The notes beneath the pieces were generated by a model, which was not told the origin of the DNA, did no database searches, and saw only the letters and a program-made list of their open reading frames with translations. Positions 1 to 64,000 of a DNA stretch of 64,000 nt are shown piece after piece. The stretch lies in the NCBI GenBank assembly GCA_902626385.1, contig CACOEZ010000005.1:1-64000 (forward strand), read 5' to 3'. Both the position numbers and the translations under genes were made by a program. The first letter of the stretch is position 1. Each line of letters begins with the position of its first letter. Source of the stretch: an uncultured SAR86 cluster bacterium. GTDB lineage: Bacteria > Pseudomonadota > Gammaproteobacteria > Magnimaribacterales > D2472.

Positions 1-2
1 TT

Positions 3-530
3 GCTTCAGAAGGTGTTAAAAATAAAAAAGGTAAATTTCTTGCGGAATCTGACACAAAAGATGCCTTTGGACATACTCAACTTGGTGGAGTAGCTCCATA
101 CTTAGCAAATCTTGTTAGTAGTAAGTTAAGCCTTAAAAATCACTGGGCTGTGTCTGATTATCTACAGAGAAGTGCAAGGCATATTGCTTCAAAAACAGAT
201 CTGATGCATGCGGAAGCAGTTGGTATTTATGCAGTAAGATATGCCGTGAAAGGAATGAATGGCGTAATGCCTTGCATTAAAAGAGGAACTGGGAAAAGTT
301 ACTCTTGGAAAATAGAACCTGCGTATTTATCAAAGATTGCGAATGTAGAAAAAAAGCTACCAAAATCATATATTTCTAATGATGGTTTTAATGTTACAAA
401 AAAAGCATTAGATTATCTAAAACCTTTAATCATTGGTGAAGCTTTTCCTAAATTTAAATACGGAATACCAGCAATAAAAAAATTAAAGCTCGAAATGGTT
501 GAAAAAAAATTACCTAAATGGAGAGGTTAG
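3..530 (+). CDS. pfp: Pyrophosphate-dependent 6-phosphofructokinase, C-terminal part
   Basis: The window edge cuts off the 5' end; the open frame runs from base 3 without a start. The visible part carries the late motifs of the PPi-dependent phosphofructokinase family: SEGV, DAFGHTQLGG, then DYLQRSARHIASKTD and a C-terminal AVxxAVKGMNGVMPCIKR stretch. The enzyme reversibly phosphorylates fructose 6-phosphate using pyrophosphate instead of ATP, in the glycolytic and gluconeogenic trunk in the cytoplasm. It converges on the DUF2244 gene with a 4-base overlap, so there is no room for a terminator. The catalytic N-terminal half is outside the window, so PPi versus ATP use is inferred from the C-terminal motifs only. 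Confidence 0.85.
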   Translation, partial: ASEGVKNKKGKFLAESDTKDAFGHTQLGGVAPYLANLVSSKLSLKNHWAVSDYLQRSARHIASKTDLMHAEAVGIYAVRYAVKGMNGVMPCIKRGTGKSYSWKIEPAYLSKIANVEKKLPKSYISNDGFNVTKKALDYLKPLIIGEAFPKFKYGIPAIKKLKLEMVEKKLPKWRG

Positions 531-1012
531 GGAATTTGAGAATTCAGTTCTTGAATGATAAATCTAACTTCGTCTTTTAATTTTTTTTTATCATCGTCAT
601 TTAAAAAATCTCCGACAAATACATCTTCACCCTTGGAACGAAAACTTAATCTAGTGATCTCATTGGCATCTTTTTTAATCTGAAATGAAGTAAAAGTTCG
701 AAATTCTTCCCACAAGTAATCAGCTCTATTTACACCTTTTTCAATTTTGACCATTTCTTGAGAAATATATATTTTCTCTTTCTTACTACTCCATCTAAAA
801 CTCAAATAAAAAGCAATAAATAAAATTGTGAGCTCAATGCCTGCAAAAGGAAGTATCATAAAAGCTCCAAAAAAATAGAACATAATCGCTATTCCGCCAC
901 ATACAAAAGTGATACTTGCTAAAAAAATTATCCTAGCAATACCTTCAAGAGAGCTATTAGGACTTAAAGATATTAGATAGTTAGATTTATTCTTTTTTTC
1001 TACAGAAACCAA
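527..1012 (-). CDS. DUF2244 family integral membrane protein
   Basis: A 161-residue protein with two adjacent hydrophobic segments at about residues 25-70 and a soluble beta-rich C-terminal half. The layout, with a PNSSL motif before the first membrane segment, fits the DUF2244 family of proteobacterial membrane proteins of unknown function. The start is a TTG at 1010-1012 with an AGGA about ten bases upstream; no ATG lies nearby, so the start is a best guess. It follows parC by 22 bases in the same direction and may be the last gene of a parE-parC transcript. No function can be assigned from sequence. Confidence 0.7.
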   Translation of the reverse strand: MVSVEKKNKSNYLISLSPNSSLEGIARIIFLASITFVCGGIAIMFYFFGAFMILPFAGIELTILFIAFYLSFRWSSKKEKIYISQEMVKIEKGVNRADYLWEEFRTFTSFQIKKDANEITRLSFRSKGEDVFVGDFLNDDDKKKLKDEVRFIIQELNSQIP

Positions 1013-1034
1013 TTTTATATTATCCTGATACTTA

Positions 1035-3281
1035 TTAATTTTCTTGCTGATCTTTTCTTTCTTCGATCAGCCTTTCAATATTTACTAATTTGCCAACTTT
1101 TTTACCGCGTTTTGCTCTTTTTAGAATGTATGCAAACCAGTCTTTTGGCTTTAAAGTGACGAATCTTTTACCTACTTCGATTCTTAGAGAGCTATCAGAT
1201 GCTAAAAGTTGAGCATGGGCCATAAACTCTTCACCAGATGCAAGTTTATCTTTTGGAATATTTATAATTTTATTTCCTTTACCTTTACCAAGTGTTGGTA
1301 ACTCATTAATTTCAAAAATTAGCAACTTTCCAATATTTGAAACAGCAGCAATATGCGAGTGGTCTTCTCTGACTGGAATTGCTCTCAGCATTTCTGCATG
1401 TTCTGGAAGTCTCATAAATGCACGCCCAGATTTTTTATTTGATGTCATATTTTGATACTCAGCAATATATCCGTAACCAGCAGTATTCATTATCATAAAT
1501 CTATCATTATCTTTTCCGACTACCGTTGATATAAATTTCACACCAGAGTCTGCGTTTATTCTTCCTGTTATTGGCTCACCCATTCCTCTTGCGGAGGGCA
1601 AAGAGTGACTGGGAATAGAATATGCTTTTCCGTTTGAATCAAGAAATATCGCAAGTTGGTTACTTTTGCCCCTAGAAAAATCTTGAACAGAGTCATCGCC
1701 TCTATATGACAACGAAGTTGGATCAATATCGTGCCCTTTTGCACTCCTTATCCAACCCGCCCTGGAAAGAACAACTGTTATAGATTCTGTTACAAGAGTT
1801 TCTTCCTCAGAAAAAACTTTTGCATCTGATTCTGACAAAATTGGCGATTTTCTTTCATCGCCAAATTTTTCTTTTATATCAAGAAGTTCATTTTTAATAA
1901 GTGTCTTGAGTCTTGATTTAGATTTAAGAATTTTTTCTATCTCATCTTGCTCAGCGACTAACTCACTTCTCTCGTTTTCCAGTTTAATTTGCTCCAATTT
2001 TGCAAGTTGCCTTAATTTAATCTCTAAAATTGCATTAGCCTGTATTTCGGACAACTTAAATTTTTTTATAAGATCTTTTTTTGGTTCCTCTGAATTTCTT
2101 ATAATTTTTATAACTTTGTCTATATCGATAAATATAGTTAAAAGGCCTTCTAATATATGAAGTCTGTCATTTACCTGATCAAGCCTATGTTCTAACTTAC
2201 GTCTTACAGTATCTTTTCTAAAAGTAAGCCATTCTTTCAACAGATCAACCAAAGAGAACACCTTAGGCCCACCTTTTAATGATATTAAATTCATATTCAT
2301 ACGATAAGATTTTTGTAAATCAGTTGAGGCAAACAAATGATTCATTAGATCAGTTGCGTTTACTCTGTTAGATTTCAAAGTTAACACCAGTCTGACAGGC
2401 TCTTCATGATCTCCTTCATCAGCAAGGTCAACGACCATCGGTAATTTTTTATTCACCATTTGATCAGCTATTTGTTCAAGTATCTTTGACCCAGATGCTT
2501 GATATGGCAATGCATTAATTACTATTTGATTTTTTTCTTGCTCCCAGTGTGCCTGAATTTTAAATCCACCTCTTCCAGTCGAATACATTTCATGAAGTTC
2601 ATCATCACTTGCAATGATAGAAGCATGATTAGAAAAATCTGGTCCATTAATAATTTTTAAGACATCTTTCAATTCCGATTTTGGCTTATCTATCAATTTG
2701 ATAGTTGCATCTATAACTTCATTAATATTATGGGATGGTATGTCCGTAGCCATACCAACGGCAATTCCGGATGTTCCATTTAAAAGAATCATTGGAATTT
2801 TTGAGGGAAAAATTATTGGTTCAAGTAATGATCCATCAAAATTTGGTTGCCAATCTACAGTGCCTGACTTAAGTTCTGAGATCAATAAATTTGCAAATGC
2901 AGTTAACTTAGATTCGGTATACCTCATCGCAGCAAATGATTTTGGATCATCTTGTGATCCCCAGTTACCTTGGCCATCTACTAGTGGATATTTGAAAGAG
3001 AAGTTTTGAGCCATCAAAACCATAGCCTCATATGCCGCACTATCTCCATGAGGATGAAATTTACCAATAACATCCCCAACTGTTCTTGCAGATTTTTTAT
3101 ACTTTGCAGTTGCATCAAGACCAAGCTCAGACATTGCATAAAGTATTCTTCTTTGAACAGGTTTTAAGCCATCGCCAACATTCGGAAGAGCGCGATCAAG
3201 GATCACGTACATTGCGTAATTTAAATATGATTCTTCTGCATACTTTTTAAGACTTATTGATTCAAACTGATCTTTTGCCAT
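1035..3281 (-). CDS. parC: DNA topoisomerase IV subunit A
   Basis: The breakage-reunion subunit of topoisomerase IV, which decatenates daughter chromosomes. At 748 residues it is full length. The winged-helix/tower region holds [21 protein letters not shown] and, at about residue 121, the catalytic tyrosine in AAMRYTES. The quinolone-region positions corresponding to E. coli Ser80 and Glu84 are Ser81 and Glu85, the usual sensitive residues. The C-terminal beta-pinwheel region is present but lacks the GyrA-box QRRGG-type sequence, which supports ParC over GyrA. The start ATG sits one base after the parE stop, and its GAGGA ribosome site lies inside the parE end, so the two subunits are translationally coupled. 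Confidence 0.97.
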
Positions 3282-3282
3282 G

Positions 3283-5175
3283 TTATATCCTCACCAATGA
3301 TCCCTTTTTTTCAAGCCACTCTTTTCGAGCTGGTGCATTTTTTTTAGAGAGTAGTAAATCCATCATTGCATTTGCATTATCAGTCGCTGTTATAGACAGC
3401 CTTACTAGTTGTCTTGTTTTAGGATCCATTACTGTTTCTCTAAGTTGTGATGGATTCATCTCACCCAACCCTTTAAATCTCTGAATATTAATCTTTGGTT
3501 TACCTTTTTTTGATTTAAATAATTTCACAACTTCATCTTTTTGAGATTCATCTAATGCATACTCAACATCTTTTCCGCAATCAATCCTGTATAAAGGAGG
3601 CATAGCTATAAAAATTCTGCCATCTTGGACAAGATTTTTATAATGTCGCAAAAATAATGCGCACAACAATGTCGCAATGTGAAGTCCATCAGAGTCTGCA
3701 TCAGCTAATATGCATATTTTCCCATATCGCAATCCTGAAATATCTGAGTTTCCAGGCAGAACACCAATTGCAGTCGAAAGATTTTTAATTTCTTGAGACT
3801 TAATTATCTCTGCACTTTCCAAATCCCAAGTGTTTAAAATCTTTCCTCTAAGGGGCATGATTGCTTGGAATGATCTCTCTCGAGCTTGTTTTGCTGATCC
3901 TCCGGCTGAGTCTCCCTCAACTAAAAACAATTCAGTTTCATTTAAGTCCTCACTATTACAGTCAGATAACTTTCCAGGCAATGCAGGTCCTTTAAATGTT
4001 TTTTTCCTTTCAACAGTGTTAGAGGCTTTGGCGCGACTCTGTGCTGAAAGAATTGCCAGTTCTGCAATTTTCTCGCCCTCTTCTGTATGCGTATTAAACC
4101 AAATACTTAAGATATCTTTTGTTGTGCTGCTAACAAAAGACATATGATCTTTTGAGTCTAATCTCTCCTTTGTCTGTCCAGCAAATTGAGGATTTTGTAG
4201 TTTTGATGAAATTACAAATGTTGCATTATTTATCACATCATCAGCATTAATTTTTAAGCCTTTTGGTAATAAACTTCTAATTTCACAGAATTCTTTCATT
4301 GCTTCCAGCAACCCTGATTTAAAGCCATTTAAATGAGAACCGCCTTGAGCTGTAGGTATAAGATTCACATATGTTTCATCTAGTTTATTTTTGTTATTTT
4401 TACTAAGCCAATTTATTACAAAATCAACCTCCTGAGTATCAGAGTTTTTTGAAGAGACAATTGATTCATTTAAAATTAAATCGAGCCCCTCTGAGGAGTC
4501 TTCTAGATAACTTTTGAGACCATCTTCGAAAAACCATTTAATTTTTTCTGATTTTTTTTCATGATGGAAATCTATAGTAAGTCCTGGACATAAAACAGCT
4601 TTTGCTTTGAGCACATGTTTTAATTCTTTTAATTTAATTTCTTCTGATTCAAAATATTTTTGATTTGGTTTAAAAGTGATTGTTGTCCCACTATTTCTAG
4701 CACCGACATCACCAATTTCTTTAAGTTCCTTCTTCTTATCTCCATTATTAAAGTGCATTTCATATTCTTTAGAGTCTCTTTTAATATTGACTTTTAGAGA
4801 CTCTGATAAGGCATTAACAACTGAAACACCTACACCATGAAGACCTCCAGAGAAGTTATATTCTTCACCAGAGAACTTTGCACCTGCATGGAGCTTACAT
4901 AGAATTAGTTCCACTCCAGAAACTTTATGTTCTGGATGAATATCAACCGGCATTCCTCTCCCATCATCAGAAACCTGAATTTTTCCGTCTTTATGTATTT
5001 TTACTTTAATGTTGGAACAATGCCCTGCAATTGCTTCATCAACTGAATTATCAAGCACCTCTTGAATTAGATGGTTTGGACATGATGTATCAGTGTACAT
5101 GCCGGGCCTTTTTCTAACAGGATCTAATCCTGATAAAACTTCAATTGCTTTTGAGTCGTAGGTATTCTTGGCCAA
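3283..5175 (-). CDS. parE: DNA topoisomerase IV subunit B
   Basis: The ATPase subunit of topoisomerase IV, 630 residues, the normal ParE length. The GHKL ATPase motifs appear in order: [37 protein letters not shown]. The TOPRIM domain follows with [17 protein letters not shown] and DADSDG, then [11 protein letters not shown] near the end. It lies directly upstream of parC as one unit. The start appears to be a TTG at 5173-5175 with AAGG nine bases before it; the resulting N-terminus [21 protein letters not shown] is what the family shows. The 210-base gap to tolC must contain divergent promoters, but it is so AT-rich that I could not choose one. Confidence 0.97.
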
Positions 5176-5385
5176 TTTAGTTTGCCTTTGAGATTATTTT
5201 TAAAAAACTTTTCTTAATTTTATATTTCATAAAAGTTTTTGAATTATTCGATATTCTACTCTAATCAGCAGAAAAAAACGTTAGAATTTACTTTTCATAA
5301 CAATTAGTTATATAGAAAAAGATAAATATAATATAAATTATTATAATGTTTACACTGCACACATTAAATGAGTTAAAATAACAAT

Positions 5386-6720
5386 ATGCCTATAAATTTA
5401 TACAGCAAACTACTTTTTATAATTTTTTCATGTGGATATCTTTCATCAGAAAACTTATTAGATATTTATAATGAAGCCCTCAAAAACGATCCAACATTTC
5501 GTGCAGCAGAATATTCCTATCTTGCTGATAAGGAAATAGTTGTTCAAGGTCGAGCTGCTTTGTTACCAAGTATCACTTTAAGTGGGTCAACAAATTGGAA
5601 TGAATATTATCAAAATGACAAACTTCAACAAAATTATAATTCGTTCTCCAAATCTGCAAGAGTTTCGCAACCCTTGTTCAGACTTGATAGCTGGTTTAAT
5701 TTTAAAAGATCAAAATCTCTTACCGACGCCTCTGAAGCAGAATTTGCATATGAGCAACAAAATCTTTTAGTAAGAACTGCGGAATTATATTTTGGAGTTT
5801 TAAGAGCTATAGATAATTTAAATGCGTCAATTTCTGAAGAAAAAGCGATAAAAAAACAATTAGATCAAGCGCAACAAAGATACGAAGTAGGTTTGTCTGC
5901 TATAACTGGTGTTCAAGAAGCACAACTTGCATATGACTTAAGTAAAGCGGCAAGAATAAATAATGAAGGTAATTTATTTTCTGCAAGAGAAGCCTTAAAT
6001 GCTTTAATTGGAAGAGAGATATTTTCTCTTGATGAGCTTGGCGAAAATCTTCAAATATCCTCGCCTTTTCCTAATTCTAAGGAGGATTGGGTTGAGCTTG
6101 CATTAAAAAATAATTATCAATTAAAAGCATCATATTTAAGAAAAGATGCTGCAAAAAGCAATGCAAGAAGCGCTGCTTCGAATCATTTACCTAAAATTGA
6201 TATAGTAGGCTCTGGCTCCGAATCAGAAACTAATCAATTTAATTACGAAGGCTTCAGTATTAATGGTCAAGGAATTCCTGTTCCTGCAGTAACGGGTAGA
6301 AGAAATTATGCAATACAGTTGAGTGTTCCAATTTTTCAAGGTGGTGCAGTAAGTTCAAGACGAAAGCAAGCTTATTCTCAATATAATCAAGCTGATGAAA
6401 ATACACTATTTACTGAGAGAAGGATAATCCAAGAAGTTAGATCACAGTTTTCTAACGTAAATACTTTAGTTGCAAATGTAACCGCACAGCAACAAGCTGT
6501 GATTTCTGCAACAAGCGCTTTAGAGGCTACTCAAGTAGGATATAAAGTTGGAACAAGAAATGTTGTTGACTTGCTTCAAGCTGAAAAAAATCTTTATAGC
6601 GCTGAAAAAAATCTTGCAAATGCAAAATATGACTACATTCTTGCAAATTTAAGATTAGCCCTAGCAGCGGGAACTATTGATCCGAGTGATATTGTAGAAG
6701 TTAATAATTTGCTGAATTAA
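5386..6720 (+). CDS. tolC: TolC-family outer-membrane efflux channel
   Basis: A 444-residue TolC-type protein with an N-terminal signal sequence (MPINLYSKLLFIIFSCGYL) and two repeats of the outer-membrane efflux fold. Each repeat opens with the family's ENLLDIYNEALKNDPTF-like or ATQVGYKVGTRNVVDLLQA-like segment, and long coiled-coil helices make the periplasmic tunnel. It forms the trimeric exit duct for RND pumps and type I secretion systems. No inner-membrane pump partner is adjacent, which fits a shared TolC. It is followed by mutM after three bases. No clear Shine-Dalgarno precedes the ATG. Confidence 0.93.
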   Translation: MPINLYSKLLFIIFSCGYLSSENLLDIYNEALKNDPTFRAAEYSYLADKEIVVQGRAALLPSITLSGSTNWNEYYQNDKLQQNYNSFSKSARVSQPLFRLDSWFNFKRSKSLTDASEAEFAYEQQNLLVRTAELYFGVLRAIDNLNASISEEKAIKKQLDQAQQRYEVGLSAITGVQEAQLAYDLSKAARINNEGNLFSAREALNALIGREIFSLDELGENLQISSPFPNSKEDWVELALKNNYQLKASYLRKDAAKSNARSAASNHLPKIDIVGSGSESETNQFNYEGFSINGQGIPVPAVTGRRNYAIQLSVPIFQGGAVSSRRKQAYSQYNQADENTLFTERRIIQEVRSQFSNVNTLVANVTAQQQAVISATSALEATQVGYKVGTRNVVDLLQAEKNLYSAEKNLANAKYDYILANLRLALAAGTIDPSDIVEVNNLLN

Positions 6721-6723
6721 TTC

Positions 6724-8030
<1,307 letters not shown>

Positions 8031-8054
8031 TTAGAAAGGTATTGGAAATATCCG

Positions 8055-9263
8055 TTATATGCTTGAGACTGAAACTTCTCCAGAATCAATCAATTTACTA
8101 ATTTTTGAGCTGTCCCATCCAAGTTCTTGTAAAATTTCTTTACTATGTTCGCCCAACAAAGGACTAGGCTCAGCGTGAGATGTTGATTTGCCTTCAAATA
8201 AAATTGGTGGTGTAGTGACAGTTAGTTCGCCCATAGCTTGGGTAACATATGTTTCAAGTGCTCCAATGGCTTTAATCTGTTCAACTGTTTCAATTTCGTC
8301 TCTCCTGGTACATGGCGAACAAGGTATGTCAGCAGCAGTTAAAATTTCGATTGCTTTTTCAACACCTATATCTTTCCGAGGCTCTTTGTGTGTTTTCATG
8401 ACTTCCTTCATATTTGTCATTCTTGAGGCAATAGACGCAAATAGAGGTGTTCCAACTAATTCAGGATATCCAAGCATGGGCAAGACAACTTCGTAGTGCT
8501 CATCTGTCAAAGCTGCAACTGCGACACCTCCATCGCTATAATTAATAGTTTGAAAATAATCTGATCCTGGTGACATTTCAAATTTATCTTGATCTTTCAA
8601 GGTTCTGTGCATCATGCCATCTGGCCACATAAATGATAAACAAGCATGAAGCATTGAGATATCAATATGCTGTCCTACCTTGGTATTAGTCCTGGCTAAT
8701 AGAGCTGCTGTTGCTGCTTGGCAAACTGTATATGCCGTTACTTTGTCACATATAAATGTCTTAATATAATCAAATGAGTTTTCATCAGATGACTGCAAAT
8801 CAGTAAATCCAGCAAAGCCTTGAATAACATGATCAAAAGCAGGAAGATCAGCCATAGGTCCTTCAGTTCCAAATCCACTCACAGCTATAAATATTAAATT
8901 TGGATTCAAAGCTCTTAAATTTTCTGATCCCAAATTAAGTTTTTCCATTACGCCGGGTCTATAGTTGTGCATTAGCACATCGGCGTTTGAGACTAAATCT
9001 TTTACTGCATTTACGCCTGCCTCAGATTTAAGATCAATAGCAAGAGATCTTTTACCTCTATTACAATTGTGAAAAAATCCGGACACACCATTTTTTTGAG
9101 TTCCCAATGGTCTCATTTTGTCGCCACCGATCGGTGGCTCTATCTTTATTACATCTGCGCCCTGAGATGCCATGGTCATTGCTGCTAAAGAGCAAGTAAT
9201 CATATTAGATAGCTCTATTACTTTTATACCCTTTAAAGGTTGAGAAGATGAAATATTTTTCAT
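8055..9263 (-). CDS. Family III (CaiB/BaiF) CoA-transferase
   Basis: A 402-residue family III CoA-transferase. The N-terminus PLKGIKVIELSNMI, followed by GADVIKIEPP and DLKSEAG, is the Rossmann half of this intertwined-dimer family. Asp167 in SSDENSFDY lies near the expected catalytic aspartate, but the exact residue cannot be fixed without alignment. The family moves CoA between organic acids such as carnitine, oxalate, succinate or bile acids; the substrate here is unknown. It lies divergently beside proteorhodopsin, with no acyl-CoA dehydrogenase or hydratase neighbour to hint at a pathway. Confidence 0.88.
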   Translation of the reverse strand: MKNISSSQPLKGIKVIELSNMITCSLAAMTMASQGADVIKIEPPIGGDKMRPLGTQKNGVSGFFHNCNRGKRSLAIDLKSEAGVNAVKDLVSNADVLMHNYRPGVMEKLNLGSENLRALNPNLIFIAVSGFGTEGPMADLPAFDHVIQGFAGFTDLQSSDENSFDYIKTFICDKVTAYTVCQAATAALLARTNTKVGQHIDISMLHACLSFMWPDGMMHRTLKDQDKFEMSPGSDYFQTINYSDGGVAVAALTDEHYEVVLPMLGYPELVGTPLFASIASRMTNMKEVMKTHKEPRKDIGVEKAIEILTAADIPCSPCTRRDEIETVEQIKAIGALETYVTQAMGELTVTTPPILFEGKSTSHAEPSPLLGEHSKEILQELGWDSSKISKLIDSGEVSVSSI

Positions 9264-9412
9264 AATAACTGTTTAATTAATTATATTATCACAGCTATCT
9301 AATCTTATTTTGAACCCATTAAAAGCTTAAAATAGTCAAATTACATCTAAAAACGATATATTTCTATCTGAATAATCATAAATAACAGTTATTTATAATA
9401 CATTCCTCAAAT

Positions 9413-9440
9413 TTGCTACCTTTTTATATTTTGGTATCAT
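9413..9440 (+). promoter_or_regulatory. Candidate sigma70 promoter of proteorhodopsin
   Basis: A -35 element TTGCTA (9413-9418) and a -10 element TATCAT (9435-9440) stand 16 bases apart. Initiation would fall near 9447, leaving a leader of about 55 bases before the proteorhodopsin ATG. This is a sequence match only. Confidence 0.55.
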
Positions 9441-9461
9441 AGACCTTGTATATTAACGGGG

Positions 9462-9497
9462 GGGAGTATTTTTTACTCCTAACTACTTATAAGGAGT
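9462..9497 (+). promoter_or_regulatory. Proteorhodopsin leader with two mutually exclusive hairpins over the ribosome-binding site
   Basis: Three related hexamers lie in the 5' leader. GGAGTA (9463-9468) can pair with TACTCC (9474-9479) across a five-base T loop. The overlapping ACTCCT (9475-9480) can instead pair perfectly with AGGAGT (9492-9497), which contains the Shine-Dalgarno sequence. The middle arm cannot do both. The first fold frees the ribosome site and the second buries it. A run of seven G (9458-9464), striking in such AT-rich DNA, borders the first arm. The pairing is read directly from sequence; any regulation is inference. Confidence 0.5.
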
Positions 9498-9502
9498 TAT
9501 AT

Positions 9503-10231
9503 ATGAAATTTTTATTAATGATGGTTGGTGCAGTTGCACTACCTGCATTTGCTGCTGATCTGCAGACAAGTGACGTAACAGGAGTAACATTCTGGCTGGT
9601 AACAGCTGCTATGCTTGCTGCTACTGTATTCTTCTTTGTTGAAAGAGACAGAGTTCACGGCAAATGGAAAACATCATTATCAGTGGCTGGATTAGTTACT
9701 GGTGTGGCGTTTTGGCACTATCTTTATATGAGAGGTGTTTGGGTTGAAACTGGATCATCACCTACGGTATACAGATACATTGACTGGTTAATTACAGTAC
9801 CACTTCAAATTATTGAGTTCTACTTAATTCTTAAAGTATGTACTAACGTTAGCTCAAGCGTTTTCTGGAAGCTTCTAGGAGCTTCACTAGTTATGCTTGT
9901 TGTTGGTTTCATGGGTGAAACTGGCTCTAACGCACTAGTTTGTGGAATCGTAGCAACCGCTGCATGGTTATACATTATCTATGAAGTATTCTCTGGCGAA
10001 GCTGGACAATTAAATGCTTCAAGTGGTAATGCTGCTGCACAAAGCGCTTTTGGAACAATCAGATTGATTGTTACTTTTGGTTGGGCTATTTATCCAATAG
10101 GATATTGGCTTGGTGCTATGGGTGGCGGTGATATGGCCGGTGCAAATACTATCTACAACCTTGCTGATTTTATTAACAAAATCGCATTTGGTTTAGCTAT
10201 TTATGTGGCTGCTGTAAGCGACTCAGAATAA
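9503..10231 (+). CDS. Blue-tuned proteorhodopsin, light-driven proton pump
   Basis: A 242-residue type I rhodopsin of the inner membrane. The start is set by AAGGAG at 9491-9496 and a cleavable signal (MKFLLMMVGAVALPAFAA); the frame extends upstream to a TTG at 9446 but without a signal-like start. Seven hydrophobic helices follow. The pump triad is present: acceptor Asp94, Thr98 and donor Glu105 in RYIDWLITVPLQIIE. The retinal lysine is Lys226 in DFINKIAFG, and His72 matches the His that pairs with the acceptor in GPR. Gln102 occupies the tuning site called 105 in GPR, predicting blue absorption. The gene is monocistronic, with its own promoter and terminator. Retinal synthesis genes are not in the window. 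Confidence 0.98.
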   Translation: MKFLLMMVGAVALPAFAADLQTSDVTGVTFWLVTAAMLAATVFFFVERDRVHGKWKTSLSVAGLVTGVAFWHYLYMRGVWVETGSSPTVYRYIDWLITVPLQIIEFYLILKVCTNVSSSVFWKLLGASLVMLVVGFMGETGSNALVCGIVATAAWLYIIYEVFSGEAGQLNASSGNAAAQSAFGTIRLIVTFGWAIYPIGYWLGAMGGGDMAGANTIYNLADFINKIAFGLAIYVAAVSDSE

Positions 10232-10246
10232 TTCAATTTTATTCAG

Positions 10247-10272
10247 AAAACCCAGCCTAGTGCTGGGTTTTT
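10247..10272 (+). terminator. Rho-independent terminator after proteorhodopsin
   Basis: The stem CCCAGC (10251-10256) and GCTGGG (10262-10267) has the five-base loop CTAGT. It is flanked by AAAA before and a run of T after, extending the stem to about ten pairs. The A-run and T-run make it work in both directions, so it can also end the minus-strand SDR transcript whose stop is at 10273. Confidence 0.88.
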
Positions 10273-10995
10273 TTATGGCTGAATTTCTTCACCATCCCAT
10301 GCGTATACTTTTCCAGTATCCTCTAAGCTAAGATTGTCGATAACTTCTAGCATCTTTGTAGCACTGTATTCAGGAGTAAATAAATTCCCAGGTCTTACAT
10401 TTTTTTCAAATGGCTTGCTAAGAAAACTTTTAACCGTTCCTGGCTGAAGACCTATAAAGATTGCATTTGGGTTTGAGCGCCTTACTTCAATACTAAAATT
10501 CTTAATTATTTGGTTAAGAGCTGTTTTACTTGCGCGATAAGAATACCAGCCACCAAGTTTGTTGTCTGAAATGCTTCCAACTCTAGCACTTAAGAAAGCA
10601 AAAATACTTTTTGAATCCTTTCTAAGATAGGGAATAAAATATTTACCAACTAAGGCCGGGCCAATTGTATTGACTAATAAAACCTTCTCTAACTTTGATT
10701 TGCTAATGTCCCTAATACTTTTTTCAGGAAAAATATCATTGTCATTATGAAGTATGCCAGTCGCTACAAACACTAAATCAAATTTGATGTCTTTGGATAA
10801 GTTTTTAATACAGTCCTTTATTGATTCTTCGTCTTCAATATCAATATATAAATTTTTTACCCTATCAGAATTTTCATTAGAATCGTTTCTTGAAAATCTA
10901 TATATAGCTTCTACCCCATCATCATCAAGAAGAATTTCTGCAACTGCATTTCCAATAGCGCCACTGGAGCCAATTATGGCAACTGTTTTTTTCAT
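10273..10995 (-). CDS. Short-chain dehydrogenase/reductase
   Basis: A 240-residue classical-type SDR. The N-terminal nucleotide loop is GSSGAIG at residues 9-15 (the TGxxxGxG position), and the active-site YxxxK is in YSYRASKTALNQ with an upstream SARVGSI serine segment. It resembles the C-factor/CsgA-like subgroup of SDRs, whose substrates are mostly unknown. It begins three bases after the symporter stop and is probably the third gene of the DUF4212-symporter transcript. A functional link to the transported solute is only suggested by this arrangement. Confidence 0.85.
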   Translation of the reverse strand: MKKTVAIIGSSGAIGNAVAEILLDDDGVEAIYRFSRNDSNENSDRVKNLYIDIEDEESIKDCIKNLSKDIKFDLVFVATGILHNDNDIFPEKSIRDISKSKLEKVLLVNTIGPALVGKYFIPYLRKDSKSIFAFLSARVGSISDNKLGGWYSYRASKTALNQIIKNFSIEVRRSNPNAIFIGLQPGTVKSFLSKPFEKNVRPGNLFTPEYSATKMLEVIDNLSLEDTGKVYAWDGEEIQP

Positions 10996-10998
10996 AAT

Positions 10999-12750
10999 TT
11001 ACGGTTTTCTTATTTCATCTATCATCTGATAGATTTCGCTAGGTGGTCTACTATAAAAATTTGAAACAATTAATGCAACTATAAAATTCATTATCATTCC
11101 GAGAAAGCCTATTCCTTCAGGAGAGATTCCAAAAATCCAAAATTCAGAATTATTAAAAGATGGATTTAGGAACTTAAAGTAAATTATGTAAGATGAAGTA
11201 GTTAATAAACCTGTTATCATTCCTGCAATTGCTCCTTCCTTATTTAGTCTTTTATAAAAAATGCCCAAAAATAAAGCTGGAAAAATTGTAGATGCTGCTA
11301 AGCCAAATGCAAAAGCCACTACTTGTGCTACAAATCCTGGTGGATAAATCCCAAATAATCCTGCTATAAATATAGCTACAGCAGCGGCACATCTTGCAAA
11401 AATAAGTTCTTGCTTTTCAGTGATTTTGGGCATAAGCATCTTCTTCATTAAGTCATGTGAAATTGATGCTGAGATTACTAACAAAAGACCAGCTGCAGTG
11501 GATAATGCTGCGGCAAGAGCTCCAGCAGCAACTAAGGCAATTACCCAGTTAGGTAGTTGTGCAATTTCTGGATTCGCAAGAACCATAATGTCATTATCAA
11601 TGTAGACTTCATTTTTATTGCTTTGATTTGGTTCATTCTCAACCACTCTCTGACCATGCTTTCCTAATTGATCTGTATATATGGGTTTTACGCCCTCCAA
11701 TGCATTTCCAGATGAATAATTTATTATTCCATCGTCGTTTTTATCCTTCCATGCTATTAATCCAATACTTTCCCAGTTCTTAAACCAATTAGGTGCTGAT
11801 TGATATTCCACTTTTTGAACTGAATCAATAAAGTTAATTTTTGCAAAAGCTGCGACTGCGGGAGCAGTCGTATATAAAAGAGCTATAAAAACTAGAGCAT
11901 AGCCTGCGGACTTCCTAGCATCACTAACTTTTGGAACAGTAAAAAATCTTACAATCACATGCGGTAGTCCGGCAGTACCAAACATTAAGGCTGCAGTTAT
12001 AAAAAAAACATCTATGTTGCTTTTTGTATTTTCAGTATAAGCATTAAAGCCAAGTTCTAATGATAGCTGATCTAGTTTGTCTAAAAGGTAAACTGATGAT
12101 CCAGCAATTTTGTCTCCAAACCCAAGTTGAGGTATTGGATTATTTGTAATTAACAAAGAAATAAAAATAGCAGGAACTAGATAAGCAAATATGAGAACAC
12201 AATATTGAGCAACTTGAGTGTATGTAATTCCTTTCATGCCGCCCAACACGGCATAGAAAAAAACAATTAACATGCCAATTATTACTCCAGTGTTAATGTC
12301 TACTTCAAGAAATCTTGAAAAAACAATTCCAACTCCTCTCATTTGACCAGCAACATATGTAAAAGAAATAAATATCAAACATATTATTGCTACAAGTCTT
12401 GCTGCCTTTGAGTAATACCTGGTTCCAATAAAATCAGGAACTGTATATTGGCCAAATTTACGTAAATATGGCGCCAATAAAAGTGCTAGCAAAACATAAC
12501 CACCAGTCCAACCCATTAAATAAACAGAGCCGTCTTTTCCAAGAAAAGCAATTAAGCCCGCCATTGATATAAACGAAGCTGCTGACATCCAATCTGCAGC
12601 GGTAGCCATTCCATTTGCAATTGGGCTAACTCCTTTACCTGCAATATAAAAATCATTGGTTGATCTTGCTCTAGACCAGATAGCTATTCCTATGTAAAGA
12701 GCAAATGAAATACCAACAAATAAATAAGTTAAGGTCTGAAGCTCCATCAA
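10999..12750 (-). CDS. Sodium:solute symporter, large subunit of the VC_2705-type two-gene family
   Basis: A 583-residue inner-membrane protein of the SSS family, related to the acetate permease ActP. Motifs include DFYIAGKGVSPIANGMATAADWMSAASF near residues 33-60 and TYTQVAQYCVLI near 176-188, with about 13 hydrophobic helices. Between helices at about residues 305-390 there is a long polar insert containing DKNDDGIINYSS (336-347), which looks like an EF-hand calcium loop. The subfamily always pairs with a DUF4212 small subunit, which is the next gene upstream and overlaps by four bases. Likely solutes are short organic acids; this is inference from relatives, though acs elsewhere in the window fits acetate use. 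Confidence 0.9.
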   Translation of the reverse strand: MMELQTLTYLFVGISFALYIGIAIWSRARSTNDFYIAGKGVSPIANGMATAADWMSAASFISMAGLIAFLGKDGSVYLMGWTGGYVLLALLLAPYLRKFGQYTVPDFIGTRYYSKAARLVAIICLIFISFTYVAGQMRGVGIVFSRFLEVDINTGVIIGMLIVFFYAVLGGMKGITYTQVAQYCVLIFAYLVPAIFISLLITNNPIPQLGFGDKIAGSSVYLLDKLDQLSLELGFNAYTENTKSNIDVFFITAALMFGTAGLPHVIVRFFTVPKVSDARKSAGYALVFIALLYTTAPAVAAFAKINFIDSVQKVEYQSAPNWFKNWESIGLIAWKDKNDDGIINYSSGNALEGVKPIYTDQLGKHGQRVVENEPNQSNKNEVYIDNDIMVLANPEIAQLPNWVIALVAAGALAAALSTAAGLLLVISASISHDLMKKMLMPKITEKQELIFARCAAAVAIFIAGLFGIYPPGFVAQVVAFAFGLAASTIFPALFLGIFYKRLNKEGAIAGMITGLLTTSSYIIYFKFLNPSFNNSEFWIFGISPEGIGFLGMIMNFIVALIVSNFYSRPPSEIYQMIDEIRKP

Positions 12751-13016
12751 TCTTTTTCTTTAATTTCAGATTTTTCTGAACTGTTAAAATATTTTTTGTC
12801 CAGTTTATTTAAAAGATAAACATACGTAAAAATTATTATTACAAAAAAATAGATACTGCCCTGTTGTGAAAACCAAAAACCTAATTTGAATCCACCAATT
12901 TTCAAGTTATCTAATTCGTCAGACCAAATTATTCCAAAACCATAAGAAACAATGAACCATACAAAAAGAAGTGAGGTAACAATAATTAAATTGGATTTCC
13001 AATATGATGATTTCAT
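12747..13016 (-). CDS. DUF4212 sodium:solute symporter small subunit
   Basis: An 89-residue protein with two membrane helices (about residues 9-30 and 46-68) and the WFIVSYGFGIIW and GFWFSQQGSIYFFVIIIFTY segments typical of the DUF4212 / putative symporter small-subunit family. It overlaps the large subunit by four bases (ATGA), so the two are co-translated. It is the first gene of the transcript. Confidence 0.9.
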   Translation of the reverse strand: MKSSYWKSNLIIVTSLLFVWFIVSYGFGIIWSDELDNLKIGGFKLGFWFSQQGSIYFFVIIIFTYVYLLNKLDKKYFNSSEKSEIKEKD

Positions 13017-13075
13017 TTATTAATTATAAAACTAATCAGGATGAAAATTTATTCCATCCTGATCATAAAAATGAT

Positions 13076-14272
13076 TTATTTTTTATACTTTGCTGCTTCT
13101 TCTGAGCCGTCAGTAGCAGTACCTTTGGTATATGAATGTGCTCCCATGCCTGCTAAATCACCATTTTGAACAATTAGGTATGGCTCTCTAATAGGCTTAC
13201 CTTCAAAGAAGCATTCTAAAATTTCTCTAACCCCAGCAGCATATCTTGCTTGAGCAGATAATGAAGTTCCTGATGTATGCGGAGTCATTCCATGATTGGG
13301 CATTGATCTCCAAACATGATCATTAGGAGCTGGTTGTGGAAACCATACGTCGCCGGCATAACCACTTAGCTGACCAGATTCTAACGCCCTTGCAATAGCA
13401 TCTTTGTCACAAATTTTACCCCTTGCAGTATTTACTATGTAAGCTCCTCGCTTCATCTTACTAATTAATTCATCATTGAATAAATGTTCAGTTTTTGGAT
13501 GCAGAGGACAGCTAATATTCACAACATCACATACTGAAACAAGGGACTCTACTGAATCATGATAAGTAAGGTTTAATTCCGCTTCGACTTCGTCTGGTAA
13601 TTTATGAATATCAAAGTAATGCAAATGCACATCGAAAGGTTTCATTTTTCTAAGCATATCAATGCCTATCCTGCCAGCTGCAACTGTTCCGACGTGCATA
13701 CCCTCTACATCGTATGAGCGTTGAACAGCATCAGCAATATTCCATCCACCTTCTTTAACAATTCTGTGTTGATTATGATAGTCCCTCACCATAGAAAGAA
13801 TCATCATGACAATATGTTCAGCAACTGATCTCGAATTACAATATGTAACTTCTACAACATCAACATTATTGTCCATTGCTGCTTGCAAATCTACGTGATC
13901 AGAACCAATACCAGCAGTAATGGCCATCTTCAAATTAGGAGCAGATTCCATCTTGTCTCTAGTTAAATAGTAAGGCCAGAAAGGTTGAGATATAACAATG
14001 TCTGCATCAACTAGTTCTTTGTCAGCTGTACAACCTTCTCCGTCTTTATCTGAAGTTACAACCAAAGTATGACCAGCATCTTCTAAAAACTTTCTTAGAC
14101 CTAGCTCACCTGATACGCAACCTAAAAGTTCACCGGGATTGAAATCCACAGAACTAGGAGATGGTAAAGTCATTCCATCAGGATACTTATCAAGCTTAGG
14201 TAAATCATCTCTAGCATAACTCTCTGGCATCCCAGAAATAGGATCATCGTATAAAACACATAATATTTTCAT
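13076..14272 (-). CDS. fdh: NAD-dependent formate dehydrogenase
   Basis: Oxidises formate to CO2 with reduction of NAD, in the cytoplasm, without metals. The frame extends 21 codons further upstream, but ATG 14272 is preceded by GGGGAG and gives a 398-residue protein that starts like the family (MKILCVLYDDP). With this start the catalytic residues fall on the same numbers as in the Pseudomonas sp. 101 enzyme: Asn146, Arg284, Asp308, Gln313 and His332. The Rossmann loop is AGRIG at 199-203, the variant specific to formate dehydrogenases within the D-2-hydroxyacid dehydrogenase family. It is a single-gene unit with no formate transporter or C1 gene beside it. Confidence 0.96.
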   Translation of the reverse strand: MKILCVLYDDPISGMPESYARDDLPKLDKYPDGMTLPSPSSVDFNPGELLGCVSGELGLRKFLEDAGHTLVVTSDKDGEGCTADKELVDADIVISQPFWPYYLTRDKMESAPNLKMAITAGIGSDHVDLQAAMDNNVDVVEVTYCNSRSVAEHIVMMILSMVRDYHNQHRIVKEGGWNIADAVQRSYDVEGMHVGTVAAGRIGIDMLRKMKPFDVHLHYFDIHKLPDEVEAELNLTYHDSVESLVSVCDVVNISCPLHPKTEHLFNDELISKMKRGAYIVNTARGKICDKDAIARALESGQLSGYAGDVWFPQPAPNDHVWRSMPNHGMTPHTSGTSLSAQARYAAGVREILECFFEGKPIREPYLIVQNGDLAGMGAHSYTKGTATDGSEEAAKYKK

Positions 14273-14417
14273 ATAGTTACTCCCCAAATAATTTGTGAAT
14301 ACTAATGTTAAAACAAAAAAAATTAAACACAACAACTAAATATACTAATAGCAATAATAGTTAAAATATAAAATATACTCAAAAAAAAACTTATATAAGT
14401 GAAAATACAAGATATTA

Positions 14418-15022
14418 TGAGTACAAATTGGAAAAAAAATAGTAAAAAAGAAAAAAATGGGTACAAAAGATTGCAAATTTAAAATTAATTGTTTAACATT
14501 GTGAGTACATTATGAGTACAAAAAACGAAAAATACTTAGTACTTAGGGGTAAAAATAAAGATATTTACTTCATTCAAAAAAGACTTTCTAAAGAGCAATC
14601 GAAGATAATTGGTAAAAATTTTATAAAGAAATCTCTTGAAACTACTAATCTAACCGAAGCAATAATAAAAAGAGACAAAATTCTGTCTGATTTAAATAAA
14701 ATTACATTAAATAGTTCAGAAGCAGAAAGTGTTCAGGATGAAAAGGAGAAAGTCTTTGAAAATCCAATTAAAGAAGATTTTAATCTAAATAGTGAAGAAA
14801 TTGCTAAAAGAGAGCACATATCTGAGCATATTGATATAGAATTGGATGAAAGTATAGATGAAAAAGATAATATGATTAAAGTGAATGTACCCATGAGTAC
14901 AGATCGTAACATTTCAAGTTATGAGTACAAAGAAGACGAACGATATACTATTTTTTCTTTAAAATTGCCAAAATTCCCTGAAAAAGACGATATTGTTATA
15001 AAAATTGATAAAATTGTACCCA
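14418..15022. repeat. Cluster of eight TGRGTACA half-sites
   Basis: The 8-mer TGRGTACA occurs eight times in about 600 bases. On the plus strand it is at 14418-14425, 14458-14465, 14502-14509, 14513-14520, 14894-14901 and 14922-14929. On the minus strand it is at 14886-14893 and 15015-15022. Two copies meet head to head at 14886-14901 as the near-palindrome TGTACCCATGAGTACA. Copies 14502 and 14513 are 11 bases apart, one helical turn. Copies within the gene lie in different reading frames, so they are not a protein repeat. With base composition like this window, a rough estimate is well under one copy by chance. Confidence 0.75.
14471..14499 (+). promoter_or_regulatory. Candidate promoter of the tail-anchored protein gene
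   Basis: TTGCAA (14471-14476) and TAACAT (14494-14499) are 17 bases apart. Initiation would fall near 14506, giving an almost leaderless message for the ATG at 14512, which has no Shine-Dalgarno. TGRGTACA copies flank it just upstream of -35 and across the start site, where a bound protein could repress. Confidence 0.35.
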
Positions 15023-15066
15023 TAGTTATTGTAATTTTTACATTATTTATTGCCTTTATTGCTTAA
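14512..15066 (+). CDS. Tail-anchored protein with an integrase arm-like N-terminus
   Basis: I do not recognise this 184-residue protein as a named family. Residues 8-65 (YLVLRGKNKDIYFIQKRLS, then KSLETTNLTEAIIKRDKIL) resemble the short N-terminal arm/SAM-like segment of phage-type tyrosine recombinases: a beta-strand pair, then a pattern of the form SL.T.....A...R. No catalytic recombinase domain follows. Residues 66-160 are an acidic, Glu/Asp/Ser-rich linker, and residues 166-184 form one strongly hydrophobic helix that ends the protein, so it is probably anchored by its C-terminus with the head in the cytoplasm. It could be a recombinase relic that kept DNA binding, or an unrelated tethered regulator. 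The surrounding TGRGTACA repeats make self-binding worth testing. Confidence 0.6.
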   Translation: MSTKNEKYLVLRGKNKDIYFIQKRLSKEQSKIIGKNFIKKSLETTNLTEAIIKRDKILSDLNKITLNSSEAESVQDEKEKVFENPIKEDFNLNSEEIAKREHISEHIDIELDESIDEKDNMIKVNVPMSTDRNISSYEYKEDERYTIFSLKLPKFPEKDDIVIKIDKIVPIVIVIFTLFIAFIA

Positions 15067-15195
15067 TTTCTTTATTTACTTACACAAAAAAAATTAATTC
15101 AGGTTCATTTTTGACTTATATTTATAATCTTTTTTTTATAAAAATTTATCTATTGATGTAATTAGTAATATTTAAATTTTTAATTTAGTTAATTA

Positions 15196-15945
15196 CTAGA
15201 GTGACTTTAAAATCATCTCACTCCAAATTTTATCTACAAGAGTATTTATATTTGTCCATATTTCTATTTGATCCATTACATCTTTTGAATTTTGAATACC
15301 ATAGCTATTTGTAAGAATATTTATTTCTGCATTATTAAGTGAGTACTCTTGGATTACTCGGGTTAAATCACAAAAAATATTATTTAAAGATGCATACTCA
15401 TAATCAATGAAATAAATTTCTTTGTTGTGAATAATGTTATCTCTGTTTAGATCATTATGTGAAAAACAGATTTTAGATTTGTATTTCTTTGCTCTAGTAA
15501 TTAATTTATGTAGTCTTTGAAATTCTTTATCTAACTTTTTACCTAAAATACTTTTGTACTTTTCTATTTGTTCATCAAAACAACTAAAATCTTTCTCTAC
15601 TTTTACGCCATGTATTTTTTTAATCTGATTGCCAAGCATTGAAATAAATTTCTTATTTTTTTTATATGAGAGAGGTTCAACATATTCATAAATTAGAATA
15701 CCTAATTCTTGGTTGTGTGTAATAACCTTTGGAAAAATTTTATTCTGAATTAACTGTTCAAGTACATTAATTTCTAAATAAGAATTGATGTTAATTTTTA
15801 GGTAATTTTTTTTGAAAATTTTTAAAACAATTTTTTTATCATTCTGTTTGGCTAGGTACGTATTTGAGGTTTCACCATTTCTTAAAATAAATAAATCTTC
15901 AACATAAACTTTATGTTTTTTAAGCTCCTTTAAAATTTTATCCAT
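15196..15945 (-). CDS. Choline/aminoglycoside-kinase-fold kinase, probable thiamine kinase
   Basis: A 249-residue protein-kinase-like small-molecule kinase. The ATP lobe has LKIFKKN (Lys near 42). The catalytic loop is FSHNDLNRDNI at about 161-171, matching HxDxxxxN, and the metal aspartate is in YFIDYEYA. It is the third gene behind a TPP riboswitch and overlaps the PnuT-like permease gene by eight bases. That context points to phosphorylation of imported thiamin or a thiamin precursor, as ThiK does. The family assignment is secure; the substrate is inference. Antibiotic resistance is unlikely given the operon. Confidence 0.8.
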   Translation of the reverse strand: MDKILKELKKHKVYVEDLFILRNGETSNTYLAKQNDKKIVLKIFKKNYLKININSYLEINVLEQLIQNKIFPKVITHNQELGILIYEYVEPLSYKKNKKFISMLGNQIKKIHGVKVEKDFSCFDEQIEKYKSILGKKLDKEFQRLHKLITRAKKYKSKICFSHNDLNRDNIIHNKEIYFIDYEYASLNNIFCDLTRVIQEYSLNNAEINILTNSYGIQNSKDVMDQIEIWTNINTLVDKIWSEMILKSL

Positions 15946-16510
15946 TTGATTCTAGTAATTTTTTTCTCCAAGATTTATATCCAAAAATTATTATTATTAA
16001 ATATATTAAGAATAGAAAAGCAGTTAAATAAAGTTCTCTAGAAATAAATAAATAAATTGAGATCGAATCTATGACAAACCAATAAATCCAATTCTCTATT
16101 ATTTTTTTTGCAACCATGTATGTAGTTATTATTGCTCCCCATGTTGTAAATGCATCCAAAAAGGGTAATGCTGCTTTAGTATATTTTTCTAATAAAATTC
16201 CAGATATTACCGCCAAAATTATTGCTGAAAAAAGAGAATATAAATGATAAATTTTTTTCCATCTTCTAATCCTAAGTGTTGAATTTTTATTTATAAGATT
16301 GTTCCACTGCAACCATCCGTAAATTGCCATTACTACATAAAATATTTGTAAGAATGATTCCATTATCAAGCCAGCTTGATACAAAATATATATATAAAGC
16401 AAAGAGCTAAATATAGCCGCATACCAGCACTTTACATCTTCTTTTCCTGCTAAAATCAGATACAATATTGCAGAAATGACTGCTACACTTTCTAGAATAA
16501 ATAGAGTCAT
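15938..16510 (-). CDS. pnuT: PnuC-family vitamin transporter, probable thiamin permease PnuT
   Basis: A 190-residue inner-membrane protein with about seven helices and the PnuC-family YGWLQWNN segment near residue 64. PnuC relatives carry nicotinamide riboside (PnuC), riboflavin (PnuX) or thiamin (PnuT). Placement behind a TPP riboswitch and between a TonB-dependent receptor and a kinase supports PnuT. PnuT acts by facilitated diffusion and depends on trapping by phosphorylation, which the next gene could provide. It starts six bases after the receptor stop. Confidence 0.85.
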   Translation of the reverse strand: MTLFILESVAVISAILYLILAGKEDVKCWYAAIFSSLLYIYILYQAGLIMESFLQIFYVVMAIYGWLQWNNLINKNSTLRIRRWKKIYHLYSLFSAIILAVISGILLEKYTKAALPFLDAFTTWGAIITTYMVAKKIIENWIYWFVIDSISIYLFISRELYLTAFLFLIYLIIIIFGYKSWRKKLLESNG

Positions 16511-16516
16511 GTAATT

Positions 16517-18613
16517 TTAAAAATCATATCTTAAAGAGATGCCAATATTTTTTGGATCACCTTGTCTTCTATACAAAGTATCAACGAAATTTGGAGCCTC
16601 ATTTCCGAAGAAAAAACCTCTAGTAGAGTAATATTCATCAAATAGATTTCTTACCCATATATCTGTTGAAAAATTTGATTTTGTATAGCCTAATGAAAGG
16701 TTTACAAGCTTATAACTTTTAGATTTATTATTATGTGAATCAGAGTAAAAAAAGCTACTCTTCCCATTAATATCCATCTTTAAATAAAAATTATTCTTAA
16801 ATAATAGGTTTGCGCCTAATGAAAAGTTTCTTTCTGGTGCATGAGCTTGTGCTCTATTTTCTAGGTCACTTCTAGATTCCCAATTTTTTATTTTTGTTTT
16901 AAGCAGGCCGAAATTAGCATACAGATTTAGATTATCTCTAACAAAATAATTTGAGCTAATTTCTAATCCATAATTTTCACCCTCTGCTGCATTTTGGGTC
17001 AAATATGAAAAAGTATTTGGGTCAGTTGGATCTACTTGCCTTGAAATTAAAACTTGCTGATCTTCTCTTTTTGAAAAGAAAAAAACTGCTGAATAATTCA
17101 GGATTGAGTTATTGTTATTTGAGCTTAATCCGATTTCGTAGTTAGTCAAAAATTCTGGATCATATATTAAAGAGTCTTTTATTGAATTATCAGTTGCATC
17201 TAAACCAAGATTAAACCCACCTTGTTTATATCCTCGTGCAATTGAAAAATAAATATTTGAATTATCATTATTTTTAATCAGAGAAATTTTTCCTCCATTC
17301 ATGTTGTCAGATGGATTGAATGATTCTTGATTTGAATCATTATATTTTGAGTCCCAATTTTCCCATCTTAATCCAAAAGCTAACTTATAATTTTCTGAAA
17401 GGAAGTAATCAATGTTTCCGAACAATGATAAATTTTCAGCTTCATAATTTCTTGAAACTACTGATTCACTTTCATAAGGGCCGTATGGATCAGATGGATC
17501 ACCATAAATTCCATCATCTCTTGTTACATTTGTTTCTTCTAATTCACTAAAATCAAAACCAAAAACCCACTCAAACGGATTTTTTTGTGAAAAATCTGTA
17601 TTTTTGGACAGAAAACGTATTTCTTGGCTAAAAGTATCCCTTTTTCTGAGTGTTTCAGAAAAATAATCGTAAATATATGGAAAATGTGACTCGGAATTAC
17701 CCCAATCAGCATCGTAACTAAAATTTACATCTGTATTGGTCACACTTGTAAAACTTTGTAGATCAAAATTGTTAAAGTTTTTTGTAATTTTTATTCCATA
17801 AGAGTCTGTTTCTTGCGAATCCATTCCTGGACGATCTGATAAAGTGTTTAAACTGCCATCTATTGTCCATATGTCTGCTGGATCATCCATATCAACTTTT
17901 GAAATAAGAAAATTAATTTCTGTAGTCTCATTAAGATCCCAATTTAATTTATATCGCAATGTCAGCTCGTCTTTTTTAGAAGTGTCTGACTTGTTTAAAA
18001 AAATATTTTTTCTAAAGCCATCTGCATAATCTGTTCTTAATACGAGACGATATTTAAGTTTTTCATTTTTCATAGGGCCGCCAAAAGCGATACCTAAATT
18101 TTGGGTTCCATAATCTCCAAGAGTAATTTCAGAAGTTCCCTCAAATTGATTTGTTGGATCTTTTGTTTTTATATAAATTAATCCTGCTAAGGCATTTGCT
18201 CCTGTTCTCGATCCTTGTGGCCCACGAAAAACTTCAACCTGATCCACATCAAATAAAGTTGCAATTCCACCTTGTCCAGAATAATCAATATCATCTATCA
18301 AAAATCCTACTGAAGAATTTGGCGTGCCTTGATATCCAGATCTTTCCCCTATTCCTCTAATTTGAAAATACCTAGCTCTAGAATCTGAGGCGGCATAATT
18401 TAAATTCGGAACAAGGTAAGAAAGTTGTTGAAAATGTTTTATGGCTTGTGATTTTATTTTTTCTGATTGAATAATAGAAATACTAGAATCTTCATCACTA
18501 ATAGATTTTTCTCTATATTCGCCCTTAACAATTATCTCTTCAATATCATTAGATAAAACTGATAAAGAAAAAATTAAAGGTAATAAAAATAAAATTCTTT
18601 TTCTGATATACAT
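16517..18613 (-). CDS. TonB-dependent outer-membrane receptor, probable thiamin uptake
   Basis: A 698-residue outer-membrane receptor. The ATG at 18613 is chosen over an upstream start because GGAGG precedes it at 18622-18626 and the signal peptide MYIRKRILFLLPLIFSLSVLS then begins the protein. The plug domain follows at about residues 45-160 (VDQVEVFRGPQGSRTGANALAG), then a 22-strand barrel ending in the aromatic C-terminal residues YDF. It is the first gene under a TPP riboswitch, so the substrate is inferred to be thiamin or a thiamin-related compound. Energy would come from TonB-ExbBD, which is not in this window. Confidence 0.93.
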   Translation of the reverse strand: MYIRKRILFLLPLIFSLSVLSNDIEEIIVKGEYREKSISDEDSSISIIQSEKIKSQAIKHFQQLSYLVPNLNYAASDSRARYFQIRGIGERSGYQGTPNSSVGFLIDDIDYSGQGGIATLFDVDQVEVFRGPQGSRTGANALAGLIYIKTKDPTNQFEGTSEITLGDYGTQNLGIAFGGPMKNEKLKYRLVLRTDYADGFRKNIFLNKSDTSKKDELTLRYKLNWDLNETTEINFLISKVDMDDPADIWTIDGSLNTLSDRPGMDSQETDSYGIKITKNFNNFDLQSFTSVTNTDVNFSYDADWGNSESHFPYIYDYFSETLRKRDTFSQEIRFLSKNTDFSQKNPFEWVFGFDFSELEETNVTRDDGIYGDPSDPYGPYESESVVSRNYEAENLSLFGNIDYFLSENYKLAFGLRWENWDSKYNDSNQESFNPSDNMNGGKISLIKNNDNSNIYFSIARGYKQGGFNLGLDATDNSIKDSLIYDPEFLTNYEIGLSSNNNNSILNYSAVFFFSKREDQQVLISRQVDPTDPNTFSYLTQNAAEGENYGLEISSNYFVRDNLNLYANFGLLKTKIKNWESRSDLENRAQAHAPERNFSLGANLLFKNNFYLKMDINGKSSFFYSDSHNNKSKSYKLVNLSLGYTKSNFSTDIWVRNLFDEYYSTRGFFFGNEAPNFVDTLYRRQGDPKNIGISLRYDF

Positions 18614-18697
18614 ATGCAATTCCTCCGCAACTATTGTGTTGATCAGGTTCAAAGAGTTTCTTATGATCTCAGGCAAAATTAGCCACCCCTTTGCATC
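18614..18697 (-). promoter_or_regulatory. TPP riboswitch (THI element)
   Basis: Reading the minus strand, the conserved TPP aptamer blocks appear in order: AAAGGGGTGGC, then CTGAGA (18672-18667), then TTTGAACCTGATC (18653-18641), then TTGCGGAGGA (18630-18621). The closing stem can form from ATGCAA (about 18696-18691) and TTGCAT (18619-18614), so it ends directly beside the start codon with the GGAGG ribosome site inside the fold. That arrangement fits translational repression when TPP is bound. A TATAAT-like -10 lies upstream at 18709-18704; no good -35 was found. Confidence 0.93.
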
Positions 18698-18790
18698 TAT
18701 TTATTATATTAATAAATATTTTATTAATTTGGTAGCAAAGATTTATATTTTAAAATTTAGATTTTTTGAAATTAAATATATAACCCTATA

Positions 18791-20902
18791 TCAGTTATTT
18801 ATAGTATTTAAAGCAAATCCATAGATTTCTGAAATTTGATTTATTCTTTTATCTTTCGGCGTACCTGCGCCATGCCCGGCTCTGTCCTCTACTCTTATGA
18901 GAATTGGATTATTGCACGACTGATATTCCTGAAGTTTAGCTGCAAATTTAAAAGAATGTGAAGGCACTACTCTATCATCTCGACTAGCTGTAGTAATAAG
19001 AGTAGTTGGGTAGCAAACATCAGATTTAATATTGTGTAGCGGCGAATAAGCTAACAAATTTTCAAACTCATCTTTTTTATCTGATGAACCATAATCACTT
19101 TCCCAAGCCCAACCAATTGTAAATTTATTAAATCTAAGCATATCTAAAACTCCAACCTGTGGAATAGCAACTCTAAATAGATCAGGATTTTGCAACATGG
19201 TAGCTGCAACCAAAAGTCCACCATTTGATCTTCCATCAATAGCTGTAGTTTTTGGTGAGCCTATATTTTTTGAATGTAAAAATTTTGCTGCGTATGCAAA
19301 ATCATCAAACACATTTTGTTTATTTAATAACATGCCGGCCTCGTGCCAGGCATCTCCATATTCTGCTCCGCCTCTTAAGTTTGCAACTGCATAAACTCCA
19401 TTTTGATTTTTCCATGCCGTATGACTTTTACTAAAGTTTGGAAGAATGGAAATATTGAAACCGCCGTAACCATAAATTAGTAAAGGTGTATTCTCATCAA
19501 TCTTTAAATCTTTTTTATGACTTATGTGAATTGGGATTTGTGTTCCATCTTTTGATGGATAAAATTCTAGTCTTGAAACATAATCAGATGACTTATAGTC
19601 TGCTAGTTCCTCTTTCCAAAATAATTTAAAAGATAAATCTGTTAAATCTATTTCGTAAATTTCTCTGGGAGTAACATAATTCGTAATTGCAAAGTACGAA
19701 CTGGTGTCTTCAATACCACCACCGAAGCCACTTATGGTTCCTTGTTTGGGAAGAGATAATTTAGAAACGAATTCACCCGAAAGATTGAAAACACTAATTT
19801 GTGAAAAAGTATCCTCTAAATAATTTATAACAAATGAATTATTAATAATATTGACAGATCTAATAGCATTTTCAGACTCAGAAATGACTTCATTCCAAAT
19901 AAATGAACCGTTTTTTACCTCTAAATTTACAATTTTGCCATTTGGAGCGCCTTCAGTAGTGTAGAACCATAAAATATTATCTTTACTATCAATAAAGCTA
20001 TATGTGCCAATTAAATCATCGATAATAGGCATAAATTCGCTGTTATTGTCCATTTTCAGATAAATTCTATTTCTATCATCTGTTCCCTCAGAAATAGACA
20101 ATAATTTCATTTCACTGTCTTTTATTACGGTTATTCCAAATCCCCATCTAGGATTTTCAAGATTTTCATAAATTAATTCATCCTCAGATTGATCTGTTCC
20201 AATTTTATGAAACATTAGTTTTGGAGCCTCATTTAATTCTTTCAAGAGTTCGCCATCTGGTTCCTCATATCTTCTGTAGTAAAAACCACTATTATCATTC
20301 TCCCAAGATGCGCCTGAAAACTTAGCCCATTTCAGCTCGTCCTCTAATACCACTCCAGTTTCTATATTCATTACTTTCCAAGTTCTCCAATCAGAACCTC
20401 CATCTGAAATTGAAAAAGCTATATGAGTTGCATCATTACTGACGCTTGTTCCGCCTAAAGAGACTGTTCCATCTTCTGAAAAAAGATTTGGATCAATAAG
20501 GACTCTTGCCTCACATTCATCACAATCTTGAATCATCAACTTACTTTGTTGAAAAGAACCATCATTAAAATAAAAAAAAGTTTTATCTTCTACTTTATAG
20601 GGAGTGGAAATCGATTCACTCTCCCATATCTGATTTAAATAATTCTCTAGGTTTCTTTTGTATTTATTTTTTTTTATAAATTTTTTAGTAAATGCATTTT
20701 GTCTTTCTATCCAATCAACCGACTCATCACTTGTAAAGTCCTCCAACCATCTATAGTCATCACTGACCTCATATCCATGCAAATTTTCTTTAAAACTGAC
20801 TTTGTTTGTTTGAGGATAATTTAAGTCGCCTTCTGGTGAGCTGCATGAAATTATGGAAATTAAAAGAACTAGATTTAGATGATATTTATACATAAAGTGC
20901 AT
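18791..20902 (-). CDS. Prolyl oligopeptidase family serine peptidase (S9A), lipoprotein
   Basis: A 703-residue peptidase that cuts after proline in short peptides. It begins with a short signal and lipobox (LLISIISCS), so it is probably a periplasmic lipoprotein. The seven-bladed propeller covers about residues 90-420. The alpha/beta-hydrolase catalytic domain follows, with GGANLRGG-type GGAEYGDAWHEAG, nucleophile serine in DGRSNGGLL, aspartate in SRDDRVVPSHSF and histidine in DRAGHGAG. Two in-frame ATGs (20902 and 20893) are possible and neither has a clear ribosome site. Only 19 bases separate it from the divergent YciC-like gene, so the promoters must overlap. Confidence 0.93.
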   Translation of the reverse strand: MHFMYKYHLNLVLLISIISCSSPEGDLNYPQTNKVSFKENLHGYEVSDDYRWLEDFTSDESVDWIERQNAFTKKFIKKNKYKRNLENYLNQIWESESISTPYKVEDKTFFYFNDGSFQQSKLMIQDCDECEARVLIDPNLFSEDGTVSLGGTSVSNDATHIAFSISDGGSDWRTWKVMNIETGVVLEDELKWAKFSGASWENDNSGFYYRRYEEPDGELLKELNEAPKLMFHKIGTDQSEDELIYENLENPRWGFGITVIKDSEMKLLSISEGTDDRNRIYLKMDNNSEFMPIIDDLIGTYSFIDSKDNILWFYTTEGAPNGKIVNLEVKNGSFIWNEVISESENAIRSVNIINNSFVINYLEDTFSQISVFNLSGEFVSKLSLPKQGTISGFGGGIEDTSSYFAITNYVTPREIYEIDLTDLSFKLFWKEELADYKSSDYVSRLEFYPSKDGTQIPIHISHKKDLKIDENTPLLIYGYGGFNISILPNFSKSHTAWKNQNGVYAVANLRGGAEYGDAWHEAGMLLNKQNVFDDFAYAAKFLHSKNIGSPKTTAIDGRSNGGLLVAATMLQNPDLFRVAIPQVGVLDMLRFNKFTIGWAWESDYGSSDKKDEFENLLAYSPLHNIKSDVCYPTTLITTASRDDRVVPSHSFKFAAKLQEYQSCNNPILIRVEDRAGHGAGTPKDKRINQISEIYGFALNTINN

Positions 20903-20921
20903 ATTACTTTACAATTCACAT

Positions 20922-21596
20922 ATGAATCAATTCAAAGATGCTTGGAAATTCTCATTTGAGAATTGGAAATATTTTCTTTTGCTAGCTCTCCCGCTGATAG
21001 CTATTGAATCGACTGTCGGTTATTTATTAATACCATTGGGTGATATGACACAGCCTGAAGATTTTATGGAGTTTTTAAGCTCTAACTCTGCTGTAATTGG
21101 ATTAGTATCAATTACGGGCCTAGTTCTTCAAATGGCGTTTCTTGGTGGTCTTTATCTGAGTTATATGGCTATTGATAGTAAAAAAGAGATTAATCCAATT
21201 GGAGCACTACAAGCTGGATTAGCTAAATTCTTTCCATTATTTGGTACCTTTATTCTGGTAACTATTGTTTCAGCCCTTGGTTATTTATTGTTAATTCTTC
21301 CTGGTATTTATATTACTGCGAGGCTTGCTTTATTTCCATTTTATATAATGCTGGAAAATCAAAAAGTCTCTCAATCCATAAGTTCATCTTGGGAGAACAC
21401 AGATGAGTATGGATCTAAACTTTTTATGTTTACTTTAGTCTTTATTTCGCTAACGTTATTATCTGCTCTTTCTATTTCGAGCATAGTCCCAGAAGGTATT
21501 ATTCAAACGGTAATGCTTGCCTGTACAGAATATATATTAATTATTCCTTTGGGATATATTTATTACACTCTCTATAAATCTTTAAAAGTTAATTAG
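20922..21596 (+). CDS. YciC-like (UPF0259) multi-spanning membrane protein
   Basis: A 224-residue inner-membrane protein with about six hydrophobic helices and a short cytoplasmic N-terminus (MNQFKDAWKFSFENWKYF). The layout and the LLILPGIYITARLALFPFYIMLEN segment with a SISSSWENT turn are those of the YciC / UPF0259 family, whose role is not established. It is followed by tRNA-Ile on the same strand after 49 bases that include a promoter for the tRNA. Confidence 0.75.
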   Translation: MNQFKDAWKFSFENWKYFLLLALPLIAIESTVGYLLIPLGDMTQPEDFMEFLSSNSAVIGLVSITGLVLQMAFLGGLYLSYMAIDSKKEINPIGALQAGLAKFFPLFGTFILVTIVSALGYLLLILPGIYITARLALFPFYIMLENQKVSQSISSSWENTDEYGSKLFMFTLVFISLTLLSALSISSIVPEGIIQTVMLACTEYILIIPLGYIYYTLYKSLKVN

Positions 21597-21601
21597 ATTA
21601 A

Positions 21602-21630
21602 TTGTCGAAACTATAATTCAAAGGTAGAAT
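21602..21630 (+). promoter_or_regulatory. Candidate promoter of tRNA-Ile
   Basis: TTGTCG (21602-21607) and TAGAAT (21625-21630) are separated by exactly 17 bases, and initiation would fall a few bases before the tRNA at 21646. This is the only clear promoter match ahead of the tRNA. Confidence 0.6.
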
Positions 21631-21645
21631 GCTCATTCGTTTATA

Positions 21646-21724
21646 GGGCCTGTAGCTCAGTTTTGGTTAGAGCGTTCGACTGATAATCGAGAGGTCGGAA
21701 GTTCGAGTCTTCCCAGGCCCACCA
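21646..21724 (+). tRNA. tRNA-Ile (anticodon GAT)
   Basis: The acceptor stem GGGCCTG pairs with CAGGCCC, followed by discriminator A and an encoded CCA (21722-21724). The D arm GCTCAG...GAGC, the anticodon loop CTGATAA on a TCGA/TCGA stem (anticodon at 21682-21684), and the T arm with GTTCGAGTC are all in place. It decodes AUC and AUU. It stands alone rather than in an rRNA spacer, and the FKBP gene on the other strand ends only three bases beyond it. Confidence 0.97.
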
Positions 21725-21727
21725 TTC

Positions 21728-22183
21728 TTAAGCGTCGATTGCTAGAAGCTCAATCTCAAAAATTAAAATAGAATTTGAAGGAATGCCAGGTCGACCTTCT
21801 TCTCCGTATGCCATTGTTGGATCTATAAATACTCGCCATTTATCACCTTCTTTCATTAAGGAAATAACTTTTTGGCAGCCTTCAATTAATTTTGATAACT
21901 CTATCTCTAAAGGCTCAGTCTCAAGTGATGTCCAGAATACTTCTCCATTTGTAAGTGTGCCATGAAAATGTGCGGTAATTATCTGATTCATAGATGGGCT
22001 TAGGCCTTTAGGATCACCACTCTCTAATACAGAATATTGAAGGCCTTTTTCTATTTCAATTATGCTGTCATCTTTTTTGTTATCGATAAAGAACTGTAAA
22101 TTTTCTATTTGTTTAATATTAGGACTATCTTGAACGCATGCGCTGATAATAAATAACGAAAAAAATAAATATAAATACTTCAT
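21728..22183 (-). CDS. FKBP-type peptidyl-prolyl isomerase, lipoprotein
   Basis: A 151-residue protein with a lipoprotein signal (MKYLYLFFSLFIISAC; Cys at 16) and one FKBP domain at about residues 45-151. Family landmarks are the GLQYSVLESG opening, HFHGTLTNGEVFWTS, the KEGDKWRVFIDPTMAYGEEG hinge and IPSNSILIFEIELLAI. It should speed prolyl isomerisation during folding in the periplasm. The usual VxVHYxGxLxDGxxFDSS is altered to ITAHFHGTLTNGEVFWTS, so catalytic strength may differ. It sits two bases downstream of tyrS in the same direction. Confidence 0.88.
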   Translation of the reverse strand: MKYLYLFFSLFIISACVQDSPNIKQIENLQFFIDNKKDDSIIEIEKGLQYSVLESGDPKGLSPSMNQIITAHFHGTLTNGEVFWTSLETEPLEIELSKLIEGCQKVISLMKEGDKWRVFIDPTMAYGEEGRPGIPSNSILIFEIELLAIDA

Positions 22184-22185
22184 GG

Positions 22186-23373
22186 TTAGACTTTTACTTT
22201 TAAAAATTTTCTCTTACCTACCTGATAAATATTTTCAGAATTTTTGCGTATCTCTAACTTTGGATCTTCTACTTTCTCAGAATTTATTTTAATTCCACCT
22301 TGGCTAACCAACCTGTTACCCTCTGAAATACTCGAAATCATATCAACCTCTTTTAAAAGGTTTACTAGCAAAATTGAATCTCCATCTATTTTTATTTCTA
22401 CTGACTTTATATCATCTGGTATTTGGCCTTTTTGAAATCTTTTCAGAAAAGATTCTTTACACTTTTGTCCATCACCATTTTTATGAAATCTATCAACTAA
22501 TTCCTCAGCTAATAAAAATTTTATATCTCTTGGATTTTTGCCATCTTTCATTTCTTTTTTTAACTTTTCAATTTTTTCTTCAGGCATAAAACTTAATAAT
22601 TCAAACCATCTCCACATTAGATCATCTGAAATTGACATTATCTTTCCAAACATTTCCTGAGGCTCTTCATCAATGGCAACAAAATTATTTAGCGATTTAG
22701 ACATCTTTTTAACTCCGTCTAGGCCCTCCAATATAGGAACAGTGATTACCACTTGAGGCTCTTGCTCGTAATCTCTTTGAAGCTCTCTTCCTACTAGTAA
22801 ATTAAATTTTTGGTCAGTCCCACCAAGTTCTATATCTGCCTTTAACTCTACAGAATCATATCCTTGAACCAATGGATATAAAAATTCATGAATTGCTATG
22901 CTTTTATTTGATGAAAATCTTTTACTAAAATCATCCCGTTCTAACATTCTTGCAACATTATATTTAGATGCCAGACGAATTAATCCATCGGCTCCTAATT
23001 TTTCGCACCACTCAGAATTAAAACGCACTTCGGTAAGATCTTTTTTGAGAATTTTAAAAACTTGCTTTTCATAGGTTTTGGCATTTTTTTCTAAGTCTTT
23101 TGCATCTAGCGTTGGTCTGGTTTTATTTGTGCCAGATGGATCACCAATTCGACCAGTAAAATCTCCAATTAAAAAAACAACCTTATGTCCTAAATCTTGA
23201 AAATGTCTCATCTTATTCAATAAGACAGTGTGGCCTAGATGTAAATCTGGCGCCGTTGGATCAAATCCAGCTTTTACAATAAGCTGTCTTCCTGACTTAA
23301 GTTTCTTTTTTAAATCCGATTCTGTTAAAACCTCATCAGTTCCTCTTTTTATGAGCTTTAATGCCTCTTTCAT
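22186..23373 (-). CDS. tyrS: Tyrosyl-tRNA synthetase
   Basis: Charges tRNA-Tyr. The start is placed at ATG 23373 ([15 protein letters not shown]), 13 codons inside the longest frame, giving 395 residues. Class I motifs are HLGH in [15 protein letters not shown] and KMSKS in [12 protein letters not shown], with an S4 RNA-binding domain in the last 60 residues. The [20 protein letters not shown] segment marks the TyrZ-like branch rather than the E. coli TyrS branch. It is divergent from putA across 72 bases. Confidence 0.97.
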
Positions 23374-23445
23374 ATTACTATCATAGTATTTTTGAATGAT
23401 TAATAGAATCACAATGTTGCTAGTTAATCACTAACGATTAAAATA

Positions 23446-26400
23446 ATGGCTATGTTAAGTACAAAAAATAAATTCCAGTGTGAGAAGGAATTACTTGATG
23501 GTCTTTTAGATAGATCAAAATTTTTAGAGGAAAAATCAATAAGTGCCAACGCTACTTCAATAATTGAGCTATGCCGAAAAAATAAAAGTGATAGAACAAT
23601 GCTAGATGCATTTTTGAATGAATATGGATTAGACAATCAAGAAGGTGTTGCTCTTATGTGTCTCGCAGAATCTGTTTTGAGGATACCTGATAAAAAAACG
23701 AGAGATTTAATAATTTCTGAAAAATTATCTGAGGGAAGCTGGATCAATCATCTAAATAAAGCAGACAGTATATTTGTAAATGCGTCTACATGGGGACTTC
23801 TCTTGGCGGGCAAAGTTGTTTCAACTCCTTCAGAGTGGTCAAACGATCCTAATAGTTTTTTATCAACGTTAATATCTAAATCAGGTGAATTGCCAATAAG
23901 ACAGGCGGTTTTAACTGCCATGCAAATATTAAGTCAGGAATTTGTAATAGGAAGAGATTTTCAGGATATCGAAAAACTTTCAAATCTTGAAACGGATACT
24001 TTTTCTTTTGACATGCTTGGTGAAGCTGCAAGAACAATGGATCAAGCAGAAAACTATTTCAATTCCTATATGGATGCTATTGATCAGGTTGGAAAGTTAA
24101 ATCTGATAAAAAATCTAAATAATGGCGTCTCAATTAAAATTTCAGCACTTCATCCTCGCTACGAGATGAGAAAAATAAAAGATCTTGAAAAAGAGCTAAT
24201 TCCAAAATTAATCGACCTTGTGAGCTTTGCTCGTTCTAAAGATGTTGAAATTACAATTGATGCTGAGGAGCAAGACAGACTTTCTTTGAGTCTTCAAATA
24301 ATTGAAAATCTTGCTTTAAACAAAAAGTTGCAAAATTGGCCTGGCTTCGGCATTGCTCTGCAGGCATACGGAAAAAGGTCAATTGATGTTATTCACTGGT
24401 TAAATCAAATTTTAAAGAAAAGAGAAAAAATGCACTTGCGTTTAGTTAAGGGAGCTTACTGGGATTATGAAATAAAACATGCGCAAGTTTCAGGGTATGA
24501 TGGTTATCCAGTATTTTCAAAAAAATCAATAACTGATATTTCCTTTCTTACGTGTGCTCAAGAGATTCTCAAGAATGAGAAGATATATGCAAAGTTTGCG
24601 ACTCACAACGCGCATACTATTGCATCAATCTATCATCTTGCAAAAAATAAGGAGTACGAATTCCAGAGACTATATGGGATGGGAGAGCTTCTATATAAAA
24701 GTGCAGCTGAAGTCATAAATTTAAAAAAGAAACCATCGATATATGCTCCTATTGGTAGCTACAAAGATCTATTACCATATCTGGTTCGACGTCTGCTTGA
24801 AAACGGAGCAAATAGCTCATTTATTAATAGGCTGTTAGATCCTGAAACAGATGCAGCTTGGTTAGCTGAAAATCCTGCGCTCAGAATCAAAAAAGAAACA
24901 AAAGATATACCGTTGCCAAAAGAAATTTTTGAAAAACGAAAAAACTCTTCAGGTTTTGATATTTCAGAAAACTATAATCTTCAAGAACTTGAAAAAGATC
25001 TAAATACTTTTGTTTCTAAAAAGATTTCTGCAGAATCCATATATGTTGGAAGACAGAATGAAAAATCGGTATCTCAAAAAGTCCTCTCTATATCTACTGG
25101 CTCAGAAATTGGTTCAGTTGTTTTTGATGATCCAATGTTCATAAAAAACATTTTGGAAAAAGATGATGATAAGACATGGAGCAAAAAGTCAGTTGAAGAA
25201 AGATCAAAAATTTTATCAAACATAGCCGATGACATTGAAAAAGAACCATATGAGTTAATTTATTTTTTAATAAACGAGGCAGGAAAAACACTTCAGAATG
25301 CAATAGATGAAATCAGAGAAGCCATAGATTTTTTGAGGTACTATTCTGAGCAAATTAAAACAATAGACTCTAAAGCATTTCTAGAGGGGCCAACTGGAGA
25401 AAAGAATAATATTTCATATTCTCCAAAAGGAAGATTTTTATGCATAAGTCCCTGGAATTTTCCTGTAGCTATTCTAACCGGGCAGATTTCTGCTGCACTT
25501 GCATGTGGTAATAATGTTATTGTCAAACCTTCTGAAAATACATCAATACTAGGGTACTTGGTAATTAAGAAATTTCATGAAAACGGCGTGCCTCTCTCCG
25601 CTCTTCAACTAATACTTGGAGATGGAATGTATGGAGATGTTTTGACAAAAATACCTAATATTCATGGTGTCGCATTTACAGGATCACTGCCGACAGCAAA
25701 AAAAATACAAAAAAACTTAATAGATAGTCAAAATGAGATAACACCACTAATTGCAGAGACCGGCGGGATTAATGTAATGATTGTCGATTCAAGTGCTCTA
25801 TTGGAGCAGGTCACTGATGACGTTATTCGATCAGCATTTGATAGTTCAGGTCAACGATGTTCAGCATTGCGTGTTTTATGTATACAGGAAGAAATTTATG
25901 ATGACTTAATTGAGATGATCAAAGGTAATATGATTACTCAAGAAATTGGTGACCCAAATAATTTTTCTACAGACATTGGTCCAATTATAAATAGCAAAGC
26001 ACATAAAAAATTGAGCCAATATATTGAAAATTGTAAAGAAAAAAATATGAGTGTATTTCAGTGCGAATCTAGCTTAAAAGAAAAATATATTCCTCCAACA
26101 CTTATAGAAATCGGTTTAATTTCTGATATTAAAGAAGAGCAATTTGGACCGATCCTGCACGTTTTGAAATATGAATTTAATGAAATGGATAAACTAATTA
26201 ACCAAATTAATAATAGTGGTTATGGTTTAACCATGGGCATTCATTCAAGAATAGAATCAAGGGCTGATTTTATAGGTGAACAGTCTAATGTAGGAAACAT
26301 ATATATAAATAGAGATATGGTTGGAGCTGTTGTTGGTTCACAACCTTTTGGTGGTCTGGGTTTATCTGGAAGCGGCTTTAAAGCCGGGGGTCCAAACTAT

Positions 26401-26493
26401 TTATTACAATTCTTAAATGAAAAAGTAGTTTCAAAGAATTCGGTTGCTTTTGGAGGAAATACTGAATTGTTAAATATGCAAGAAGATATATGA
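23446..26493 (+). CDS. putA: Bifunctional proline dehydrogenase / P5C dehydrogenase
   Basis: Oxidises proline to glutamate in two steps on one 1015-residue chain. The FAD-dependent proline dehydrogenase barrel covers about residues 170-460 (ISALHPRYE, LRLVKGAYWDYE, FATHNAHT, and YAPIGSYKDLLPYLVRRLLENGANSSF). The NAD-dependent aldehyde dehydrogenase covers about 520-990, with FCISPWNFP-like LCISPWNFPVAILTGQ, ETGGIN and the nucleophile Cys in SSGQRCSALR. It lacks the N-terminal ribbon-helix-helix DNA-binding domain of the E. coli protein, so it should not repress itself. The mepM start overlaps its stop (ATGA). Confidence 0.97.
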   Translation: MAMLSTKNKFQCEKELLDGLLDRSKFLEEKSISANATSIIELCRKNKSDRTMLDAFLNEYGLDNQEGVALMCLAESVLRIPDKKTRDLIISEKLSEGSWINHLNKADSIFVNASTWGLLLAGKVVSTPSEWSNDPNSFLSTLISKSGELPIRQAVLTAMQILSQEFVIGRDFQDIEKLSNLETDTFSFDMLGEAARTMDQAENYFNSYMDAIDQVGKLNLIKNLNNGVSIKISALHPRYEMRKIKDLEKELIPKLIDLVSFARSKDVEITIDAEEQDRLSLSLQIIENLALNKKLQNWPGFGIALQAYGKRSIDVIHWLNQILKKREKMHLRLVKGAYWDYEIKHAQVSGYDGYPVFSKKSITDISFLTCAQEILKNEKIYAKFATHNAHTIASIYHLAKNKEYEFQRLYGMGELLYKSAAEVINLKKKPSIYAPIGSYKDLLPYLVRRLLENGANSSFINRLLDPETDAAWLAENPALRIKKETKDIPLPKEIFEKRKNSSGFDISENYNLQELEKDLNTFVSKKISAESIYVGRQNEKSVSQKVLSISTGSEIGSVVFDDPMFIKNILEKDDDKTWSKKSVEERSKILSNIADDIEKEPYELIYFLINEAGKTLQNAIDEIREAIDFLRYYSEQIKTIDSKAFLEGPTGEKNNISYSPKGRFLCISPWNFPVAILTGQISAALACGNNVIVKPSENTSILGYLVIKKFHENGVPLSALQLILGDGMYGDVLTKIPNIHGVAFTGSLPTAKKIQKNLIDSQNEITPLIAETGGINVMIVDSSALLEQVTDDVIRSAFDSSGQRCSALRVLCIQEEIYDDLIEMIKGNMITQEIGDPNNFSTDIGPIINSKAHKKLSQYIENCKEKNMSVFQCESSLKEKYIPPTLIEIGLISDIKEEQFGPILHVLKYEFNEMDKLINQINNSGYGLTMGIHSRIESRADFIGEQSNVGNIYINRDMVGAVVGSQPFGGLGLSGSGFKAGGPNYLLQFLNEKVVSKNSVAFGGNTELLNMQEDI

Positions 26494-27734
26494 TCGGTTT
26501 TAAAAACTCGCCAGTAAAGCTTGTTCTTTCATGTTTCTTAATTTCTATAATTTTCATTTTGCTTATCTACACAGACTCTGTCCTAAATAAACCTTTGCCA
26601 ATTGAGGATGTAACTATTTCGGAAAATTTTGATGAAAAGCTTCCAAAAATAAAAAATAAGACAATGCATAAGGTTGAAAAAGGTGAAAGTTTATCAGTCA
26701 TATTTGAAGAAAAAAAAGTTCCCTTAAATACTGCTTATAAAATTTTTAATGCTGATAAAAAAAATATTCTCTCAACTATAAATCCTGAAGACATAATGGA
26801 GTTTAATTACTATGGCGAAATATTAGATAGTATTGAAATTAAAAAAGATAAAATAAATTCGATTCTTATAGAAATTAATGATGAGATCTCTATCTCAAAA
26901 TTGAAGAAAAATACTCAAACGATTGAATCATTTGGTACTGGGCTAATATCAACATCATTTTATATTGATGCTTTAAAACAAGGCATACCAGACAGTATTA
27001 TTATGGACTTTGCATATATTTTTGGTTGGGATGTTGATTTCATTTTTGATGTCAGAAGAGGAGATCAATTTTCTGTAATTTTTGAAACTGAATATTCTGA
27101 AGGTGAAAAGATAGATTCAGGTGACATTATTTACGCAGAATTTATAAATAATAATGAGCGATATGTAGCACAAAGATTTATTGATAAGGCACAGGGCAAA
27201 CAATACTTTAATGAAAAGGGAGAAAATGTAAAAAAAGCATTTTTAAGAGCTCCTTTAGATTTCGCCTATATTAGCTCACATTTTAACCCTAATAGAATGC
27301 ATCCAATTCTTCATAAAATAAAAGCTCACAATGGAGTCGATTATGCTGCAAAAAGAAATACACCTGTTCAGGCTTCAGGTGATGGCGTCATTTCCTATGT
27401 TGGATATAAAGGCGGTTACGGAAGAACTGTTGAAATTAAACACGGAGGAAATATAAAAACTTTATATGCTCATTTAGAAAAATTTAATAAGAGGTCTCAA
27501 GTAGGATCAAAAGTAAAACAAGGCGAAATAATCGCATATGTTGGTGATTCAGGAAGGGCTACTGGCCCACATTTACATTTTGAATTTTGGCAAGGCACAA
27601 AGAGAACTGATCCAGTTAAAGTTCAACTTCCCTCAGCAAAACCAGTTAATCCTGATGAATTTAACGAATTTATTTCTGCTTTGCAAAGCAGCCTTCAAAA
27701 ACAAAAAGAATATAATTCCAAGAATAATGCGTAA
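26490..27734 (+). CDS. mepM: M23 murein DD-endopeptidase (MepM-like)
   Basis: A 414-residue cell-wall peptidase. An N-terminal membrane anchor (about residues 8-28) is followed by an OapA/LysM-like segment (HKVEKGESLSVIFEEKKVP) and a second coiled domain. The LytM/M23 zinc domain runs at about residues 265-380, with HxxxD in HNGVDYAAKR and HxH in PHLHFEFW. It likely cuts cross-links between peptides to allow wall expansion. It overlaps putA by four bases and anmK by eight, so it links wall turnover to anhydro-muropeptide recycling. Confidence 0.93.
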   Translation: MIGFKNSPVKLVLSCFLISIIFILLIYTDSVLNKPLPIEDVTISENFDEKLPKIKNKTMHKVEKGESLSVIFEEKKVPLNTAYKIFNADKKNILSTINPEDIMEFNYYGEILDSIEIKKDKINSILIEINDEISISKLKKNTQTIESFGTGLISTSFYIDALKQGIPDSIIMDFAYIFGWDVDFIFDVRRGDQFSVIFETEYSEGEKIDSGDIIYAEFINNNERYVAQRFIDKAQGKQYFNEKGENVKKAFLRAPLDFAYISSHFNPNRMHPILHKIKAHNGVDYAAKRNTPVQASGDGVISYVGYKGGYGRTVEIKHGGNIKTLYAHLEKFNKRSQVGSKVKQGEIIAYVGDSGRATGPHLHFEFWQGTKRTDPVKVQLPSAKPVNPDEFNEFISALQSSLQKQKEYNSKNNA

Positions 27735-28746
27735 TCTTTACATAGGAGTAATGACTGGGACAAGTGCAGATTCATTAGATGGCTGCATTGTCAGTTTTGA
27801 TGAAAATTTTCAACTTTTAGAAAAAGAAAGCATCGAGTTAGGAAAAAACTATAAAAAAAAATATGAAGATTGCATAAAGGCTGGTTATAAAACCTCCAGC
27901 GAATCTCCAGACTTACTTGAGGTTGAGAATGTCCTTAATTTTAAAACGATAGAATTATTAGATCGACTCGTATCAAAATCCATTATAAAAAAAGAAGATA
28001 TAAATCTAGTGGCTTTATCAGGCCAAACAGTATTTCATACATATGAAAAAAGTTATCAAATAGGAAATTACCAAGAAATTGCAAATATTTCAGGTATGAA
28101 TATTTGTGCTGATTTTCGTAATTACGATATAAAAAAAGGTGGAATGGGTGCTCCATTAATACCAATGTTCCATAAATACCTATATGCGAGAAAGAGCCTT
28201 AATAGAATAGTATTTAATATAGGGGGGATATCAAATGGCACTCATCTGAATCAAAATCAAATATCTGTTGCGTCTGATGTGGGACCAGGTAATTGCTTGC
28301 TAGATCTATGTTGTGAAAATTTTTTAAATATGCCGTTTGATGATAAGGGAAAAATCGCAGCTACAGGGAAAATTGAACATGCATTATTAAAAAAGTTTTT
28401 ATCAGGCACAAAGGATATGGACTATCCAAGAGCTGACGATAAAAATGATTATTACAGATTGATGGACGAATCTATCAGTGACGTTTGTGTAGAGGATTTA
28501 TTACGAACATTAATTGAATTCACAGCATTTAAAATTCAAGAATTCTATAAATTTTGTGGATCTCCTAGAGAGGTGATTTTTCATGGAGGTGGGACGAAAA
28601 ATACTTATTTAATGCAAGTAATAGAAGAAAAATTAAATTGCGATGTTAGGACGACAGATAACGAAATAGACTCTAAGTATGTTGAAGCAGCAGGTTTTGC
28701 TTATCTCGCTTATAAAAATTTAGGAGAAATTTTTTCACCTAAATAG
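27727..28746 (+). CDS. anmK: Anhydro-N-acetylmuramic acid kinase
   Basis: Phosphorylates 1,6-anhydro-MurNAc during peptidoglycan recycling, giving MurNAc-6-phosphate. The ATG at 27727 gives 339 residues with the family start YIGVMTGTSADSLDG; the frame extends further upstream inside mepM but is not conserved. ATP-site motifs NIGGISNGT and DVGPGNCLLD are present, and the C-terminal FHGGGTKNTYL follows. It overlaps mepM by eight bases upstream and converges on erpA with an eight-base overlap. Confidence 0.95.
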   Translation: MRNLYIGVMTGTSADSLDGCIVSFDENFQLLEKESIELGKNYKKKYEDCIKAGYKTSSESPDLLEVENVLNFKTIELLDRLVSKSIIKKEDINLVALSGQTVFHTYEKSYQIGNYQEIANISGMNICADFRNYDIKKGGMGAPLIPMFHKYLYARKSLNRIVFNIGGISNGTHLNQNQISVASDVGPGNCLLDLCCENFLNMPFDDKGKIAATGKIEHALLKKFLSGTKDMDYPRADDKNDYYRLMDESISDVCVEDLLRTLIEFTAFKIQEFYKFCGSPREVIFHGGGTKNTYLMQVIEEKLNCDVRTTDNEIDSKYVEAAGFAYLAYKNLGEIFSPK

Positions 28747-29083
28747 TGAAAGATTCTCCACATCCGCATGTGGTTTTTGCATTTGGATTCTTAATAACAA
28801 ACTTTGAGCCTGATAAATCCTCAATGAAATCTAATGTTGATCCATACAAATATGGATAAGACATTGAATCAAGTAAAACTGAAAACTTATCAAAATCAAT
28901 TACGTCGTCATCAAAGGCAATTTCTGAGTCGAATTTAAAGCCATATTGAAAGCCTGAGCAACCTCCTCCGGTAACATATACCCTAAATTTTGTTCCTAGT
29001 TCTTTATTCGCATTCATAACGTTTGCGATTCTTGCTAAAGCGTTTTCTGTTAGGTTAAGAGATTGGAGAACATTATCCGACAT
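28739..29083 (-). CDS. erpA: Iron-sulfur cluster insertion protein ErpA
   Basis: An A-type Fe-S carrier of 114 residues, the same length as E. coli ErpA. The three cluster ligands fall on the same numbers: Cys42 in GGGCSGFQYGF, and Cys106 and Cys108 in TTCGCGESF. It delivers clusters to essential enzymes such as IspG and IspH. It shares one base with the hypothetical gene upstream and is probably its co-transcribed partner. Confidence 0.95.
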   Translation of the reverse strand: MSDNVLQSLNLTENALARIANVMNANKELGTKFRVYVTGGGCSGFQYGFKFDSEIAFDDDVIDFDKFSVLLDSMSYPYLYGSTLDFIEDLSGSKFVIKNPNAKTTCGCGESFTI

Positions 29084-29580
29084 TAGGATATCCTCTTTAC
29101 TTTTATCTTCACATTTGAAACCTTGTTGATCATCCAGAAACCACCCATATTTGCTTCTTCAATGATAACTTGGTTCTTGGTTCTAAAATTATTAGACTTT
29201 ATGGATGATAGAACTGCTTGAGATTCCCATAACTGATTGTTTGATAATTTGAAGCGGGTTTTACCACCGAATGTTTTTGATATTGAAGATATTGAAGAAG
29301 CTAAAGAATTTTTAGTAACTACTGCTCCTGATTCCTCAATTTTCTTTTTTGATAATCCGAAATTAGATGATCCACTATCTATAGTTTCAGCAGATGTGCC
29401 TTGATTCTCTTTTGAAGCTTCTACAAGTTCATTCGACGTTTTAGAAATCCCCGTAACTAAATAATCATAACAAGCGAGCCTTTTTACATCAGACTCGATT
29501 GAGGCACAGTCTTCTATTTTTACTTCAGCATGTATCGCAAAAATAAAAAAAACATTTGATAACAATAAAAATTTTTTCAT
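29083..29580 (-). CDS. Secreted protein of unknown function with a CxxI...RLxCYD motif
   Basis: A 165-residue exported protein. Residues 1-18 are a signal peptide (MKKFLLLSNVFFIFAIHA). The mature start contains DCASIESDVKRLACYDYL, a two-cysteine motif that recurs at the start of various proteobacterial periplasmic proteins of unknown role. A Ser-rich middle leads to a small beta domain with NNQLWESQ and GGFWMINKVSNVKIKVKRI at the end. That end resembles the short beta domain in which an exported protein ends with KVxRIS. I cannot assign a function. It is co-directional with erpA and overlaps it by one base. Confidence 0.7.
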   Translation of the reverse strand: MKKFLLLSNVFFIFAIHAEVKIEDCASIESDVKRLACYDYLVTGISKTSNELVEASKENQGTSAETIDSGSSNFGLSKKKIEESGAVVTKNSLASSISSISKTFGGKTRFKLSNNQLWESQAVLSSIKSNNFRTKNQVIIEEANMGGFWMINKVSNVKIKVKRIS

Positions 29581-29670
29581 ATCAAAACATTATAATTTTA
29601 ATATCAGTATAAAATATAGTTATGCTTAAAAAAAAATTTTTCAAGCAACCATAAAATATAATACTTACAA

Positions 29671-30177
29671 ATGCGAAAATCTATTATTGTATTCTCATCT
29701 GTTGATGGACACACCAGAGAAATATGTGAATATATCGCCAACTATTTGGATGAAAATATTGATGTTATTTCACTTGATGAATTACCCGATCTTGAAAAAT
29801 ATCAAAAAATCATAATTGGTGCGAGTATAAGATATGGCACATATAGAAAAGATCTTTTTGATTTTATCAAAAAAAATCAAAATTTAATTGAAAGTAAGGA
29901 CAATGCTTTCTTTTCAGTTAATGTTGTTGCTAGGAAGAATGAAAAAAATACCGCAGAAACTAATCCCTACGTTATAAAATTTTTGAATAGCACAAGCTGG
30001 ATTCCGAAAAACATTGACGTATTTGCTGGAAAAATTGACTATCCAAGATATAAATTTCTTGATAAATACGCAATAAAATTTATCATGTGGATCACAAATG
30101 GCCCAACAGATACATCTCAAACATATGAATTTACAGATTGGGAGAGAGTTAAAAGCTTTGCAAATAAAATTAAATAA
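29671..30177 (+). CDS. hemG: Protoporphyrinogen oxidase HemG (flavodoxin-like)
   Basis: A 168-residue flavodoxin-fold enzyme that oxidises protoporphyrinogen IX and passes electrons to the quinone pool. The FMN phosphate loop is SSVDGHTREI at residues 9-18. The IGASIRYGTYRKDLFDFI and FFSVNVVARKNEKNT segments match HemG, and a membrane-interacting helix lies near FIMWITNGPTD. It is coupled to hemL (stop and start share one base), supporting haem synthesis. Pairing with quinone rather than oxygen is inferred from the family. Confidence 0.93.
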   Translation: MRKSIIVFSSVDGHTREICEYIANYLDENIDVISLDELPDLEKYQKIIIGASIRYGTYRKDLFDFIKKNQNLIESKDNAFFSVNVVARKNEKNTAETNPYVIKFLNSTSWIPKNIDVFAGKIDYPRYKFLDKYAIKFIMWITNGPTDTSQTYEFTDWERVKSFANKIK

Positions 30178-31466
30178 TGAATAAAATTAAAAAATCCATG
30201 CAGCTCTTCGAAGAAGCTAAGTTGCATATGCCAGGTGGGGTAAATTCACCTGTGAGAGCATTTAAAAATATAGGTGGTAATCCTATTTTTTTTAAAAAAG
30301 CAAAAGGTGCATATGTTTTTGATGCAGACAACAATCAATATATAGATTACATAGGTTCGTGGGGCCCGATGATCATGGGTCATTCAAATCCAAATATAAT
30401 CAAAGCTATATCAAAACAACTTGAACTGGGCACAAGTTATGGAGCTCCTACAAGTTTGGAATCTAAGACAGCAGAACTGATAAAAAAGTGTATGCCATCA
30501 ATTGAAAGAATTAGAATGGTCAATTCAGGTACTGAAGCAACTATGAGCGCTATTAGATTGGCCAGAGGATATACAGGTAAAAACAAAATAATTAAATTTG
30601 ATGGTTGCTACCATGGGCATGTAGATTCACTTTTAGTTAAAGCAGGATCTGGAGTATCAACATTTGGTTTGCCAGACTCACCTGGAGTGCCCTCTCAATT
30701 GGCAAAACAAACCATTAGTTGTGAATTTAATAATGAAGATGCATTTTTAAAATCGTATGAAAAAGTAAAAAATGATCTAGCAGCAGTAATTATTGAACCA
30801 ATTGCAGGGAATATGGGTTTTGTTCCAGCAAAAAAATCATTTTTAAAGTTACTGAAGAAAAAAACAAAAGAAAATAATTCAATTTTGATTTTTGATGAAG
30901 TAATGACTGGCTTCAGAGTCTCTCTTGGTGGAGCTCAAGAAATTTACGGAATCAAGCCAGATATAACTGCACTTGGGAAAGTTATAGGCGGTGGATTGCC
31001 CGTTGGAGCATTTGGAGGAAAAAAAGAAATTATGGATTGCCTTGCACCAAATGGGCCAGTATATCAGGCAGGAACTTTATCCGGAAATCCATTGGCAATG
31101 GCTGCTGGTCAAGAATTGATAAAAATGTTAATAAAAAGTAATCCTTATAACTTGCTAGAAGATAAAGCTAAAAAACTACTCTCAGAAATGAAAGAAATGT
31201 TTAATAGAAAAAATATTCCTTTTTCAACAAATCAAATTGGTGGGATGTTTGGCTTCTTTTTTTCAAACAAACTACCTAAAAATTTTAAAGATGTTGTTGC
31301 GACAAATGACGAACATTTTAAAAGTTTTTTAAATGCTTGTATCAAAAATGGTATTTACTTTGCTCCATCAAAATTTGAAGCAGGTTTTATTTCATCAAAG
31401 CATACTAATAAAGAAATAAATAATACAATTAAAGTAGTAAATAAAATTCTAAATGAAGGAATATAA
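30177..31466 (+). CDS. hemL: Glutamate-1-semialdehyde 2,1-aminomutase
   Basis: A PLP enzyme of the C5 pathway that makes 5-aminolevulinate for haem. At 429 residues it is full length. Landmarks are MPGGVNSPVRAF near the start, FDGCYHGHVDSLLVKAGSG, the FDEVMTGFRV aspartate region and the PLP lysine in ALGKVIGGGLPVGAFGG. It follows hemG with a one-base overlap and precedes the PfkB-family kinase by two bases. Confidence 0.97.
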   Translation: MNKIKKSMQLFEEAKLHMPGGVNSPVRAFKNIGGNPIFFKKAKGAYVFDADNNQYIDYIGSWGPMIMGHSNPNIIKAISKQLELGTSYGAPTSLESKTAELIKKCMPSIERIRMVNSGTEATMSAIRLARGYTGKNKIIKFDGCYHGHVDSLLVKAGSGVSTFGLPDSPGVPSQLAKQTISCEFNNEDAFLKSYEKVKNDLAAVIIEPIAGNMGFVPAKKSFLKLLKKKTKENNSILIFDEVMTGFRVSLGGAQEIYGIKPDITALGKVIGGGLPVGAFGGKKEIMDCLAPNGPVYQAGTLSGNPLAMAAGQELIKMLIKSNPYNLLEDKAKKLLSEMKEMFNRKNIPFSTNQIGGMFGFFFSNKLPKNFKDVVATNDEHFKSFLNACIKNGIYFAPSKFEAGFISSKHTNKEINNTIKVVNKILNEGI

Positions 31467-31468
31467 AT

Positions 31469-32467
31469 ATGAAATATGATATCAGCGCTCTAGGTAATGC
31501 CTTAGTGGACACACAATACATGGTTGATCATGAATTTTTATCTGAAATTGGTCTTGAAGCTGATTCTATGACATTAGCTACTCCTGAGGAACATGCGCCT
31601 ATTATAAAAAAACTTGAAGAAATGGGTGCAGAATCTGTTTCTGATTGTGGTGGCTCAGCTACAAACTCACTTGTTGCAGCTGCTAATTATGGTTCGAATT
31701 GCCATCATGTATGTAGAGTTGCAGATGATAAAGATGGAAATAAATATTTAGAAAGCCTTCAAATTGCAGGAGTAAAGCACATAGGAGTGAGCAAAGAAGA
31801 ATCAGATTTGCCAACAGGAAAGTGCTTAATTTTTGTCACTCCTGATGCCAAAAGAACAATGAGTAGTATGTTAGGAATAAGTGCTTTTCTTGGACCAAAA
31901 GATATTGATTATGATGCCGTGCAAAATTCTAAAATTTTTTACATCGAAGGATATATGGTAACAAGTGATGAAAACTTTAGCGCAGTCACTTCTGTTTTAG
32001 AAAACATTGGCGGAGACACCTTAAAGGCACTTTCTTTGTCTGATGCAGGAATCGTAAATGGCTTCAAAGATAAGTTTAAAGAAATCGAATCTTTCGGTAT
32101 TGATATGATATTTTGCAATGATGATGAGGCAGTAGCTTTTGCAGGTACAGAAAATCTAGAAAAAGCAATTGATTTTTATAAAAACCAATCCTATATGATA
32201 GCTATTACAAAGGGTTCTGAGGGAAGTATTATCATCAAAGATGGGCAAGAAATATTTTCACCTGCGATATCCATTACGCCTGTAGATACAAATGGGGCTG
32301 GAGATATGTATGCTGGGTCATTTATGCATGCATATTTAAAAGGACATAGTCTTCAAGAGTGTGCAGAGTTTAGTAACTATGCTTCTTCAAAAGTAGTTGA
32401 GACTTTTGGACCAAGACTTACACCTGATGGTTATGCTGCAGTTTCAAATAAATTGAGAAAAAGCTAG
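31469..32467 (+). CDS. PfkB-family sugar/nucleoside kinase, probable adenosine kinase
   Basis: A 332-residue ribokinase-fold kinase. Motif one is GGSATNSLVAAANYG and the C-terminal anion-hole/catalytic motif is DTNGAGDMYAGSF, with Asp as the base. Proteins of this branch in marine proteobacteria are usually called adenosine kinase, but the substrate cannot be read from sequence; inosine or a sugar are alternatives. It follows hemL in the same direction. Confidence 0.85.
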   Translation: MKYDISALGNALVDTQYMVDHEFLSEIGLEADSMTLATPEEHAPIIKKLEEMGAESVSDCGGSATNSLVAAANYGSNCHHVCRVADDKDGNKYLESLQIAGVKHIGVSKEESDLPTGKCLIFVTPDAKRTMSSMLGISAFLGPKDIDYDAVQNSKIFYIEGYMVTSDENFSAVTSVLENIGGDTLKALSLSDAGIVNGFKDKFKEIESFGIDMIFCNDDEAVAFAGTENLEKAIDFYKNQSYMIAITKGSEGSIIIKDGQEIFSPAISITPVDTNGAGDMYAGSFMHAYLKGHSLQECAEFSNYASSKVVETFGPRLTPDGYAAVSNKLRKS

Positions 32468-32522
32468 CATATTTCCTTAGTATCTGATATTTTCTCCACC
32501 CTAAAAAATTTCTAATAATAAT

Positions 32523-33083
32523 ATGCCTGTAAAAAAAGCTACAAAGAAAATAACAACGGTAAAAAAAGCTAAAAAAACTGTTGCAAAAAAATCAACAATT
32601 AAAAAAGTTGTTAAAAAAGTCTCTAACGTTAAAAAAATAAATAAAAAGAAAACTGTTGCAACGATAGCTAATAATAAATCTAAAATTGCGCCCTACAAGC
32701 CGAAAAAAAATGAAAAATATATGAGTGCTGCAATGAAGAAGCATTTCATAGCGGTTCTACTTTTATGGAAAGAACATTTAAAAGAAGAAATGCAAAAAAC
32801 TTTCGACCACCTAAAAACAAAAGGTGAGACTTATGCCGACCCCATTGATAGAGCATCGCAAGAAGAAGAATTTGCTTTTGAGCTTCGAACTAGAGATAGG
32901 GAAAGAAAATTAATTAATAAAATAGCTGTTTCAATTGAACAGATTAAACAAGATGATTATGGATGGTGTGAGTCATGCGGTGATGAGATTGGAATTAAAA
33001 GACTTGAGGCTCGTCCAACAGCGACACACTGTATTCATTGTAAAACATTAGATGAAATTAAAGAGAAGCAACTAAGTGGATAG
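32523..33083 (+). CDS. dksA: RNA polymerase-binding factor DksA with a lysine-rich N-terminal tail
   Basis: A transcription factor that enters the RNA polymerase secondary channel and works with ppGpp. The DksA core occupies about residues 66-186: a coiled coil with DPIDRASQEEEFAFELRTRDRE at its tip and a four-cysteine zinc finger (CESCGDEIG and CIHC). Before it lie about 65 residues of which roughly 25 are lysine, a histone-H1-like tail that E. coli DksA lacks. It precedes pcnB by 23 bases, the usual gammaproteobacterial dksA-pcnB order. Confidence 0.95.
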   Translation: MPVKKATKKITTVKKAKKTVAKKSTIKKVVKKVSNVKKINKKKTVATIANNKSKIAPYKPKKNEKYMSAAMKKHFIAVLLLWKEHLKEEMQKTFDHLKTKGETYADPIDRASQEEEFAFELRTRDRERKLINKIAVSIEQIKQDDYGWCESCGDEIGIKRLEARPTATHCIHCKTLDEIKEKQLSG

Positions 33084-33106
33084 TTGTTGCTCTGATCTAA
33101 AAAAAT

Positions 33107-34339
33107 TTGATAGATAATAAAAACATAAGTAAATTTGCAATATCTATTGTAGAAGAACTTCAAAAAAATAATTACCAAGCATTTTTAGTAGGAGGATGTG
33201 TTCGAGACCTTCTTTGTAGCATTGTTCCTAAAGATTTTGATATAGCGACAAATGCAACGCCAAACGAAATTAGAAAAATATTCAAAGCATCCAGAATTAT
33301 TGGTAGAAGATTTAAGTTAGTTCACATATTCAATAGATCTGAATTAATAGAAGTTGCGACTTTTAGATCGGGAGATGACCACGACAAAGAAGGTAATCTT
33401 GTCAAAGACCAATCTGGAAAAATTTTAAGAGACAATATTTGGGGTACTCTAGAACAAGACACATTTCGAAGAGACTTTACTATAAATGCTCTTTATTATT
33501 GTCCCACCTCTGGAAAAATTGAAGATCATAATTCTGGAGTAAAACATATTCGTGACAAAAAAATTGTTTCTATTGGTGATCCATCAAAAAGATTTTCTGA
33601 AGATCCAGTCAGAAGTCTCAGAGCAATAAGATTTAGTAACAAATTAAATTTTAAAATAGACAGTAATATTAAAGATGCGATCTATAAAAAAGGCCATCTG
33701 CTTTCAAATATTTCAAATGCAAGAATTTTTGACGAATTTTGTAAAATCTTTTTAAGTGGTTTAGCTGAAAAAAACTTTCGAAAATTAGTATCTTTTGGGC
33801 TTAACAGATATTTGATTATTACAAACCCTAATGAAAATGCTTTTTCTGACCAGCTGATTAATGAAGCATTAAGAAATACCGATAACAGAGTTAAAAAAAA
33901 TAAATCTGTTACTCCAGGTTTTTTAATTGCGGCAATGTTGTGGCCTGAACTTATAAAAAAATCCTCAAAAGGTGGCGAAATAAATCTACGTAAATTTTTT
34001 AGGTCTATGGATCAAGTATTAAAAAGTCAGCAAAAAATTACTGCTATACCAAGAAAATTTCATACTTATATTAAAGATATCTGGGTTCTTCAGCTAAAGC
34101 TTCACAGTAGAATTGGAAAGCAACCATATAAAACCCTTAATCATCCAAGATTTAGAGCAGCATATGATTTTTTGCTTATTAGAGAAAGGGCTTCAAATTG
34201 CAATAGTAATTTAGGTAATTGGTGGACTAAGTTTCAAAAAAATGATCGCTTGCATCAAAAGTCTCTTATATCTGAATTAAAAGAACTTAACGACAAAGAA
34301 TCTTATAAAAAATTTGGTTTCACAGAAGAGTTAATATAA
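33107..34339 (+). CDS. pcnB: Poly(A) polymerase I
   Basis: Adds 3' A-tails to RNA, which promotes decay. The nucleotidyltransferase head has FLVGGCVRDLLC and the metal aspartates in PKDFDIATNATP, followed by RRFKLVHI and RRDFTINALYY. The family branch fits pcnB rather than cca because of the dksA neighbour and the extended C-terminus. It begins at TTG 33107; no closer ATG preserves the head domain. At 410 residues it is a little shorter than E. coli. The usual folK and panBC genes do not follow. Confidence 0.93.
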   Translation: MIDNKNISKFAISIVEELQKNNYQAFLVGGCVRDLLCSIVPKDFDIATNATPNEIRKIFKASRIIGRRFKLVHIFNRSELIEVATFRSGDDHDKEGNLVKDQSGKILRDNIWGTLEQDTFRRDFTINALYYCPTSGKIEDHNSGVKHIRDKKIVSIGDPSKRFSEDPVRSLRAIRFSNKLNFKIDSNIKDAIYKKGHLLSNISNARIFDEFCKIFLSGLAEKNFRKLVSFGLNRYLIITNPNENAFSDQLINEALRNTDNRVKKNKSVTPGFLIAAMLWPELIKKSSKGGEINLRKFFRSMDQVLKSQQKITAIPRKFHTYIKDIWVLQLKLHSRIGKQPYKTLNHPRFRAAYDFLLIRERASNCNSNLGNWWTKFQKNDRLHQKSLISELKELNDKESYKKFGFTEELI

Positions 34340-34358
34340 TCTATTATTAGATTAATTT

Positions 34359-35024
34359 ATGAAACCAGCTCTAAACGAAGTACCTCTGCCAAAATACATT
34401 GCCATAGAAGGTCCCATTGGTGTTGGAAAAACTACATTAGCAAACAAAATTGCCAAAACTTTTAATTACGATGCATTCCTAGAACAGCCTGCTGAGAACC
34501 CATTTCTTAAAAACTTTTACAGGAACCCAGAACAGTCAGCACTTGCAACTCAATTATTTTTCCTTTTTCAAAGGATGCAACAGATTCAGGATCTAAAACA
34601 AAGGAGCTTGTTTGAAAACGTTCGTGTTGCTGATTTTCTTATAGAGAAGGACAGATTGTTTGCAGAAGTTACCCTCTCCAATGAAGAGTTAGGTTTATAT
34701 AATAAAGTATATGAGCATATAACAATTGATGCTCCAACGCCTGATTTGGTAATTTATCTTCAAGCGCCTATTGAAATTCTTAAAGAAAGAATTACAAAAA
34801 GGGGCAACATTAATGAGCAATATTTAACACTTGAGTATCTTGAGAAATTAAATGATGCATACTCAAGGTTTTTTCTTGATTACAAATCAGCTCCCCTACT
34901 AATAATCAATGCATCTGATATAGATCTTGAGTCAAATGAATCTGACTACGAAAATCTAGTAACAATGATCATGTCAAATCCTAAGGGTATTAATTTTGTG
35001 AACCCTCAGCCTTCCATAATTTAA
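34359..35024 (+). CDS. Deoxynucleoside kinase (dNK/dGK family)
   Basis: A 221-residue deoxynucleoside kinase. The P-loop is [12 protein letters not shown] at about residues 17-28. The family segments [13 protein letters not shown] and [12 protein letters not shown] follow, with the ERI lid helix RITKRGN near 145. It salvages deoxynucleosides to monophosphates. A related kinase sits near pcnB in pseudomonads, so the location is not unusual. Substrate choice among deoxyadenosine, deoxyguanosine and deoxycytidine cannot be called. Confidence 0.85.
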
Positions 35025-35032
35025 GTCTTAAA

Positions 35033-36955
35033 GTGTCTGAAAAAATTATTAGTCCTCAATCTACTAATCCGCATATTTCTAACATTGATGAATATAAAAC
35101 TCTTTATAAAGAATCTATAGAGAATCCTAAAAAATTTTTTACGAAACTAGCTAATGAGAATATTACATGGATAGAGGATTTTGATAGTTATCACAATGGA
35201 AAATTTACTGATGCAAAATGGTTTGAGGGTGGCAAAACAAATGTTAGTTTAAATTGTATTGACCGTCATCTGGTTGATAAAGCAGAAAAAGTGGCTTTAA
35301 TTTGGGAGGGTGATGATCCAAGTGAATCAAAAGAATTTTCATATAATGACTTACACCTTGAAGTCTGCATTTTTGCTAATGTCCTTAAATCACTTGGAAT
35401 AAAAAAAGGGTCAAGAGTTTGCTTATATATGCCGATGATTCCTGAGGCTGCTTTTGCTATGCTTGCTTGTACAAGAATTGGAGCAATTCACTCCGTGGTT
35501 TTCGGTGGATTTTCACCTGAATCATTAAAAGATAGGATATTAGATGCTGATTGCGAATTAGTTGTTACTGCTGATGAAGGAATTAGGGGGGGCAAGATAG
35601 TGCCACTTAAGGCAAATGTAGATGAGGCGCTTCAAAAATGTCCAAATATTAAGAATACTTTGGTGGTAAAAAGAACAGGTGGTGAAATAGGTTGGAATAA
35701 AGCAAGAGATATTTGGTATCACGATCAAAAAAATACTGTTTCCGGAGTCTGTGATGCTGAACCAATGGATTCTGAAGATCCATTATTTGTTCTATATACA
35801 TCGGGCTCAACTGGAAAACCAAAAGGCGTTCTTCATACTACCGCAGGATATCTTTTTGGAGCACACATAAGTTTCAAATATATGTTTGGTATAAATTCTT
35901 CAGACGTATATTGGTGTACTGCAGATGTAGGATGGATAACAGGACATACATATATTCTTTATGGTCCTCTATCAAATGGATCTACAACCATTATGTTTGA
36001 GGGTGTACCAACATATCCAGACTCTTCAAGATGTTGGCAAATATGTGATAAATATAATGTGAGTATTTTTTATACAGCTCCAACAGCAATAAGAGCTTTG
36101 ATGGCTCAAGGAGATGAGCCTGTATTAAAAACAAATAGAAATAGTCTAAGAGTTTTAGGCACAGTAGGTGAGCCAATAAATCCAGAAGCTTGGCAATGGT
36201 ATTACGAGGTTGTAGGAAAAAGTTCATGTGATGTAATAGATACATGGTGGCAAACAGAAACAGGTTCTGTTTTAATATCGCCAATTGCTGGCGTGACTGA
36301 CACTAAACCAGGATCAGCAACACTACCCTTTTTTGGAGTAAAGCCTGCTCTTTATGATGAAAAAGGAAATTTAATGCAGGGTGAAAATTCTGGTAACTTA
36401 GTAATTGAAAAATCTTGGCCAAGTCAAATTAGAACAGTCTTCGGCAATCATGAAAGGATGATATCTACATATTTTGAAACATATCCTGATATTTATTTTA
36501 CAGGTGATGGCGCCCGAAGAGATAAGGATGGATATTTTTGGATTACAGGTCGAGTTGATGATGTCTTGAATGTTTCTGGACATAGGCTTGGTACGGCAGA
36601 AATTGAAAGCGCACTCGTTCTTCATAAAAAGGTTGCGGAGGCTGCAGTAGTTGGAATTGAACATCCCATCAAAGGTCAAGGAATTTATGCTTATGTCACC
36701 CTTATGACTGGAGAAATATTTAGTGATGATCTCAGAAATGAGTTAGTAAAATTTGTTTCTAAAGAAATTGGTCCAATCGCAAAACCAGATTTATTGCAAC
36801 ATGCTCCCGCTCTTCCAAAAACTAGATCAGGCAAAATCATGAGAAGAATTTTGAGGAAGATTGCAGAGGGAGATTTTAATAATCTAGGAGATACTACAAC
36901 ACTTGCAGAACCAGCAGTCGTTGATAACCTGATTGAAAATAAACAGAGTTTATGA
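35033..36955 (+). CDS. acsA: Acetyl-CoA synthetase
   Basis: Activates acetate to acetyl-CoA through acetyl-AMP. It is full length at 640 residues, starting at GTG 35033. Adenylate-forming motifs are [65 protein letters not shown], and the acylation-control lysine in [14 protein letters not shown]. Acetate is a likely product of symporter uptake and of marine organic matter breakdown. Its stop overlaps the lipoprotein start by four bases. Confidence 0.97.
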
Positions 36956-37356
36956 GAATAATATTTTTAGTTCTATCAATAATAATCCTTTCAAGTTGCA
37001 GGGCGGTGCCTAAAGATGGTGCATATGCAGATATAATTGCTAATGATCCAGTTGTCGGAAGAGCATCTATTACTTGCCTTCAAACTCCAGCTCATAATCA
37101 ACCCATCCCAATCACATTTGATAAGAAAAATCAGCGAACAAAAGAGGTGACTGATGCAAATGATTGTATGGAGTCTGAAATGAAAAAAGTGACACTTGAA
37201 GGAGCTAAAAAGCCTAAAGATATAAAACTAGAAATTGATATTGATAAAAAAAGGAAAGATGAAAAAGAATCTATAGTAATCTCTAAAGACTCCGAGGAAT
37301 TTGATCTAGAAAGGCTTGAAAAAATTATTAAAAAGAAAGATCAAGTCAAAGAATAG
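36952..37356 (+). CDS. Small lipoprotein of unknown function
   Basis: A 134-residue predicted lipoprotein with signal and lipobox in [16 protein letters not shown] (Cys at 16). The mature part has a short [13 protein letters not shown] segment and then a highly charged Lys/Glu-rich C-terminal half likely to form helices. It overlaps acsA by four bases and converges on the MBL hydrolase with a 16-base overlap. No family recognised. Confidence 0.65.
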
Positions 37357-38141
37357 AAATCATCAACACATACAACTTTTTTATCTTCAACTAATTTAAT
37401 TAAATGCGCTAGTAAACTCATTTTTGCAATTGGAAAAAGCTGTTCAGGAACATCAGAATAAACATGAGGCAATAGACCTTCTAAATTTAAGTTTCCATGA
37501 GATTCGATGTTTCTGAGAACTTTTGATTCTCTAGCTAACCTATGTCTTGATATAGAATCAATTGTTTTATTAGGATCATTCATAAAATTCCCATGTCCAG
37601 GAGCAAATTGTTCTATGTCATAGTTTTTCAGAAGTTCTAAGGAGTTCAAGTAAGCACGCATGCTTCCATCAGGAGGAGCAATAACAACCGTAGATCCATC
37701 CATTATATGATCTCCAGTTAATAAACATTTGTATTCTCTTAGGTAAAAACATAGATGATTGCTTGCATGGCCTGGAGTATGAATAACCTCTATCGAGTAC
37801 TCGTCAGTTTCCACTTTATCATTATGATTTAGAACTTCATCGGGTACGAAAGTTTCATCTTCCCATTCAGAATCTCCATCAACTAATCTTCCAAACATTG
37901 GGATACCTAATTTATTCGCAATTGGAAGAGCTGCTGGTGAATGATCCTTGTGAGTATGCGTTACAAGTATTCGATTTATTTTTCCTTTGCCATGAAGAAT
38001 TATCTTATCAATATGTTCAGCAATATTTGGCCCAGGATCTACCAATGTTATGTCTTCTATGCCAATTAAATATGTATTAGTACCTTGTCCTGTAAAGATA
38101 CCTCCATTCGGTGCTGTAATTTTTTTTAGTATTTCAATCAT
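37341..38141 (-). CDS. MBL-fold metallohydrolase (LACTB2-like)
   Basis: A 266-residue metallo-beta-lactamase-fold hydrolase. The metal motif HxHxDH is HTHKDH at about residues 62-67, with further ligands in HTPGHASNHLC, TGDHIMDGS and a late GHGNFMND. The C-terminal helical extension (RHRLARESKVLRNIE) is of the LACTB2 type. It is paired with a Nudix hydrolase whose end touches its start, a conserved proteobacterial pairing. The substrate is unknown; LACTB2 itself is an RNA nuclease. Confidence 0.9.
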   Translation of the reverse strand: MIEILKKITAPNGGIFTGQGTNTYLIGIEDITLVDPGPNIAEHIDKIILHGKGKINRILVTHTHKDHSPAALPIANKLGIPMFGRLVDGDSEWEDETFVPDEVLNHNDKVETDEYSIEVIHTPGHASNHLCFYLREYKCLLTGDHIMDGSTVVIAPPDGSMRAYLNSLELLKNYDIEQFAPGHGNFMNDPNKTIDSISRHRLARESKVLRNIESHGNLNLEGLLPHVYSDVPEQLFPIAKMSLLAHLIKLVEDKKVVCVDDFYSLT

Positions 38142-38932
38142 CAGTGGTCATCATATCCTTCGTCACCAGGCAGTAACCCAACCCAATTACCATTTTCCTT
38201 GAAAAACTTCGGAAGTATTGGGGGTATATCATCTTTATTCAATTTACTTTGATAATAGAGCATATCTTTTGCATTGGAAAAATCCATACAAGTTTGAAGA
38301 TTTTTGATTGTTGGCATTATCATTTGTAACTCACCTGAAAAGGCTTTTTCAACAGCATTACTGGGGCTTATCCATAAACTTTGAGTTAGTTCTTGTCCGT
38401 CATGACTTACAGTCTGATTTTCTGGCAAATATGCTATAAAAAATCTCGTATCAAATCTTTTTGCTTCTATGTTTGGTGTAATCCAATGTGAAAGTGGTGC
38501 AATATTATCAGTAGTTAATAATAGTTCCTCCTTTAAACAAATTTCAGAAAGACTGATCTCATTTTTTATAAGTTTATCTCTGTAATTATCAAATTTCTTT
38601 TTGTCCTCGCCGATAAGATTCAGATAATCTCCAGACTTTTTTCGAGCCATTAAGATACCAACCTCTTCAAAACACTCTCTAATACATGCTATCCAATATC
38701 CCAAACCACCTCTTTCTAGGCCTAGTTTTGCCGATGCTAATTCATCATTTAGATTTTCACAATGCGTTTCATAGCTATTAGAATAATCATGTTCATCTAT
38801 TTTCCCACCAGGAAAAACATATAAATTTTCAAATGGAGGTCTTTTAGATCTCTTCACCATCAGAACTTCCATTCCAATATCTGAATCTTTTAAAACGAGA
38901 ACAGTTGCAGCTGGAATTAAATTATTATTCAT
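38141..38932 (-). CDS. Nudix hydrolase (NUDT19-like)
   Basis: A 263-residue Nudix protein. The box opens with FPGGKID and closes with ACIRECFEEVGIL, split by an insertion of about 40 residues, as in NUDT7/NUDT19-type enzymes that act on CoA derivatives. It should hydrolyse a nucleoside diphosphate linked to another group; CoA species are the inferred substrate. It is co-transcribed with the MBL hydrolase, sharing one base. Divergent from the alpha/beta hydrolase across 32 bases. Confidence 0.88.
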   Translation of the reverse strand: MNNNLIPAATVLVLKDSDIGMEVLMVKRSKRPPFENLYVFPGGKIDEHDYSNSYETHCENLNDELASAKLGLERGGLGYWIACIRECFEEVGILMARKKSGDYLNLIGEDKKKFDNYRDKLIKNEISLSEICLKEELLLTTDNIAPLSHWITPNIEAKRFDTRFFIAYLPENQTVSHDGQELTQSLWISPSNAVEKAFSGELQMIMPTIKNLQTCMDFSNAKDMLYYQSKLNKDDIPPILPKFFKENGNWVGLLPGDEGYDDH

Positions 38933-38964
38933 AAATGCTATTGATATAGCTTAGAATACTGCTT

Positions 38965-39855
38965 ATGACAATTACTGACAATCTTATTAATGATATATCA
39001 GATGCTCCTTGTTGGTTTTTAGAATCAATTGAAATAAAAGCAGCTGATTTATATGTTGATGATAAAAAAGGAAAAATTTCGTACTCGAGATGGGATGCTG
39101 AGAATAATTCAAATAACCTTTTGATTCTTATTCATGGAACAGGTGCGCATAAAAAATGGTGGGATCCAATCGCACCACATTTTTTAGATGTATCAAATGT
39201 TGTTGCAGTAGATCTGCCTGGAATGGGTAATTCAGAGTTTAGGGATACCTATAGCATCAAAGATTTTGGGAAATGTATCTTTTCAATAATTGAAAAGGAA
39301 AAAGATAACAAAAAAATAGATAATATATATATTGTAGGACATTCTCTCGGCGGTCAGGTTGCTGCATATGTTGCATCAGAAAGTAAAGATCTAGTGAACA
39401 GCCTTGTAATGATAGATACATTTATTAGGCCTCCAGATTACGATCCTTCTCAGCACGAAGGTGGTCCCTTACGAAAAATTAAGTTCTATCCTGAAAAAAA
39501 AGCAATTTTAGAGAGATTTAGACTTATGCCAAAGCAGGAATGCTTAAATTCTTGGTACCTAAGATATATTGCTGAATATTCTGTGAAAGAAGTCAAAGAA
39601 GGATGGCGTTGGAAATTTGATGACCTAATGTTTAATAGTCTTGAGAGACTTTTTGGGTATAAGTTTTCTTTTGAATGCCCTGCTCTGTTCATTTATGGTG
39701 CAAATAGTTTGCTTATGAGTGGAAATATTCTCTCAAATATAAAAAAGATGTATTCAGATATTATGGATTTTGAAAAAGTTGAAGATGCTGCACATCATGT
39801 CCCGTTAGATAAACCTCTCGAGATTGTTGATATAATCAAAAAGCGTTTGTTTTAA
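38965..39855 (+). CDS. Alpha/beta-fold hydrolase
   Basis: A 296-residue alpha/beta hydrolase. The oxyanion segment is LIHGTGAHKKWWDP, the nucleophile elbow is GHSLGG, an aspartate region is near FIYGANSLLMSG and the histidine is in DAAHHVPLDKP. No signal peptide, so probably cytoplasmic. The family covers esterases, haloalkane dehalogenases and C-C hydrolases; the substrate is unknown. It is followed within seven bases by a membrane-anchored paraoxonase-like protein and may act with it. Confidence 0.85.
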   Translation: MTITDNLINDISDAPCWFLESIEIKAADLYVDDKKGKISYSRWDAENNSNNLLILIHGTGAHKKWWDPIAPHFLDVSNVVAVDLPGMGNSEFRDTYSIKDFGKCIFSIIEKEKDNKKIDNIYIVGHSLGGQVAAYVASESKDLVNSLVMIDTFIRPPDYDPSQHEGGPLRKIKFYPEKKAILERFRLMPKQECLNSWYLRYIAEYSVKEVKEGWRWKFDDLMFNSLERLFGYKFSFECPALFIYGANSLLMSGNILSNIKKMYSDIMDFEKVEDAAHHVPLDKPLEIVDIIKKRLF

Positions 39856-39861
39856 ATATTG

Positions 39862-41235
39862 ATGAATTATTTTTATTCTTTCTTTTTTCTATTTCTCTCA
39901 ATTTTTATTTTAATAAAACCATTTGTTAATGGTGTAATTGTAAAGTGGATTTTAGAGTCAAATCACTTAAAAAAAGTTGGATTAGCAACTTTAATTTTGG
40001 GTGTCATATGTATTTATTTTGGAACTCAAAGTGAATTCTGGTTCGAAAGACTCTGGATGGTTATAACTTTTTCTCTTGGTATTCTTTTAGTTATAAGAAG
40101 TTTGCTTATCTTATTATTTCCAACCGCAATTAAAAAATTTGTTACCTTTATCATTAATAACTATTACAAAATATCAATTCCGCTCTCTTTAGCTATGCTC
40201 TATTTATCTTTTTTTGTAGTGATTACAGACTACATTGGGCCTCAAAAAGATATTTCTTCATGTCAATCAGATCAATACGTTGATTTAATCTGCGGTTTTA
40301 AAAACCCCGAAGATATTGTAATTACTCCTGATGAAGAATATATGTTTATTTCTGAGATGGGAGGAGTAGGACCTTACGTTGACATTAAACCAGGATATTT
40401 TGCGCTATTAAATATTGAAAATAAATCTAGAATTGTTCCTAGAATTTCAATTGAAGAAAATATTTGGGGTGATCCAAAATGTGAAAGAGGAATTAAAGAC
40501 GAGTATGGTCCTCATGGTATAGATCTTGTTCAAAGAAATGACGGCAGATTTCAGTTAGGCGTAATTAGTCATTATCCAAAAGAGTCTGTGGAAATGTTTG
40601 AACTAAAAAAGATTGATGGCTCTTGGGAGTTATTTTGGAGAGGATGCATAGATGTTCCCAAAAATTTGTATTTTAATGATATCAGTATGAAAAATAATGG
40701 AAATTTTTATGCTACCCATATGTACAAAAGAGGAATCACGATGAATGAGTGGCTTATAAATAGCATTCTGAAAAAAGATTCAGGATATTTAGTAGAATGG
40801 GATAAATTTGGTTTTAACGTTATTTCAGGATCAGAAGGTAGCGGCCCAAATGGTATTGCTCTAGATGAAAAAAATAATCTCATTTATATTAGCTATAATC
40901 AAAGTGATAAATTAACGGTATTTGATTTATCTACTAATTCTAAAATTTCTAGCAGTTTTGTTGAGTCTCCAGATAACCCATATATAAAAGGAGATTCTGT
41001 GTGGATGACTTCTTTAGATATGCAGCCAAATGATGCTGGAGACTGTGCAGAAAGAGTTGCTTGTTCTTTACCGTTTTCGATATACGAATTTGATAAGAGA
41101 ACATTGAATACCTTGGATAAATATACTTTTAGTAAAACGGTCTTTGGTTTGCCAACTGTTGCTGTTCCTTTCAATGATAAAATTTATCTTGGATCATTTC
41201 ATTCAGACAGAATTGGCGTAATTAAAAAAAATTAA
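39862..41235 (+). CDS. Membrane-anchored SMP-30/paraoxonase-like beta-propeller protein
   Basis: A 457-residue protein from ATG 39862 (a TTG lies one codon earlier). The first about 125 residues hold four hydrophobic helices. The remainder is a six-bladed propeller with CGFKNPEDIVITPDEEYMFIS, YGPHGIDLVQR and GPNGIALDEKNNLIYIS, repeats typical of the arylesterase/paraoxonase and SMP-30 families, which hydrolyse lactones or esters using calcium. The propeller probably faces the periplasm. Pairing with a cytoplasmic alpha/beta hydrolase suggests ester or lactone breakdown; this is inference. Confidence 0.8.
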   Translation: MNYFYSFFFLFLSIFILIKPFVNGVIVKWILESNHLKKVGLATLILGVICIYFGTQSEFWFERLWMVITFSLGILLVIRSLLILLFPTAIKKFVTFIINNYYKISIPLSLAMLYLSFFVVITDYIGPQKDISSCQSDQYVDLICGFKNPEDIVITPDEEYMFISEMGGVGPYVDIKPGYFALLNIENKSRIVPRISIEENIWGDPKCERGIKDEYGPHGIDLVQRNDGRFQLGVISHYPKESVEMFELKKIDGSWELFWRGCIDVPKNLYFNDISMKNNGNFYATHMYKRGITMNEWLINSILKKDSGYLVEWDKFGFNVISGSEGSGPNGIALDEKNNLIYISYNQSDKLTVFDLSTNSKISSSFVESPDNPYIKGDSVWMTSLDMQPNDAGDCAERVACSLPFSIYEFDKRTLNTLDKYTFSKTVFGLPTVAVPFNDKIYLGSFHSDRIGVIKKN

Positions 41236-41242
41236 TCTGATC

Positions 41243-42073
41243 ATGCAATTCTTCGACTATGACACCATTGACATAAAATTACCTAAAAGATCGAAAGAGT
41301 CTCATAAAGGTATTTCTGGAAAACTATTAATAATTGGTGGTGGAAAAGGTATGGGGGGCGCAGCAATTTTGTCCTCAGAAGCCGCGCTTATGAGTGGTAC
41401 TGGACTTGTTCATTTGCACACACATAATTCAAATGTTGAAGCAAGTTTAAAAAGAAATCCTGAAATCATGGCCCTTGGTATTGAAGATGAGTCCTCTTTT
41501 CCAAAAGATATTAAAGTGTTGTTATTTGGGCCTGGTTTAGAAAATAAAAATTGGTCTAAAGAGATTTTTAAAAAAGTAATTATGGATAATTCATTTGAGT
41601 CAGTGATTTTAGATGCAGGGGTACTCAATTTTCTTAATGAAATCAGCTTAAAAAATAAAAATCTTTTTAATAATTTAATTCTCACGCCTCATCCAGGTGA
41701 AGGTGCTAAGCTTTTAAATAGAACTGTTGAGCAAATTCAAAATAATAGGACTAATTCAGCAATAGAAATATCTAAAAAATATAATGCTAATGTGATATTA
41801 AAGGGTTACAACACAATTGTTGTTTCAAGCGATCAAAAAAATATTTTGGTTTGCTCTGAAGGAGGCCCTGAACTTGCAACGGGTGGAACTGGAGATGTCC
41901 TAGCCGGTTTAGTTTCATCATTTGTTGCGCAAGGCATGAAAGCATTTGATAGCTGTCTCCTAGCAACATCAGTTCATGCAAGGGCTGGAGAGGTATTCAA
42001 AAAAAATATTGGAGAAAAAGGTCTAAATGCATCTGCATTAATACCAATAGTAAGGGAGCTCATAAATGCTTGA
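41243..42073 (+). CDS. nnrD: ADP-dependent NAD(P)H-hydrate dehydratase
   Basis: Repairs hydrated NADH and NADPH. The 276-residue protein contains only the ribokinase-like dehydratase domain: GKLLIIGGGKGMGGAAILSSEAAL near the start, LTPHPGEGAKLL, VILKGYNTIV and GGTGDVLAGLVSSF. The N-terminal epimerase domain of E. coli Nnr is absent, so the epimerase must be encoded elsewhere or missing. It overlaps tsaE by eight bases, retaining the nnr-tsaE-ami cluster order. Confidence 0.93.
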   Translation: MQFFDYDTIDIKLPKRSKESHKGISGKLLIIGGGKGMGGAAILSSEAALMSGTGLVHLHTHNSNVEASLKRNPEIMALGIEDESSFPKDIKVLLFGPGLENKNWSKEIFKKVIMDNSFESVILDAGVLNFLNEISLKNKNLFNNLILTPHPGEGAKLLNRTVEQIQNNRTNSAIEISKKYNANVILKGYNTIVVSSDQKNILVCSEGGPELATGGTGDVLAGLVSSFVAQGMKAFDSCLLATSVHARAGEVFKKNIGEKGLNASALIPIVRELINA

Positions 42074-42524
42074 TATCTTTTTAAAAGATGAGTCTGCAAC
42101 AAATGATTTAGGAAAATCAATTGCCAAATTAATACTTGAGTCAAGTCTCGAATCAATCGAAATACACTTAAATGGAAATCTTGGAACAGGCAAAACTTTT
42201 CTAACGAAATCTATTTTAAAAAATTCAGGATGGGAAAGAGCAGTAAAAAGTCCTACCTATACACTTTGTGAGGAATATGAATTTAATAAAATGTTATTTC
42301 TTCATATAGATTTATACCGAACTGAAGAGGCTGAAGATATTTTAATATTTGATTTAGACAGAAAAATAAATGCAAAAAAAATAATTATTATAGAATGGCC
42401 TGAAAGACTTAAAAATGACAGACCTTTTGATATGAAAATCAGCTTTGAATATAAAGAAAACTCGAGAGAAGTAAAAATTGATGTAAAAAATAATATTTTT
42501 GATGGAATTAATATCAATGCATAA
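42066..42524 (+). CDS. tsaE: tRNA threonylcarbamoyladenosine ATPase TsaE
   Basis: The ATPase that supports t6A37 formation with TsaBCD. The 152-residue length is normal. Walker A is NGNLGTGKTFLTK, followed by KSPTYTLCEEYEF, the LHIDLYRTEEAED segment and the IIEWPERL motif. It overlaps nnrD upstream and ami downstream by eight bases each. Confidence 0.95.
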   Translation: MLDIFLKDESATNDLGKSIAKLILESSLESIEIHLNGNLGTGKTFLTKSILKNSGWERAVKSPTYTLCEEYEFNKMLFLHIDLYRTEEAEDILIFDLDRKINAKKIIIIEWPERLKNDRPFDMKISFEYKENSREVKIDVKNNIFDGININA

Positions 42525-43770
42525 ATTTATCATTCTTAGTTGCTTATTTTTTTCTTATTTACATTCGAATGAATTAATTTTTAAAGAGATAAAAGAGAGA
42601 GATGATAAAAGTGTTGAAATATCTTTTCTGTTAGAAAAAGTTGCTTTAATAAAATCATATTCACTAAATAATCCCTCGAGATTAGTTTTTGATATTTATG
42701 ATTGCGATTTAAAAGAAATAATTGATGAGCCCTACAACTATCCAATAAAGAAAATAAGGGCTTCGTCAAAAGATGACTTAACAAGAGTAGTTATTGATTT
42801 ATATGAATATGTTAATTGGAGTAAGCCAACTCAAGAAAAAATAGATGAAGGAATTTTATTAAAGATAAACGTCAAAAAAAATAAGAAGCTAAAAAATAAC
42901 ATAAGAGATATCGTAGTTGCAATTGATGCTGGACATGGTGGAAAAGATCCTGGAGCAGTAAGTAGTAACAATGTTTTGGAAAAAGATATTACTTTATTGA
43001 TAGCTAAAGAGTTAGAGAGAACTCTTAGAGATACAGAGGGTTATGAAGCAGTATTAATTAGAAATGATGACAGTACTGTAAGTCTTAATGATAGATACCA
43101 AAATGCAAGAAAGTTTGGTGCCGATGCATTTATTTCAATACATGCAGACGGTTTCAGACTGGCATCTGTTAAAGGTGCTTCAGTTTTCATATGGTCAGAG
43201 GAATCTTCAAGCAGTGTTGCTAGAAATCTTTCAGAAAAAGAGCGTAAGAGGATTCAAGCTCAAATAAAAAATATAAAGTCTTACGATTTCAATGAAGATG
43301 CTGCTAGAGATCTTTATCCAAATACCTACAAGAAAAAGGTCGATCAAAGCAAAGAATTAGGTACAAAGATTTTAGATCAGCTGAAAAGAGATCCATTCAC
43401 TAAGATTCATAAACAAAATGTTGAATATGCTGATTTTAGAGTACTTAAATCAGTTGATATACCATCTATCTTGGTTGAGTCTGGATTTATAACGAATCCA
43501 GAAGACGCAAAAAGACTTAAAACTAAGGCAGGAAGAAGAATGATTGCTAGGTCAATTTTTCTTGGTATTCACAATTATTTCAAAGAAGCACCAGTTTCAG
43601 GCACCCTTCTAGAAAATTATCAAAATTATCTTAATTACGAAATTCAAGAAGGTGATGTGCTATCCGAGATTGCTATCAGATTTGGCGTGACGGTAGATTC
43701 TATTAACAAAACTAATAATCTAGAAAATAAACCCATATTTCCTGGTCAAATAATTAAAATAGAAATATAG
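42517..43770 (+). CDS. amiB: N-acetylmuramoyl-L-alanine amidase with LysM
   Basis: A periplasmic amidase that splits septal peptidoglycan. The start is ATG 42517, giving a signal peptide (MHKFIILSCLFFSYLHS) and 417 residues. An AMIN-type domain spans about residues 20-115. The amidase_3 zinc domain spans about 130-350, with AIDAGHGGKDPGA, SIHADGF and ILVESGFITNPEDA. A LysM peptidoglycan-binding motif (YEIQEGDVLSEIAIRFGVTVD) ends the protein. AmiB versus AmiC is inferred from the tsaE neighbour and the C-terminal LysM. Confidence 0.93.
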   Translation: MHKFIILSCLFFSYLHSNELIFKEIKERDDKSVEISFLLEKVALIKSYSLNNPSRLVFDIYDCDLKEIIDEPYNYPIKKIRASSKDDLTRVVIDLYEYVNWSKPTQEKIDEGILLKINVKKNKKLKNNIRDIVVAIDAGHGGKDPGAVSSNNVLEKDITLLIAKELERTLRDTEGYEAVLIRNDDSTVSLNDRYQNARKFGADAFISIHADGFRLASVKGASVFIWSEESSSSVARNLSEKERKRIQAQIKNIKSYDFNEDAARDLYPNTYKKKVDQSKELGTKILDQLKRDPFTKIHKQNVEYADFRVLKSVDIPSILVESGFITNPEDAKRLKTKAGRRMIARSIFLGIHNYFKEAPVSGTLLENYQNYLNYEIQEGDVLSEIAIRFGVTVDSINKTNNLENKPIFPGQIIKIEI

Positions 43771-43774
43771 ATAA

Positions 43775-45754
43775 CTAAGACATGTCATATGGATCGATAT
43801 CATAAGTCCATTTAACTTTCTTTGTTTCGGGCCAAGTTTGAATTTTGTTAGTAAGATACTTAAGCACTCTATTTAAATAAGTTCTCGTGTTTGACTTAAT
43901 AATCAAATGATTTCTTGTATTCCCTTTTACCTTTAGGGGTATCGATGGGAGTGGCCCAATAACAGAAACATTTTTCTTATCATTTAAGAGATTGTTTGCC
44001 TTATCTAAAAATTTGAAGCAGCTTTCTGGACTGGGCGAAGTCGCCCTTAATATTGCAACTGTTGAGAATGGAGGCATATTCAAAGCCTTGTTCGTTTTAA
44101 GGCATTGCTCAGAAACCAGCCTATAGTCTCCAGTTTTAATTTGTTTAAGATTTTCATCATTAGGATATCTGGTCTGAATAATTACTTTTGCAAGATTATT
44201 ATTTCTACCTGCTCTACCAGAAACCTGAATTAATTGTTGTGAAATTTTTTCAATTGCATTTATTTCTGGGCTTAATAAACCTCCATCAGCATTAAGAATT
44301 ACGCATAGCGTTACTTTAGGAAAGTCATGACCTTTAGATAGCATTTGTGTTCCCACCAATATTGCCTCTTTGCTTTTATTAGCCTTTTCATAAATTGCTT
44401 CAATTGATCCTTTCAGTCTTGTTGAGTCATAATCCATTCTAATAATAGGTACTTTTTTAAATGTGCTTCTAAGCACCTCTTCAACTCTTTCAGTGCCAGT
44501 TCCAAGAGTGTTTATTTCATCTGATTGGCAGTCTGGGCATGTTTTATTTACTCCGTAAACGGATTCACATTTATGACAAATTAGTCTGTTTTTTGACTTA
44601 TGAAATACTAAATTTGATTCACATGATGAACATTTTGCAACCCAGCCACAATTATCACATTCATATAATGGAGCAAAACCTCTTCTATTGAGAAAAATTA
44701 ATACTTGCTCTCCTTTATTGATTGCTGCTTCAATGATGTTCATGGTTTGAATAGCAATTCCCCCAAGTAGAGGAGAGTCGCTAATATCCAAAGGAATTAA
44801 TTTTGGTGGCTTTTTACCATCTACTCTTCTCAATAAATCAAACTTTTTAAACTTTTGCTCTTTTACAAGCTTAAGGGTTTGCAGGGAAGGTGTAGCAGAT
44901 CCTAAAAAAACCGGTATATTTTCTATCTGTGCTCTTTTTATAGCCAAGTCTCTTCCAGAAAACTTAAAACCTTCAGCTTGCTTGTATGACTGATCATGCT
45001 CCTCATCAATAATTATTGCTCCTAAATTTTTTAACGGCATTAAAATTGATGATCTTGTTCCAATAATAATTCTTATCCCGCCAAATTTAGATCGTAGCCA
45101 AACCTTCAACCTTTGGTTTGGAGTTTGTCTCGAATGATATATGCCAATATCACCATTAAAACGATCCTTAAATCTTCTTTCTAATTGTGGTATCAGATTA
45201 ATTTCTGGTACTAGAATCAAAATCGATTTATTTTGAAGAATAAATTTTTCAGCTAGTTGAAGATATATTTCTGTTTTACCAGACCCTGTAACTCCGTATA
45301 TTAATGAAGGACTAAATTTTTCAACTTTATTAAGTTTAGATAGATTAATGTTTTGTTCTTTTGTTAACTTTAATTTCTTGTCATCTGCATTTAACTTATA
45401 TTCAGTATTATCATCAAGGTCGATAATAATTTTATCGTTTTGTTTTCTTAAGAGCGTTGGCATGAAAGAAAAGAATACCTCTCCAATTGGATGATGATAG
45501 TAATCTGAGGCCCATGTAATTGCTTCAAATATTGATCCGTCAAAACAAGAATGTTCATCGGCTATTGAGATTATTTCTTTTAAGCCTTTTAGTGACTTAG
45601 GTTTGGCTATTTTCTTTACAACTATTCCAACAATTGACTTGCTTCCAAAAGGAACTATTACCCTTTTACCTTTTTTGATTACTTCTTTTGATTTATAGGT
45701 AAAACATTGTCTTAATGGCAATCCAACAGCAATATCATAGTAAAAAATATTCAT
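43775..45754 (-). CDS. priA: Primosomal replication protein N' (PriA helicase)
   Basis: Restarts collapsed replication forks by reloading the replisome. At 659 residues it is shorter than the E. coli protein but has all domains: an N-terminal 3' DNA-binding domain, Walker A GVTGSGKTEIYLQ, DEEH in IIDEEHDQSYKQ, and eight zinc-binding cysteines between CDNCGWVAKC and CPDCQ. Late helicase motifs GTQMLSKGHDFP and QVSGRAGR follow. It sits tail to tail with amiB, where mutL would follow in many relatives. Confidence 0.96.
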   Translation of the reverse strand: MNIFYYDIAVGLPLRQCFTYKSKEVIKKGKRVIVPFGSKSIVGIVVKKIAKPKSLKGLKEIISIADEHSCFDGSIFEAITWASDYYHHPIGEVFFSFMPTLLRKQNDKIIIDLDDNTEYKLNADDKKLKLTKEQNINLSKLNKVEKFSPSLIYGVTGSGKTEIYLQLAEKFILQNKSILILVPEINLIPQLERRFKDRFNGDIGIYHSRQTPNQRLKVWLRSKFGGIRIIIGTRSSILMPLKNLGAIIIDEEHDQSYKQAEGFKFSGRDLAIKRAQIENIPVFLGSATPSLQTLKLVKEQKFKKFDLLRRVDGKKPPKLIPLDISDSPLLGGIAIQTMNIIEAAINKGEQVLIFLNRRGFAPLYECDNCGWVAKCSSCESNLVFHKSKNRLICHKCESVYGVNKTCPDCQSDEINTLGTGTERVEEVLRSTFKKVPIIRMDYDSTRLKGSIEAIYEKANKSKEAILVGTQMLSKGHDFPKVTLCVILNADGGLLSPEINAIEKISQQLIQVSGRAGRNNNLAKVIIQTRYPNDENLKQIKTGDYRLVSEQCLKTNKALNMPPFSTVAILRATSPSPESCFKFLDKANNLLNDKKNVSVIGPLPSIPLKVKGNTRNHLIIKSNTRTYLNRVLKYLTNKIQTWPETKKVKWTYDIDPYDMS

Positions 45755-45812
45755 TTTTTAATTGTAATGGATTTAATTTTTGATATAGTTCTCATCCTAA
45801 ATATATTTTATT

Positions 45813-46058
45813 ATGAAAAAAGATATACATCCTGAATACCGCGAAGTTCTATTCCATGATATCAGTGTGGATGAATATTTTTTACTTCGCTCTACATTGA
45901 AAACAGATAAAACAAAGGAATGGGAAGGAAAAGAGTACCCATACTACACTGTTGAGGTTTCTTCTGCCTCACATCCTTTTTATACTGGTAAACAAAAGAT
46001 TATTGATACCGGTGGAAGAGTTCAAAAGTTCGAAGAAAGATTTGGTAAGAAGAAATAA
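45813..46058 (+). CDS. rpmE2: Ribosomal protein L31 type B
   Basis: An 81-residue ribosomal protein of the large subunit. It has the type B landmarks [18 protein letters not shown] and [28 protein letters not shown]. It contains no cysteine, so it is the zinc-independent form that in many bacteria replaces zinc-binding L31 under zinc shortage. The type A gene is not in the window. Confidence 0.96.
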
Positions 46059-46060
46059 AT

Positions 46061-46516
46061 TTAGTCTATACCTGAACTGCCAAAACCTTTAGTACCCCTT
46101 TCTGATTTTTCGAAATCTTCAACTATTTCAAAATTTGCTTGAACTATTGGCACTATTATCATTTGAGCAATTCGATCGCCAGAATTAATTACAAATTCCC
46201 TCTCTGATCTATTCCATGCAGGAACCATTAATTCACCTTGATAATCAGAGTCTATCAATCCAACTAAATTGCCAAGTACTATCCCATGTTTTGAACCAAG
46301 ACCTGATCTTGGAACAACCAGAGCTGCTAATTTCTCATCTTCAAGATGCATTGCAAATCCCATTGGAATCATTTCAGTTTTTCCTGGTTTTAGTATTAAT
46401 TTATCTTTTATGCATGCTCTAAGATCTAAACCTGCCGATCCCTTTGTCTCATACTTTGGAATGGGTATTTTATTACCCACAAGTGGATTTAGTATCTTGA
46501 TTTTAACGTTTTTCAA
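46061..46516 (-). CDS. dut: Deoxyuridine 5'-triphosphate nucleotidohydrolase
   Basis: Hydrolyses dUTP to dUMP, which keeps uracil out of DNA and feeds dTMP synthesis. It is 151 residues, a trimeric dUTPase. The five conserved motifs are visible, including [35 protein letters not shown] and the terminal [10 protein letters not shown]. It overlaps sixA by four bases. Confidence 0.97.
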
Positions 46517-47007
46517 TTTTTCAATTCCTTTGGTTTAATTAATGATTTTAAACTAGATTTTTTAGAGCCTAGTGAATTCCAATTACCATCATGAGTAATT
46601 ATTGCTAAGTTACATGTTTTGAATCTATCCATCTTTGTATTCGTTAATGATTCTACTAGATAATGCAGCGTAGGATTATGTCCAACAATAAGAATGTTTT
46701 TAAGGCTATCATCTATTTCTTTTAACCTCACAATAATGCTTGATACATCTCCAAAATATAGTTTATCTGTATAAGTTGCTTTACCGATTTCAAAGTTAAA
46801 ACCATAAGCAGTTAAATCAAAGGTATCTTTTGCTCTGACAGCTGTTGAACATAAAACAATGTCAATCATTAAATCCATATTTTTTAAAAAAATAGATAAT
46901 TTGTTTGCATCTCTTATACCTCTTTTTGATAAAGGTCTTTCAAAATCAGAGAGATTTGAATTGTCCCATGATGATTTAGCATGCCTAAGGACATAAATTT
47001 GTTTCAT
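46513..47007 (-). CDS. sixA: Phosphohistidine phosphatase SixA
   Basis: A 164-residue histidine-phosphatase-fold protein. The catalytic motif is LRHAKSSW at residues 7-13, the second histidine is in [14 protein letters not shown], and the RGxRDA segment follows the N-terminal strand. SixA removes phosphate from histidine on PTS or phosphorelay proteins in E. coli; whether the same target exists here is not known. Co-directional with dut, overlapping by four bases. Confidence 0.85.
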
Positions 47008-47026
47008 ATTAAATTCATTATAGTAT

Positions 47027-47053
47027 TGATATGTCCGCTTCTGTTCTATAAAA
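47027..47053 (+). promoter_or_regulatory. Candidate promoter of rpmB
   Basis: TTGATA lies near 47027 and TATAAA about 15 bases beyond it, upstream of the L28 ATG at 47064. The spacing is short of the ideal 17, so this is a weak call. Confidence 0.35.
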
Positions 47054-47063
47054 TCGCGTTTCT

Positions 47064-47300
47064 ATGAGTAAAAAATGTCAAGTAACAGGAAAGATACCGC
47101 AGACGGGAAATAACGTTTCTCATGCTAATAACAGAACTAAAAGAAAGTTCTTTCCTAATCTTCATACACACAAGTTTTGGGTTGAATCAGAAAATAGATT
47201 TGTAAGTCTTAAGGTGTCAGCTAAAGGTATGCGAATCATTGATAAAAAAGGTATAAGCCAAGTACTCAGAGAAATTCGCTCTCGTGGAGAAAAGGTTTAA
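47064..47300 (+). CDS. rpmB: Ribosomal protein L28
   Basis: A 78-residue large-subunit protein with the family start [21 protein letters not shown] and the [17 protein letters not shown] segment. The rpmG (L33) gene that normally follows is absent here; the next gene is on the other strand and ends three bases away. Confidence 0.97.
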
Positions 47301-47303
47301 ATT

Positions 47304-48299
47304 TTACTTAGTAAAATAAAATCTGTAAGTTAAAGGATCCCAGTAAACAAAGGCCTCGTCATCTAGAGACTTTCTAGCCTCAAGAGCTACCTCTTTATTC
47401 ATTAATCTTAGTGGTTTCTTTTCAGCCTTTAGATATTCAAGATAAGCAACTAACGAGTTTTTTTCATCATCGCTCATCATATAATAAAGATCACTTTGTA
47501 TAACTTCGTAAGGATCATAATCATCTCTAATTACTAAATATTCTGCGGCTGCAAGATCTCCATACATTTCAAAAAATTTTTCAGCCTCTTCGTAACTAAG
47601 ATCATTAATATTGAGGTCATCTGAAACCAAAAGAGCGCTATAAACATCAAAGAAATATTTTTTTTCTGTTAAGCACTTAATAACATATGATTTTAAAACA
47701 AAGGCCTTGATACTGTTATCTGCTGTGACCCTTTCATCTATTGATGCTCTGTCACTCTCTGTTGCTATTGCGCCCAGAAGAACTAGCGGCCCAATAGTTG
47801 TTGCAAGAGAACTTGCAGCACTCGTTGCAGCCGTTGAAGCCAAACTTGAAATTACTCCTGAGCTAGCTCCAAGACTGCTTGCAATCGGGCCCATAATGGC
47901 AATTGCCATTATTCCAGCACCAATAGCTCCAATTCCAACAGCTCCAGCTCCAACCGCAACAACATCACCAGCCCTTGCAGCACTATCTTCTTTTTCTTTA
48001 ATAAAGTCTAGGACAAACTGCGTATGATTTATCTCAATATTCAGTGCGCTATCTATGCATTCATTAATATCTGTTCCAGGTCCTTCTCTGGATTTACTAA
48101 ATTCATATCCCTCAAAATCTGGAATAAGTTCAATTATATAAGGAGTGGAGAGTAATAATTGTCTTTTTTGACGAGGAGTAACAGCCTCTTTTGATGAGAT
48201 TCGATCTAATTCACTGAGTTGATTGGAAGGGCCCCTATCAACTGGCATTGGTGCACATGCAGAAAGAATCAAAAATAATGAAAGGTATCTTAGGTGCAT
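47304..48299 (-). CDS. Lipoprotein with a glycine-zipper hydrophobic core, unknown function
   Basis: A 331-residue predicted lipoprotein (lipobox LSLFLILSAC, Cys at 15). Residues about 110-180 form two hydrophobic Gly/Ala/Ser-rich stretches, with a GAGAVGIGAIGAG glycine-zipper pattern that usually packs against or into membranes. The rest is acidic and helical. No family recognised. It starts eight bases after fbpA and so is probably co-transcribed with it. Confidence 0.65.
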   Translation of the reverse strand: MHLRYLSLFLILSACAPMPVDRGPSNQLSELDRISSKEAVTPRQKRQLLLSTPYIIELIPDFEGYEFSKSREGPGTDINECIDSALNIEINHTQFVLDFIKEKEDSAARAGDVVAVGAGAVGIGAIGAGIMAIAIMGPIASSLGASSGVISSLASTAATSAASSLATTIGPLVLLGAIATESDRASIDERVTADNSIKAFVLKSYVIKCLTEKKYFFDVYSALLVSDDLNINDLSYEEAEKFFEMYGDLAAAEYLVIRDDYDPYEVIQSDLYYMMSDDEKNSLVAYLEYLKAEKKPLRLMNKEVALEARKSLDDEAFVYWDPLTYRFYFTK

Positions 48300-48306
48300 T
48301 TAAAAA

Positions 48307-49302
48307 TTATTTGTAATTAACTTCTTGCGCAAGAAAAACAGCATCTTTTTGAAGAGATCCTAATTTACTCACGTTAATATTATCCTCCTTGAATTCACCC
48401 CATCCTTTTATAGATTCATGCACCTTTGCTCCAATCAAAACTGGATATTCTTTGTTTGCTGATGCATATAAATCCTGAGCTTCGTCTGAAGATAAGTATT
48501 CAAGCAATAAAATAGCATTTTTTTTATTCTCTGAAGTTTTGACAACTCCCGCTCCTGAAATATTCACATGAACGCCTCTATCATTTTGATTTGCCCAAAA
48601 TAAGCTTAAATTGTCATATTGAGGATCATCTAACAATCTTGCAAAGTAGTATGTGTTAACTATTGTCATGCCGCACTGGCCGCTAGAAACTGCTTTTAAA
48701 GCATTTGTATCATTTGAAAAGACATCGGTGGCTAAATTTGATACCCATCCCGAAACAACATCTTTTGTTTTTTCGAATCCGTATGTATCTATCATACTGG
48801 CCATCAAAGATCTGTTATAAACTTTTTTTGATGTCCTTAAACAAAGCTTTCCTTTCCATTTTGGATCCGCTAAATCTTCATAGGATGAAAAATCATCCTC
48901 GCTAAACTGATCATTTGAAAAAACAATAGTTCTAGCTCTTTTGGAAAGTCCAAACCATTGATTATTAGGATCTCTCAAATATGAAGGAATATTATTTTTA
49001 AGCACATCGGAATCAATTGTTTGAAAAATATCTCTTTCAGCTGCTTGCCAAAGCACACCAGCATCAACTGTCATAAAAATATCTGCTGGCGATTTTATAC
49101 CCTCTACATCTATTCTTTCCATCAGTTCTTGTGCATTTCCAGATAAATAATTTACTTTGATTCCGGTTTGTTCCGTAAATTTCTCAATGATAGGCTCAAT
49201 TAGTTGTGGTTGACGTGATGTATAAATTGTTAACTCATTCGATGGCTCATTGGCACACGAAACTATTAAAAATATAGCTATTAAAAAAGATAATTTTTTC
49301 AT
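48307..49302 (-). CDS. Iron(III) ABC transporter substrate-binding protein (FbpA/FutA-like)
   Basis: A 331-residue periplasmic binding protein. The signal peptide with a lipoprotein-type Cys is MKKLSFLIAIFLIVSC. Family landmarks are LTIYTSRQPQLIEPIIEKF, LAQEVN near the end and paired tyrosines in VNTYYFARLL, which in FbpA/FutA bind iron. The permease and ATPase genes are not adjacent in this window, so its partners must be elsewhere. No Fur box could be recognised in the 49 bases upstream. Confidence 0.9.
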   Translation of the reverse strand: MKKLSFLIAIFLIVSCANEPSNELTIYTSRQPQLIEPIIEKFTEQTGIKVNYLSGNAQELMERIDVEGIKSPADIFMTVDAGVLWQAAERDIFQTIDSDVLKNNIPSYLRDPNNQWFGLSKRARTIVFSNDQFSEDDFSSYEDLADPKWKGKLCLRTSKKVYNRSLMASMIDTYGFEKTKDVVSGWVSNLATDVFSNDTNALKAVSSGQCGMTIVNTYYFARLLDDPQYDNLSLFWANQNDRGVHVNISGAGVVKTSENKKNAILLLEYLSSDEAQDLYASANKEYPVLIGAKVHESIKGWGEFKEDNINVSKLGSLQKDAVFLAQEVNYK

Positions 49303-49351
49303 TTTAAACCTCTCATGAAATAAGATTTATATACTTAGGTGTGCTAGGTAA

Positions 49352-50512
49352 TTATAGCTTATTCTTACCAGATGCATGATTGATAAAAAAAGTTTTTAAA
49401 AATTTCATTTTATTTACACCGGATAGACCTATGTTTCTAGCCAAATGCACCATCAAATTTTTTGATCTAAACAATTCAACGAAAAAATCCATTGATCTGA
49501 GCATTAAAAGGTTCATTTGTTTTCTTCTTACTTCATATCTTGTAAGAATAAGCTTCCTATTTAGCTTCCTACTATTTTCAAAACCTTTAATCAACTCATC
49601 ACAAAAAACATCTGCATCAGAAAAACCTAAATTTATTCCCTGACCAGCCAGAGGATGAATGGAGTGAGCAGCATCTCCAATTAATACCGTAGAATCTGAA
49701 ATATAATTTTCAAAGTAATGATTTGTTAATTTAAAAGTCAATAAATTTGAGCATATCTCAAATTCAATATTGAGCTTCTTTTCGAAATAGGAGATATTTT
49801 CATTCACATAACTGTCAATGTTTTTCATATTATCAAGTTTGTTATTTTCAATTGACCATACAATTGTATGAGTTGCATCTTCTTTATTTTTAGGTACAGG
49901 CATGGCTGCAAAAATTCCTCTCTCAGAAAAAATCTGGAACGCCTTTTTATTATTTTGAAGATTTGATCTTGTTGTAAAAGTTACTGCAGTTTGATCATAG
50001 TCAGAAACATTAATATTTAGTCTGGCAAGTTTTGCAATATTTGAATTTCTTCCATCACAACCGGCCACAAAGCTTGAGTTTATTTTATCTTTATTTGTTA
50101 AAAGAACTTCGCAGATTTGGCCGTCAATATTTTCTTTTATATCTTCAATTTGATTTCCAAATATTGTCCTTTGTTTTGCTTTCTCTTGGAGTGCTCTATA
50201 GAGATCATTAAAGAAAAATACATAAGATAAATTTTCTTCGTCTATATCTTTTGAGTGGAAGTTTATCTTTCCCGAACCCTCCCCATCAAAAACCAAAATT
50301 TCGTTAATCTCAGAACATGGAATACTTACTCCAAGCTTTTCTATTAGATTCTTTGAATATTGATTTAATGTGACTGTTCGAACATTTTCTGCAAGATCTA
50401 ATACATCAGAATTTTTTTCAATAACCAAGGTACTTATATTGTTAGCATTCAGTCTAGAAGAAATATAGTTACCGATTATGCCGCCACCAGATATGGTTAC
50501 AACTGTATTCAC
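49352..50512 (-). CDS. ubiH: UbiH/UbiF-family FAD-dependent hydroxylase
   Basis: A 386-residue flavin monooxygenase. The N-terminal FAD loop is ISGGGIIGNYISSRL and the second FAD motif is VLIGDAAHSIHPLAGQGINLGFSDAD, which includes the Ubi-family signature. It probably hydroxylates a ubiquinone precursor ring. The start is GTG 50512. It sits three bases after pepP, the gammaproteobacterial pepP-ubiH pairing. The exact ring position (UbiH, UbiI or UbiF) is inferred from context only. Confidence 0.88.
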   Translation of the reverse strand: MNTVVTISGGGIIGNYISSRLNANNISTLVIEKNSDVLDLAENVRTVTLNQYSKNLIEKLGVSIPCSEINEILVFDGEGSGKINFHSKDIDEENLSYVFFFNDLYRALQEKAKQRTIFGNQIEDIKENIDGQICEVLLTNKDKINSSFVAGCDGRNSNIAKLARLNINVSDYDQTAVTFTTRSNLQNNKKAFQIFSERGIFAAMPVPKNKEDATHTIVWSIENNKLDNMKNIDSYVNENISYFEKKLNIEFEICSNLLTFKLTNHYFENYISDSTVLIGDAAHSIHPLAGQGINLGFSDADVFCDELIKGFENSRKLNRKLILTRYEVRRKQMNLLMLRSMDFFVELFRSKNLMVHLARNIGLSGVNKMKFLKTFFINHASGKNKL

Positions 50513-50515
50513 GAT

Positions 50516-51811
50516 TTACGACATTAATGATTCTATTTCAGCTGGGTCTGAAGGTACCTTTTTTGTAAGATTTTCATTTCCGTCTTTGGTGACAAGGATA
50601 TCATCCTCTATTCTTATACCAATACCCTTCCATTTGTCCTCAACTTTCATTGAGCTGCTGATATAAATTCCCGGCTCGATGGTTGTAATCATTCCGGGCT
50701 TAAATCTCATAAAATCATCTCCCTCCATATAATCACCTGCATCATGAACGTCTAATCCTAGCCAGTGCCCAATTTTATGCATATAAAAATCTTTAAAAGC
50801 ACCTTTTTTATGTAGCTCCACAGGATCACCTTGTAAAATTCCAACCTGAACCAATCCCTCTGTAATAACCTTTTCAGAGATTTCTTGAGGCATCATTATG
50901 CTATTACCCTCTTTCACAGAATCTATAGCAGCATTCATAGCATTTAAGACTATTTTATATATCTCAAGTTGTTCATCAGAAAATTTTCCACTAACCGGAA
51001 AAGTTCTTGTGATGTCAGCTGCATACATTTCATACTCACAGCCCGCATCAACAAGCAATAAATCATTTTTATTGAGATCCTGATCATTCTCAACGTAATG
51101 CAAAACACAGGCATTTTCACCGCCAGCAACAATCGGAGGATAGGCCGGAAATCTAGCACCTCTTTTTGAAAATTCGTGAAGGTATAGACTCTCTATGGAC
51201 TGCTCAGTATTGGCATCCTTTACAGATTTCATTGCTTCTATATGAGCTTCTGCTGATATATCACATGCTTTTTTGATCAGATCTATTTCGTGATCATCTT
51301 TTATTAAGCGAATATTACCGATTAGAGAAGTTGCATCTGTGATGTTAATTGATTTGCTGTGTCGATCTTTAGAACTTGCAGCAGTTGTCCAATTAATAAC
51401 TCTCTGATCAAATCCTTGCTTTTTACCAATTGAGTAAAAAACTTGTTCGGCACCATGAAGAATATCAGGCATCATTAAGTCAATTTGAGTATTGTCGTAA
51501 GCTTTATCAAATAGAAAATTTTCAACGGCTCCTATAGGACCTTCTCTGTAACCATCCCATATTTCTTTAAGTTTATCTTTTGGTGGAACAAATACGATGG
51601 AGCATAATTCTTTATCTCTTTTTATGATGGCAATCAGAGACTCAGCTTCGCAAAAACCAGAAAAATAATAAAAGCTACTCTCTTGTCTAAATGGATGTGC
51701 CGAATCTGCATTCCTATACTGTATATCAGCACCCGGAAGTAGTAATACTGAATTATTAGGAAGTTGTTCTGCCAACTTGGCTCTTCTTTTTTTATAAACA
51801 TTAATATTCAT
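50516..51811 (-). CDS. pepP: Xaa-Pro aminopeptidase
   Basis: Removes N-terminal residues before proline. It is 431 residues, with a creatinase-like N-domain and the pita-bread metal domain. Metal ligands are visible: Asp in DAGCEYEMYAADITR, His in HKIGHWLGLDVHD, Glu in EPGIYISS and Glu in GIRIEDDILVT. It is divergent from the zapB-like gene across 65 bases, as in E. coli. Confidence 0.96.
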   Translation of the reverse strand: MNINVYKKRRAKLAEQLPNNSVLLLPGADIQYRNADSAHPFRQESSFYYFSGFCEAESLIAIIKRDKELCSIVFVPPKDKLKEIWDGYREGPIGAVENFLFDKAYDNTQIDLMMPDILHGAEQVFYSIGKKQGFDQRVINWTTAASSKDRHSKSINITDATSLIGNIRLIKDDHEIDLIKKACDISAEAHIEAMKSVKDANTEQSIESLYLHEFSKRGARFPAYPPIVAGGENACVLHYVENDQDLNKNDLLLVDAGCEYEMYAADITRTFPVSGKFSDEQLEIYKIVLNAMNAAIDSVKEGNSIMMPQEISEKVITEGLVQVGILQGDPVELHKKGAFKDFYMHKIGHWLGLDVHDAGDYMEGDDFMRFKPGMITTIEPGIYISSSMKVEDKWKGIGIRIEDDILVTKDGNENLTKKVPSDPAEIESLMS

Positions 51812-51876
51812 GCTGTTATTTTACTCTTTTATTAAACAAACTTTCCAATTCATTAAAGTAGAATTAAACTATCAAA

Positions 51877-52071
51877 ATGTCTAAAAATGCTAATTCAACT
51901 TCAAATGATCTTGAAGCAAGGATAGATTTACTTATCAAACGATTTAAAGAGCAAAAAGGTATCATTGATGCTTACGTAAAAAGAGAAAGAGAGTGGAAAA
52001 AGGATAAAGTCCTTCATAGGAAAATTGTTGCAAAGCTTGAAAAAGATTTAAAGAAGGTAAAAAGTGAGTAA
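51877..52071 (+). CDS. Small coiled-coil protein (TIGR02449-like)
   Basis: A 64-residue charged protein with a single predicted coiled coil from about residue 10 to the end (LEARIDLLIKRFKEQKG). The TIGR02449 family of small helical proteins beside zapA in gammaproteobacteria fits by position and character. It overlaps zapA by eight bases. A role in division is inference from the neighbour. Confidence 0.75.
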   Translation: MSKNANSTSNDLEARIDLLIKRFKEQKGIIDAYVKREREWKKDKVLHRKIVAKLEKDLKKVKSE

Positions 52072-52330
52072 AGTTGAAACTATCTCTTTGAGAATATTTG
52101 GTAGAGATCTCACTATAGCATGTCCACCTAAAGAAAAAAATAATCTAATAAAAGCGGCTGAATTACTAAATAATGAGCTTGAAGGTATTAACGATAAAAA
52201 TAATGCCTTAATCATTGCTGGACTCACTCTTGCAAATAAATTCCTTACAGAGGGCTCTCAAAATGGTGAAATAGATAACAAGAATATTTCAAGAATAATA
52301 AAGAAAATCGATAAAGTGCTCAAAAATTAA
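52064..52330 (+). CDS. zapA: Cell division protein ZapA
   Basis: An 88-residue FtsZ-ring cross-linking protein. The N-terminal beta hairpin (VETISLRIFGRDLTIACP) and following helix (LIKAAELLNNELE) match ZapA, and the C-terminal coiled coil follows. It lies directly before the 6S RNA gene, as in E. coli. Confidence 0.9.
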   Translation: MSKVETISLRIFGRDLTIACPPKEKNNLIKAAELLNNELEGINDKNNALIIAGLTLANKFLTEGSQNGEIDNKNISRIIKKIDKVLKN

Positions 52331-52363
52331 TCTTCCACTTACTTCACAACTATCTTATACTTA

Positions 52364-52540
52364 AATGACATTCTGGTTCATTTGCTAATGTGCTAATAAA
52401 TTTGAACCGATACTATTAATTAGGTGATTTTCCACTGTCTTTGTTGAGCAATACCTTATAGGGAAGCCTGATCTGACAAGATATTCACCACCTGAACTTT
52501 CGGTTCAGGTATAGCACATGGCGGTGATCTGGTTTGATAG
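52364..52540 (+). ncRNA. ssrS: 6S RNA
   Basis: The 200-base gap between zapA and fau matches the E. coli ssrS position. Sequence blocks shared with E. coli 6S RNA are visible in order: GAACCGATA, TTGTTGAGC, GAAGCCT, TTCACC, a hairpin CCTGAACTTTCGGTTCAGG and GGCGG. The closing stem ATGTGC (near 52387) with GCACAT (near 52513) and weak outer pairing around TCATT and GGTGA fit the long rod that mimics an open promoter. The ends are approximate. It binds the sigma70 holoenzyme in stationary phase. Confidence 0.85.
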
Positions 52541-52554
52541 CCTCTGCAATTTTT

Positions 52555-53124
52555 ATGGTGAAAAATAACTTACGAAAATCACTACTTAAGCAGGGGCTTG
52601 CTCTTTCAAATACCTTTATAGAATCATCATCTAAAACTATTCAATTAAAGTTTATAGATTATCTACATGACCAAAAAGTAAAAAGCATTCTTTTGTACTC
52701 ACCTTTCAGACAAGAGATTAAGCTAGACCTAATTTTCAAAAGTATGAAAGATGGGTCAGTTGATATATATCTTCCTAAAGTCTTACCAAATAAAAAACTG
52801 AAATTTAATTTATACACAAGAAATACTAACCTTGTTAAAAATCGTTATGGAATATTAGAGTCAGTGAGTAAAAAATTTATAAATATGAATGAGATTCAAC
52901 TGCTTGTAATTCCTTTTTTAGGTGTTGATAAAAAAGGAGCTCGGCTGGGTTATGGCAGCGGATATTATGATAGAGCAATTGGAGAAAGATACGAATCTAA
53001 ACATGAGCCAAACATAATAGGTCTTGGATATGAGTATCAATTAACAGAAAGTAGCTTCGGTGAATCCCATGATATGAGATATAACAAAGTTATTACAGAA
53101 AGCAATATACATAGTTTTCGGTAA
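52555..53124 (+). CDS. fau: 5-formyltetrahydrofolate cyclo-ligase
   Basis: Converts 5-formyl-THF to 5,10-methenyl-THF with ATP. The ATG at 52555 gives 189 residues; the frame opens seven codons earlier within the 6S RNA. The family signature GYGSGYYDRAIGERYESK is near residue 140 and a C-terminal DMRYNKVIT follows. It directly follows 6S RNA, as in E. coli ygfA/fau, where both are one transcript. Confidence 0.93.
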   Translation: MVKNNLRKSLLKQGLALSNTFIESSSKTIQLKFIDYLHDQKVKSILLYSPFRQEIKLDLIFKSMKDGSVDIYLPKVLPNKKLKFNLYTRNTNLVKNRYGILESVSKKFINMNEIQLLVIPFLGVDKKGARLGYGSGYYDRAIGERYESKHEPNIIGLGYEYQLTESSFGESHDMRYNKVITESNIHSFR

Positions 53125-53148
53125 GTTATAGAATGGCTACCTCAATAT

Positions 53149-55425
53149 ATGCTTAAAAAGACTCTCATATTATTTTTTTCAATATCTATTTCGTCTGAGG
53201 CGATAATAATTGATGGTGAATTAAATGAGCCTGAGTGGGAGAATGCCTTCAAAGTAAACGAATTTTATGAAACATCACCATACTCTTTAAATAAAACAGT
53301 TAATGAGACTGTCGCATATATTTTTTCAAACGAAGACGGTATTTATGTTGGATTCATAAATTATCAAGATGAATCAACTATGCTCTCAAATAAAACTATG
53401 CGAGATGAAATGTCTTCTTTAAGTGAAAAAAATTCTATTAATATAGATTTTGATGGTGACAGAACAAAAGCTTACATAATAGCTGTTGCTCTTGGAGATT
53501 CATTGTTTGATGCAATTAAAATCCAATCTGGAGATTTTAAAACTGATTGGGATGGAGATTGGATAGCAAAAACAAAAAAATTTAAAGACTTTTGGTCTTC
53601 AGAAATTTTTCTTCCCTGGGATGTTGTTCTTATGAATCAATCCAACTCGCAAAAAAGAAAAATAAATTATTCACTTTTAAGATACATTGCTAAAGACCAA
53701 TCATGGTCAAGCAGCTCAGGAACCATGGCGACAAGAGCAAATTACTTCCAAGAGTTAGACTCATTAGAATTAAATAATTATACAAAGTCTAAATTAAATT
53801 TTTTTCCTTACTTTGCATTTAATAAAAATAGCCCCACCAATTTTCAGGAATCTAACATAGGAGCAGAGATATTTTATAGCTCTGGTAAAGGAAGCCAACT
53901 GAATTTAACTGTTAATCCAGATTTTGGACAGGCTGAAAGCGATGAAGTTATTGTCAACTTCTCGGCCCAGGAAACATTCTACAAAGAAAAAAGGGCTTTT
54001 TTTACTGAAAATCAATCTTTATTTGATATAAGCAACTATGACAGATATTCAATTATAAATACGCGACGAATAGGCTCAGCTCCAACGTATAGATGTGAAT
54101 CTGTACAAAATCAAAATGCTTGTGAGGAAAATAAAAAAAATTATACAGATATTGATTATTCACTCAGATATACCCAGAGAAGTGATAAAAATAATTTTGG
54201 CATATTCTTAGCTAAAGAAGCAGATGAGAATTACTCTAAAGGCAGAGACTTTATTGCACTCAGGGGAAAAACCAAAATAAATACAAAAACTTTGGGTTAT
54301 ATGATCACAAATGTTCAGAATAATATTGCTGAAACAGAGAGCACTGTGAATGTATTTGATTATATAAATGTTAAATCAAATAAGTTAACTACGTATGCTG
54401 ATTTCTTAACAACTAAAAAAGATGGAGATCTTGGAAAAGGAGGCAGAGTTCAATTTACGTATAAACCGACTGATTTAACAAGAACCTCTGGAAGTATTTT
54501 ATATTTTGATAAAAAAGTTAAATTAAATGATTTTGGCTATCTTAAAAGAAATGATTGGTTCCATTTTGGCATCGGACATAATATTACTAAAAATGGATTC
54601 CCTGAAAAATCTTCACTTGAGCAAGTAGATATTCAATATGATTTTAACTACGATTCAGATACTAAAGGAAATTCAAATCCTCTTGATTTTGTATACAAAA
54701 ATCAAACTCAATTTAAAGATACCTCAAGCTTTAATTATGATTTCAGATTTAAATCCTCTGGAAAAAATACAACTATTACAAGAAAAGATCCTATATACCC
54801 ATTTGTAAAAATAAAAAATAGAGTAAGCATTACGACTGATTTTGAAGCAAAAAATTATAAGTACTGGACTTATGATTGGAGAATGAGTTTTGACAAATCA
54901 TCTAACTATGAAACATGGGATTCCAAAGGTTACAGAAAAAGATTTTTCAAAATAGCAGGATCTTTGTTTCCAAGTGAAAGCATTAAAATCCGAACAGAAT
55001 TTAGGATAAAGAAAGAAAAAGAATGGTTGAACTGGATTGATTCGAATCATTTAGCTACATATGACTTAAATCAAAGAATAGTATCTTTAAATCTTAACTG
55101 GTTTAAAGGTGTTAAACACGAAATTAGACTTAAAAGTCAATTTGTAGCACTTGAAGCCAAAAGACCAAAATCATTATTTACAGATGTTAATGGTGTCTTG
55201 TTTGATAGTAGCAAAAAAGTAAATCCTTTCTCAAGTGGTATCAATTCATTTCAAATAAGATACAAATATGAGATAGCGCCTTTATCAAACATTTACATAG
55301 TCTATACAAGAGGTGGCGAAGTATATGAAGAGGATGACGAAAGGTCCTTTTCAGATATTTTTAGTGATCCCTGGAAGAACCCTGATAACGAAATATTTTC
55401 TTTAAAGATTAGACTAAAATTTTAA
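53149..55425 (+). CDS. DUF5916 protein: CBM9-like domain plus outer-membrane barrel
   Basis: A 758-residue exported protein. After a signal peptide there is a CBM9-like beta-sandwich (IIIDGELNEPEWENA to about residue 200), then the DUF5916 domain with VNPDFGQAESDEVIVNFSAQETFYKEKRAFFTEN, ending in a barrel-like alternation and the C-terminal residues KIRLKF, typical of outer-membrane proteins. The family is widespread in marine bacteria and has no proven role; sugar handling is suggested by the CBM9-like part only. Confidence 0.85.
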   Translation: MLKKTLILFFSISISSEAIIIDGELNEPEWENAFKVNEFYETSPYSLNKTVNETVAYIFSNEDGIYVGFINYQDESTMLSNKTMRDEMSSLSEKNSINIDFDGDRTKAYIIAVALGDSLFDAIKIQSGDFKTDWDGDWIAKTKKFKDFWSSEIFLPWDVVLMNQSNSQKRKINYSLLRYIAKDQSWSSSSGTMATRANYFQELDSLELNNYTKSKLNFFPYFAFNKNSPTNFQESNIGAEIFYSSGKGSQLNLTVNPDFGQAESDEVIVNFSAQETFYKEKRAFFTENQSLFDISNYDRYSIINTRRIGSAPTYRCESVQNQNACEENKKNYTDIDYSLRYTQRSDKNNFGIFLAKEADENYSKGRDFIALRGKTKINTKTLGYMITNVQNNIAETESTVNVFDYINVKSNKLTTYADFLTTKKDGDLGKGGRVQFTYKPTDLTRTSGSILYFDKKVKLNDFGYLKRNDWFHFGIGHNITKNGFPEKSSLEQVDIQYDFNYDSDTKGNSNPLDFVYKNQTQFKDTSSFNYDFRFKSSGKNTTITRKDPIYPFVKIKNRVSITTDFEAKNYKYWTYDWRMSFDKSSNYETWDSKGYRKRFFKIAGSLFPSESIKIRTEFRIKKEKEWLNWIDSNHLATYDLNQRIVSLNLNWFKGVKHEIRLKSQFVALEAKRPKSLFTDVNGVLFDSSKKVNPFSSGINSFQIRYKYEIAPLSNIYIVYTRGGEVYEEDDERSFSDIFSDPWKNPDNEIFSLKIRLKF

Positions 55426-56982
55426 TTACTTAAGAAAGTCTAAGTAGGCTTTGTTATTACTTTCCTCTTTAAAGACAGTTCCAGATTTTTCAAGATGTTT
55501 TATCAGTTTTGATTTATCTGAATTTTTGTCTTCAATTCCTATTAATATATTTCCATATGCAGATCCAATGTTTCGATAATGGAAAAGGGATATGTTCCAA
55601 TTGTTGCCAAATTTTTCAAGAAAATTAAGAAGTGCTCCCGGCTTTTCAGGAAATTCTCCATTAAAAATTCTTTCAATGCTACCTGAATCTGAATTTAATC
55701 TTGCCCTTCCCCCTACCATATGTCTGAGATGATCATTTGATATTTCATTACTGGTGTAGTCACTGAATTTATACTTTAACTTTCTAAGTTTTTGTTTTAA
55801 TTTGATAAAACTTTTTTCGGAAGACGTTCTGATTCCAACTAATACAAGGGCATCTTTGTCGTCTGCTTTTCTATAATTAAACTCTGTTACAGATAACTTC
55901 CCAAACACTTTGGCCAATTTCAAAAAGCTCCCAGGTTTTTCAGGTATTTTTATACTTAATATTTTTTCTCTGTTTTCTCCTAATTCAGATCTTTCAACAA
56001 TGAATCCAAGCTTCTGAAAATTTATGTTTGCTCCTGAGCTTACTGCAAGAAGATTTTTTCCAGAAATTCTTTTTGAATATTTCTTGAGGCCGGCTAAGGC
56101 TACTGCCCCAGAGGGCTCTGATAATACTCGCGTATCTTCAAAAATGTCTTTTACTGCCGCACAAACTTCATCAATATTAACAATCATTACCTCGTCAACA
56201 CACTCCTTGATAACATCAAGATTATTTTTCCCAACTTGAGACACGGCCACACCATCTGCAAATAATCCGACCTTCTTCAACAATACTCTTTTATTATTTT
56301 TTAATGCCTCTGTTAAACATGCGGAGTCATCGACTTCAACTCCAATTATTTTAATTTTTTTCTTATGTTGTCTCACCCATGCAGAGATTCCGGCAAGCAA
56401 GCCCCCTCCTCCTACGGGTACAAAAATAGCATCATAATCTATACCATCTTGGAGAATTTCTTTCCCTACCGTTCCTTGACCGGCTATTGTATAAGGGTCA
56501 TCAAACGGATGAACAAAAGTATATTTTTTCTTTTTAGAGATTTCGTCTGCCTTTACAAGCGCCTCAGCAAGATTTTCACCAAACTGAGTTATTTTTGCTC
56601 CAAGTCTTTTTACAGAATTAAGTTTATTTTCTGGAGCTGTTACAGGCATAACAATATTGCACTCTATTTTTAATTTTTTACAAGCTAATGCAACACCTTG
56701 GGCATGATTGCCAGCCGATGCTGCAATGATCCCATAAGATTTTTTCTTATCTGATAAGTTTTTAATTTTGTTATAGGCTCCTCTATTTTTGAAAGAAAAA
56801 ATTGGTTGTAGATCCTCTCTTTTAAGATAAATATTATTGTTTTCTTTTATAGAAAGATTAATTGCATGTGTAGTAGGTGAATCAATTGCAACATCATAAA
56901 CACATGCCTCTGCATTTTTTATTAACTTAAGATATTTTTTTGAATATCTGTAAGTTCCAGTTTTTTTTATTTTTAATCTCAA
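55426..56982 (-). CDS. ilvA: Threonine ammonia-lyase, biosynthetic
   Basis: Deaminates threonine to 2-oxobutyrate, the first step to isoleucine. It is 518 residues. The PLP lysine is in SFKNRGAYNKI, the phosphate loop GGGGLLAGISAW follows, and two ACT-type regulatory domains (starting LGENREKILSIKIPEKPGSF and FNGEFPEKPGALL) fill the C-terminal 190 residues, as in the isoleucine-inhibited form. It is divergent from rpiA across 38 bases with no room for an attenuator leader. Confidence 0.96.
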   Translation of the reverse strand: MRLKIKKTGTYRYSKKYLKLIKNAEACVYDVAIDSPTTHAINLSIKENNNIYLKREDLQPIFSFKNRGAYNKIKNLSDKKKSYGIIAASAGNHAQGVALACKKLKIECNIVMPVTAPENKLNSVKRLGAKITQFGENLAEALVKADEISKKKKYTFVHPFDDPYTIAGQGTVGKEILQDGIDYDAIFVPVGGGGLLAGISAWVRQHKKKIKIIGVEVDDSACLTEALKNNKRVLLKKVGLFADGVAVSQVGKNNLDVIKECVDEVMIVNIDEVCAAVKDIFEDTRVLSEPSGAVALAGLKKYSKRISGKNLLAVSSGANINFQKLGFIVERSELGENREKILSIKIPEKPGSFLKLAKVFGKLSVTEFNYRKADDKDALVLVGIRTSSEKSFIKLKQKLRKLKYKFSDYTSNEISNDHLRHMVGGRARLNSDSGSIERIFNGEFPEKPGALLNFLEKFGNNWNISLFHYRNIGSAYGNILIGIEDKNSDKSKLIKHLEKSGTVFKEESNNKAYLDFLK

Positions 56983-57020
56983 TTTGATTCACTTCTTATA
57001 TTTTCTTGTATTATAACTGC

Positions 57021-57659
57021 ATGAGTGCTTCAAAGATAAGTGTTGCAAAGAAAGCAATAAACTATATTGAAAAAAAACTCTTCAAAGATATGGTTATTGG
57101 GATTGGCACTGGGTCAACAGTAAATTTTTTTATCAAAGAATTATCCAGCTTAAAGAATCATTTTAAGGGTGCTGTTTCAAGCTCGAATGCCTCATCTGAG
57201 CTTTTAAAAGAAATTGGTGTAGAGGTATTCAATCTTAATGACGTTAATGAGGTGTCCTTTTACATTGATGGAGCAGATGAAGTTTCACCCGAAAATTTTT
57301 TAATTAAAGGTGGTGGTGGTGCTCACACTAGAGAAAAAATTGTTGCAGCTGCTTCAAAAGAGTTTGTATGCATTGTTGATGAATCTAAGCTTGTTAAAAA
57401 ATTAGGTGCCTTTCCTCTGCCGATTGAAGTGATACCTGAAAGTAGAAGTATGGTTTCCAGAAAAATTATTGCCATGGGTGGCTTGCCTGAGTATAGAAAA
57501 GGATTTTTAACTGATCAAGGCAATCAAATTATTGATGTTAAAAATTTGTCTATAAATGAGCCAGAAGCATTGGAAATTTTAATCAATAATATTCCTGGGG
57601 TCGTAGATAATGGTTTGTTTGCTTTTAATAAGCCTAGTATTGTTCTTGTTGGAGAATAA
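57021..57659 (+). CDS. rpiA: Ribose-5-phosphate isomerase A
   Basis: Interconverts ribose 5-phosphate and ribulose 5-phosphate. ATG 57021 gives 212 residues with the start MSASKISVAKKAINYI. Family motifs are GIGTGSTVNFFI, SSNASSELLKE, DGADEV and KGGGGAHTREKIVA. The ilvA/rpiA divergent arrangement is common in gammaproteobacteria. Confidence 0.97.
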   Translation: MSASKISVAKKAINYIEKKLFKDMVIGIGTGSTVNFFIKELSSLKNHFKGAVSSSNASSELLKEIGVEVFNLNDVNEVSFYIDGADEVSPENFLIKGGGGAHTREKIVAAASKEFVCIVDESKLVKKLGAFPLPIEVIPESRSMVSRKIIAMGGLPEYRKGFLTDQGNQIIDVKNLSINEPEALEILINNIPGVVDNGLFAFNKPSIVLVGE

Positions 57660-57660
57660 T

Positions 57661-58185
57661 CTAAAGAAGTTTTTCTATATCAGAAATTAGTTCAGCAGAA
57701 TCTGGCTTTACAGAAGATCCATATGTTGAAACAACAGTTCCATCTCTTGATATCAAATACTTATTAAAATTCCAAGAAGGAGTAACGCCACTTTCATTAA
57801 TGAGTTTTTTGTAAAATGGGCTTGCTTTTTTACCCCTTACTTTTGAGGTTGCGAACATAGGAAAATTTACACCATATTCAGTAGAACAAAACTCTGCAAC
57901 GTCCTCTTCAGCAGCATACTCTTGTAAGAAATCTCTTGAAGGAATTCCAAATATTACAAAATCATCACTTTTATAATTGTCATAAAGTGTTTGAAGTGAT
58001 GCATATTGATATGTATAACCACATCTGCTCGCAACATTAACTACGAGAATAACTTTATCTTCGTATTCACAAAGATTGACTTTGTCGCTGGAGTCAAGAA
58101 CACGCATCTCGGTATCAAGCAAATCACTGCAAGCAAAAGCGTTAAATGAAAAAAATGATATAAAAAGGATTAGTAGTTGTTTCAT
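57661..58185 (-). CDS. Glutathione peroxidase-family thiol peroxidase, exported
   Basis: A 174-residue protein with a signal peptide (MKQLLILFISFFSFNAFA) and a thioredoxin-fold peroxidase domain. The peroxidatic Cys55 is in NVASRCGYTYQY; it is cysteine, not selenocysteine. Trp138 and Asn139 of the catalytic set are in SWNFNKYL. The segment that normally reads PxNQFxxQE is IPSRDFLQE here, so the usual catalytic glutamine position (about 85) is aspartate. It should reduce peroxides in the periplasm. It is preceded by 12 bases and a small ORF and shares that ORF's promoter and leader. Confidence 0.9.
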   Translation of the reverse strand: MKQLLILFISFFSFNAFACSDLLDTEMRVLDSSDKVNLCEYEDKVILVVNVASRCGYTYQYASLQTLYDNYKSDDFVIFGIPSRDFLQEYAAEEDVAEFCSTEYGVNFPMFATSKVRGKKASPFYKKLINESGVTPSWNFNKYLISRDGTVVSTYGSSVKPDSAELISDIEKLL

Positions 58186-58197
58186 AAGAGAGTAATT

Positions 58198-58284
58198 TTA
58201 ACTTATCGGCGTAATTGCAGATAGTGAAGTTATAAAGATAGTGACTAAAAAAATTAATTCAATATTATCTTTAAAGTTATCCAT
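58198..58284 (-). CDS. Small ORF: 28-residue hydrophobic peptide ahead of gpx
   Basis: The ATG is at 58284, with AGGAAAGG at 58300-58293 eight bases upstream, a stronger ribosome site than that of gpx. The peptide begins MDNFKDNIELIF and continues as one hydrophobic helix (LVTIFITSLSAI), ending in TPIS. The size and layout fit a small single-pass membrane protein or a leader peptide. The stop is 12 bases before the gpx start, so both lie on one message. No family is known to me. Coding is inferred from ribosome site, position and hydrophobic pattern. Confidence 0.5.
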   Translation of the reverse strand: MDNFKDNIELIFLVTIFITSLSAITPIS

Positions 58285-58303
58285 TAAAATTACCTTTCCT
58301 TTT

Positions 58304-58379
58304 AAAAAGAGATGGAGGGCAGTGCCCTCCATAATTCCAGAGTGTCAGCAAAATTAATAGGGGAGAGGAGTGCTGACAT
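58304..58379 (-). promoter_or_regulatory. Two-hairpin leader with terminator and possible antiterminator upstream of gpx
   Basis: Reading the minus strand from a predicted start near 58379: hairpin 1 is TGTCAGCA (58378-58371) with TGCTGACA (58350-58343) around a C-rich 20-base loop. Hairpin 2 is ATGGAGGGC (58332-58324) with GCCCTCCAT (58320-58312), followed by CTC and five T (58308-58304), a terminator. The loop of hairpin 1 contains CTCTCC (58367-58362), which can pair with GGAGGG (58330-58325) in hairpin 2 and would break the terminator. The parts are visible directly; switching is inference. A small RNA ending at the terminator is an alternative. Confidence 0.55.
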
Positions 58380-58384
58380 TAATT

Positions 58385-58412
58385 ATTATATATATTTATA
58401 ATCTATTATCAA
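58385..58412 (-). promoter_or_regulatory. Near-consensus sigma70 promoter of the gpx leader
   Basis: On the minus strand, TTGATA (58412-58407) and TATAAT (58390-58385) are separated by 16 bases. The -10 is a perfect match and -35 differs in one base. Initiation would fall at about 58379, right at hairpin 1. Confidence 0.7.
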
Positions 58413-58446
58413 TATTATTTATAAAATAAAATGCTTTTTTTTTATG

Positions 58447-58452
58447 TATAAT
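58447..58452 (+). promoter_or_regulatory. Candidate -10 of the beta-oxidation gene
   Basis: A perfect TATAAT on the plus strand with a TG just before it, about 34 bases from the TTG start. No recognisable -35 lies at the right distance, so an extended -10 promoter is the best reading. Confidence 0.4.
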
Positions 58453-58485
58453 GCAGAAATAACGTAAAAATTTAGGAGAAATGCT

Positions 58486-60639
58486 TTGAAAGGTACAGTT
58501 TTATACGAAATTATAGATAACGTAGCAGTTTTGACAGTTGATAATCCGCCTGTAAACCCACTTAGTGACGGCGTAAGAACGGGCTTACACGATAGTCTTC
58601 TAAAAGCCGAATCTGATGAGAGTGTAGTAGGAGTAGTTGTTACAGGTAAAGGTAGAGCTTTTATTGCTGGGGCAGACATATCTGAATTTGGCGGAAATGT
58701 TGAAGGAGTAAGCCTTAACGAGGTTTTCAGCAAACTTGAACATTGTTCAAAACCGGTTGTAGCAGCAATCAATGGTATTGCTCTTGGTGGAGGACTTGAA
58801 ACTGCGTTATGTTGTAATTATAGAATTGCCTCTGATACAGCATTTGTTGGCCTACCTGAAGTAAATTTAGGTCTTTTGCCCGGTGGCGGCGGTACACAAC
58901 GTCTTCCAAGACTTGCTGGACCAAGTGAAGCCTTAAAAATGATGCTTTCAGGCAGTCATGTGCCTGCTAAGAAAGCTTTAGATATGGGAATAATTGATGA
59001 TATTAGCGACAATGTAGTTGAAGATTCAATCAAATTTGTTATTGAAAAGTCCAAAACTGCTGAAAATCATCCAAAAGTCCGAGATTTCAATGACAAGATG
59101 ATCGAAGCAAGAGGTAACGATAAGGTGTTGCTAGAAGCTCAAGCAATGGCTGCTAAGGGTAGAAAAGGTCAATTTGCACCTGGTCAAATTATAAAATGTG
59201 TCGAAGCTGCTATTAACTTAGATGATTTTGATGAAGGTCTTAAAAAAGAAGGTGAATTATTTTTAGAATGTTTGCTTCACCCTCAAAGGGAAGCAATGAT
59301 TCATATCTTCTTTGGAGAAAGAGCAGCCTCTAAAATATCAGATGTTCCAAAGGACACACCAGTAAAAGAAATTAAAAAAGCTGGAATTATAGGATCAGGA
59401 ACAATGGGTGGCGGTATTGCAATGTGCTTTGCAAATGCTGGTATCCCAGTCCATGTTATAGATCAGGATGAAGAGAACCTTAAACGAGGTATTTCTGTCA
59501 TAGAGAAAAATTATGAATTTATGGTAAAAAAAGGAAGGCTTACTGCTGAACAAAAAGATAGTGTTTTTGGTCTTGTAAGTTCTGGATTGGATTATGAAGG
59601 AGTAGCAGATTGCGATATCGTTATCGAGGCAGTGTATGAAAATCTTGAGCTTAAGCATGAAATATTTAAAGCTCTAGATGAGCAAGTAAAACCGGATGCG
59701 ATTTTGGCTAGTAATACTTCAGGCTTAGATATTGATTCTATTGCATCAGTAACTAAAAGGCCTGAATTGGTAGTGGGCACTCACTTCTTTAGTCCTGCAA
59801 ACATTATGCGACTACTTGAAGTAGTAAGAGGTGAAAAGACTTCTAATGAAACTTTGGCAAGTGTCATGGCAATAGGTAAAAAGCTTAAAAAAGCTGCGGT
59901 TGTCTCATTAAATGCTCCAGGTTTTATCGGAAACAGAATGTTGTTCGGATATACAGCTCAAGCAAATATGTTATTACTTGAAGGCGCCCTTCCCAATCAA
60001 ATTGATCAGGCATTAGAAACTTTTGGATTAAATATGGGTCCTTTTAGAATGATGGACCTTGTTGGTCTAGATCTAGGATGGAGAGCAAGGAAGCTTAGTG
60101 GTAAAGAATCCCCTCTTCACGCAAAAATTGGCGACGAGCTATGTGAACAAAACAGGTTTGGTCAAAAAAATGGAAAGGGCTATTATAATTATTCTGAGGG
60201 CTCAAGAGCTCCAAATGCTGCACCTGAAAATGAAGGATTATATGAGAAAATATCTCAGGAAAATGGATTCACAAGAAGAGATATATCAGATGAAGAGATT
60301 GTAGATAGATGTATTCTAGCTCTTATTAATGAAGGAGCTGATATTCTCTCAGAAGGTGTTGCGCAGCGAGCTGTTGATATAGATGTCGTATATATTAATG
60401 GTTATGGTTTTCCAATTTGGAGAGGTGGACCAATGCATCATGCCAACGCAATGGGTTTAGATGTAGTTGTAGAAAAACTAAAGAAATATCAAGAATTAAC
60501 TAAAAATGATGTATACAAGCCAAGCGAAATGCTTGTAAAGCTCGCTGAAACTAGCCAAAGACTAGGTGACGCTCCAGAAAAAGACGAAAGAAAAGAGAAG
60601 TTAGGCTTTGAAATGTCCTCAGTTGCTAATAATTTTTAG
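58486..60639 (+). CDS. Bifunctional enoyl-CoA hydratase / 3-hydroxyacyl-CoA dehydrogenase
   Basis: A 717-residue beta-oxidation enzyme. The crotonase domain spans about residues 1-190, with AFIAGADISEF and LGLLPGGGGTQRLPRL, and the catalytic glutamate in PEVNLGLLPGGG. The NAD-binding dehydrogenase spans about 295-480 (GIIGSGTMGGGIA, SNTSGLDI, GTHFFSPANIMRLLEV) and two C-terminal helical domains follow (APGFIGNRM, NGYGFPIWRGGP). It resembles FadJ or the peroxisomal bifunctional enzyme. The start is TTG 58486, set by AGGAG at 58474; an ATG five bases before it opens only a two-codon frame. No thiolase gene is adjacent. Confidence 0.94.
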   Translation: MKGTVLYEIIDNVAVLTVDNPPVNPLSDGVRTGLHDSLLKAESDESVVGVVVTGKGRAFIAGADISEFGGNVEGVSLNEVFSKLEHCSKPVVAAINGIALGGGLETALCCNYRIASDTAFVGLPEVNLGLLPGGGGTQRLPRLAGPSEALKMMLSGSHVPAKKALDMGIIDDISDNVVEDSIKFVIEKSKTAENHPKVRDFNDKMIEARGNDKVLLEAQAMAAKGRKGQFAPGQIIKCVEAAINLDDFDEGLKKEGELFLECLLHPQREAMIHIFFGERAASKISDVPKDTPVKEIKKAGIIGSGTMGGGIAMCFANAGIPVHVIDQDEENLKRGISVIEKNYEFMVKKGRLTAEQKDSVFGLVSSGLDYEGVADCDIVIEAVYENLELKHEIFKALDEQVKPDAILASNTSGLDIDSIASVTKRPELVVGTHFFSPANIMRLLEVVRGEKTSNETLASVMAIGKKLKKAAVVSLNAPGFIGNRMLFGYTAQANMLLLEGALPNQIDQALETFGLNMGPFRMMDLVGLDLGWRARKLSGKESPLHAKIGDELCEQNRFGQKNGKGYYNYSEGSRAPNAAPENEGLYEKISQENGFTRRDISDEEIVDRCILALINEGADILSEGVAQRAVDIDVVYINGYGFPIWRGGPMHHANAMGLDVVVEKLKKYQELTKNDVYKPSEMLVKLAETSQRLGDAPEKDERKEKLGFEMSSVANNF

Positions 60640-60651
60640 TTTTTAAGTAAT

Positions 60652-61314
60652 TTATACTTTTATTAGGACATTTGTTCCTTCTTGAACCTGTTTAAAAAGT
60701 TCAATCACATCATTATTAAACATTCTGATACATCCATGAGATGCTTTTGTGCCAATAAGTCCCTCCTCTTGTGTGCCATGTATATATATATATCGATCAT
60801 AAGAATCGATGCCCTGCCCTTTGTTTTTACCTTCTTCCATACCGTCTAGCCATAAAATTCTACTTGTTACAAAATCATTATCAGAATCAAAGGTATCTTT
60901 AATAATATTAGCCTTTTTTTGTGTATCTACCCGAGATATGAAAATGGAATTTTCTTCAACATCTTCTCCAATTTTTTCTTTGATTCGATGCATTCCTAGA
61001 GGTGTTTTAAAAGAATTTTCAATACTGCCCTCACCAAACTTAGATGACGAAATTGGATAACTTTTAAGAACTAGTTTATTTTGAACTAGATAAAGTCTTT
61101 GTTCTGAAATATCGATTACTATTTCAGGTCTTTTGCTATTTTCAAACAGTCGTTGCTTTGAGTACATATTCATATCAACTTGGTGAGTCCTAGAATCCAT
61201 AATCCACCTATGAGTTGTCTTATTGGGATTAGTTTTATCAGGATTGGCTGATAATAAAAATGATAGTGAAAGTCCCAGAGCTATGATTGGTATAAATTTT
61301 TTCGTAATATACAT
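60652..61314 (-). CDS. L,D-transpeptidase (YkuD domain)
   Basis: A 220-residue exported protein with a signal peptide (MYITKKFIPIIALGLSLSFLLS). The YkuD domain covers about residues 62-215, starting IVIDISEQRLYLVQNKL and ending at the catalytic motif HGTQEEGLIGTKASHGCIRMFN, with His and Cys visible. It should form L,D cross-links or attach proteins to peptidoglycan. Its start overlaps the lnt end by 34 bases. Confidence 0.92.
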   Translation of the reverse strand: MYITKKFIPIIALGLSLSFLLSANPDKTNPNKTTHRWIMDSRTHQVDMNMYSKQRLFENSKRPEIVIDISEQRLYLVQNKLVLKSYPISSSKFGEGSIENSFKTPLGMHRIKEKIGEDVEENSIFISRVDTQKKANIIKDTFDSDNDFVTSRILWLDGMEEGKNKGQGIDSYDRYIYIHGTQEEGLIGTKASHGCIRMFNNDVIELFKQVQEGTNVLIKV

Positions 61315-62750
61315 GATCTATTAATTAATAATACCAAAATCATAAGAAATGGTAATATTTTTGTTAGATAATAGCCAAATTTATTGAAGATTGATCTTTC
61401 TCCTACTAAGTTTACTTTACCCTCTAGAACGCCAGTAACATTCTTTTCTGTTTTAGAGACTATTGTCCCATTATTATCTATAATAGCTGAAAATCCATTA
61501 TTTGTAGCTCTTATTACCCATTTATTGTTTTCTATTGCTCTTATCCTAGCTTTATTAAGATGGTGATAAGGCCCAATTGAATCTCCAAACCAAGTATCAT
61601 TAGATATATTAATCATTAAAAAAGAACTTATGTTCATTTTTCTGACTGTGTTTGGAAAAGCAATATCAAAACAAATAGGTGTAGCTACTTCATAATCGTT
61701 GATAAGGCGCATATTATCTTGCAGTTTAGGCCCAGGGGTTACATTAGACATTGGCAGATCAAAAAAGTCTATTAATCCACGAAGCTTTGATATAAATGGG
61801 ATATATTCACCAAAAGGGACCAAATGAGTTTTTTTATAAAGAATTTCCTTATTTGGATAATAAATAGTGTTATAAAGTTTATTATTATCAAAAAACCATG
61901 CCCCCATTACCAATTTATCTTTTATTTTAGTTTTCTCTATAAATGCTTTAAATCTGAAGTCATTTGTGGGGTATGGAAGCTCTGCCTCAGGAATAACTAC
62001 CATCTTGCTGCCTGTTGAGCTTTTTTTAATTAGATCTAATAAATTATTTTCGATGAAAGAATAATAACCGGGCTTGTATTTATCAAAAGGATCCGAAGAG
62101 GGTTGGATAATTGAAATAGGTATTTCTCCATTTTGCTGGACTGTTTTTTGTGGAATCATCAATAAGATACCGATAGCAAAAAACAAGAATAAAAATTTTT
62201 TGTTACTTGAATTTGCTATAACTATTGATGTGATAAAGTAAATTAAATATGATCCAAACGCTGCGCCAAGTATTGGATAAATGTTTTGCGCATATGTATC
62301 TAGAAAAACATTTCCTGGTATTAACCAAGGAACACCATTTAAAAGAAATTCTCTACTAAACTCACTTATTAGTAATAGGGATGACACTAATAAAGCTTGT
62401 TTGTTTTTTTCATCATTTCCAATCTTATTATTAATGTATTGAATAAAGAGAAGAGGGCACGTAAATACTAAAGATAATATTATTGTTAATAATATATATA
62501 TTATAGAAGCTGTTGCTATTGAGGTTTCTCCATAATAGTAAACACTTACTATTATCCAAGACATCCCAAAACCCCAATGACCAATTCCCCAAAAAAATAG
62601 CTTTAAAAATAATCTTTTTTTATTCTTAATAAGGATATAAATTATGTAGCCATAAGATATAAAAATTAAAAATTTTAAAGAGAAGGGAGCAAATGCAAAA
62701 ATGCCAATTAATCCTGCAGAAAAGGCAATAAAGAGATCCTTCAAAATCAT
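61281..62750 (-). CDS. lnt: Apolipoprotein N-acyltransferase
   Basis: Adds the third acyl chain to lipoproteins in the inner membrane. It is 489 residues: N-terminal membrane helices to about residue 195, then a nitrilase-type catalytic domain with catalytic Glu in VVIPEAELPYP, Lys near YKKTHLVPFGEYIP and Cys in TPICFDIAFPN. The downstream L,D-transpeptidase start lies inside its last codons. It follows corC with a one-base overlap in the classic ybeY-corC-lnt order. The many lipoproteins in the window would be its substrates. Confidence 0.96.
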   Translation of the reverse strand: MILKDLFIAFSAGLIGIFAFAPFSLKFLIFISYGYIIYILIKNKKRLFLKLFFWGIGHWGFGMSWIIVSVYYYGETSIATASIIYILLTIILSLVFTCPLLFIQYINNKIGNDEKNKQALLVSSLLLISEFSREFLLNGVPWLIPGNVFLDTYAQNIYPILGAAFGSYLIYFITSIVIANSSNKKFLFLFFAIGILLMIPQKTVQQNGEIPISIIQPSSDPFDKYKPGYYSFIENNLLDLIKKSSTGSKMVVIPEAELPYPTNDFRFKAFIEKTKIKDKLVMGAWFFDNNKLYNTIYYPNKEILYKKTHLVPFGEYIPFISKLRGLIDFFDLPMSNVTPGPKLQDNMRLINDYEVATPICFDIAFPNTVRKMNISSFLMINISNDTWFGDSIGPYHHLNKARIRAIENNKWVIRATNNGFSAIIDNNGTIVSKTEKNVTGVLEGKVNLVGERSIFNKFGYYLTKILPFLMILVLLINRSCILRKNLYQS

Positions 62751-63604
62751 TATTTTTTTATGACTTCAAAACTTTTAATTCTTCTGTTATCAGTATCGGT
62801 TACTTTTATTGATAAGTTTTGAACATTGAGTTTTGCTCCTGCTTTGGGCAACACACCATGCTCAGAAATAAAATATCCACCAAGAGTTTCAGCATCTATA
62901 GATAAATGGTCAAGGCCTAGTTCAAAAAAGGATATGAATTCTTCTAGCTCAACTTTTGCGTCGACATAAAATTTATTTTCAGAAATTTCTAAAATCTCTT
63001 GCTCTTCGACGTCATGTTCGTCTTCAATTTCACCAACAAGTTCTTCCAAAATATCTTCAATTGTAATTAAGCCACAAACAGCTCCATATTCATCAATTAC
63101 TACAGCAAGATGTCGCCTATCTTGTTTAAATTCCTCTAAGAGTGAATCGGCTTTTTTGGATTCTGGAACTACATTAGGATCTCTCAACATATCGGTTAGT
63201 TGAAAGTCAGTTATTCCTTTAAATAGCTTGGGTAGGATATCTTTTGCAAGAAGTATTCCAACAACCTCGTCTCTTTCTGATCCTAAAACTGGATATCTAG
63301 AGTGACCTGATTCAATTATTTTAGTTATTACATCTGTTGTATTCTCGTCTATTTGAATAGTAACCATGTCTACCTTAGGTATCATTATTTCTTTAACGGT
63401 GATATCACCTAACTTTATTGCTTTAGATGCAATCGATTCTGCCTCTTTATCAATTACATTCTGATCAACAGCATCCCTTAAAAAATCAGTTACTTCTGAG
63501 ACAGATTGAGTTTTTATGAAAAACGGATTTCTGAAATATTTTTTAGCTTTCTCAATTATTCCCGAAGGAGGCTGAGGATCTTCGTTGTTATTTTTATCGC
63601 TCAT
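62750..63604 (-). CDS. corC: CBS-domain protein CorC/YbeX
   Basis: A 284-residue cytoplasmic protein. Two CBS domains at about residues 65-180 begin VKEIMIPKVDMVTI and VIDEYGAVCGLITIEDILEELVGEIEDEHD, and a CorC_HlyC domain follows to the end. YbeX has been tied to magnesium efflux and ribosome maturation in E. coli. It overlaps lnt by one base and ybeY ends immediately before it. Confidence 0.95.
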   Translation of the reverse strand: MSDKNNNEDPQPPSGIIEKAKKYFRNPFFIKTQSVSEVTDFLRDAVDQNVIDKEAESIASKAIKLGDITVKEIMIPKVDMVTIQIDENTTDVITKIIESGHSRYPVLGSERDEVVGILLAKDILPKLFKGITDFQLTDMLRDPNVVPESKKADSLLEEFKQDRRHLAVVIDEYGAVCGLITIEDILEELVGEIEDEHDVEEQEILEISENKFYVDAKVELEEFISFFELGLDHLSIDAETLGGYFISEHGVLPKAGAKLNVQNLSIKVTDTDNRRIKSFEVIKK

Positions 63605-64000
63605 TTATTTGTATGGATTTTTAATTTGTAGTTTTTCAAGTAATAGAATTTCTTTTTCTTCCATGGCATCTGCCATACTATCATTTTCATGATCAAATCC
63701 TAATATATGATATATCCCATGGATGAACATGTGAATAACATGATCATTAAATTTTTTATTTTGCTCTTTAGACTCTTGTTCAACAAATTCGAAGCTAATT
63801 GCTATATCGCCCAATTCATTAGTTCTTGACTTAGATATATCTTCATTAGTAAAAGATAAAACATTGGTGGGTTTATTTTTATTTCTATAAATTTTGTTAA
63901 GCTCAGTAATTTCTTCATTATTAACCAATTTAAGGTTGATAGAACACTTGTCTAGACTTTCTTCATTACAAATAAGGTTAAATGCATTGGTTAATTTCTC
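63605..64000 (-). CDS. ybeY: Endoribonuclease YbeY, 5' end beyond window
   Basis: A single-strand RNase needed for 16S 3' end maturation. The frame stays open to the window edge at 64000, so the start lies outside; a TTG at 63928 inside the frame is not the start. The 131 visible residues contain NVLSFTNED, GDIAISFE and the zinc motif HMFIHGIYHILGFDHEND, with the three histidines of HGxxHLxGYDH. It heads the ybeY-corC-lnt group. Confidence 0.95.
   Translation of the reverse strand, partial: EKLTNAFNLICNEESLDKCSINLKLVNNEEITELNKIYRNKNKPTNVLSFTNEDISKSRTNELGDIAISFEFVEQESKEQNKKFNDHVIHMFIHGIYHILGFDHENDSMADAMEEKEILLLEKLQIKNPYK

Follow-up and report, generated by a model that had tools for sequence, protein, structure and literature searches.

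Premature termination of an mRNA leader can yield a small RNA, as it does for SreA and SreB of Listeria and UpsM of Rhodobacter. In the alphaproteobacterial ar14/cuckoo sRNAs (NfeR1, and CcsR1-4 with CcaF1), an ultra-conserved, unpaired, C-rich anti-Shine-Dalgarno motif is borne on variable stems, and the RNAs, which are linked to stress, are often encoded beside a small-protein gene (PMC10746234, PMC10253847). RepG, a trans-acting sRNA of Helicobacter pylori, targets an mRNA by pairing with its G-rich leader, and a C/U-rich loop probably makes the contact (PMC6794450).

Among uncultured lineages of the surface ocean, SAR86 is one of the most abundant, and a literature search for SAR86 with sRNA or Hfq found no paper on its post-transcriptional regulation. 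Comparative sequence analysis now gives the lineage what appears to be a well-supported small RNA, encoded before the glutathione peroxidase gene gpx in a 64-kb stretch of SAR86 DNA, referred to below as the window.

Organization of the gpx locus

The element lies on the minus strand, as do the promoter, the small open reading frame and gpx. As an earlier note on this DNA had claimed, a promoter is present, with TTGATA (58412-58407) and TATAAT (58390-58385) separated by 16 nt and matching 11 of 12 consensus positions; the foot of hairpin 1 is found ~6 nt downstream of the -10 box. The conserved, structured and covarying RNA spans ~76 nt (58304-58379) from its predicted start to its predicted end at the T-run. 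Hairpin 1 (58343-58378), whose pairs covary, is formed by the 8-bp arms UGUCAGCA (58378-58371) and UGCUGACA (58350-58343), which enclose a 20-nt loop (58370-58351) with the C-rich sequence CUCCUCUCCCCUAUU (58356-58370), invariant within the genus and a candidate pairing seed. A 10-nt linker, CUCUGGAAUU (58333-58342), is a candidate anti-terminator strand and leads to an intrinsic terminator (58304-58332), which consists of the 9-bp hairpin AUGGAGGGC-ACU-GCCCUCCAU (58332-58312) and the T-run CUCUUUUU (58311-58304). Both hairpins were thus located as previously described, and a scan of 2.5 kb at the locus returned this one terminator-like site only (58332-58304). The leader has a minimum free energy of -25.9 kcal/mol (z = -5.2), and no shuffled sequence was equally stable.

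The 28-codon reading frame and gpx expected downstream are both present. The former (smORF, MDNFKDNIELIFLVTIFITSLSAITPIS, 58198-58284) starts ~20 nt past the T-run and has no Pfam match; judged by eye from its sequence, the product is probably a single membrane helix. A reading frame of 24-35 aa with a conserved core occurs in all 55 gpx-linked loci. The gpx gene (57661-58185) is backed by the Pfam GSHPx family (E = 3.6e-26), with rpiA beyond it on the opposite strand and a divergent fadB-like gene on the other side. A 25-codon in-frame reading frame through the leader itself (58379-58302) was rejected, since relatives have AAG, TAG or TTG in place of the start codon and their varying loop lengths shift the frame.

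Conservation and covariation

The element is found at 82-95% identity in ~30 of the 34 genomes of the window's genus, where stem 1 and the loop CUCCUCUCCCC(C)UAUU are invariant and the linker ACUCUGGA nearly so. A covariance-model search returned matches in 96 of 107 genomes, representing all ten genera of the window's SAR86 family. Across the family the loop, CUYCUCYCCCC(C)UAU, is much more conserved than its own stem, and its core CUCYCCCC(C)UAU is mostly kept in two further families as well.

The compensatory changes that the earlier note had proposed to look for are seen in both stems. Among 69 members, double changes affect 13 of 16 pairs (91 such cells), and 95.8% of cells are paired compared with 37-55% when the alignment is slid; for stem 1 alone the values are 7 of 8 pairs and 94.3% compared with 5-43%, all of these figures being somewhat inflated by an alignment that was fitted to the structure. 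Clear examples are columns 3-45 (GC 36, AU 18, UA 5) and 9-40 (GC 54, AU 12).

No family in Rfam 15 scored above its gathering threshold for the element. Elsewhere in the window, Rfam models detect a TPP riboswitch (18603-18700, minus strand) and a 6S RNA (52367-52539, plus strand). A search of 369 genomes of the class gave matches confined to the SAR86 order; an exact-motif scan of public genome contigs yielded 58 stretches, all titled SAR86 or unspecified (gamma)proteobacterial, and the same scan of viral contigs gave no match. Because it is present family-wide, with strongly covarying stems, a hyper-conserved loop and no Rfam match, the element is not a chance structure; on this comparative evidence, the sequence before gpx is a real, previously undescribed small RNA found throughout a SAR86 family.

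Another SAR86 family (f4) has the same promoter, C-rich loop (UCUCCUCUCCCCC) and position before gpx, with a different stem (GUCAGUC) and terminator (GGGGCUUCGGCCCC). Small hydrophobic reading frames lie between the RNA and gpx in this family (L139, L161, L162; two each in L161 and L162), and one of these resembles the 28-aa ORF of the window. At the loci read in families f2 and f3, gpx occurs without the RNA. Weak model matches in f2 (L125, L126, L128-L134), together with L140 and L141, were discarded, as they share a generic terminator only. In the f2 genus g14, a hairpin with a CUCUCCCC loop lies between polA and engB, and its homology is uncertain. Four loci of another SAR86 family (L122, L123, L124, L127) have a hairpin CCGUCAGCA-(UYUCUCUCCCCUGAAAA)-UGCUGACGG between convergent polA and engB. 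Gene names such as polA, engB and lnt were read off the protein sequences without a family search.

Gene contexts of the RNA copies

The order fadB, RNA, smORF, gpx, rpiA is seen at 55 of the 69 loci. The remaining 14 are extra copies in three genera, and the gene that follows their terminator is on the opposite strand. Thirteen of them are syntenic and abut the 3' end of a convergent sbcB gene, often downstream of a pseudoazurin gene; one, a third copy, is divergent from an alternative oxidase gene. All 14 retain stem, loop and terminator with no close same-strand gene downstream, and the element is therefore best described as a small RNA and not merely as a leader. A riboswitch or attenuator would always stand in line upstream of the gene it regulates, which does not hold for these 14 of 69 loci. 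What would be expected of a trans-acting sRNA, namely a promoter and terminator of its own and a conserved unpaired seed, is present as far as sequence can tell. Two free-standing copies (L072, L080) have a tRNA gene within ~200 nt. At L068 another long hairpin, GACAGCAGGTT/AACCTGCTGTC, follows ~240 nt beyond the RNA; its loop (UUUCCCCCUGAUUUU) is C-rich and its tail T-rich.

Candidate competitors of the terminator

The earlier note had proposed that CUCUCC in the loop of hairpin 1 competes with the terminator by pairing with GGAGGG in its first arm. Such pairing can be drawn with one G-U pair; forcing it costs 16 kcal/mol, the forced fold having -9.8 kcal/mol compared with -25.9 kcal/mol for the two-hairpin fold. 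This pairing shows no covariation: double changes are absent, and it does not exceed what shuffled sequences give. Distant homologues retain the loop and have lost the GGAGGG arm, and loop-terminator pairing as the switch was rejected for the absent covariation and for this loss.

The linker, CUCUGGAA, is a plausible and better competitor, and nearly all gpx-linked copies have the potential for its pairing with the terminator arm. During elongation it is predicted to pair with the first terminator arm (CUCUG with UGGAG) before the second arm is made. Its mean extent among gpx-linked copies is 6.2 bp, at -3.6 kcal/mol, compared with 4.4 bp and -1.9 kcal/mol for shuffled linkers. Little covariation between linker and arm is possible, because the terminator arm is nearly invariant. 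Free-standing copies have a shortened linker (mean 5.9 nt) and a pairing energy of ~-0.2 kcal/mol; as a single duplication may have given rise to all 13 sbcB copies, this shortening does not amount to many independent losses. The gpx-linked RNA of family f4 has no linker.

A promoter motif shared with pseudoazurin genes

Most RNA copies, gpx-linked or free-standing, have in common a 45-bp promoter motif (TTATAAATA-n-TATTGATAATnnATTATAAATATATATAAT; 58381-58428 on the minus strand of the window) that includes the TTGATA and TATAAT boxes and reaches well past both. It is largely lost in three free-standing copies (L078, L119, L121). All strong matches in the sequence examined belong to RNA copies or lie before pseudoazurin genes or the small ORFs that precede them. 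A pattern search of 14 genomes found 28 sites, compared with 2 for a reversed-pattern control, and apart from two weak sites with three mismatches all of these 28 belong to RNA genes or pseudoazurin operons; in one such operon an alternative oxidase gene lies behind pseudoazurin. Since the motif is shared by RNA genes and pseudoazurin genes, we infer that the RNA, gpx and pseudoazurin are under one common regulator; so tightly defined a motif ties the RNA to both proteins.

Examples include a pseudoazurin/plastocyanin-like gene with the same 45-bp motif (G000:C10:26274-26306, L313) and its orthologues (L308, L309, L310, L300, L301, L316). An alternative oxidase gene lies downstream of the motif-bearing pseudoazurin gene in genome G008. 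In genus g9 (L314, L315) the motif precedes small hydrophobic ORFs just upstream of pseudoazurin, of 60 aa at both loci with an additional one of 57 aa in L314.

Candidate targets and RNA chaperones

Targets were sought in the window and in syntenic stretches. Over the window's 55 start regions, pairing of the loop does not exceed that of permuted loops, so that a general anti-Shine-Dalgarno mimic is not supported. Complements of loop 9-mers do not recur at start sites; nearly all perfect matches are in coding sequences, the recurrent ones being tied to protein motifs, and these were rejected as targets. The best of the 55 start regions, at -12.2 kcal/mol, belongs to an NAD-formate-dehydrogenase-like gene (start 14272), named from its own sequence without a family search. 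Its putative Shine-Dalgarno sequence GGGGAG (14280-14285, minus strand) complements CUCCCC of the loop, and GGGGA is kept in all nine genomes compared. The gene is a weak target candidate, and hypothetical in that it is one among ~40 examined. An iron-type ABC substrate-binding gene (48307-49302, minus strand) has GAGAGG, complementary to CCUCUC of the loop, before its start; only 3 of 13 genomes retain this sequence.

Neither Hfq (PF17209) nor ProQ (PF04352) was detected in any of the 107 genomes of the family, many of them incomplete and 19 at least 90% complete, while both searches were positive for the E. coli control. Dependence of the RNA on either chaperone is thus at odds with the 0 of 107 genomes found for each.

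Proposed mechanism and alternatives

We consider it probable that the element acts in trans as an sRNA, pairing through its C-rich loop and working without Hfq or ProQ, and that the gpx-linked copy is in addition a terminated leader with read-through. A regulatory RNA of ~76 nt would be made from its own promoter and ended at its own intrinsic terminator. Its free loop, the natural contact point and presumed seed, would pair with a small number of mRNAs at G-rich start regions, neither Hfq nor ProQ taking part. Transcription of smORF-gpx would come at least partly from read-through, because the ~20-nt gap between terminator and smORF leaves no room for a promoter; gpx could have a promoter of its own inside the smORF. 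The linker may tune the read-through by pairing with the first arm of the terminator, and the RNA and gpx would be co-induced with pseudoazurin through one redox-, metal- or NO-type regulator. A fuller version, in which the RNA has two jobs, as a linker/terminator switch for read-through into a membrane micropeptide and gpx and as a trans-acting sRNA without Hfq or ProQ, and in which free-standing copies, once duplicated, retained the sRNA role and lost the switch, is put forward tentatively, and its attenuator half is likewise possible but somewhat doubtful.

The earlier note had left a choice between a riboswitch or attenuator and a small RNA with read-through. The small RNA gains from the covarying stems, the conserved loop and the free-standing copies; the riboswitch loses by these same copies, and a competitor of the terminator is plausible, by way of the linker, in gpx-linked copies only. 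Were the element an attenuator acting solely in cis, with terminator and linker controlling smORF-gpx and a short RNA that is itself functionless, the downstream smORF-gpx at 55 of 69 loci and the excess of linker pairing over shuffles would be accounted for. This is nevertheless unlikely: 14 copies without a close same-strand gene still keep stem, loop and terminator, the loop, although the most conserved part, has no role in such a switch, and the RNA of family f4 is gpx-linked yet has no linker. A C-rich loop that titrates or recruits an RNA-binding protein, with no mRNA pairing, would fit a fixed loop on a varying stem, the unconvincing mRNA target set from the window searches and the absence of the usual matchmakers Hfq and ProQ. 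However, similar C-rich loops of known sRNAs pair with Shine-Dalgarno-like sites (PMC10746234), and the start region of the formate dehydrogenase gene is complementary to the loop and conserved, so that we regard this explanation, too, as improbable.

Two hairpins and a terminator followed by ORFs would suit a riboswitch that senses a small molecule, but a single simple hairpin with no Rfam match is a poor fit, and the free-standing copies, which have no gene to control in place, disfavour it strongly enough to make it very improbable. Most likely, then, the element acts on other messages. Intrinsic terminators are common, and an ordinary terminator and spacer kept by descent between fadB and gpx would need no function; this is scarcely credible, being contradicted by the invariant loop, the compensatory changes, the shared promoter and the dispersed copies.

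Comparison with known small RNAs

The sRNA reading favoured here invites comparison with the leader-derived RNAs. As with SreA, SreB and UpsM, the terminated leader is proposed to act in trans, the downstream gene being served by read-through; unlike them, the SAR86 RNA has no known ligand-binding aptamer and has free-standing paralogues. Its duplicated copies offer a natural experiment in the conversion of a leader into a free-standing sRNA.

With the ar14/cuckoo RNAs it shares a fixed, unpaired C-rich motif, a variable stem and a small-ORF neighbour. The motif differs, being CCUCCUCCC in ar14/cuckoo and CUCYCCCC(C)UAU in SAR86, where the loop reads CUCCUCUCCCC (genus g1) or CUYCUCYCCCCCUAU. 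The ar14/cuckoo systems comprise three or four hairpins or sRNAs, several of them bearing the motif, whereas the SAR86 RNA has one C-rich hairpin and a terminator, and the neighbouring protein is a DUF1127 protein in the former and a probable membrane peptide in the latter. Because neither the CCUCCUCCC motif nor the multi-hairpin layout is found, the RNA is not a member of that group. RepG, from an unrelated lineage, pairs through its terminator loop, while the C-rich loop of the SAR86 RNA is in the first hairpin. Helicobacter pylori is not known to have Hfq. The SAR86 RNA provides a test case for sRNA action without both Hfq and ProQ. By analogy, it would act most like the ar14/cuckoo anti-Shine-Dalgarno sRNAs and RepG, and it appears to represent a new RNA family.
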